Part shown: positions 1-33,157 of the stretch, in pieces | Position numbering within the stretch: the stretch's first letter is position 1 | How the letters are laid out: each line of letters begins with the position of its first letter | Translations under genes and position numbers: made by a program | Notes under the pieces: model-generated | The model's input: the letters and a program-made list of their open reading frames with translations, nothing else | What the model was told of the DNA's origin: nothing | Database searches by the model: none | Source: Nitrospiraceae bacterium | GTDB lineage: Bacteria; Nitrospirota; Thermodesulfovibrionia; Thermodesulfovibrionales; UBA1546 | Assembly (NCBI GenBank): GCA_003599795.1 | Contig: QZJQ01000063.1 | Span: forward strand, 1 to 33,157 | DNA length: 33,157 bases | Direction: 5' to 3'

Positions 1-1
1 A

Positions 2-112
2 GATTACAAAGTCGTTTGGTCAGTTGTAAAAAAAGAATTGCCTGTCATAGAACCTGCCATTACAAAGTTATTAGGCGATCTGAAGGCATTTAAATCCACT
101 AAAAAGAAATAG
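2..112 (+). CDS. C-terminal 36 residues of an unidentified protein (partial)
   Basis: An open frame enters from the left edge and ends at TAG 110-112. The visible tail is basic, contains the stretch KKELPVIEPAITKLLGDLKAF and ends in a Lys-rich STKKK tail. It looks like genuine coding sequence: no stop in frame, helical amphipathic pattern, same strand as the downstream operon. Too little is present to assign a family. It is separated from the pilus operon by about 165 bases that contain a TATAAT box, so it is probably a separate transcription unit. Confidence 0.5.
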   Translation, partial: DYKVVWSVVKKELPVIEPAITKLLGDLKAFKSTKKK

Positions 113-224
113 TTTTCAATATCCACTATTTCTTAATGCAGCCTTGCGGCTCTCTCTTTAAAATGCCCCGCATGACGCTTCAAAAAACCTTTGATTTCAA
201 AATGAATATCCCCTTCAGCCATGA

Positions 225-230
225 TATAAT
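225..230 (+). promoter_or_regulatory. Candidate -10 box of the pilus operon
   Basis: A perfect TATAAT lies 47 nt before the TTG start of the first pilus gene. This leaves an untranslated leader of about 40 nt with a good Shine-Dalgarno. No convincing -35 hexamer lies at 16-18 nt spacing, so the promoter may need an activator or another sigma factor. Assigned by pattern only. Confidence 0.35.
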
Positions 231-277
231 ACAAACACTTAGCGGAAATTGAATTCGTTGTTTTCGGGGAGGTATGC

Positions 278-1645
278 TTGGCGCGACAGGTTGCCGTCAG
301 CTTCGAAAATGAAATAATTAAGGTAGTATATGCGTCATCGGATAATGAAAAGTTATTAATTGAAAAAACCCTTACTCTTCGGAATGAAGAATTTGACGGC
401 TTCCTGAGCCGGGAAAAGACCAAGTATTTTACTGTTGCCTGTGATTTTAAGTCATTCCGCGAGGACATACTGTTTATCCCCCCTGTTAAGGAGCAATACG
501 TCAAAAGCATTATTGCCTCGGAGATAAAGAAGAAATTCCCTGAGCTCATAAACCCTTCTTTTTTTTACACGGTTCTCGGCGAAAAACTTCACGAAGGCAG
601 GTTGATGAAGGAGGTATTCATCTTTGCCGTCAGCAACGAAGATTTATTCAGCGTAATAAGCAGATTTGACAGGCACAATAAGAAAATAAAACACTTATAT
701 CCCAGTGCCTTTGCTCTGGCCCATCTGGTAAATTCATCCATCAGCCTGAAAAATGAACTTGCGCTGTGCATTGCCGGAACAGGAGGAAATACGGCATTAT
801 TTTTTGTTAAGGACAGGTTTTTTCTTCCGTTCAGGCTGACGCAATTCTCGGAAAAGGGCATTCATAATCCCGACATCCAGAATATAAATATGACCATAGC
901 CTATTGCCGCCAGACCCTAAAACTGAATCCGACATTGATAGCTCTGGTAGGCGAGGCGTGTTACCGCTATCATTCGGACATAGATTTAGCCCTGCCTATA
1001 CTCTGTATTATGCATCCGCCAAACATTATAGCTTCGGGGAAAAATATCATAGAAGAATTTATTACGCCCATATCAGCGTTATTCCGCGTCAAGGATATGG
1101 AGGCAGGCAATATCCTTCCGCAGGATTACAGGAAGTTTTATGCCCGGAAAACAGCAATCGGATATCTCACGGCTCTTTTTCTAACACTTGCACTTCTCGG
1201 ATTAGGCTATACAGGCATGAAGATATCTGAGGCTTTATTGCTAAAAGAGAAAATTGAATCCTTGCGGGCAGAGATAAAAAGCATGGAGCCGGCCTTCACC
1301 GATTACAGGACGAAACACGAAAAAATGCAGGGTTTGTTTCCTGCGATAAATATCATAAAAAATGCAGGCTCTCCGCATGATTTTCAGAGGCTGCTGATTA
1401 TTATGGAGCAGTTCCGCATAAAAAACGTAAACATTCATTCCATCCAGATTAATAATGAGAAGGGCGCCTCATTGCTTTTTAACATTAGGGGGGTTGTTAT
1501 CTCGGAGGGGTTTGCCGAGATGCAAAATAACTACCAGACCCTGCTGGATGTAATTAAAAAGAATAAAGAAATAGAATTGGTATCGGACAAGATAGACTTA
1601 AAAGATAAAAGTTTTCATATTGAGGCCAGGTTCAAGGGGAATTAA
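278..1645 (+). CDS. mshI: MshI-like pilus assembly protein (PilM/PilN-type fusion)
   Basis: 455 aa. The N-terminal ~270 residues resemble the actin-like PilM fold, with a phosphate-loop-like stretch IAGTGGNTALFFVKD at 165-179. A PilN-like part follows: the motif GNILPQDYR (277-285), one transmembrane helix (about 293-312) and a coiled coil (about 315-350). In MSHA-type systems MshI combines these two parts, forming the cytoplasmic and inner-membrane base that links the ATPase to the periplasmic alignment complex. The start is TTG at 278, with Shine-Dalgarno GGGAGG ending 5 nt upstream. The ATG at 274 is out of frame and soon meets a stop. It is the first gene of a run of seven same-strand genes and ends 5 nt before the next. 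The family call rests on architecture and gene order rather than a signature motif. Confidence 0.75.
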   Translation: MARQVAVSFENEIIKVVYASSDNEKLLIEKTLTLRNEEFDGFLSREKTKYFTVACDFKSFREDILFIPPVKEQYVKSIIASEIKKKFPELINPSFFYTVLGEKLHEGRLMKEVFIFAVSNEDLFSVISRFDRHNKKIKHLYPSAFALAHLVNSSISLKNELALCIAGTGGNTALFFVKDRFFLPFRLTQFSEKGIHNPDIQNINMTIAYCRQTLKLNPTLIALVGEACYRYHSDIDLALPILCIMHPPNIIASGKNIIEEFITPISALFRVKDMEAGNILPQDYRKFYARKTAIGYLTALFLTLALLGLGYTGMKISEALLLKEKIESLRAEIKSMEPAFTDYRTKHEKMQGLFPAINIIKNAGSPHDFQRLLIIMEQFRIKNVNIHSIQINNEKGASLLFNIRGVVISEGFAEMQNNYQTLLDVIKKNKEIELVSDKIDLKDKSFHIEARFKGN

Positions 1646-1650
1646 ATATT

Positions 1651-2193
1651 ATGGATGAACCGAAAGATACGGATAATAAATTGAAACGGTTATTTTATTG
1701 TTATGTTTTATCGGGCTTATTTATTTTCATATCCCTTTCCGGCGTTATTATTTCAACAAGGTATAAAAATCACCTCTCAGGCGCCTTAAAGGACTTGCAG
1801 GCCGCCAAACAAAATCTTTTTACAATACAGGGCGCGGCTGCTGATATGGATTCCATAATGGCAGGCATGGACCGGATTATGACGCCTGATATAACCACGC
1901 AGGCCGCCGAGATGCAGCTCTTAATAAGTCTTGACGGATTAAAGTCCGGAATGAAGGAAGCTGAGATTACAGTCAGCCCTATGGAATACAAAGGGGATGA
2001 GGTCAGCCTGCCCGTCATTGTAAGGGCGCCCTTAAAAGACTATGCGGATTTTGTTAATAAGACAGGCCATCTTCAATCGCGGAAATTCCCGGTTTTTAAT
2101 ATCAGCAGGATATCTTTATCGCAAACGCCGGATAAGGCCGTTTATTATGAAATCGCAGGAGATATCAGAACCCTGAAAGGCAAGAAAAAATAA
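1651..2193 (+). CDS. mshJ: MshJ/PilO-like inner-membrane pilus alignment protein
   Basis: 180 aa. A short cytoplasmic N terminus is followed by a transmembrane helix (about 14-35), a coiled-coil stretch (about 38-65) and a small alpha/beta periplasmic domain. This is the layout of PilO and GspM proteins. Such proteins pair with the PilN-like part of MshI in the inner membrane to connect the motor with the secretin. The ATG at 1651 lies 5 nt after the mshI stop, and its Shine-Dalgarno GGGGA lies in the mshI end, suggesting coupled translation. Sequence conservation in this family is low, so position between the MshI-like gene and the secretin carries much of the weight. Confidence 0.65.
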   Translation: MDEPKDTDNKLKRLFYCYVLSGLFIFISLSGVIISTRYKNHLSGALKDLQAAKQNLFTIQGAAADMDSIMAGMDRIMTPDITTQAAEMQLLISLDGLKSGMKEAEITVSPMEYKGDEVSLPVIVRAPLKDYADFVNKTGHLQSRKFPVFNISRISLSQTPDKAVYYEIAGDIRTLKGKKK

Positions 2194-2211
2194 ATGCGGT
2201 AGGAATTTAAA

Positions 2212-2655
2212 ATGCTATTTAACAGGAGACAAACAACAATCATACTGCTGCCCTTTACTGCGATTATTCTTTCAATAATCGCATCCTCTTATTTCAAATT
2301 TAAGCCTGCGCTCTCATCCGCGGAGCAGGATATTTCAAAGTTTTCATACAAGAAAATTGCCGTCATACATAAACAGCCGGTTACAGTAACAGCCCTGAAA
2401 AGTCCCATAGACCTGCCTGTTACGGCCCAAAAGGATTTTCCTAAGGTTCAGCTTTCCGAAGTATTCCCGCGGGAAATGAAGGGAAGAAAAGTCGTTCTTA
2501 TTTTTATAACTGAAAACAGGAAAATGGCGATAATAAATGATATAGTAGTAAAAGAGGGCGATACCATTGACAACGGCAAAGTAAAAAAAATAGAGAGAAA
2601 CAGGGTGCTGATAAAGGATAAAGAGGGAGAGGAATGGATAAAGATAGAGCAATAA
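2212..2655 (+). CDS. mshK: MshK/PilP/GspB-like secretin-docking protein
   Basis: 147 aa. One N-terminal membrane anchor (about 8-26) and a linker precede a small beta-rich C-terminal domain (about 95-147). That domain has the pattern seen in PilP, GspC and MshK: a short strand (KMAIINDIVV), a 'KEGDTIDNGKVKKI' turn, then RVLIKDKEGEEWIKI. These proteins bridge the inner-membrane complex to the N-terminal domains of the secretin. The start has AGGA 7 nt upstream. The last 22 nt overlap the secretin gene, so the two are probably coupled. The exact subfamily (MshK or GspB) is inferred from gene order. Confidence 0.6.
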   Translation: MLFNRRQTTIILLPFTAIILSIIASSYFKFKPALSSAEQDISKFSYKKIAVIHKQPVTVTALKSPIDLPVTAQKDFPKVQLSEVFPREMKGRKVVLIFITENRKMAIINDIVVKEGDTIDNGKVKKIERNRVLIKDKEGEEWIKIEQ

Positions 2656-4238
2656 AAAAATCCTGCATCAGGCCTGTTCTTTTTTCTTTGCTGTCAGCCG
2701 CACTCGTCCTTTCATGCGCGTCCCCGGACACGAGGAAAAAGGTTCAGATACCTGAAGAGACAAAAGAGATAAAGACGGAAAAACCGGCTGCTCCGGAGCT
2801 GAAGATGCCCCAGTTTATCCCTGTGGCAGAAGACATATCTTCCTTAAAGACAAAGGTCGTAGATATATCCGCAAGAAATACTCCCCTCAGAGACGTGCTT
2901 CATGTGATTTCCGAGGCAACGGGAATTAACCTAGTCATGGAAAAAGGCGTAAATCCTGAAACTCCGATAACCATTACCTTAAAAAACACAACTGCGGAAG
3001 AAGCCCTGAATGTCATTATTTCCTCCGTGGATTATTTTTACGCAATCGGAAATAATATGCTTACAGTAAAGGCCATAGACACGAAATTCTTTGAGCTCGG
3101 GCATCCTTCCATCATTCAGAATTATAATGTTGATGTAGGCGGCGATATCCTCGGAGGAGGGATAATCGGGATAGGAGGAACCACAACAGGAACAACCGGA
3201 ACTGCCGGAACAACGCTTTCAACAGCAGGCGCCACAAACATAAAAGGCGGCGTCACGCAAACGTCTAAAAGCGATCCTGCGGCGTTCAACTTTTGGGATA
3301 TAATAGAAAAAACAGTCTCAAGCATACTCGGAATAACCGCAGCGCCTGCAGGCGCGCCCCAGTCTTCATCTCCCCAGCAAAGCTTTACGGTCAACAGGTT
3401 GACCGGAACCATAGCAGTGACAGCCTCAAAAAAGAATATTGAAAGGGTGGAACAATACCTCAACACAGTCAGAAAGGTAATCAACAGGCAAGTCTTGATA
3501 GAGGCCAAGATAACCGAAGTGCAGTTAAGCGACAGGCTGAGATACGGAATTGACTGGAGTTTTCTTGAAAACTGGGCGGGTGCAGGAGCACTTTCATTCC
3601 AGACGCAGCGTTTTTCCGATGTGGTCAGCTCAACACTCCCGACCTTCAACATAGGCGTTACAGGCAAAAACTTAACCTCTCTCCTGAAGGCCTTGGAGCA
3701 GCAGGGAGAGGTAAAGACGTTATCAAACCCGAGAATAAATATAATGAACAGCCAGACAGCGCTCCTTAGCGTTGGAAGGAATGTGACTATCATCTCACAG
3801 GTGCAGACTTCAACCACAACAACAGCCGGCTCAACTCCTATAACCACGTTCACGGTAGGCACAAGCTCTGTTCTGTCAGGGATTATTATTGGAATCGTTC
3901 CGTATATAAGTGAAAACGGGGATATTTCCCTGACAATAACCCCCATAATTTCCGACCTGGTAAGCGTTGAAGAAAGAACCGTAGGCCAGTCCGGCAACCA
4001 AACCCAGATATCGCTTCCTACAATAGACTTAAAAGAGCTCAGCACTACGGTGAAGGTCAGGGACGGGCAGATGATTATAATCGGCGGCCTTATATCCAAG
4101 AAGGAAAGCCTACAGGATAATAAGGTGCCGATACTGGGTGACCTGCCTGTTTTTGGCGGTTTGTTTAAGAGCAGGGATAAACTGGAAACAAAGACAGAGC
4201 TGGTTATAATCTTACAGCCAATGCTGGTTTCAAAGTAG
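2634..4238 (+). CDS. mshL: MSHA-type pilus secretin, outer-membrane lipoprotein
   Basis: 534 aa. A lipoprotein signal ends at Cys28 (VLSC). An STN/N0-like domain follows (about 75-160, 'VVDISARNTPLRDVLHVISEATGINLVM' region), then a Gly/Thr-rich low-complexity linker (about 168-206) and a second short domain with NRLTGTIAVTASKKNIERVEQYL. The C-terminal secretin barrel (about 290-532) carries the signature VPILGDLPVFGGLFK near the end. Secretins form the outer-membrane channel for the pilus. The STN layout and neighbours are closer to MshL than to PilQ or GspD. The start at 2634 lies inside the previous gene with a strong GGGAGAGG just upstream. The lipid anchor would let it reach the outer membrane through the Lol pathway, part of which is encoded at 18816-20747. 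Confidence 0.9.
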   Translation: MDKDRAIKKSCIRPVLFSLLSAALVLSCASPDTRKKVQIPEETKEIKTEKPAAPELKMPQFIPVAEDISSLKTKVVDISARNTPLRDVLHVISEATGINLVMEKGVNPETPITITLKNTTAEEALNVIISSVDYFYAIGNNMLTVKAIDTKFFELGHPSIIQNYNVDVGGDILGGGIIGIGGTTTGTTGTAGTTLSTAGATNIKGGVTQTSKSDPAAFNFWDIIEKTVSSILGITAAPAGAPQSSSPQQSFTVNRLTGTIAVTASKKNIERVEQYLNTVRKVINRQVLIEAKITEVQLSDRLRYGIDWSFLENWAGAGALSFQTQRFSDVVSSTLPTFNIGVTGKNLTSLLKALEQQGEVKTLSNPRINIMNSQTALLSVGRNVTIISQVQTSTTTTAGSTPITTFTVGTSSVLSGIIIGIVPYISENGDISLTITPIISDLVSVEERTVGQSGNQTQISLPTIDLKELSTTVKVRDGQMIIIGGLISKKESLQDNKVPILGDLPVFGGLFKSRDKLETKTELVIILQPMLVSK

Positions 4239-4247
4239 GGAATGATA

Positions 4248-5888
4248 ATGGAAAAAATAGGGAACCTCCTGAAGACAAAAGGCATTGTCAGCGAGAAACA
4301 GATGCAGGTGGCCTTAATCCAGCAGGAAATAACAGGCGATCTGCTTGGCGACACTCTCATAAAACTGGGGTTCGTAACATCAAGAGAACTGGGGCAGATA
4401 CTTGCGGAACAGTCCGGCCTGGAGTTTGTGGATTTCGGTGAATACGCCATTGAGGAAGAGGCCCTGAAGATAATACCCAAAGAGACTGCGGAAAAAGCTG
4501 AATTCATCCCTCTTGAAATGAAAAACGGGCAGCTCAGCATCGGAATTACTAATCCGAGCAACATATCGGCAGTTGACACTGTTACCAGACTTACGAAAAA
4601 GCAGCCGCATGTCTGTGTAATAGATAAAGACAGTTTCCGTGATGCCTTAGAGCGTGCCTATTTCTTCATGGAAAACCCGACTCAGCAGGGCATAAGGAAC
4701 GCCATTGCTGAGATGAAGGCTGCCGGAATTGCAGCGGGCACAACCGTGACAAAACTAACAGACCTTATCATTATAGACGGTTTCAGAAGAAATGCCTCCG
4801 ACATCCATATTAACCCGACGCCGGATATCGTTCATGTATTTTACAGGGTGGACGGCATTCTTCAGTACGGGCACGGAATTCCGAAAACAGCCCACAACGG
4901 GATAGTGTCCAGAATAAAGGTGCTGTCCGAGATGGATATAGCAGAGCAGCGGCTGCCTCAGGACGGCTCTTTCAATTTTACTTTCCTCAATAAGCAATAT
5001 GACATACGCGTATCTACGGTCCCCACCATATACGGAGAAAATATTGTAATGAGAATCCTTGCGGGCGTCGGCCCGTTCCTGAGAGTTGAAAAACTGGGAT
5101 TTGACGAGCCTAACGTTAAAAAAATAAAATCACTCTTTCTTAAACCGTACGGGATAATACTGATTACAGGGCCTACAGGAAGCGGCAAAACAACAACTCT
5201 TTACGCTGCCTTAAGGGAAATAAACCTTCTTGAAAAAAATGTTTTCACAGTTGAAGACCCCGTGGAATACAAGTTAAGCCTGATTAAGCAGACGCAGGTA
5301 AATGAAAAAGCCGGATATGACTTCGCTGTTGCAGGCAGAAACTTTATGAGGCAGGACCCTAATGTGATGCTCCTTGGCGAAATAAGGGATGAGGAAACGG
5401 CAAGAATAGCCATACGCGCTGCGCTGACGGGTCAGCTTGTTCTTTCCACCCTTCATGCCAATGACGCCGTAACTGCAATACCGCGGCTCATAGACCTGAA
5501 TGTGGACCGTTTTCTTATATCTTCTTCCCTTCTCGCAATAGTTGCGCAGAGGCTTGTCAGAAAAATATGCAGCCATTGCAAGGCAAAATACGATTTAAAT
5601 GAGAGTGAGCTTTCTGTCTTTAAGGAGAATGCAATTGATTTAACATCTGCCCTTAAAGGCAAGGGCTGCCCGCGCTGCAACGGCACGGGATATATGGGAA
5701 GAACAGTCATCGGCGAAATATTAGTTCTGGATGATGAGATAAAAGATATGATATATTCGGGGGCCTCTGCGCCGGCAATTCAGGCAGCAGCAATAAGAAA
5801 GGGTTTGCGGCCGTTAAAAGAGGATGCCGTTAGAAAAGCCGCCTCGGGCATAACGACACTGGATGAGGTATTAAGGGTAACAGGCTGA
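4248..5888 (+). CDS. mshE: Pilus assembly ATPase, MshE/PilB/GspE family
   Basis: About 546 aa. An N-terminal MshEN-type domain (1-140) precedes the secretion-ATPase core. Numbered from the ATG at 4242, Walker A is GPTGSGKTT (310-318), the Asp box lies near 335-340 (VEDPVEY) and Walker B is VMLLGE (375-380). A zinc-binding four-Cys motif is at 443, 446, 476 and 479. This hexameric cytoplasmic motor powers pilin polymerisation. MshEN domains in MshE and PilB relatives bind c-di-GMP, which fits a c-di-GMP enzyme gene at the other end of the locus. I prefer ATG 4248 over 4242 because the only Shine-Dalgarno (TAGGG, 4236-4240) is 1 nt from 4242 but 7 nt from 4248. Confidence 0.92.
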   Translation: MEKIGNLLKTKGIVSEKQMQVALIQQEITGDLLGDTLIKLGFVTSRELGQILAEQSGLEFVDFGEYAIEEEALKIIPKETAEKAEFIPLEMKNGQLSIGITNPSNISAVDTVTRLTKKQPHVCVIDKDSFRDALERAYFFMENPTQQGIRNAIAEMKAAGIAAGTTVTKLTDLIIIDGFRRNASDIHINPTPDIVHVFYRVDGILQYGHGIPKTAHNGIVSRIKVLSEMDIAEQRLPQDGSFNFTFLNKQYDIRVSTVPTIYGENIVMRILAGVGPFLRVEKLGFDEPNVKKIKSLFLKPYGIILITGPTGSGKTTTLYAALREINLLEKNVFTVEDPVEYKLSLIKQTQVNEKAGYDFAVAGRNFMRQDPNVMLLGEIRDEETARIAIRAALTGQLVLSTLHANDAVTAIPRLIDLNVDRFLISSSLLAIVAQRLVRKICSHCKAKYDLNESELSVFKENAIDLTSALKGKGCPRCNGTGYMGRTVIGEILVLDDEIKDMIYSGASAPAIQAAAIRKGLRPLKEDAVRKAASGITTLDEVLRVTG

Positions 5889-5898
5889 TTACAGGGCG

Positions 5899-7116
5899 AT
5901 GAGATACTACTCATATAAGGCAATAACTCCGGACGGCTCCCTGATAAGGGGCACTGTTGCGGGAGAAGATATTGACTATGTTTATGGAATTCTTTCCTCT
6001 AACGGATTATATATACTGAATGTTAAAGCAGCAAGCACGCTGATAACAAACCTGAAAAAAAGCCTTTGGAAGCGAAATGTAAAAAATAAGGATGTCATAG
6101 AGTTTGCCAATAATCTCTCGGTTATGCTGAAGGCCGGCATTCCGTTGATGACCGCACTGACTGATATAATCAGCGGCATAGAAAACAAGACTTTTAAAAA
6201 TGCCATGACAGACATAAGAGCCCAGATAGAAACAGGGATGAGATTTTCAGATGCTGTGGCCTCAAAGAAAGGTATATTTCCTGAGATCTTTGCCAGCCTG
6301 ATAAAGGTCGGCGAGGAAACAGGAGACATGGAAAAAAGCCTTTCTGATGCCGCAGACCACATGCAGAGGATGGAGGATTTGGCCCTGACGATTCGGAGAG
6401 CGCTTATATATCCTGCTTTCGCGCTCATTGCGACCTCCGGAGCTTTAATCTTCTGGCTGGCATATGTTTTGCCGAAGGTTATATCCGCGATGAAGGATAT
6501 GGGCATAGAACTGCCGCTCATTACAAGGATGCTGCTGGCTGCCGGCGATTTCGTGCAGGCATACTGGTATTTTATACCTGTACCGCCCCTTGCGGTTTTT
6601 ATTGCCATACGCGTGCTAAACCGGAAAAGCGGCTCTAAATATTATATTGATGAAATAAAGCTGAAGCTCCCTATTATGGGGATTGTGGTTTATAACAAGC
6701 TCCTTGCTCTTTTTTCCGAACAGCTGCGGATACTGGTGGTGGCCGGACTGACGATTAACAAGGCCTTTGACATAGTTGCAGATTTAATAGGGAATGAGGT
6801 TTTCAAAAGGGCGATTCTGGAAATAAAGGACAGCATATCGTCAGGAAGCAGAATATCCGATGCTCTCAGGGAACACATTGTTTTTCCTTCTTTAGTGGCG
6901 AGAATGATAGACGCGGGCGAGACCAGCGGCAATCTGGACAAACAGCTTGCATATCTTTCAGGCTTTTACTTTAAAAGACTTGACGACATATCTCAAAAAA
7001 TAGGGAAGATGATAGAGCCTGTCGTGATTACATTGGTGGGCATCATCTTTGCGGTAATTATTATAGGACTGCTGTTTCCGGTTTACGATCTGGTAATAAA
7101 ATTGGGCCGGGGCTGA
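5899..7116 (+). CDS. mshG: Pilus platform protein, MshG/PilC/GspF family
   Basis: 405 aa with the usual duplicated T2SSF domain: first copy about 65-190, second about 265-390. Three hydrophobic helices are visible (about 170-192, 215-235, 372-395). The repeat motif is clear in both halves: LMTALTDI...FPEIFASLIKVGEETGDMEKSL and TINKAFDIV...FPSLVARMIDAGETSGNLDKQL. This polytopic inner-membrane protein is the platform rotated by the ATPase. It begins 10 nt after the mshE stop with an AGGG close to the ATG. Length and domain order are normal for the family. Confidence 0.9.
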   Translation: MRYYSYKAITPDGSLIRGTVAGEDIDYVYGILSSNGLYILNVKAASTLITNLKKSLWKRNVKNKDVIEFANNLSVMLKAGIPLMTALTDIISGIENKTFKNAMTDIRAQIETGMRFSDAVASKKGIFPEIFASLIKVGEETGDMEKSLSDAADHMQRMEDLALTIRRALIYPAFALIATSGALIFWLAYVLPKVISAMKDMGIELPLITRMLLAAGDFVQAYWYFIPVPPLAVFIAIRVLNRKSGSKYYIDEIKLKLPIMGIVVYNKLLALFSEQLRILVVAGLTINKAFDIVADLIGNEVFKRAILEIKDSISSGSRISDALREHIVFPSLVARMIDAGETSGNLDKQLAYLSGFYFKRLDDISQKIGKMIEPVVITLVGIIFAVIIIGLLFPVYDLVIKLGRG

Positions 7117-7122
7117 GCTTAA

Positions 7123-8322
7123 ATGGATTACTTAGAGTTTTTTGATTTAAAAGAAGACCCCTTCAGGTTAACTCCGGATCCCTTATATTTTTATCCCTCT
7201 GAAAGCCATAATGAAGCGCTATCCACACTGACTTACATGGTTGAACAGAAGGAGGGGTTTTTCCTTACAGTCGGAGAGCCCGGCACCGGCAAGACAACTC
7301 TTTTAAACACCTTTCTGAATACAAAAGGCTGGAAAGACCGGGCGGGAATTGCCCTTGTGCTTACGCCCCGGCTGTCGCCTGAAGAGTTTCTGCTTACAGT
7401 CCTTGAGGACTTGAATGTGAAAATAAAAAATACGAATAAAAATGAGATTATCAGGGCCTTCAGGGATTTCCTCATAGAAAATTCACTGCTGGGCCGGAGG
7501 ATTATCATTATAGTTGACGAGGCGCAGAACCTTCCAGATGAAACCCTGGAAGAATTGCGGCTGCTGTCAAATCTTGAGACAGAAAAGGAAAAGCTGCTTC
7601 AAATAGTCCTCATCGGGCAGCCTGAGCTGGGGAAGAGGCTGCTTACAGAAAAACTCAGGCAATTAAATCAGAGAATCACGCTAAGGGTGATATTGAATCC
7701 CTTAACTATAAGGGAGACCTCTGATTATATAAATTACAGACTGATAAAAGCCGGAAAAGGTTCCCTAATATTTGAAGATGCGGCAAAAAAACTCATACAC
7801 AGCTCATCAGAGGGCATTCCAAGGCTTATTAACCTTATATCTTCAAGGGCCATGATGGCAGCGTATCTGGATACAAGCAAAAATATCAAGAAAAGGCATA
7901 TCCTGTACGCGATAAGGCATCTCTCGGAAGGTTATGCAAAAAAGGAATACAGGGCTATAAGCATCAGGCGTTCCGTTCTTGTATTCATGCTGTTTTGCAC
8001 GATAGGCTTTGCCGCTGCCGTAAGCTACAAAGATAACCTGTTTCATAAATTACAGCCTGTTGAAAAAAAGGAAGCCGCCGGCCGTGAAGCGGAACAGATG
8101 ATAAAGCAGAAAACTACAGGCATGATAACCGCCGAGTCCATCGGCCTGAAGTTGCAGCCGTCTCCTAATGCGGAAGACATCATGTCTGCAACAAAAGGCA
8201 TGGTTCTCCATGTAACCGGCGAATTTACAGAAACCACCGGCAAAAAATGGTACAAGATAAGACTGTCTTCAGATGGAAGGGAGTACTGGATTACGAATGA
8301 TGCTGTTGCCCTATCTCCCTAA
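7123..8322 (+). CDS. mshM: MshM/ExeA-like AAA ATPase with a C-terminal SH3-like domain
   Basis: 399 aa. An ExeA-type AAA domain fills the N-terminal part (start YLEFFDLKEDPFRLTPDP; Walker A GEPGTGKTT 51-59; Walker B IIIIVDEAQN 127-136). One transmembrane helix (about 284-302) separates it from a periplasmic tail whose last ~55 residues (345-398) look like a bacterial SH3 domain (GMVLHVTGEF...KKWYKIRL...REYWITNDAVAL). ExeA helps assemble its secretin and binds peptidoglycan through its periplasmic part; here an SH3-like module takes that place. It starts 6 nt after mshG and overlaps the convergent TPR gene by 12 nt at the 3' ends. Confidence 0.85.
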   Translation: MDYLEFFDLKEDPFRLTPDPLYFYPSESHNEALSTLTYMVEQKEGFFLTVGEPGTGKTTLLNTFLNTKGWKDRAGIALVLTPRLSPEEFLLTVLEDLNVKIKNTNKNEIIRAFRDFLIENSLLGRRIIIIVDEAQNLPDETLEELRLLSNLETEKEKLLQIVLIGQPELGKRLLTEKLRQLNQRITLRVILNPLTIRETSDYINYRLIKAGKGSLIFEDAAKKLIHSSSEGIPRLINLISSRAMMAAYLDTSKNIKKRHILYAIRHLSEGYAKKEYRAISIRRSVLVFMLFCTIGFAAAVSYKDNLFHKLQPVEKKEAAGREAEQMIKQKTTGMITAESIGLKLQPSPNAEDIMSATKGMVLHVTGEFTETTGKKWYKIRLSSDGREYWITNDAVALSP

Positions 8323-9375
8323 ATGCGACAGCCTCTCATCAACAAATTTCTTTGTCTCCGGCTCAATTCCGTTCATTGACGCTATTTCACGGTAAACCTT
8401 CACTGCGTCCTGAACTTTTCCCTGCTTCTCCGCAATTCTTGCAATGCCGAGATAACCCTGAATATTTCCCGTTTGTGAAAGTTTATAGAAAAAATTGTAT
8501 GCCTTATCACTGTCCCCTCGCCTTTCATGCAGGATGGCAAAATTCAGCAGTGCATGGGCATTTGAAGGCTCTATGGACAGTGCCCTTGCAAGATAGCTTT
8601 CGCTTTCCGGAAAATTGCCGAGCATGGCATATGCGATGCCAAGATTTACGAGTGAAGGCACATAATCTTTCTCTATGCTCAGCGCATTCTTTAAATGCCG
8701 CACCGCCTCGTCATAAGAATTCAGCCTGAGCAGCACGCTGGAGATATTATTCAATATAATATGGTTTTCAGGATCCAGTCCCAGCGCTTTTTTATAACTG
8801 GCAAGCGCGTTGTGATAATTTCTCTTAGTCTCAAATGTTTGCGCAGCTGAAATATATGCGTCTCTTTTTAACTGGTTTTCATTAGGCAGCCTCTTCTTAT
8901 CTCCCGCGTCCTTGGAAAGTTCAGCTGTTTTAGGTTCGGATACAGAGGGCAGGCCCTCCTTTTTAAATGTCTTCCTCTGCCGCTTAACGTGCTGAACGAC
9001 AGCGTCTTTTTTTGTTTTCTCTTTCTGAATGCCTGTATCGCCCTCCGGTTCCTTTACGGGTTCGGATGCAGTATTGTCCGGCAAGGGAACCGCAGATGGA
9101 AGAGACGGAGCGCTTTTAACAGCATGTTCCTGAAATTTTTCAATCTGCCGCTCCTGTTTCTCTGCTTCCTGCGCCTTGCCGTAAAAATTCATAATGTAAA
9201 CAACTCCGGCCCCTGATGCAATCGCGGCAAAAATAAGGGCCGACAGGAATATTATCCTTTTTTTAACGGCATATTTTTCAGCAGAATTTAATACGGCGTG
9301 CTTTAGATTTGGAGGAACATCACTTTTAAAACCCTGATATTTTACCTTTGAAAGCAGATCCGCTAAGAGACTCAC
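8311..9375 (-). CDS. mshN: MshN-like membrane-anchored TPR protein
   Basis: 354 aa. A short cytoplasmic N terminus, one transmembrane helix (about 41-62) and a charged Pro/Lys/Glu-rich linker (about 65-170) precede four to five TPR repeats (about 180-345; for example SYKKALGLDPENHIILNNIS, HLKNALSIEKDYVPSLVNLG). MshN in MSHA loci has the same layout and sits beside mshM. TPR proteins of pilus systems usually act as periplasmic scaffolds, often for secretin assembly. The start is GTG at 9375 with GGGG 4 nt upstream. It lies 54 nt downstream of the transglycosylase gene, probably in one transcript, and its end overlaps the mshM end. The MshN name is inferred from context. Confidence 0.6.
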   Translation of the reverse strand: MSLLADLLSKVKYQGFKSDVPPNLKHAVLNSAEKYAVKKRIIFLSALIFAAIASGAGVVYIMNFYGKAQEAEKQERQIEKFQEHAVKSAPSLPSAVPLPDNTASEPVKEPEGDTGIQKEKTKKDAVVQHVKRQRKTFKKEGLPSVSEPKTAELSKDAGDKKRLPNENQLKRDAYISAAQTFETKRNYHNALASYKKALGLDPENHIILNNISSVLLRLNSYDEAVRHLKNALSIEKDYVPSLVNLGIAYAMLGNFPESESYLARALSIEPSNAHALLNFAILHERRGDSDKAYNFFYKLSQTGNIQGYLGIARIAEKQGKVQDAVKVYREIASMNGIEPETKKFVDERLSHLGR

Positions 9376-9429
9376 GCTGCCCCTGTTAATTTTTTAAAGT
9401 TATAAAAACTTCCGTGCCCGGGCATTTTT

Positions 9430-9957
9430 TTACCTGATGCTGAAATAAAATTCAGAAGCAACATTGTCAGTCTTTTTAACGGCTTCCTTTTTGCCTTCAG
9501 CCTTTTGTTCATGCGGAGCAATGTGTCTTTGATACGGAGCATTATTTACATTTTTCAATTTATTTAAAATCCTCCAGGAATATTTTATTCTCTTTTCTTT
9601 TGATGAAGCATTATAACACCCGACCGCTTCCCATGTGTAGCCATGCCTGTCAATGCACTCTCTCAGTATCCTGGCCCCTGTCAGCGTATTGTAGCAGGGA
9701 TTTTCAATGAGACCGGCAGCCTTAAGGTTGAGTTTTTCTATCCATGAGGAATTTATCTGCATCAGCCCTATATCCAGCGTGCCGTTCCTGTTTTTATTGA
9801 CTGCGTCAGGCCTGAGATTTGATTCGGTCATTGCAATAATCTCAAGCAGTTTGGGGTTTAAATCATAAGTTTTGGCGGCGTCTTCAAAGCAGAAAGCGCC
9901 CGCCTGCGAAGGGACGGATAAAAGAGCAAGAACAAATAGTCCGAATATCCTCGGCAT
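9430..9957 (-). CDS. Periplasmic lytic transglycosylase (SLT family)
   Basis: 175 aa. A Sec signal peptide (about 1-20, ending SQA/G) is followed by an SLT domain with the catalytic Glu at 45 in MTESN, the DIGLMQINSSW motif (62-72) and the C-terminal AVGCYNAS motif (111-118). The last ~35 residues are charged and unstructured. Such small enzymes (VirB1, IagB and PilT-type) cleave peptidoglycan to make room for envelope-spanning machines. Its place beside the secretin operon suggests that role for the pilus. There is no Shine-Dalgarno; a TATAAT lies 5 nt before the ATG, so the mRNA may be leaderless. Confidence 0.85.
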   Translation of the reverse strand: MPRIFGLFVLALLSVPSQAGAFCFEDAAKTYDLNPKLLEIIAMTESNLRPDAVNKNRNGTLDIGLMQINSSWIEKLNLKAAGLIENPCYNTLTGARILRECIDRHGYTWEAVGCYNASSKEKRIKYSWRILNKLKNVNNAPYQRHIAPHEQKAEGKKEAVKKTDNVASEFYFSIR

Positions 9958-9962
9958 GTTAA

Positions 9963-9968
9963 ATTATA
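9963..9968 (-). promoter_or_regulatory. -10 box of the transglycosylase gene, leaderless type
   Basis: TATAAT on the minus strand ends 5 nt before ATG 9957, so the expected transcription start is at or within the start codon. The -35 region is poor. It is back to back with the strong pilin promoter on the plus strand. Confidence 0.45.
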
Positions 9969-9985
9969 CACTATGCAGTATTATA

Positions 9986-10014
9986 TTGACAGGGCAATCA
10001 AATAAGGTTATATT
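9986..10014 (+). promoter_or_regulatory. Strong sigma-70-type promoter of the pilin genes
   Basis: TTGACA (9986-9991), a 17-nt spacer and TATATT (10009-10014) form a near-consensus promoter. The expected transcription start is near 10021, giving a leader of about 35 nt before the proposed AUU start at 10056. A strong promoter suits a major pilin. Confidence 0.75.
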
Positions 10015-10055
10015 TATATAAAAATTTATTAAAAACATGCAGTTGCGGAGGGAAG

Positions 10056-10706
10056 ATTAAGCAAGGGCGCAAAAACAGAAAAGGCTTTACCCTGATTGAA
10101 TTGTCAATAGTCCTCGTAATAATCGGGATTCTGATCGGAGCTGTTCTCAAGGGACAGGATCTCATTAACAGCGCAAGGGCCAAGAAATTTGTAAACTGGG
10201 CCAAGCAGTGGGAGATTACGCAGTGGACCTATCTTGACAGAAAAGGCAGGTTTGCAGGAGATGCTAATATCAACGGCATCATAGGAGACCAGACTTCAAC
10301 AATAGATGAGACATCAAGTTCAAACACTGCTCTGGATGAAATAGCAAATGCAAACTTCATTAACCCTCCTACAGCTACAATAACTTTGGGCTCGTTTAGA
10401 TTTTTTATGAAAATGGGGTTTAACACTGTAAGCGGGACTTCAAAAAATGTAATCGTGATATGCAAATCCGACGCCTGCACAACAGCATTCGCAGCAGATG
10501 AAATTGTCTATTTTGAATCTTTTGACACAGCCACCGACGGCACTGCCGATGCAGGAGCTGGAAATGTCAGGGCGGCTACGGCAATAACTTTAGCAGCCGG
10601 ATCCGGAAACGAAGTTGTCGCTGCAACAACTGACGTTACGGCATCTCCGGCAGCATGGGGCACGACGCATGTAGCTCTGGTTTATTATTTTGACCGGCCC
10701 CGTTAA
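10056..10706 (+). CDS. Type IV major-pilin-like prepilin with a probable AUU start
   Basis: 216 aa if read from ATT 10056. The leader would be 10 basic residues ending in Gly (MKQGRKNRKG), followed by FTLIELSIVLVIIGILIGAVL, the classic class III signal cut by prepilin peptidase, with Glu5 present. A globular domain with one Cys pair (CKSDAC) and a Gly/Ala/Thr-rich C-terminal part follows. No ATG, GTG or TTG occurs in frame between the upstream stop at 9987 and the TTG at 10101; that TTG would delete the cleavage site and Glu5. GGAGGG (10047-10052) lies 3 nt before the ATT. The only nearby ATG (10037) is in another frame and stops after seven codons. Confidence 0.82.
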   Translation: MKQGRKNRKGFTLIELSIVLVIIGILIGAVLKGQDLINSARAKKFVNWAKQWEITQWTYLDRKGRFAGDANINGIIGDQTSTIDETSSSNTALDEIANANFINPPTATITLGSFRFFMKMGFNTVSGTSKNVIVICKSDACTTAFAADEIVYFESFDTATDGTADAGAGNVRAATAITLAAGSGNEVVAATTDVTASPAAWGTTHVALVYYFDRPR

Positions 10707-10739
10707 TCCCCCGGGCTTTTCTATGCTATTCTCTTAGGT

Positions 10740-12020
10740 ATGGAGCCCCTAACCAAAAATAAAGGCCTCACCCTTATAGAACTTGCAGTGGTGCTGGTTG
10801 TTATCGGCATATTGATTACCCTCGGAGTGTCTTTGATAGGCCCTCTGACAAAGAGGGTAAAGATAAACCAGACCAATGATATCATAGATGCGGCAGCAGA
10901 GTCTTTGATAAGTTATGCTTCTTCAAACAAGCGGCTTCCCACAACAACCGAATTTACAAGCGCAGTAAGGAATCCTAAGGACGCATGGACCAAATCTTTG
11001 TTTTATGTAACAGACACCAATCTGACGACTATAACATCTCCGGCAGTAGAAGCTGTCTGCGGCAGGAGCACGACAAATTTAACCGTTCAGACCTGTCCAG
11101 ACGCTGCATGCGCATCCCCGACAAATACTATTCCGAATGTGGCATTCATAATCATCAGCAGCGGTGCCAATAACAACAATCAGACCGCAGGGACTCAGGC
11201 GGTCTCATCGGCAACAACTGTTAGTGTATACGATGTGGATGTTGCCGGTATTGATAATTATGCAGGAGATATCGGAGGCACACGGACGGAGCCTTATGAC
11301 GATCTTGTCAAATGGACCACCCTCAATGAACTAAGGACCAAGGCCGGGTGCGCAGGGCCCCAACTGGAAATTGTAAATAATGATCTCCCTGCCGGCTTCA
11401 GGGATGCAACGGTATACGATGCCACAGTATTTGCCAAAGGAGGCGTGCCTTTTACTACTACGAACCAGAGCTACAGGTGGTGCATCCAGAGAACCCCTGC
11501 CACAGCCCCGTCAAATCTGACCTTCAGAAACACTGCCAATACGGCAAATATTGTATTTTCCACAGACTGTTCAGCCCTTGCCGAAGCTTCATGGACGCAA
11601 TCAAATACAGTTGTTATATCCGGGTCTCCCAATGAGTCGGGGAGCTTTAATCTCACCTTTTTTGCGAGGGACAATAATGACCCTGCAGGAACGAGCGACA
11701 ATATAGCTCAGAAGCTCCTCGTGCTGACAATCCATCAGGTGGCACGCAGCACGGGCTGCTCGGGCTTCAGGGTATGGAATGCAACCGGTGCAGCAAGGAT
11801 CTTCAGGCTTGACAGCGTATGCAGTAGCGTAGGCAACAACCAAGAGATTACCGTTGACCCGACCCGTCTCCTTAATTCCGGCGAGATTATTGAACGCTTC
11901 ACAACCGCTGGCTGTGTCGGCCTTGTTGACTCAATAACATTCAATCAGGCAGTGAACGCCGATGCTTTGGACAATGACTGTCAGGTAAACTACGAGACAA
12001 CAGGTGTGACCAACAGATGA
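10740..12020 (+). CDS. Long prepilin-like protein with an Ig-like C-terminal region
   Basis: 426 aa, much longer than ordinary pilins. The leader MEPLTKNKG is followed by LTLIELAVVLVVIGILITLG, with Glu5 of the mature protein intact. Residues ~35-200 form a Cys-containing pilin-like domain. Residues ~220-330 resemble a putative Ig (He_PIG-like) fold: DLPAGFRDATV..., then VVISGSPNESGSFNLTFFARDNN. The last ~95 residues have several Cys (SVCSS, TAGCVG, DNDCQ) that could form disulfides. It could be a minor, tip-located or adhesive pilin like MshO/MshP/MshQ. The start has only a weak AGG 2 nt upstream and lies 33 nt after the first pilin, so it is probably co-transcribed. Confidence 0.75.
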   Translation: MEPLTKNKGLTLIELAVVLVVIGILITLGVSLIGPLTKRVKINQTNDIIDAAAESLISYASSNKRLPTTTEFTSAVRNPKDAWTKSLFYVTDTNLTTITSPAVEAVCGRSTTNLTVQTCPDAACASPTNTIPNVAFIIISSGANNNNQTAGTQAVSSATTVSVYDVDVAGIDNYAGDIGGTRTEPYDDLVKWTTLNELRTKAGCAGPQLEIVNNDLPAGFRDATVYDATVFAKGGVPFTTTNQSYRWCIQRTPATAPSNLTFRNTANTANIVFSTDCSALAEASWTQSNTVVISGSPNESGSFNLTFFARDNNDPAGTSDNIAQKLLVLTIHQVARSTGCSGFRVWNATGAARIFRLDSVCSSVGNNQEITVDPTRLLNSGEIIERFTTAGCVGLVDSITFNQAVNADALDNDCQVNYETTGVTNR

Positions 12021-12092
12021 CCCTGATGCAAAGAGGTTGAAACAGGAGACAAGTGTTGACTTGAAAACCTCCAAAAACAGGACAGACAATAC

Positions 12093-12106
12093 ATGATTTA
12101 AATCAT
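12093..12106 (+). promoter_or_regulatory. FNR/CRP-like operator palindrome
   Basis: ATGATTTAAATCAT is a perfect 14-bp palindrome close to the FNR consensus TTGAT-N4-ATCAA, differing at the outermost base on each side. Its centre (12099.5) lies about 41-42 nt before the expected start of transcription at 12141-12142. That is the standard position for class II activation by FNR/CRP proteins. The -35 hexamer here is poor, as expected for an activator-dependent promoter. Regulator identity is inferred. Confidence 0.5.
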
Positions 12107-12129
12107 TTCTGTAATTTAAAGAATTCATA

Positions 12130-12135
12130 TATAAT
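12130..12135 (+). promoter_or_regulatory. -10 box of the GGDEF-EAL gene, leaderless type
   Basis: A consensus TATAAT ends 6 nt before the ATG at 12142, and no Shine-Dalgarno is present. Transcription would start at or next to the start codon. Confidence 0.55.
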
Positions 12136-12141
12136 TTACGT

Positions 12142-14106
12142 ATGGCGCAGAAGGATACACTTGACATAAAATCTCTGCAGGGAAAATCAAAAGCAATCAA
12201 CCTCTTTCTTGGGTTAGGGCCTCTCTGCCTTTCGCTTATTGTGCTTGCCTTTATGTTTTTTGCCGGACTGCTTATTCCTCAGCTTTCGCAACTCACAGCT
12301 TTATCTCCTGTCTTAAGGCAGGCTGTTAATTTATCTGCGCCCGCCTTGGTTATTATCTTTTTCGCTCTTTATTTTTTATTCAGGCTGCTGCTTTCAAAAG
12401 CCTCTGAATGCCAAAGATTAGAGGACCGCGGACTCCTTGCGTACAATGTATTAGACAGCAGCAACAATCCTATCCTCATCACAGATGCGCAGGCAAATAT
12501 TGAATATGTAAATCCCGCCTTCTGCTTTGCAACAGGCTATGCAAAAGAGGAGCTTATAGGACAAAAACCGAATATTATGAAATCCGGGAAACATAACCGG
12601 GAATTTTACATGGAGATGTGGAAAACAATAAAAGAGACAGGGCGATGGCAGGGCGAGATATGGGATAAACGCAAGAACGGCGATATATATCCAAAGTGGC
12701 TCTCAATAAGCGCTATTAAAAACAGCAGGGGTGAAACCGTAAAATACTCAGGGCTTTTTTCAGACATAACCGCCTTGAAACAAACAGAGGAACAAATTGA
12801 ACATCTCTCCAACTATGACAGCCTGACAAACCTTCCGAATCGCAGGCTGTTTCTGGACCGATTAAATCAGGCCTTGCTTGGCGCTGAACGCAATAATCGC
12901 GCGCTCGCAGTTATGTTCGTTGACATTAACCGTTTTAAGAACATAAATAATACATTCGGCCACAGCGCCGGCGACCAGTTAATTAAAGAATTTTCCAAAA
13001 GAGTTTCGGGGTGCATGCGCAAGGAAGACACTGTGGGGCATATAAGCGGAAACAGCTTCGCCATAATCCTGCCGGCAATTGAAGGCAAAGAGAGCGCAGA
13101 GGTTGTCAGCAGAAAAATTATTGATTCAATGTTAAGCCCGTTTATTCTTAAAGGACACAAGGTCATTGTTTCTGCAAGCATCGGAATTGCTCTTTATCCC
13201 TTGGACAGCGACAAGCTGGAAATGCTGATTAAAAATGCTGAAACAGCCATGTATAATGCCAAGGAGCATGGCGACAACAGAATTCAGTTCTATAACAATG
13301 CGATGGGCGATATGACTTTTCAGCGTCTCAGCATAGAGGCAAACATTAGAGAGGCGCTTGAGCGTGAAGAGTTTGTGCTTTATTACCAGCCTGTGGTGAA
13401 TCTGAATAGCGGAATGATAAGCGGGATGGAAGCTCTTATACGGAGACAGGAGCCTGAATGGGTGGCCCCTCCTTCAAAGTTCATTGAACTTGCAGAAGAG
13501 ACCGGATTAATCCTGCAGATTTGTGAATGGACTCTCCGCAAGGCATGCCGGCAAAACAAGCTCTGGCAGGCTGAAGGCTTACCGCCAATGCATATTGCAG
13601 TCAATATAGCGTCCAGCCAGTTTTACGAGGGAAGGCTTATAAAAACAGTCACAGACGTCTTAAGGGAGACAGGCCTTGAGCCGAAATATCTTGAACTTGA
13701 ACTTATTGAGCGGCTGATAATGCAGGATTCTGCGGCTTCCATAAATATGATGCAAGATTTAAAAAAGCTGGGGACAATGATTTCGGTAGATGATTTCGGC
13801 ACAGGCTACTCTTCTTTAAACTATCTGAGGCTGTTCCCTGTAGATAAGCTCAAAATTGACCAGTCATTTGTAAGGGATATAGCTCACGATTCAAGCAGCG
13901 CTTCTATTTCCAAGGCGATTATAGCGCTTGCTCACAGCCTGAATTTGAAAACCGTCGCAGAAGGCGTAGAGACGGAAGCACAGCTTTCCTTCCTGCGGGA
14001 ATGCGGCTGTGACGAGATGCAGGGTTATTATTTCAGCGTTCCTCTGCCTGCCGAATCTTTTAAGAAATTGGTTCTGAGCGGTAAGAAAATAAGGTATCAG
14101 GAATGA
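12142..14106 (+). CDS. Membrane PAS-GGDEF-EAL protein, probable c-di-GMP phosphodiesterase
   Basis: 654 aa. Two transmembrane helices (about 20-45 and 64-84) are followed by a PAS domain (about 98-213), a GGDEF domain (about 222-385) and an EAL domain (about 395-650). The GGDEF active-site motif is degenerate, SGNSF at 302-306, so cyclase activity is unlikely; the Asp of FVDINRFK is kept. The EAL domain keeps its key motifs: EALIR (430-434), NIASSQF (488-494), ELIE (520-523), DDFGTGYSS (550-558), KID (571-573) and AEGVE (606-610). c-di-GMP hydrolysis is therefore likely. The pilus ATPase belongs to a c-di-GMP-binding family, so this enzyme may tune pilus activity locally, comparable in position to MshH. 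It ends at a strong terminator. Confidence 0.9.
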   Translation: MAQKDTLDIKSLQGKSKAINLFLGLGPLCLSLIVLAFMFFAGLLIPQLSQLTALSPVLRQAVNLSAPALVIIFFALYFLFRLLLSKASECQRLEDRGLLAYNVLDSSNNPILITDAQANIEYVNPAFCFATGYAKEELIGQKPNIMKSGKHNREFYMEMWKTIKETGRWQGEIWDKRKNGDIYPKWLSISAIKNSRGETVKYSGLFSDITALKQTEEQIEHLSNYDSLTNLPNRRLFLDRLNQALLGAERNNRALAVMFVDINRFKNINNTFGHSAGDQLIKEFSKRVSGCMRKEDTVGHISGNSFAIILPAIEGKESAEVVSRKIIDSMLSPFILKGHKVIVSASIGIALYPLDSDKLEMLIKNAETAMYNAKEHGDNRIQFYNNAMGDMTFQRLSIEANIREALEREEFVLYYQPVVNLNSGMISGMEALIRRQEPEWVAPPSKFIELAEETGLILQICEWTLRKACRQNKLWQAEGLPPMHIAVNIASSQFYEGRLIKTVTDVLRETGLEPKYLELELIERLIMQDSAASINMMQDLKKLGTMISVDDFGTGYSSLNYLRLFPVDKLKIDQSFVRDIAHDSSSASISKAIIALAHSLNLKTVAEGVETEAQLSFLRECGCDEMQGYYFSVPLPAESFKKLVLSGKKIRYQE

Positions 14107-14139
14107 AAGCAGTCCCGAGCTGCTCGGGACTGCTTTTTT
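14106..14139. terminator. Intrinsic terminator, possibly bidirectional
   Basis: A perfect 14-bp stem (14106-14119 with 14123-14136) with a 3-nt loop, CTG, is followed by a T-run on the plus strand. On the minus strand the stem base has a short T-run as well. It sits between the convergent ends of the GGDEF-EAL gene and the cold-shock gene and can serve both. Confidence 0.9.
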
Positions 14140-14142
14140 GGC

Positions 14143-14343
14143 TTAGAGTTTTGTAACGTTTGCTGCCTTTGGGCCCTTAGGGCTGTCAACAACATCAAAG
14201 CTCACTGCCTGTCCTTCAGCAAGAGACTTAAAGCCGTCTCCCTGAAGCGCAGAATAGTGAACAAAAACATCTCCGCCGTCTTCACTGGTTATAAATCCAA
14301 AACCCTTGGACTCATTAAACCACTTAACGGTTCCTTTTGCCAC
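14143..14343 (-). CDS. Cold-shock protein (CspA family)
   Basis: 66 aa, the standard length. It is a single OB-fold cold-shock domain with RNP1 as [12 protein letters not shown] and RNP2 as DVFVHYSAL, both intact. Csp proteins bind single-stranded RNA and act as RNA chaperones. The start is GTG at 14343 with AGGAGG 9 nt upstream. The frame is also open further upstream to 14445, but that extension translates the leader hairpin and has no family similarity. Upstream lie a terminator-like hairpin and a promoter, suggesting control by conditional termination in the leader. Confidence 0.95.
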
Positions 14344-14391
14344 GGTGCTGTACCTCCTTGTTAAATACTTAAGCTTACGGAACTCTGCAAT

Positions 14392-14423
14392 AAAAAAACC
14401 GCAAAGTTTAAAGTCTTTGCGGT
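14392..14423 (-). terminator. Intrinsic terminator inside the csp 5' leader (candidate attenuator)
   Basis: On the minus strand ACCGCAAAG (14423-14415) and CTTTGCGGT (14406-14398) form a perfect 9-bp stem with an 8-nt loop, followed directly by seven T (14398-14392). It lies about 50 nt before the GTG of csp and downstream of the only good promoter. No minus-strand gene lies upstream for it to terminate. It therefore most likely causes premature termination of csp mRNA unless antitermination occurs. Confidence 0.75.
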
Positions 14424-14457
14424 CATTTACTACAAAAACTTCCAAAACTTTATTGCT

Positions 14458-14486
14458 ATTCTGGCACAGAATTTCTAAAAGGTCAA
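14458..14486 (-). promoter_or_regulatory. Promoter of the cold-shock gene
   Basis: TTGACC (14486-14481), a 17-nt spacer and CAGAAT (14463-14458). Transcription would start near 14451 and give a leader of roughly 105-110 nt that contains the terminator hairpin. Confidence 0.5.
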
Positions 14487-14556
14487 CACCCTGTTAGAAC
14501 GTATGCAGGATGAAGGTTGTATTTGATGCAAGCGGAAAATTATAATAACAGAAGGT

Positions 14557-14571
14557 TCCGCCGAAGGCGGA
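14557..14571 (+). promoter_or_regulatory. Hairpin covering the ribosome binding site of the radical SAM gene
   Basis: TCCGCC-gaa-GGCGGA forms a tight 6-bp GC-rich hairpin. Its 3' arm includes GGCGGAG, the only Shine-Dalgarno-like sequence before ATG 14581. Stable folding would limit translation. It may also be a copy of a short dispersed repeat, since a similar motif occurs at 32067-32081. Confidence 0.4.
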
Positions 14572-14580
14572 GAAGATAAG

Positions 14581-15675
14581 ATGACAAAAAGATATTTCGG
14601 CCATATAGAAGTCCCGCTCAAGAGAATCCATATAGAACTCACAAACATCTGTGATTTCAACTGTGTGTTCTGCCCTAAGTCCGCAATGGAGAGGCCGTAC
14701 GGCTATATGGACACTAAACTTGCCAAAAGGATAATTGATGAGATTCAGGAAAACAAACTGAGCGATAAGATTACCTTTCATGTAATGGGAGAGCCGACAC
14801 TGCACCCCGATTTTTTTGAGATACTGTCTTACAGCAGGGATAAAGGAGCGAATGTGGGGCTTACCACTAACGGAAGCAGGCTTGGAGGCGAGACTGGAAA
14901 ACGGCTTCTGGATTACAACCTCCATCAGATAGATATTTCCCTTCAGACGCCTGATGCAAAATCCTTTGCCCTCAGAAAGGCAAAGGCCCTTACGTTTGAT
15001 TCGTATCTCAGCGGCATTCTTAACTTCTTTTCTTCCTATATGGCAAAGAGAAGGGGCACGGTATTTAAGTTCAGGTTTCTTAACACAAGGTTCCCGCAGA
15101 AAAACATAGAGAAAAAAGCCGGGCCGGTAAGAGTTATGTCGTCAACAAAAGAATTGCGGGATACCTTCAGCTACTGGGCTGGCCGCATATATGACATTCT
15201 TGGCGTTGAGTCAGAGAGGAAAGAAAAAGCAATCAGGCGTATAAAATCCCTTGTCTCATATAAGTGGAATGTCGTGGAGATTTATCCTAATGTTTTTTTT
15301 GAGACGTACATGCTTGAAGACTGGGGACACGCCTTTGACAGGGGGAAGGTTTATGACGCATGGGCAGGTTATTGTTTCGGAATGAGAGACCACTTCAGCA
15401 TCCTGCATAACGGCGATGTTGCGCTGTGCTGTGTGGATTTTAACGGACAAACAAAAGTCGGCAATCTGAATAATGCATCTCTTAAAGAAGTCCTTTCGTC
15501 AGAGGAGGTGGGCAAGATTATGAAAGGGTTTAAAAAATTTCAGCTTGTTCATCCGTATTGCAAGCGCTGTCTTGGAAGCGGTTCAGTCTTATCATGGCTT
15601 TTGAAGCCTGTTATGTCAGTCACGGTTCTTAAAACCCTTAAGCCGTTTTTTTATAAACGGACAAAGGTTTTTTGA
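14581..15675 (+). CDS. Radical SAM/SPASM-type protein, function unknown
   Basis: 364 aa. The radical SAM cluster motif CX3CX2C is at 24, 28 and 31 (CDFNCVFC), followed by GEPTLHP and NGSRLG-type motifs of the SAM-binding barrel. The C-terminal part has a SPASM-like Cys set (YCFGMRD, ALCCVDFNG, HPYCKRCLG) that would bind one or more extra Fe-S clusters. Such proteins modify peptides, sugars or cofactors; no peptide substrate gene is visible beside it. The middle section (about 170-260) is basic and not typical of a named subfamily. Its stop codon overlaps the -35 box of the fluoride riboswitch transcript. Confidence 0.85.
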   Translation: MTKRYFGHIEVPLKRIHIELTNICDFNCVFCPKSAMERPYGYMDTKLAKRIIDEIQENKLSDKITFHVMGEPTLHPDFFEILSYSRDKGANVGLTTNGSRLGGETGKRLLDYNLHQIDISLQTPDAKSFALRKAKALTFDSYLSGILNFFSSYMAKRRGTVFKFRFLNTRFPQKNIEKKAGPVRVMSSTKELRDTFSYWAGRIYDILGVESERKEKAIRRIKSLVSYKWNVVEIYPNVFFETYMLEDWGHAFDRGKVYDAWAGYCFGMRDHFSILHNGDVALCCVDFNGQTKVGNLNNASLKEVLSSEEVGKIMKGFKKFQLVHPYCKRCLGSGSVLSWLLKPVMSVTVLKTLKPFFYKRTKVF

Positions 15676-15701
15676 CATTGCTGTTTATATTCTGCTATTT
15701 T
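15672..15701 (+). promoter_or_regulatory. Promoter of the fluoride riboswitch/antiporter transcript
   Basis: TTGACA (15672-15677) and TATTTT (15696-15701) with 18-nt spacing. Transcription would begin near 15707, exactly at the start of the aptamer. Confidence 0.65.
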
Positions 15702-15705
15702 AGTA

Positions 15706-15763
15706 TCGGCGATGGAGTTCGCCATTAACCGTCCCCGATAAGACAGGGGACTGATGACTCCTA
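15706..15763 (+). ncRNA. Fluoride riboswitch aptamer (crcB motif)
   Basis: The sequence matches the crcB-motif consensus: GGCGATGGAGTTCGCC (15708-15723), then ATTAACC, a P3-like stem GTCCCC...GGGGAC (15731-15736 with 15746-15751), and TGATGACTCCTAC (15751-15763). The conserved GATGGNGTTCGCC and TGACTCCTAC blocks and the spacing are those of the known class, which binds fluoride with magnesium ions. The 3' block is shared with the terminator that follows, the usual on-switch layout: fluoride stabilises the aptamer and prevents termination. It precedes an antiporter gene, one of the gene types known to be controlled by this class. Confidence 0.95.
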
Positions 15764-15794
15764 CTCTCACGTTTGTTGAGGGCAGGAGTTTTTT
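15757..15794 (+). terminator. Riboswitch expression-platform terminator
   Basis: ACTCCT (15757-15762) pairs with AGGAGT (15784-15789), with an inner stem CTCA/TGAG (15766-15769 with 15777-15780), followed by six T. The 5' arm belongs to the conserved 3' part of the aptamer, so aptamer and terminator are mutually exclusive. Confidence 0.9.
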
Positions 15795-15812
15795 AGTTTA
15801 TGGAGGTGCTGA

Positions 15813-16991
15813 GTGACAGTAAGCCTTGCATGGATTATCCTTTTGGGGCTGTTTTCTGATTATCTGTTCAGAAAGCTGCGGCTTCCGGGTCTTATCGGCA
15901 TGCTCCTTACAGGAATGCTTATGGGGCCTTATGCATTCAACATGATAGATCCTGCCTTGATGACTTTGTCCTCGGACTTCAGGATGACAGCCCTCATAGT
16001 CATTCTTTTAAGGGCTGGGCTTGCGACAAGGAAAGATACGCTGAACAGGATAGGAAAGACAGTGGCTTTAACCGGCATTGTGCCTGGACTTTTTGAAGGG
16101 TTGGTGATAATGCTGATTGCTCCTTATTTTCTTAATATAGGATATCTTGAATCAGCTATTCTCGGCTTTATAATCGCTGCTGTTTCGCCTGCGGTCATAG
16201 TACCTATGATGGTGAGCCTTATAGAAAGCAAAAAAGGGGACAGGAAAGGGATTCCGACACTGCTCCTTGCATCCTCTTCCCTGGACAATGTATCCGCAGT
16301 TGTAATCTTTTCAGGACTGATAGGCATTTATGAGGGAAAGAGCCGGAATATCCTGATAAAGCTTGCAGAGATCCCTTTTTCAATAGTATCGGGAATAATC
16401 CTCGGCATCCTGATAGGGTTTATTCTTTACAGGGTTTTTCTGAAATACAACCCTCGCGCAACAAAGATGGGCATGATAGTCATAGGAGCGGCAATTCTAC
16501 TTACATGGTTTGAAAATGCCTTAAAGCCTTTTGTCTTTGTCTCCTCCATTTCAGGCGTCATAGCAATAGGGTTTATACTCCTTGAAAAGTCAGAACCCAT
16601 CGCGCACAAGGTATCGCAGAAACTCGGAAAGATTTGGGTCTTTGCGGAGATTCTGCTCTTTGTACTCATAGGCGCCCAGGTAAATGTAAGCGTTGCGCTT
16701 GATGCCGGGATTGCCGGCGCACTGATTATATTCTTCGGCTTGATTGCAAGGAGCCTCGGCGTATATCTTTCCCTGATGCACACAGAGCTTGATAACAAAG
16801 AAAAAGTATTTTGTATTGTTTCCTGCATCCCCAAGGCCAGCGTTCAGGCAGCCGTAGGCGCGGTGCCGCTTGCAATCGGCATTAAATCAGGAGAGACCAT
16901 GCTTGCAATCGCAGTCTTATCAATTCTGTTCACGGCCCCTCTCGGGGTAATAGCAATGAATGCTCTTGGAGAGAAAGTTCTTCAGAAATAA
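15813..16991 (+). CDS. Cation:proton antiporter (CPA family), fluoride-controlled
   Basis: 392 aa with about 12 hydrophobic helices and the Na+/H+ exchanger fold. Helix and loop motifs include RLPGLIGMLLTGMLMGPYAF, IAAVSPAVIVPMMVSLIESKKG (about 125-146), SSSLDNVSAVVIF and PKASVQAAVG. It has only the membrane domain, with no TrkA-N or USP extension. Antiporters of this type appear under fluoride riboswitches, where they are thought to relieve the acid or ion stress that accompanies fluoride entry. The start is GTG at 15813 with GGAGG 6 nt upstream. No crcB or CLC-type fluoride exporter is present in the window. Transport specificity cannot be read from sequence. Confidence 0.88.
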   Translation: MTVSLAWIILLGLFSDYLFRKLRLPGLIGMLLTGMLMGPYAFNMIDPALMTLSSDFRMTALIVILLRAGLATRKDTLNRIGKTVALTGIVPGLFEGLVIMLIAPYFLNIGYLESAILGFIIAAVSPAVIVPMMVSLIESKKGDRKGIPTLLLASSSLDNVSAVVIFSGLIGIYEGKSRNILIKLAEIPFSIVSGIILGILIGFILYRVFLKYNPRATKMGMIVIGAAILLTWFENALKPFVFVSSISGVIAIGFILLEKSEPIAHKVSQKLGKIWVFAEILLFVLIGAQVNVSVALDAGIAGALIIFFGLIARSLGVYLSLMHTELDNKEKVFCIVSCIPKASVQAAVGAVPLAIGIKSGETMLAIAVLSILFTAPLGVIAMNALGEKVLQK

Positions 16992-17019
16992 TAAGCTAAA
17001 TTAACATCAGGGAAGGTGA

Positions 17020-18720
17020 TTATTTGCCTTGAATCTTTGATTTCAGACTTTTGATTTTACCCTCTACCCTTTCCTTAAGCCCTTCTTCTTTTTCGTGAAA
17101 CTCAACTGCCTTCTCCCACGCCTTCAGGGCCTCCGCCTCCTGCGCCTGAGAAAGATAAACATCTCCGATGTGTTCATATATTACAGGGTCATTGCTCACT
17201 ATGCTCAGGGCTTTCTGCAATGCCTTCAAGGCATCCTCATGCTGTCCCATCTTGAAATACACCCATCCGAGGCTGTCAATTATATATCCGTTTTCGGGTT
17301 TTAATTTAAGAGCCTTCTGTATTAGAGAAAGGGCTTCTTCAAGGTTTATGCCTTTATCAGCGTAACTGTATCCAAGGTAATTCAGGGCATCGGCATGATC
17401 CGGATTTATCTCAATAGCGCGCCTGAGATAATTCACCATATCTTCAAACCTGCCTGTTTTTTCATGCGCCACTGCCATATTGAAATGGAGTTCAGCGTCC
17501 TTAGGGAAAAGCCCCAGCCCCTCCGAGAATATCCCCTCTGCTTTTTTATAGTCCTTTAACTGCATATAACTAACGCCGAGATATACGTATACTTCAGGTT
17601 TGCCCTTCTCAAAGTTCAGTATCTCTTCATACATTTTGATTGCATCGGCATGACGTCCTTCTTTTGAATAGATAAATCCGAGGTGCAGGAAGGACCCTAT
17701 GTTTTTGGGGTCCACGGCAATAATTTTTTTCAGTTCTTCTGCCGCCTCTTTATATCTTTCTAATTCTTCAAGAGTAACGGCTAAATAATATCTTATCTGC
17801 ATGTCCGCAGGCTTGGCTGCAAGGACAATCCTGAATTCTTCTATGGCCCTGTCATACTGCTTGCTTTCTATATAAAGGAACCCGAGCCTTCTGTGTATAT
17901 CAAGATTGGCCGGTTCCTGAATGCTCATGTTCCTGAGCTGCTCTATGGCCTTGTCAACGGTTTTATCCTTAAGATAAATCTGTGTGAGACGTTCCTGTGC
18001 AAGCTTGTTATGCGGATTAATCTCCATGCTTTTCTTGTAATGCTTTTCAGCCTGTTTCAAATCTCCCTTAAGTTCGCTTATCACCCCAAGGTTAAGGTAT
18101 GCGGCGTCAAAATTAGGCCTCATCTCTGTGACCTTGCTGAAATATTCCGCTGCCTTATCGTAATCCTCCAAGTCCATGTTTATAAGGCCGAGGTAATACG
18201 TGCCCATAGCATTGCCGGGGTCCGTTTTAAGAAAAGACTCAAGGATTTCCTTTGCGTCGGAATACCGCTTTTCAGCAGCATACAAAACCCCAAGAAAAAG
18301 GAATGCCTCTGCTTGTGTGTTATCAAGTTTAATCACTTTCTCAAAAATCTTTATTGCCTTGTCCGTATTTTTCCGGCTGTTATAAAGTTCTCCGAGCAGC
18401 ATAAGCGCAGGCACATAATCAGGATTTGCCTTTACAGTCTCTTCCGCCATTGCAACGGCATCAGCAATTTTGCCTGTTCTCAGGAGCACATAACTTATCT
18501 GAGTTCTGATGAAAGGAGACGAAGGGTCTATTTTAAGCACTTCCGAATAGTGATTCAGCGCGGCTTCCCATTTGCTGGAAAGTTCAGCCTCATAGCCGAG
18601 TATATAGTGGTAATAAGCCTCTTTGGGAATATCGGGAGATTCCACAGGCTCTGTGCGTAATATCTGATCGCACGAAAATACGAAGAGCAACGGCAGTATT
18701 AACAGGATTTTTCTGCGCAT
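17020..18720 (-). CDS. Large TPR-repeat lipoprotein
   Basis: About 566 aa. A signal peptide with a lipobox-like FVFSC (Cys at about 17) is followed by some 14-15 consecutive TPR units almost to the C terminus (for example HYSEVLKIDPSSPF, FEKVIKLDNTQAEAFLFLG, ALSLIQKALKLKPENGYI). It is probably an outer-membrane or periplasmic scaffold; the partner is not evident. The frame is open up to an ATG at 18738, but I choose ATG 18720. The promoter -10 (CATAAT, 18732-18727) overlaps the longer version and would start transcription at about 18720, and only the shorter form starts with a normal signal peptide (MRRKILL). There is no Shine-Dalgarno, so the mRNA may be leaderless. It is divergent from lolE. 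Confidence 0.85.
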   Translation of the reverse strand: MRRKILLILPLLFVFSCDQILRTEPVESPDIPKEAYYHYILGYEAELSSKWEAALNHYSEVLKIDPSSPFIRTQISYVLLRTGKIADAVAMAEETVKANPDYVPALMLLGELYNSRKNTDKAIKIFEKVIKLDNTQAEAFLFLGVLYAAEKRYSDAKEILESFLKTDPGNAMGTYYLGLINMDLEDYDKAAEYFSKVTEMRPNFDAAYLNLGVISELKGDLKQAEKHYKKSMEINPHNKLAQERLTQIYLKDKTVDKAIEQLRNMSIQEPANLDIHRRLGFLYIESKQYDRAIEEFRIVLAAKPADMQIRYYLAVTLEELERYKEAAEELKKIIAVDPKNIGSFLHLGFIYSKEGRHADAIKMYEEILNFEKGKPEVYVYLGVSYMQLKDYKKAEGIFSEGLGLFPKDAELHFNMAVAHEKTGRFEDMVNYLRRAIEINPDHADALNYLGYSYADKGINLEEALSLIQKALKLKPENGYIIDSLGWVYFKMGQHEDALKALQKALSIVSNDPVIYEHIGDVYLSQAQEAEALKAWEKAVEFHEKEEGLKERVEGKIKSLKSKIQGK

Positions 18721-18726
18721 GATGAT

Positions 18727-18755
18727 ATTATGACACATAAGGTATAGGCGGTCAA
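18727..18755 (-). promoter_or_regulatory. Promoter of the TPR lipoprotein gene, leaderless type
   Basis: TTGACC (18755-18750), a 17-nt spacer and CATAAT (18732-18727). The -10 box ends 6 nt before ATG 18720. Confidence 0.6.
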
Positions 18756-18778
18756 CGCACTGCTCTTGAATTTCATTC

Positions 18779-18808
18779 TTGTTGAAAACCGCTGATTCAT
18801 GATATATT
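18779..18808 (+). promoter_or_regulatory. Promoter of the lolE-lolD operon, leaderless type
   Basis: TTGTTG (18779-18784), an 18-nt spacer and TATATT (18803-18808), which ends 7 nt before ATG 18816. It is divergent from the TPR lipoprotein promoter only about 25 nt away. Confidence 0.5.
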
Positions 18809-18815
18809 CATTTGC

Positions 18816-20045
18816 ATGCGAAAAAATATGCCATATCACTTTTTTATAGCATTCCGCTATCTTAAATCAAAAAAAAGGCATAAGGGAATTTCTCTTAACA
18901 CGATAATTTCTGTCGGCGGCGTAGCAGTCGGCGTCATGGCGCTTCTTGTCGTCCTCTCGGTAATGAGCGGCTTTCATGAGGACCTGCAGAGGAAAATACT
19001 CGGTGTAAACGCCCATATTATAGTGCTCAGCCACAGAGGGGCCATGACTGATTACAAAGAAATATTGGAGAAGGTCAGCAAAGAAAAAGATGTTGTCTCT
19101 GCCTCGCCCTTTGTTCTCGGGCAGGTCATGTCCGCATCAGGCAAAAGGGCGCACGGTGTATTTATGAGAGGCATAGACCCTTCCCTTGAGGCAAACACCA
19201 CAGAGATAGCCAAGTACATAAAAGACGGAAGGCTTGACGACCTTAAATCCAAAGACGGCATTCCGGGCATTGTAATAGGGAAAGAGCTTTCAAGCAGTCT
19301 CGGTGTTCTCAGGAATGACATAATAAATATCATCTCTCCTACAGGAGAAATCGGGCCTATGGGAATGCTGCCGAAGGTTAAGCAATTCAGGGTGGCTGCA
19401 ATATTTGAAGTGGGAATGTTTGAATATGATTCCAACCTTGTCCTCACAGAGCTTTCTCAGGCGCAGGATTTTTTCGGGCTGGGTGACAGCATAAGCGGCA
19501 TAGAACTCAAGGTTAAGGATGTGTATATGGCCAAAGAGGTAAGGGAACACGTTCAGAAAACACTATCCTTCCCGTATTACGGAAGGGACTGGATGCAGAT
19601 GCACAAGAACCTTTTTTCAGCCCTGAAACTTGAAAAGCTTGCGATGTTTGTCATACTTGTTCTGATAATTCTTGTCGCTTCATTCAATATAGTCGGCACG
19701 CTTATAATGAACGTCATAGAAAAAAGCCGCGAGATAGCAATCCTTAAGGCAATGGGGGCCACAAGAAAAGGCATTATGGCTATCTTTATGCTGCAGGGCA
19801 TTGTCATAGGGCTTGCAGGCACTTTTATCGGAATTGCCGGAGGATACATACTTGGCTATATGTTTAATAATGTAATCAGGTTGCCGGCTGATGTATATTA
19901 CCTCAGTCACCTGCCTATAAAAATGAAGCTCGTTGATTTCATGGCTGTATCTTTATCAGCAGTGATAATAAGTTTTCTTGCGACAATCTATCCTGCATGG
20001 CAGGCCGCAAAACTGGACCCGGTGGAGCCGTTGAGGTATGAATAA
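18816..20045 (+). CDS. lolE: Lipoprotein-releasing ABC transporter permease (LolC/LolE family)
   Basis: 409 aa with the four-helix MacB/FtsX layout: helix 1 about 25-48, a long periplasmic MacB_PCD domain (about 50-255), then three helices (about 272-295, 318-350, 372-395). The N-terminal FIAFRYLKSKKR and the C-terminal PAWQAAKLDPVEPLRYE are family hallmarks. With LolD it extracts lipoproteins from the inner membrane and hands them to LolA. Only one permease is present, so it may work as a homodimer or pair with another encoded elsewhere; the lolC or lolE label is therefore loose. ATG 18816 lacks a Shine-Dalgarno and lies just after the -10 box; ATG 18828 is an alternative. Confidence 0.88.
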   Translation: MRKNMPYHFFIAFRYLKSKKRHKGISLNTIISVGGVAVGVMALLVVLSVMSGFHEDLQRKILGVNAHIIVLSHRGAMTDYKEILEKVSKEKDVVSASPFVLGQVMSASGKRAHGVFMRGIDPSLEANTTEIAKYIKDGRLDDLKSKDGIPGIVIGKELSSSLGVLRNDIINIISPTGEIGPMGMLPKVKQFRVAAIFEVGMFEYDSNLVLTELSQAQDFFGLGDSISGIELKVKDVYMAKEVREHVQKTLSFPYYGRDWMQMHKNLFSALKLEKLAMFVILVLIILVASFNIVGTLIMNVIEKSREIAILKAMGATRKGIMAIFMLQGIVIGLAGTFIGIAGGYILGYMFNNVIRLPADVYYLSHLPIKMKLVDFMAVSLSAVIISFLATIYPAWQAAKLDPVEPLRYE

Positions 20046-20050
20046 GAAAA

Positions 20051-20076
20051 AGCCATCAGCTATGAGCTATCAGCTA
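20051..20076 (+). repeat. Short ATCAGCTATGAG-type tandem spacer
   Basis: The lolE-lolD gap is mostly made of overlapping copies of a GCTAT(G/C)A unit (ATCAGCTATGAGCTATCAGC). This looks like an inserted simple repeat rather than a regulatory leader. It leaves lolD without a clear Shine-Dalgarno. Confidence 0.5.
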
Positions 20077-20084
20077 AAGACTTT

Positions 20085-20747
20085 ATGATTGAAGCTAAGA
20101 ATTTAAAAAAATCTTTTTTCCTGCCTGCCGGAGAAGTTAAGGTTCTGCGCGGCATAGACCTCTCTATAAATCATGGAGAGATGGTTGCGATAGTTGGCGC
20201 TTCAGGCGCCGGGAAGAGCACCCTTCTGCACATTATGGGCACGCTGGATAAACCGACGTCAGGCAGTGTCCTGTACGAAAACAGAGATGTATTTTCTCTG
20301 GATGATTATTCCCTTGCCGGTTTCAGAAATAAATCAGTAGGCTTCGTTTTCCAGTTCCATCATCTCCTGCCTGAGTTTACTGCCATTGAGAACGTATTGA
20401 TGCCGGGACTGATAAGCATGTCCGGTTATGAGGAAATTAAAGACCGGGCGGAAACGCTTTTAGGCGAACTCGGGTTATCTGAACGAAAGAACCATCATCC
20501 GGGAGAACTCTCCGGCGGAGAACAGCAGCGCGTCGCCGTTGCCCGGGCCTTGATAAATGAGCCAAAAGTCGTATTCGCAGACGAGCCTACAGGCAATCTT
20601 GACACCCATACAGGCGAAGAACTTTTCAAGCTCCTGCTGCATCTCAATGAAAAGAAAGGTATCACTTTTGTAATAGTCACGCATAACGAATCCCTGTCAA
20701 GGCAGTGCCACAGGGTTCTTGAGATGGCTGACGGAAAATTCAGGTAA
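20085..20747 (+). CDS. lolD: Lipoprotein-releasing ABC transporter ATPase
   Basis: 220 aa, full length for LolD. Walker A is GASGAGKS (38-45), the Q-loop is VFQFHHLLPEF, the signature is LSGGEQQRVAVARAL, Walker B is VVFADEPTGNLD and the switch His is VTHN. It powers the permease encoded immediately upstream. The lipoprotein substrates in this window include the secretin and the TPR lipoprotein. It lies 39 nt after lolE, separated by the short tandem spacer, with only a weak TAAAG before the ATG. Confidence 0.92.
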   Translation: MIEAKNLKKSFFLPAGEVKVLRGIDLSINHGEMVAIVGASGAGKSTLLHIMGTLDKPTSGSVLYENRDVFSLDDYSLAGFRNKSVGFVFQFHHLLPEFTAIENVLMPGLISMSGYEEIKDRAETLLGELGLSERKNHHPGELSGGEQQRVAVARALINEPKVVFADEPTGNLDTHTGEELFKLLLHLNEKKGITFVIVTHNESLSRQCHRVLEMADGKFR

Positions 20748-20801
20748 CCCCTGAAGGCCTTTGTCCCGAACTGCCGGGGTAATTTTTATTGATAAAACTT
20801 A

Positions 20802-20830
20802 TTGACAATATGTGTTTTGTCTGGTAGGAT
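20802..20830 (+). promoter_or_regulatory. Promoter of the SWIB-domain gene
   Basis: TTGACA (20802-20807), a 17-nt spacer and TAGGAT (20825-20830). Transcription would start near 20837, giving a leader of about 60 nt with a hairpin at 20856-20872. Confidence 0.65.
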
Positions 20831-20855
20831 TTTGGTAGTTAAGTATAGGTATCAG

Positions 20856-20872
20856 TCCCGATATTATCGGGA
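20856..20872 (+). repeat. TCCCGATA/TATCGGGA hairpin in the SWIB gene leader
   Basis: A near-perfect inverted repeat (TCCCGATA, one base, TATCGGGA) lies 12 nt before the Shine-Dalgarno AAAGGAGG. There is no T-run, so it is not a terminator. It shares CAGTCCCGA...TCGGGA with the terminator at 14106-14139, suggesting a dispersed palindromic unit or an mRNA-stabilising hairpin. Confidence 0.45.
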
Positions 20873-20895
20873 AGAATTATAAAAGGAGGTAAGTT

Positions 20896-21228
20896 ATGGC
20901 TAAGAAAAAGGCAGCAAAGAAAAAGGCTGTAAAGAAGGTCGCAAAAAAGAAGGTTGTAAAAAAGGCTAAGACAAAGAGGAAACCCAATGCCGCGTTCATG
21001 AAGCCCATGAAGATCAGCAGCGCTCTTGCTCCTGTTGTAGGAGACAAGCCTATTCCAAGGACAGAGGTAACAAAGAAACTCTGGCAGTACATCAAGAAGA
21101 ACGGTCTTCAGGATAAAGTCAACAGAAGGATGATCAATGCCGATGCAAACCTGAAGGCAGTATTCGGAGGCAAGAGCAAAGTTTCAATGTTTGAGATGAC
21201 CAAGCTGGTCAACAAGCATCTGAGCTAA
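20896..21228 (+). CDS. Small SWIB/MDM2-domain protein with a histone H1-like Lys-rich N terminus
   Basis: 110 aa. Residues 1-31 are almost all Lys, Ala and Val (KKKAAKKKAVKKVAKKK pattern), like the tails of bacterial histone H1-like proteins. Residues ~33-109 form a SWIB domain: MKISSALAPVVGDKPIPRTEVTKKLWQYI, NADANLKAVFGGKSKVSMFEMTKLVNKHL. Such proteins occur in several bacteria, including chlamydiae, and are thought to bind DNA or act in nucleoid organisation; the precise role is not established. It has its own promoter, the strongest Shine-Dalgarno in the window (AAAGGAGGT) and a strong terminator, which suggests an abundant protein expressed alone. Confidence 0.88.
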   Translation: MAKKKAAKKKAVKKVAKKKVVKKAKTKRKPNAAFMKPMKISSALAPVVGDKPIPRTEVTKKLWQYIKKNGLQDKVNRRMINADANLKAVFGGKSKVSMFEMTKLVNKHLS

Positions 21229-21260
21229 GAAAGATTTATTTTTTAAGTTTTAATGCGTTA

Positions 21261-21306
21261 AACAAGGGATAGGGAATCTCTTTTAAGATTCCCTATCCCT
21301 TGTTTT
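21261..21306 (+). terminator. Strong intrinsic terminator after the SWIB gene
   Basis: A perfect 19-bp stem (21261-21279 with 21286-21304) with a 6-nt loop is followed by a T-rich tract (21302-21314). The A-rich 5' flank could let it work on the other strand too, but no minus-strand gene ends there. Confidence 0.95.
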
Positions 21307-21349
21307 TATTTTTGCAAAATTTTCTTCCAGCAGAACCGGGCCCGCGGCA

Positions 21350-21379
21350 TTGCCTTCCTTAATCAAGAAATGCTAAAAT
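21350..21379 (+). promoter_or_regulatory. Candidate promoter of guaB
   Basis: TTGCCT (21350-21355), an 18-nt spacer and TAAAAT (21374-21379), about 27 nt before the guaB start. The match is moderate. Confidence 0.4.
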
Positions 21380-21384
21380 GATAA

Positions 21385-22875
<1,491 letters not shown>

Positions 22876-22892
22876 TCATACATTGCCGAAAT

Positions 22893-23030
22893 TGTAAAAA
22901 GTCGGAAAATCGGACGGCAAAGTAAAAAGCTCAGGAGGCAAGACGCGCAAATCCTGAGGAATGAGGCGTACTTCCTGTACGTCGCAGTGACGAAGGATGC
23001 AGCGCAACGCAGCATACGGACTTTTTACGA
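22893..23030. repeat. MITE/REP-like dispersed palindromic element
   Basis: About 138 bp fill the whole gap between the convergent guaB and ychF stops. The ends are inverted repeats: GTAAAAAGTCGG on the left and CGGACTTTTTAC on the right, with one mismatch. Inside are further hairpins: CTCAGGA/TCCTGAG (22930-22936 with 22952-22958) and GCGTAC/GTACG-t-CGC (about 22966-22984). It encodes no protein. The layout (terminal inverted repeats, structured GC-rich core, no ORF) is that of a non-autonomous mobile repeat. From memory, similar GACTTTTTACGA-ended elements are widespread in deltaproteobacterial-type genomes; this was not checked. It could also act as a terminator. Confidence 0.7.
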
Positions 23031-23035
23031 AGCCG

Positions 23036-24121
23036 TTACACATTAAATCTGAAGTTGATTATATCCCCGTCTTTTACTTCGTAAGTTTTGCCTTCAAGCC
23101 TCAGGAGTCCTTTATCGCGCGCGGCAGACATGCTGCCGTTTGCTATGAAATCATCAAATGATACAACCTCAGCCCTTATGAAGCCGCGCTCAATGTCAGA
23201 ATGAATCTTCCCTGCCGCCTTCTGTGCGTCTGTGCCTTTATTTATGGTCCACGCCCTAACCTCGTCTTCTCCCGTTGTTAGAAAAGAGATAAGGCCCAGC
23301 AGATCGTAAGAAACATGGATTAATTTATTCAGGGCTGGCTCCTGAATGCCGAGGTCGCTGAGAAATGCGGCTGCCTCTTCATGAGACAACTGCGCAATCT
23401 CCATCTCAATCTTGCCGCAGAGGCTTAATACTTTTACCTGCTTGCCTTTAAAAAATTTCTGAAGCCCGGCTACCGCTTCAACAGCCTTTTCAGAATTCAG
23501 GTCTTTTTCAGCTATATTCAAAACAACGACAACAGGTTTTATTGACATAAACTGGAGATTCCTCATTGTCTTTTGTTCTTCCTCTGAGAATTCAATATCT
23601 CTGAGAGGCGTCTCCTTTTCAAGAACCTCTTTACACTTTAAAAGAACCTTCTTTTCTGTTTCATCAGGCTTCTTGCCTCTTTTTTGCCCCTGCTCCATTC
23701 TCTCAAGCCTTTTTTCAACAAGCTCCAAATCTCCGAAAATCATCTCAAGCTCTACTGTCTCCGCATCCCGAAGAGGATTCACGCTTGCAAGAGGATGAAC
23801 TACGGATTCATCCTCAAAGCCTCTGATGGCATGGACTACGGCGTCAACGTCCTTTATCAGGTCGGAAACTTTTTTGTTCTGCTCAATATCGCCTTTTGTA
23901 ATGCCGATATAATCAACATATTCTACTGTTGCATATGTAACTTTCTTCGGCTTATAAATATCCGCCAGTTTTTCAATTCTTGAATCAGGGACTTTTACAA
24001 CGCCGAGATGAGGCTCTGCCGTAAGAGTCGGGTATATTGTCGTTTCAAGGTTTAAGCCTGTCAGGGCATTAAATATTGTTGTCTTTCCTGAATTTGCAAG
24101 TCCGGTAACAGCTATCTTCAT
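23036..24121 (-). CDS. ychF: YchF/OLA1-type P-loop ATPase, ribosome-associated
   Basis: 361 aa from ATG 24121. The P-loop is GLANSGKTT (7-15), the G3 motif DYIG (70-73), and the G4 motif NIAE (202-205) replaces NKxD, the change that makes YchF prefer ATP over GTP. A coiled-coil insertion (about 120-180) and a C-terminal TGS domain (about 275-361) complete the family layout. The frame extends to ATG 24136, but those five extra codons contain the Shine-Dalgarno AGGAGG, so 24121 is the start. The protein associates with ribosomes and has a role in stress responses in other bacteria. Confidence 0.95.
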   Translation of the reverse strand: MKIAVTGLANSGKTTIFNALTGLNLETTIYPTLTAEPHLGVVKVPDSRIEKLADIYKPKKVTYATVEYVDYIGITKGDIEQNKKVSDLIKDVDAVVHAIRGFEDESVVHPLASVNPLRDAETVELEMIFGDLELVEKRLERMEQGQKRGKKPDETEKKVLLKCKEVLEKETPLRDIEFSEEEQKTMRNLQFMSIKPVVVVLNIAEKDLNSEKAVEAVAGLQKFFKGKQVKVLSLCGKIEMEIAQLSHEEAAAFLSDLGIQEPALNKLIHVSYDLLGLISFLTTGEDEVRAWTINKGTDAQKAAGKIHSDIERGFIRAEVVSFDDFIANGSMSAARDKGLLRLEGKTYEVKDGDIINFRFNV

Positions 24122-24251
24122 TTCTCCTCCTATCAAACCCAGGTTAGTTTAGCAGAATAACTGCAAAAAAACCGCGTAACCGGCACTCTGGAATTTTAGA
24201 GGCTGCGCTCTTGTCAGGTTTTAGATGAAGCGAAGGATCTTCTAACAGAGT

Positions 24252-24857
24252 TTACACTTTGCCGTCGCGGACAGGCCAGACATGCTGAAGAGACTGCTTA
24301 TTTGCGTAACTCACTCTGCCAGTTTTAATATTTGCAACCCATGCGTTATATGAATAATAAGCTCCTGTTGTAGATGACCAGTACCAATGCGGCTGGATAT
24401 TATTGAATACCGGATTACTTAGCCCCGCCCCTGAATCAGCCTTGTTTATGCTTATAAGACTTTTAAGTTCTTTTCTTGTTGGCAGGCGCCAGTCCTGGTA
24501 TCCGCAAATTTTTTTACTGTTTATCTATGTTATATACTGTTGCGCTTCATGCCATGTTCTTCTTGCGCTATCAGGGCTTTTTATCCACATTAAGCCGAAA
24601 AACATATCCGTTGTACAGTCGACTTCTGTTCCGATGCCTGTAAATCTTGAATAAATATCCCATTCTCTTCCCACAGGAATACTCTCTTCATGGTTTGTGT
24701 TCACGCATGAAATCTGCGTGTTTACTGTGTCATAGCATTTTGTAGGGTGTGCCGGCAAAAGCCCGCCGTGGCCGGATGTCAACACTATCAACGCCACTAT
24801 CAGAATCGCTGCCGAGCTCGCCGCAGCAGCTGAAATTATTATTTTGTCTTTGCGCAT
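24252..24857 (-). pseudogene. DUF1566 (Lcl-like) protein gene interrupted by an in-frame TAG
   Basis: Read from ATG 24857, the protein has a signal anchor (KIIISAAAASSAAILIVALIV), then a DUF1566 domain: RFTGIGTEVDCTTDMFFGLMW, WHEAQQYIT, an amber codon at 24527-24525, then in the same frame INSKKICGYQDWRLPTRKEL, SGAGLSNPVFNNIQPHWYWSST, NAWVANIKTGRV and VWPVRDGKV, ending at TAA 24254-24252. Total length is about 201 codons. Both halves match the domain with no shift or gap, so a single nonsense change is the simplest reading. It could instead be readthrough or a sequencing error. The start overlaps the end of the Cys-rich gene by 19 nt, implying coupling. Confidence 0.75.
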
Positions 24858-25168
24858 AAGACATCTGAAAGCATTCGCCACGCTTCAAATGGCGCCGGGG
24901 AAACCCTAAATTTACTTCCCTCCTCTCCCTTAATCGTCCTGTAGAAATCACATGTAGCACATGACTTACGTCTCTGAGCAAAAATCCCTTGAACCTCTTC
25001 CTTACAGGACGTTCCGGCAACAATCCAGCATGCTCTGCCTGCATTTTTTCCTTCGTGCACACCGTCAAATCTTACTTCTGTTGCGGCACGGCACAGACCA
25101 AGTTCAAAAACATGCCTTCCCCCAGGTTCTCTGCCGCAGTTTTTGAATTCCCAACAGTTCTTTTTCAT
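24839..25168 (-). CDS. Small Cys-rich protein ('two-CW domain'-like)
   Basis: 109 aa, cytoplasmic (no signal peptide). Two CW-type units are visible: MKKNCWEFKNCGREPGG at the N terminus and GRACWIVAGTSC (45-55). Further Cys are at 26, 70 and 73 (SCATCDFY). Cys5, 11, 26, 47, 55, 70 and 73 could bind metal or an Fe-S cluster. I recognise the pattern as a conserved family of anaerobic and environmental bacteria without a firmly assigned function. It precedes and overlaps the DUF1566 gene, forming a two-gene unit. Confidence 0.75.
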   Translation of the reverse strand: MKKNCWEFKNCGREPGGRHVFELGLCRAATEVRFDGVHEGKNAGRACWIVAGTSCKEEVQGIFAQRRKSCATCDFYRTIKGEEGSKFRVSPAPFEAWRMLSDVLCAKTK

Positions 25169-25204
25169 GAGTTATCCATAATTATTTTCAATTGCTATAC
25201 CGTT

Positions 25205-25234
25205 ATAGTAGAACTATAATTTTTAGGGTTTCAA
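25205..25234 (-). promoter_or_regulatory. Candidate promoter of the Cys-rich gene
   Basis: TTGAAA (25234-25229), an 18-nt spacer and TACTAT (25210-25205) on the minus strand, about 37 nt before the ATG. The rest of the gap up to the ruvB stop (25235-25392) shows no feature. Confidence 0.45.
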
Positions 25235-25392
25235 TAGAAAAGTTATTTACCAATTTGCGTTTTTTGTAAAGGATAATTCACAGAAATAAAAAAAGACACT
25301 GCTGCTAAAGCGGGGCAAACGTGGGAAGCGTAAGACATATTGTTATGCGCCAGTTATCAGACTCACATCAAAATCAGAGAAGTAAGGTTTTT

Positions 25393-26424
25393 TTAGAAAA
25401 GCCCCTTAGGTATGTTTATCCCGAGATGCTGGTATGCGTGCTTTGTGGCAAATCTGCCCCGCGGCGTTCTTTCAAGAAAACCCTCCTGAAGGAGATACGG
25501 CTCATAGACATCCTCTATTGTCTCTTTATCCTCTCTCAGCGCCGCAGAAAGAGTATCCACGCCAACAGGCCCGCCGCTGAATTTCTCTATTATTGCAGAG
25601 AGGAGTTTTCTGTCCACATCGTCAAGCCCCTTTTCATCAACGTCAAGGGCCAGAAGAGATTCCTTTGTTATCTTCAGGTCAATTGCGCCGTCACCCTTTA
25701 CCTGCGCAAAATCCCGTATCCTTCTTAAAAGCCTGTTTGCAATCCTCGGTGTCCCGCGCGAACGCAGCGCAATCTCAAGTGCAGCGTCATCCTTAATCTC
25801 TATGCCGATAATCCCTGAAGACCTCAGCACGATTTTTTTAAGCTCCGAGTGTCCGTAAAATCCAAGCCTGTTTATCACGCCGAATCTGTCTCTTAAAGGG
25901 GATGTAAGAAGCCCTGTCCTTGTTGTTGCGCCTATCAGGGTAAACTTTGGCAGGCCTAATTTCAGCGTCCTCGCATTAGGCCCCTGCCCTATGATTATAT
26001 CAAGCTGGTAATCCTCCATTGCCGGATAAAGAACCTCTTCCACTATCCTCGGCAGGCGGTGTATCTCGTCTATAAAGAGTATGTCAAAGTCCGCGAGGTT
26101 CGTGAGTATCGCGGCAAGGTCTCCCGGCCTTTCAAGCACCGGGCCTGATGTGGACCTTATATTGACCTTAAGCTCGTTTGCGATTATCGTTGCAAGCGTT
26201 GTTTTGCCAAGCCCCGGAGGCCCGCAGAAAAGAACATGGTCCAAAGGCTCGTTCCTCTGCCTTGCGGCAGTGATGAATACTCCGAGATTTTCTTTTATCT
26301 TTTCCTGCCCGACAAAATCATTGAATGTCTTAGGCCGCAGGTTAAGCTCGTAGGTTAAGTCTTCCTCTTTAATAACAGGTGTCAGCGTTCTCTCTGGCTG
26401 ATCGTCTTTACGAATCATTTGCAT
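25393..26424 (-). CDS. ruvB: Holliday junction branch migration ATPase
   Basis: 343 aa. Walker A is GPPGLGKTT (68-76), Walker [12 protein letters not shown] (114-124), sensor I is IGATTR (164-169) and the arginine-finger region is SPLRDRFG (175-182). A C-terminal winged helix (about 265-335) ends with [12 protein letters not shown]. RuvB hexamers pump DNA through RuvA-bound Holliday junctions. The start (ATG 26424 or the second ATG 26418) lies inside the ruvA end, a 17-nt overlap implying translational coupling. Length and motifs are normal. Confidence 0.97.
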
Positions 26425-26989
26425 TACCCGTGAGATATTTTAAAGTTTCTTTGACTAAAGTTTCTATATCCTTATGCCCTTTTTTGTAAGCCATCTCAAG
26501 CGACTCTATTGCTTCTGCTTTTTTATATCCGAGATTAACAAGAGCTGAAAGCGTGTCTTCAAAAACCTTGTCTCTAACTTTTCCCAATCGGGGGAGCTTT
26601 TCTCTTAGTTCAAGTATTAACCTGTGCGCTGTCTTCTTGCCAAGGCCGGGTATCCGGCACAAGAGGGCTACATCTTCTTCTTCAATCGCGCGCATAAAAT
26701 CATCATGCGATATTCCCGAGAGTATGTTTAACGCCATCTTCGGGCCAATGCCTGTTACGCCGAGGAGGGTTGTGAATATCCTTTTTTCATCCTCGGTTGC
26801 AAATCCGTATAACTGAAGCGCGTCTTCACGCACGTGAGTATAGATATTCAGAAAAACAGAACTGCCCTCTTCAGGAAGATTTGAGAGTATGCTTAAGGGG
26901 ACATTTACCTGATAACCCACGCCGCCGGCTTCAACGATTACGTTATCCGGCCTTCTTGAAATAAGCTTCCCTCTTAATGAACCAATCAT
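26408..26989 (-). CDS. ruvA: Holliday junction-binding protein
   Basis: 193 aa. The N-terminal OB fold ([30 protein letters not shown]), two helix-hairpin-helix motifs ([16 protein letters not shown] about 73-88, [17 protein letters not shown] about 109-125) and the C-terminal RuvB-contacting domain ([13 protein letters not shown]) are present. The ATG has no Shine-Dalgarno; a TAAAAT (27002-26997) ends 7 nt upstream, so it may start a leaderless mRNA. ruvC, often next to ruvA, is absent; a toxin-antitoxin pair and smc lie upstream instead. Confidence 0.96.
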
Positions 26990-27051
26990 GGTTTTAATTT
27001 TAACAGATAGCGCATTGTTTTATCCTTCCAATCTTGCCTGAAGTTCTGATT

Positions 27052-27390
27052 TTAAAGTGTAATCTTCTCCAACTCTTTTACTATCCTCTTTATCTCCCAA
27101 TCCTTTAATGTGGATACCTCTGATTTATCGTAAATAGACAGCAGAAATATTATCTCTTTTGGAGAAACTATATATGTGATTATACGAAATCCTCTGCTTT
27201 TTCCTCCCGGTTTATCGGGAGTCGAAAGCCTGATTTTGTAACAACTGTGTCCTATGGGCGTGCCTATTGTGGGATTATCTAAAAGCTCGTTTGAAAATTC
27301 TTCAATCTCTTGTTTAAGTGAGGGGTATTTTTTAGTAAGTCTTTTGAGTTCTTTCGAAAAGTTGCCTGTCGGAACAATCTTATAACTCAT
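27052..27390 (-). CDS. RelE/ParE-superfamily toxin
   Basis: 112 aa. The small basic alpha/beta protein has the pattern of the superfamily: an N-terminal helix KELKRLTKKYPSLKQEIEEF, the middle IGHSCYKIRLSTPDKPGGKSRGFRIITYIV, and strand IIFLLSIYDKSEVS before the final helix. RelE members cleave mRNA on the ribosome and ParE members poison gyrase; which applies is not clear here, though the RGFRIITYI and YDKSE stretches are typical of RelE/HigB-like proteins. It overlaps the antitoxin stop by 11 nt, the usual coupling. Antitoxin-first order fits the RelBE layout. Confidence 0.75.
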   Translation of the reverse strand: MSYKIVPTGNFSKELKRLTKKYPSLKQEIEEFSNELLDNPTIGTPIGHSCYKIRLSTPDKPGGKSRGFRIITYIVSPKEIIFLLSIYDKSEVSTLKDWEIKRIVKELEKITL

Positions 27391-27580
27391 TGATCAGGTT
27401 ATCTATGGTTTTCATCTTCTCTTTGCCTGTAAGCATAGCCTTGACCTCTGATACAGCATCCTTTAAACCGAGCAAAATCCTCTGTTTCTGCATTTCCTTC
27501 ATAAGATGCTCCCATTCCTTGTAAGGTATCACCACATTTGTTTTATGTCCTTTTTTATCTGTTATATATTGGATCTGCAT
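27380..27580 (-). CDS. Antitoxin of the RelE-like pair
   Basis: 66 aa from ATG 27580. The beginning MQIQYITDKKGHKTNVVIPYKEWEHL resembles Phd/RelB-like antitoxins that start with a short DNA-binding strand region. The rest is helical and charged and would wrap the toxin. The frame extends to ATG 27610, but AAGGATGG inside that stretch, 5 nt before 27580, is the Shine-Dalgarno. The antitoxin would neutralise the toxin and repress the operon. Confidence 0.7.
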   Translation of the reverse strand: MQIQYITDKKGHKTNVVIPYKEWEHLMKEMQKQRILLGLKDAVSEVKAMLTGKEKMKTIDNLINEL

Positions 27581-27714
27581 TTGCTTCCATCCTTTCTTAT
27601 AAATTTCCAACTAATAATAATATTACAGGTTTTCATATTGTACTGCAATAGCCGCCGTTATTTATGTAAGCTCCAATATCTTCTTCCAATGCCAATCTAA
27701 TTGCCATATTCGTA

Positions 27715-30700
27715 TTACGCCTCTGCAAGCTGCATTGAGATGACCTTTGACACTCCCGGCTCTTCCATCGTTATCCCGTAGATATAATCAGACGCCTCCA
27801 TAGTCACCCTGTTATGCGTTATCACTATGAACTGGATGTTTGTTGAAAGTTCTCTCAGCATTCTGCTGAATCTTCCGGTATTGGAGTCATCAAGAGGAGC
27901 ATCCGCCTCATCAAGAATACAGAGCGGTGTCGGCTTTATGAGAAAGCTTGCAAACAGAAGAGACAGCGCAGTCAGAGCTTTTTCTCCGCCTGAAAGAAGG
28001 GTAATGTTCTGCAATTTTTTTCCCGGAGGCTGCGCGATTATATCTATGCCTGTTTCAAGGATATTGCTTTCATCCGTAAGAATGAGTTCAGCCCTTCCGC
28101 CTCCAAAGAGCGAGAGAAAGACCTCTGAGAATTTTATCTTCAGTGCCTCAAAGGCCTCTCTGAGTTTTTTCCTTGTTGTGCTGTTTATCTTTGTTATCGC
28201 TTCTTCAAGTTCGGCAATGGACCTGTTGAGGTCTTCCTGCTGTTTTGAGAGAAACTCATACCTTGTGTTTAATTCTTCATACTCTTCAAGAGTGCCGAGA
28301 TTTACGGGCCCGAGTTCCTGTATCTTTTGCCTGAGTTCAGTCAGGCGTTCTTCGTCTTCAGGCAGGATAGGCTCTGTCTCAAGCGAATCTATTTCCGTCC
28401 CGTAATTCTGCCTTATATTTTCAGCAAGGTTTTCAATCTTCAGCCTGTGCTCTGCCCGCTCCACATCAAGACTTGAGACTTTGGATGTGAGGGCATCTAT
28501 CTCGTGCCTGAGCGCCTTGACTGCCTGCTCATATGAGAGCATCTGCTGGTTTTCCTGCTCAAGCGCCTCTTTTTTTATGGATATGTCATCCCTAAGCCTG
28601 TCTGCATTTAAAACCATGCTTTTTATTTTCTCTTCATTTTCTCCGGACTCTGCCTCTCTCTGTGAGATGCGTCCCTCAACAGACTCCATCTCTTCAGTCA
28701 GTAAATGGTCCTTCCGCGACAGTTCTTCCAGAGCACTGCCCGCTGTTTCTATCTCCTTCTGAACTGCCTCTATCTTTTCTTTATGGGCGGTTATTGACAG
28801 CCTGAGGTCTGTTATATGCGAACGGTCTTCTTCATACCTCATCTTCTGCTGGATTATCTCTTCCAAAAGGACTGTCATATCTTTTTCTATGGCGTTTTTT
28901 TCCGCTTCACTCGTCCTTATTGCTGTTTCCTTTTCGCCTATCATGCTTTTGAGTGATTCCTTTTCTCTGGCAATCTCTTCAATTTCTATTGCAAGATAGG
29001 CAAGTTTTCTGTCTGTCCTGTCTTTTTCATCCTGATAGTTTGCGGAAGTAAGCTTTGAAAGCGACATCTCTTTTTCTGCGTCAACAATAGCAGCCTCAAG
29101 GTCCTTTACGCCGGATTCCTTCTCTGAAAGTTCCTGCTGAAGCCTGTTGATGTCTTCCTGCATCCCGGATATTAAATCCGTTTTCCGGCCTATTAATTCT
29201 TCAATCTCCCTTAATTCCCGTTTTCTTTTTAAAACACCCCTGCCTTCCCCGCCTATGACTGCGCCCGAAGGCTCTACAATCTCACCGTCAAGAGTTACAA
29301 AGAAATAGTTGTTCCCTGCCTCCCTCATCGCAAGGGCTGTCTTCAGGTCTTTTACAATGAAAATATTCTTAAGAAGATTTTTTGCAATGCCTGTAAACTC
29401 TGCACCCACCTTTATAAAATCCAAGGCCCTTCCGATTATGCCTTCGGGGGCATCAGACGGCTCATCCGTTATTCTAAAATCAAGCGGAATAAAAGACATC
29501 CGGCCCATGCCCTTTGTCTTTAATGTGGAAATGGCGGTTTCAATATCAGCAAGGGATTTGAGTATAAACGAATTTATTTTTTCCGCAAGGGCGTTCTCAA
29601 TTGCCTTTTCATATTCAGGTTCAACATTGAGCATGTCCGAGAGCGAAGAGACTATATGGAGATTAGCGCCTTCCTGAAGTATTTCACGCGTAGGCGCATC
29701 AAGAACGAGCTCTTTCAGAGAGTCCATTCGCGATGTGCTTGACGCAAGGTCTTCTTTTGTCTTTGACACTTCATCCCTGAGATGTTCAATCTTCTCCCTT
29801 AGAGAGGAAGCCTCCGTTGTATAAACGCCTTTCTTTTCATCGAGTAAAACGATTTCAGCATTTTTGTCTCTGAGTAAACCTTCCACGTTCTTGATAGATA
29901 AATCAATTTCGCCCAAAACCTTCTTTGAATCATCGGCGTCTTTTATAAGCAAGGCTTCTTTATGCTCCAGCGCCTCAAGAGACGCCTGCATCCTGCCTGT
30001 CTCGTTTCTAAGCGTGCTCAATTCCTCTGACGCTGTGAAGACATTTCTGCGCTTTGAATCCACAGAGCCTTCTTTTTCCGAGAGCTCGTTTTCAACGAAC
30101 TCAATAAGCTCATTTTTCAGCCTTAGTTCTTCTTTAAGCCCCTCCATATCACCGGAAAGCTTTGCATCTGTTCCGTTTAGTTCGCTAAGTTTTTCAGATA
30201 ACTCTTTTCTCTTGTTTTCAAACTCTTCTCTCTGTGTAAAGAGTTTTGCCATGTATTCTTTCAGGTTGTCCCGGTCCGTATTCAGCACAGCGATTACTCT
30301 TTCGGTTTCCGCTATCGCCTTCTCTGCATCCCTGAATTCCTGCTGTATTACTTCAAGGGCTTTTTCTTTTTCAAGGATTCCAAGGCGGTTTGTTTCTGAA
30401 ATGTTTTCAATTTTTGTTAGTTCAGCCTTCTTCAGGTCTTCATTCTCTTTAAGCGCTGTGTATTCTGCAAGTATCCTCTCCAGAGATTCCCTTAACTCCT
30501 GATAATCTCTCTTTGCAAGCTTGAGCTCTATGGTCCTCATTTCAGCCGAAAGTTTTTTATACCTCTCAGCTTTTTTCGCCTGACGGTCCAGAGCATTTAT
30601 CTGCCTTTTTACTTCTGTTACGATATCGTTTATCCTCTGCAGGTTTAATCTTGATGCCTCAAGTTTATTCTGGGCCTCTGTCTTTCTGACTTTGTATTTC

Positions 30701-31215
30701 ATCACGCCTGCTACTTCTTCTATGATGAACCTTCTGTCCTGCGGTTTGGAATTGAGTATGGCTGCTATCCTGTCCTGTTCAAGTATGGAATAACTCTTCA
30801 CTTCAAGCCCTGTGTCAAGGAACAGGTCTTTTATGTCTTTAAGCCGGCATACTGATTTGTTTGCCATATATTCGCTTTCGCCGGATCTGTAGAGCCTTCT
30901 TGTGACGGATGTGAAGTTCTGGGGGTCATTGCCATTGTCCTGAGTGGGGTCTCCCATGCCTGATACAACAAGCGTTACCTCTGCCATGCCTTTGGGTTTT
31001 TTTGTTGAAGAGCCGTTGAATATGACTTCTTCCATCTTCTCGCCCCTCAGGCTCTTTGCGCTCTGCTCTCCCAAAGCCCAGCGGAAGGCATCCACCACAT
31101 TGCTCTTCCCGCAGCCGTTGGGCCCGACAATGCACGTAATCCCGGGATGGAGATTAAACGCAGTTCTTTCGGAGAAAGACTTAAAACCTATGAGTTCGAT
31201 TTTTTCTATACGCAT
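27715..31215 (-). CDS. smc: Chromosome segregation SMC ATPase
   Basis: 1166 aa, full length. The N-terminal head has Walker A GPNGCGKS (31-38); two long coiled coils (about 165-500 and 660-1010) flank a hinge (about 510-640) with the Gly-rich GAVIGGEGRG motif just after it. The C-terminal head has the ABC signature LSGGEKALTALSLLFA (from 1074) and Walker B LCILDEADAPLDDSN (about 1098-1112). SMC homodimers with ScpA and ScpB extrude DNA loops and resolve sister chromosomes. No scpA or scpB is in the window. The start MRIEKIELIGFKSF is canonical; no clear Shine-Dalgarno precedes it, only an AT-rich TAAATT 5 nt upstream. Confidence 0.97.
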   Translation of the reverse strand: MRIEKIELIGFKSFSERTAFNLHPGITCIVGPNGCGKSNVVDAFRWALGEQSAKSLRGEKMEEVIFNGSSTKKPKGMAEVTLVVSGMGDPTQDNGNDPQNFTSVTRRLYRSGESEYMANKSVCRLKDIKDLFLDTGLEVKSYSILEQDRIAAILNSKPQDRRFIIEEVAGVMKYKVRKTEAQNKLEASRLNLQRINDIVTEVKRQINALDRQAKKAERYKKLSAEMRTIELKLAKRDYQELRESLERILAEYTALKENEDLKKAELTKIENISETNRLGILEKEKALEVIQQEFRDAEKAIAETERVIAVLNTDRDNLKEYMAKLFTQREEFENKRKELSEKLSELNGTDAKLSGDMEGLKEELRLKNELIEFVENELSEKEGSVDSKRRNVFTASEELSTLRNETGRMQASLEALEHKEALLIKDADDSKKVLGEIDLSIKNVEGLLRDKNAEIVLLDEKKGVYTTEASSLREKIEHLRDEVSKTKEDLASSTSRMDSLKELVLDAPTREILQEGANLHIVSSLSDMLNVEPEYEKAIENALAEKINSFILKSLADIETAISTLKTKGMGRMSFIPLDFRITDEPSDAPEGIIGRALDFIKVGAEFTGIAKNLLKNIFIVKDLKTALAMREAGNNYFFVTLDGEIVEPSGAVIGGEGRGVLKRKRELREIEELIGRKTDLISGMQEDINRLQQELSEKESGVKDLEAAIVDAEKEMSLSKLTSANYQDEKDRTDRKLAYLAIEIEEIAREKESLKSMIGEKETAIRTSEAEKNAIEKDMTVLLEEIIQQKMRYEEDRSHITDLRLSITAHKEKIEAVQKEIETAGSALEELSRKDHLLTEEMESVEGRISQREAESGENEEKIKSMVLNADRLRDDISIKKEALEQENQQMLSYEQAVKALRHEIDALTSKVSSLDVERAEHRLKIENLAENIRQNYGTEIDSLETEPILPEDEERLTELRQKIQELGPVNLGTLEEYEELNTRYEFLSKQQEDLNRSIAELEEAITKINSTTRKKLREAFEALKIKFSEVFLSLFGGGRAELILTDESNILETGIDIIAQPPGKKLQNITLLSGGEKALTALSLLFASFLIKPTPLCILDEADAPLDDSNTGRFSRMLRELSTNIQFIVITHNRVTMEASDYIYGITMEEPGVSKVISMQLAEA

Positions 31216-31321
31216 AAGAAAATTTAGCAGCGAATTTCATGTAGTATAACCTAAGAAGATGTTCCTGACAAGTCTATTATTTTAGCCGCAAATGCAAAAT
31301 CAGGCAGTTATTTCTGAATAT

Positions 31322-31356
31322 GCCTGCTGCCTGTCTTTGACAAGCAGGCAGCAGGC
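31322..31356. repeat. Strong 12-bp inverted repeat between the TPR/DUF5684 gene and smc
   Basis: GCCTGCTGCCTG (31322-31333) and CAGGCAGCAGGC (31345-31356) are perfect complements around an 11-nt loop. No T-run follows on either strand, so it is not a standard intrinsic terminator. It may be a repeat, an mRNA end-stabilising hairpin or a protein-binding site. Confidence 0.6.
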
Positions 31357-31379
31357 GCAACACGCATAATTTCTAACTA

Positions 31380-32441
31380 TTACTGCTCAGTAAATGACTC
31401 TTCCTGCGGCATTTCTTTCATCATGCCTGTCTTTTCCTCTCCCTTTGAAAATGCCAGGATGCCGTAAAGCACAAGGTCGGCAGTAGGTATAAGTATCAAG
31501 AGCCCCAGCCATTTGCTCTTGCCGCGATTCTCGGATATGCACATCCAGAGATAAATGTATACAAAAATGCCTGCTATAGGTATTAACAGAAGGAGCATCC
31601 ACCACCACGGTTTTCCTGCACAGGTAACGATAGTCCAGAGATTAACGATTGGTATCCATGCAGTCCACGGCGCTGGAATGCCAAGTTTTTTAGCTATCAA
31701 GAACAGGCAGAGCAGATAATAAACTACCCAGATTACAACAACTGCAAAGATGATAATCCCAAAACTGGCAAGCACCGCAGTCAGCATCTGCGGAGAAATT
31801 CCCGGCATCTCTTTCCCTGGTTTCGGGAATGTTGGGAATCCTGCAGGTGGCTGCATAGGCTTTGCCGGCTCTATTTTTTGCGGCTCAGTCTTTTTTTGTT
31901 CAGCAACAGCCGGTTTCTTTTCAGCGGTAACGGCAGCGGGTTTTTCCTTTGCAGTTTTTATATCTTCAGATTTTTGAGGTTTGGCTTCTTTTGAAGGAAC
32001 AGGCTCTTTTTTTACTTCAGGCGGCTTTTCCTTTTTCTCGGCTACAGGCGGCTTTTCTGCCTCAGGTCCGCCTGAGGCGGATTCAGCAGCCGGCTTTTCT
32101 GCCTCTTCAGACTTGGTTTCCGGAGCCTTCTTTATCAGCCCGGCTTTTTCAAGCGAAAACTCAGGGTCCAGAAGGTATGCTTCCTTGAACGCCTCGTTTG
32201 CCTCTTCAAATTTTCCAAGTTTATAAAGCGCATAGCCCATCAGGTAATAATCCACTGCGCTTGGAGCCTTCTGCACATGCTCCTTTAAAACCTCAACTGC
32301 CTCTTTGTATTTCTTGCTGTTGTAATATTTCAGGGCTTTCTTGTATTCAGTCGAGTGTTCAGCGTTTCCTGATGCTAAACCGGCGTCATATACCGCAGAT
32401 AAGGCAAAAATCATAAGGACGGCAAAAATAAGCTTTTTCAT
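31380..32441 (-). CDS. Secreted/membrane protein with TPR repeats and a DUF5684-like membrane domain
   Basis: 353 aa from ATG 32441. A signal peptide (about 1-23) is followed by two TPR-like units (about 28-98; ALKYYNSKKYKEAVEVLKEHVQKAPSAVDYYLMG), a long Lys/Glu/Pro/Ala-rich linker (about 105-205) and a C-terminal membrane domain with three to four helices (about 215-335). That part has AWTAWIPIVNLW, GKPWWWMLLLLIPIAGIFVYIYLW and SKWLGLLILIPTADLVLYGILAF, like DUF5684. Function is unknown. AAGGAG lies 6 nt before 32441 and only 0-1 nt before the first ATG (32447), which decides the start. Confidence 0.8.
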   Translation of the reverse strand: MKKLIFAVLMIFALSAVYDAGLASGNAEHSTEYKKALKYYNSKKYKEAVEVLKEHVQKAPSAVDYYLMGYALYKLGKFEEANEAFKEAYLLDPEFSLEKAGLIKKAPETKSEEAEKPAAESASGGPEAEKPPVAEKKEKPPEVKKEPVPSKEAKPQKSEDIKTAKEKPAAVTAEKKPAVAEQKKTEPQKIEPAKPMQPPAGFPTFPKPGKEMPGISPQMLTAVLASFGIIIFAVVVIWVVYYLLCLFLIAKKLGIPAPWTAWIPIVNLWTIVTCAGKPWWWMLLLLIPIAGIFVYIYLWMCISENRGKSKWLGLLILIPTADLVLYGILAFSKGEEKTGMMKEMPQEESFTEQ

Positions 32442-32517
32442 AAGCATCTCCTTATCAAATAAGACTTTTTAAACTTAGCTGCAAACTCAATCTGCCTGTC
32501 TCACGCTGCTTTTACAT

Positions 32518-32546
32518 AGAATAATTCCCGCAGCTTTTTTTTTCAA
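32518..32546 (-). promoter_or_regulatory. Candidate promoter of the TPR/DUF5684 gene
   Basis: TTGAAA (32546-32541), a 17-nt spacer and TATTCT (32523-32518). The -35 box sits immediately after the end of the upstream gene. The leader would be about 70 nt. Confidence 0.5.
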
Positions 32547-32547
32547 G

Positions 32548-33157
32548 TTATATTCTTCTGACCCCGAATCCTTTTGCCTTAAGTTCGGAGAGTATCTCTT
32601 CAAGATGAGCCCTTCCCTTCACCTCTACTGTGAAAACCACCTTTGTCTTTCCGACTGATAAATCTCCGGCAAGCCTGTCATGCACAACACTCAGCACATT
32701 TCCCCTGTGCAATGCTATCACGCCTGTCACATAATGCAGGCTTCCGGGTATGTCATCAACAACAACCTCAAAAACCGCTATCCTTCCGCTCGTTACAAGG
32801 CCTTTGTGGATTATCCTGTCAATAAGCGTGAAATCAATATTGCCGCCGCTTATAACAAGAACTATTTTTTTGCCTTTAAATTTATCCTTGTTTTCTATCA
32901 ATGCCGCCAAGGGCACTGCGCCTGCTCCTTCAACAACAAGCTTTTTCCGTTCAAGGAAGAGCAATATTGCCATTGCAATTGAATCTTCTTTTACAAGGAG
33001 CATTTCATCCACATGCTTATTCATCATCTCAAATGTCTTTTCCCCGACTCTTCCCACTGCGATTCCATCAGCGAGCGTTGGCAAGGGCAGTTTGTCGGAG
33101 ATTTTTTTATTCTTGAAAGACTCATACGCAGATATTGCGGATTCTGTCTGGACGCCT
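32548..33157 (-). CDS. ilvA: Threonine ammonia-lyase, C-terminal part (partial)
   Basis: About 203 residues are visible; the N-terminal half lies beyond the right edge. The catalytic-domain end (GVQTESAISAYESF, LPTLADGIAVGRVGEKTF, VEGAGAVPLAALI, KIVLVISGGNIDFTLIDRII) is followed by an ACT-like regulatory domain (about 122-203; RIAVFEVVVDDIPGSLHYVTGVIA). The PLP-dependent enzyme deaminates threonine to 2-oxobutanoate, the first step to isoleucine. The short single-ACT form resembles the shorter IlvA/TdcB-like enzymes rather than E. coli IlvA with two ACT-like domains. The catalytic lysine is not in the window. Read frame: first whole codon at 33156. Confidence 0.9.
   Translation of the reverse strand, partial: GVQTESAISAYESFKNKKISDKLPLPTLADGIAVGRVGEKTFEMMNKHVDEMLLVKEDSIAMAILLFLERKKLVVEGAGAVPLAALIENKDKFKGKKIVLVISGGNIDFTLIDRIIHKGLVTSGRIAVFEVVVDDIPGSLHYVTGVIALHRGNVLSVVHDRLAGDLSVGKTKVVFTVEVKGRAHLEEILSELKAKGFGVRRI

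Follow-up and report, generated by a model that had tools for sequence, protein, structure and literature searches.

A type IV prepilin gene in an MSHA-like cluster is very probably translated from an AUU codon, namely, the ATT at position 10056 of the window, as we call the whole stretch of 33,157 nucleotides that was analysed. The window is one of the 63 contigs of a draft genome, presumably a MAG, with a size of 1.40 Mb and a completeness of 74.7%. As the first-pass annotation had claimed, the frame encodes the prepilin signal with no ATG, GTG or TTG between an upstream in-frame TGA (9987-9989) and GGC 10083, the glycine codon of the prepilin motif, and it is open from that TGA up to the stop codon of the gene (10704-10706). 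The same annotation had singled out ATT 10056 for its place close behind a Shine-Dalgarno sequence and for the ten-residue basic leader ending in glycine that it gives. Both features were borne out: the gap between GGAGG and ATT is 4 nt, and the leader reads IKQGRKNRKG, followed by FTLIELSIVLVIIG.

The start region and its setting

The elements of the start region are the following:

9986-10014, plus strand: predicted sigma-70-like promoter, TTGACA (9986-9991), 17 nt, TATATT (10009-10014), 11/12 match
9987-9989, plus strand: upstream in-frame stop TGA, which sits within the -35 hexamer
10037-10060, plus strand: ORF of 7 codons from ATG 10037, out of the pilin frame, ending at TAA 10058-10060 over the ATT; its start is not conserved
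10047-10051, plus strand: Shine-Dalgarno sequence GGAGG, unchanged in 3/3 close sequences
10056-10058, plus strand: ATT, the candidate AUU start codon, unchanged in 3/3 close sequences
10056-10085, plus strand: basic prepilin leader of 10 codons, the last for glycine, with cleavage predicted before Phe 10086
10056-10706, plus strand: gene for the type IV prepilin, of 216 codons plus the stop codon, in the MSHA-like cluster

We propose that GGAGG, 4 nt upstream, would position the ribosome on AUU 10056, where the initiator tRNA would pair with one mismatch, so that the pilin would begin with formyl-methionine; prepilin peptidase would then remove the basic leader. The Shine-Dalgarno sequence is 5 nt long with a short spacing, and not of the extended type. 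A structure hiding the start was rejected, as folding of the predicted mRNA over its first 90 nt does not exceed that of shuffled sequences (z of 1.16, 0.65 and 0.05), and the initiation site therefore looks accessible. Two internal candidates were also discarded, namely, CTG 10092, for which the relatives have CTT and CTC, and TTG 10101, which would delete the prepilin signal and is TTA in both relatives. The latter is nevertheless the first start available to gene calling limited to ATG, GTG and TTG; the prepilin motif is therefore lost from a pilin annotated in this way, which makes the gene an annotation problem too.

The encoded protein has the features of a type IV prepilin, with a basic leader, the motif G^F-T-L-x-E and a hydrophobic stretch, and two models match it above their cut-offs, namely, Pfam N_methyl (37.1 bits for a threshold of 21.2, E=2e-9) and TIGR02532 (32.6 bits for 16.3, E=4.5e-8). 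The product may be the major pilin that the first-pass annotation took it for; when the pilin body was compared with named families, MshA included, the prepilin domain model was the only one above cut-off. An AlphaFold2 model from just three sequences (mean pLDDT 42.7, pTM 0.38) is too poor to use; at this low confidence it has a helix at residues 13-63 and is best near residues 11-30. The cluster holds an MshL secretin upstream (TIGR02519, 256 bits against a cut-off of 250.2), a PilB/GspE-type ATPase (4242-5888), whose body is below equivalog cut-offs and which carries a c-di-GMP motif of the MshE type (50.9 bits with NF053729, cut-off 38), and, also upstream, a PilC/GspF-type protein below its equivalog cut-off. 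Judged from these three genes, the filament is therefore most like MSHA pili.

Two further genes lie beyond the pilins. The protein encoded just past the pilins, at 12142-14106, reads by eye like a GGDEF-EAL enzyme, and a cold-shock-like gene (14143-14343) has GTG 14343, after AAGGAGGT, as its probable start, the longer TTG ORF overshooting.

Conservation and selection among close relatives

We searched for orthologues of the pilin in 149 genomes near that of the window and in 176 of its order. Two close ones were obtained, from the Nitrospirae MAG records G015 (match position as in JACRGY010000132.1) and G014 (as in SCSY01000142.1), with 93% and 88% protein identity to the window pilin, respectively, whereas the next best is 64% identical. 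The alignment of these start regions, proposed as a check by the first-pass annotation, gave the following results. First, CGGAGG-N4-ATT-AAR is kept in 3/3 sequences, and neither relative has ATG or GTG at the position of the ATT. Second, a canonical in-frame start is strictly absent from two of the three, namely, the window and G014; in G014 an in-frame TAG lies six codons upstream of the ATT, and its start is therefore confined to an interval that holds the ATT. Third, no ATG, GTG or TTG in any frame is common to all three within 45 nt upstream of the ATT, and when 17 in-frame codons (-7 to +9) were compared, the ATT alone differed from ATG by a single base in each of the three sequences. 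All 3/3 close sequences keep a near-cognate codon whose spacing behind the Shine-Dalgarno sequence is suitable for initiation. Codon identity at the ATT would alone be a weak argument, since 9 of 15 Ile codons conserved inside the pilin gene are likewise identical in all three.

The orthologue from G015 has a single in-frame TTG, nine codons upstream of the ATT, which could suggest that each species uses a less obvious start of its own, TTG in G015 and other codons elsewhere. We consider this very unlikely, as no Shine-Dalgarno sequence is visible ahead of that TTG, the same place is taken by a GTG in G014, closed off by the TAG, and by TTA in the window, and the Shine-Dalgarno sequence with its ATT is the one arrangement that all three have in common.

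The out-of-frame ATG 10037 offers another route, by a frameshift into the pilin frame or by translation of the short ORF and re-initiation at the AUU. The first-pass annotation had noted that this ATG lies in another frame, and reading that frame gave the ORF of 7 codons listed above. The ATG is present in the window, its ORF ends over the ATT, and G015 shares with the window a TTG that lies 13 nt upstream of the ATT in the frame of this ATG. This TTG is absent from G014, where that frame is free of canonical starts over the 45 nt read; at the aligned place of the ATG itself the relatives have ACG (G015) and ATA (G014), no indel that would restore the frame of 10037 occurs in either, and the short ORF would cross the Shine-Dalgarno sequence. 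With the ATG not conserved, we ruled out this extremely improbable route and retained initiation at the AUU.

Purifying selection bears on whether the gene is intact. The dN/dS values of the pilin are 0.085 (window and G015), 0.081 (window and G014) and 0.112 (G015 and G014), with dS of 0.455, 0.918 and 0.661, respectively, and the gene looks functional and under purifying selection. A sequencing or assembly error, or a decaying gene, might be suspected behind the missing ATG in a draft genome as incomplete and fragmented as this one. However, the frame is open, the identical ATT is found in two other MAG records, and at dN/dS of 0.08-0.11 a pseudogene or local error is an unlikely source of the missing ATG; on these values we dismissed error or decay, which we regard as next to impossible.

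The three sequences are not fully independent, given that the pilin block has apparently been exchanged between lineages. This is suggested by the comparison of the window with G015, where the pilin (93% protein identity, dS 0.455) and the next prepilin-like gene (94%, dS 0.416), which together span 10056-12020 of the window and 3283-5249 of L047, are closer than the genes beside them, namely, a transglycosylase (63%, dS 1.366) and those that we take, by position and recall, to be mshN (61%, dS 1.286) and mshM (85%, dS 0.975). In G008 the cluster retains only some 22 C-terminal codons of the pilin (L034, 5001-5066), an apparent deletion, and this remnant overlaps the 5' end of the presumed mshN frame on the opposite strand.

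The first-pass annotation had also placed the pilin under a strong promoter. The window has the near-consensus TTGACA-17-TATATT, and the -35 hexamer and the 17-nt spacing were found again in both relatives (TTGACA-17-TAATAT in G015 and TTGACA-17-TAGTAT in G014), but their -10 hexamers are weaker, at 4/6 each.

Starts of prepilin genes in the family, order and phylum

We read the upstream frame of 258 N-termini of the prepilin type for which the preceding stop could be located (two incomplete ones were left out); unusual cases are over-represented in this set, since ATH patterns served to pick part of the loci. The frame holds an ATG in 237, a GTG without ATG in 11, only TTG in five and no canonical start in five. 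The TTG-only group includes the orthologue from G015, and the group with no canonical start consists of the window pilin, its orthologue from G014, and frames from G132, G078 and G008 (L154). Within the family (f1), 3/122 prepilin N-termini among the matches listed are devoid of a canonical start, namely, the window pilin, the orthologue from G014 and G008 L154, a pseudopilin whose leader is repetitive. At the level of the order, ATG is present in 51 of 57 N-termini from the pilin loci, GTG in one, only TTG in two and none in three, and with ATG in 51/57 the AUU of the three-member clade looks like a derived state.

The phylum-wide search for the prepilin pattern gave matches in 155 of 395 genomes. 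From the matches listed, 54 were chosen by eye for possible absence of an in-frame ATG and, with the window pilin added, 22 of these 55 are devoid of a canonical start within the match itself. Of the 22, nineteen were extended upstream, the others being the window pilin, G008 L125 and G020 (intervening stop). With upstream sequence, 17/19 have a canonical start; the frame from G044 is not that of a pilin, stopping after 7 codons, and was rejected, and the one from G078 has none.

Two of these loci deserve separate description. On the minus strand of G132:C121 (L018/L178) there is an MSHA-like pilin that has no canonical start and an apparent AUA, with TTGACA-16-TATAAT followed by AAGGAAGGGAAGAAT-ATA-AAA; its relatives in G020 and G042, at 69%, carry ATG. 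The frame in G078:C9 (L170/L198) is a pseudopilin, where an ATT after GGGAGTAGGGCT could serve.

IF3, infC and known non-canonical starts

The analogy with infC drawn by the first-pass annotation has gained in strength. In 11 of 11 family loci (L035-L045, from G000, G001, G005 and G008-G015), that of the window's own genome (G000) included, infC has no ATG, GTG or TTG before its conserved N-terminus, and an ATA lies a few bases past GGAGGT in each. The infC of the family thus appears to start at AUA, and in the window's genome this AUA would provide a recognisable target for discrimination of starts of the IF3 type.

An AUU would make initiation on the pilin mRNA inefficient, so that translation would be low and sensitive to IF3, as in infC, despite the ample mRNA that a near-consensus promoter would supply. 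Taken from infC, sigR and cvfC1, the expectation is that pilin output would probably be lowered and may be under IF3 control; that translation of this pilin responds to IF3 in the cell is a possibility towards which we lean slightly less than against. Nearly an even chance is given to the view that the AUU is used without any regulatory role, either fixed by drift or acting as a weak start of constant level that promoter and Shine-Dalgarno sequence offset, a view that agrees with the AUU start and opposes only the part played by IF3. It is favoured by distant pilins, which mostly manage without AUU, and by cvfC1 of Staphylococcus aureus, where AUU cut expression with no medium-dependent effect (PMC13009471). 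However, the ATT has been retained over dS of up to 0.92 although a single change would turn it into ATG, and infC of the same genomes is also on a near-cognate start.

It is tempting to go further and couple the building of the pilus to IF3, with the AUA of infC and the AUU of the pilin as starts that this factor would discriminate, and with a combination of strong promoter and near-cognate start that may have arisen again in a second pilin, that of G132. We regard this as unlikely; if true, production of the filament would track the balance of IF3 to ribosomes.

AUU starts as such are already known, whereas no pilin with an AUU start, let alone a conserved one, was found in the literature searched (titles and openings of abstracts, with subscription journals largely outside). 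In one study, which reconstructed 61,358 ancestral AUG starts, a change to AUU was recovered a single time (PMC5622118), and such a switch is therefore very rare. The bacterial AUU, AUA and GUC starts in the excerpts of these papers belong to IF3, regulators, enzymes and one small protein of unknown role. If our reading is true, the retention of AUU by a surface filament subunit in three species would show that dosage by near-cognate starts extends to structural proteins.

The known systems compare with the pilin as follows. In E. coli infC, the AUU start underlies autocontrol by IF3 (PMC5472188); it shares with the pilin a near-cognate start, but it encodes IF3 itself rather than a pilus subunit, and the infC of the family has AUA. 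The sigR gene of Streptomyces, with a GTC start whose repression by IF3 was shown experimentally (PMC5472188), is likewise a gene other than infC with a non-canonical start, although the codon differs and the product is a regulator, whereas a pilin is a structural protein. In S. aureus, the starts of cvfC1 (AUU) and ccpN (AUA), measured by ribosome profiling and reporters, have a conserved Shine-Dalgarno sequence, and their reporters, when assayed in poor medium, reach about 10% of the expression obtained with AUG (PMC13009471). They resemble the pilin in having a conserved non-canonical start with a strong Shine-Dalgarno sequence, which is extended there and only 5 nt long here, and neither is a pilin. 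Ordinary genes on an AUU start, as the pilin gene would be, are E. coli pcnB (cited in PMC13009471) and Borrelia pncA (BBE22; PMC13398362), which encode enzymes unrelated to it. With MSHA-type type IV pili, finally, the cluster shares the MshL secretin, the MshE-type motif of the ATPase and the prepilin motif, and it differs from them in a pilin body that has no match to a named MshA family and in a start that would be non-canonical.
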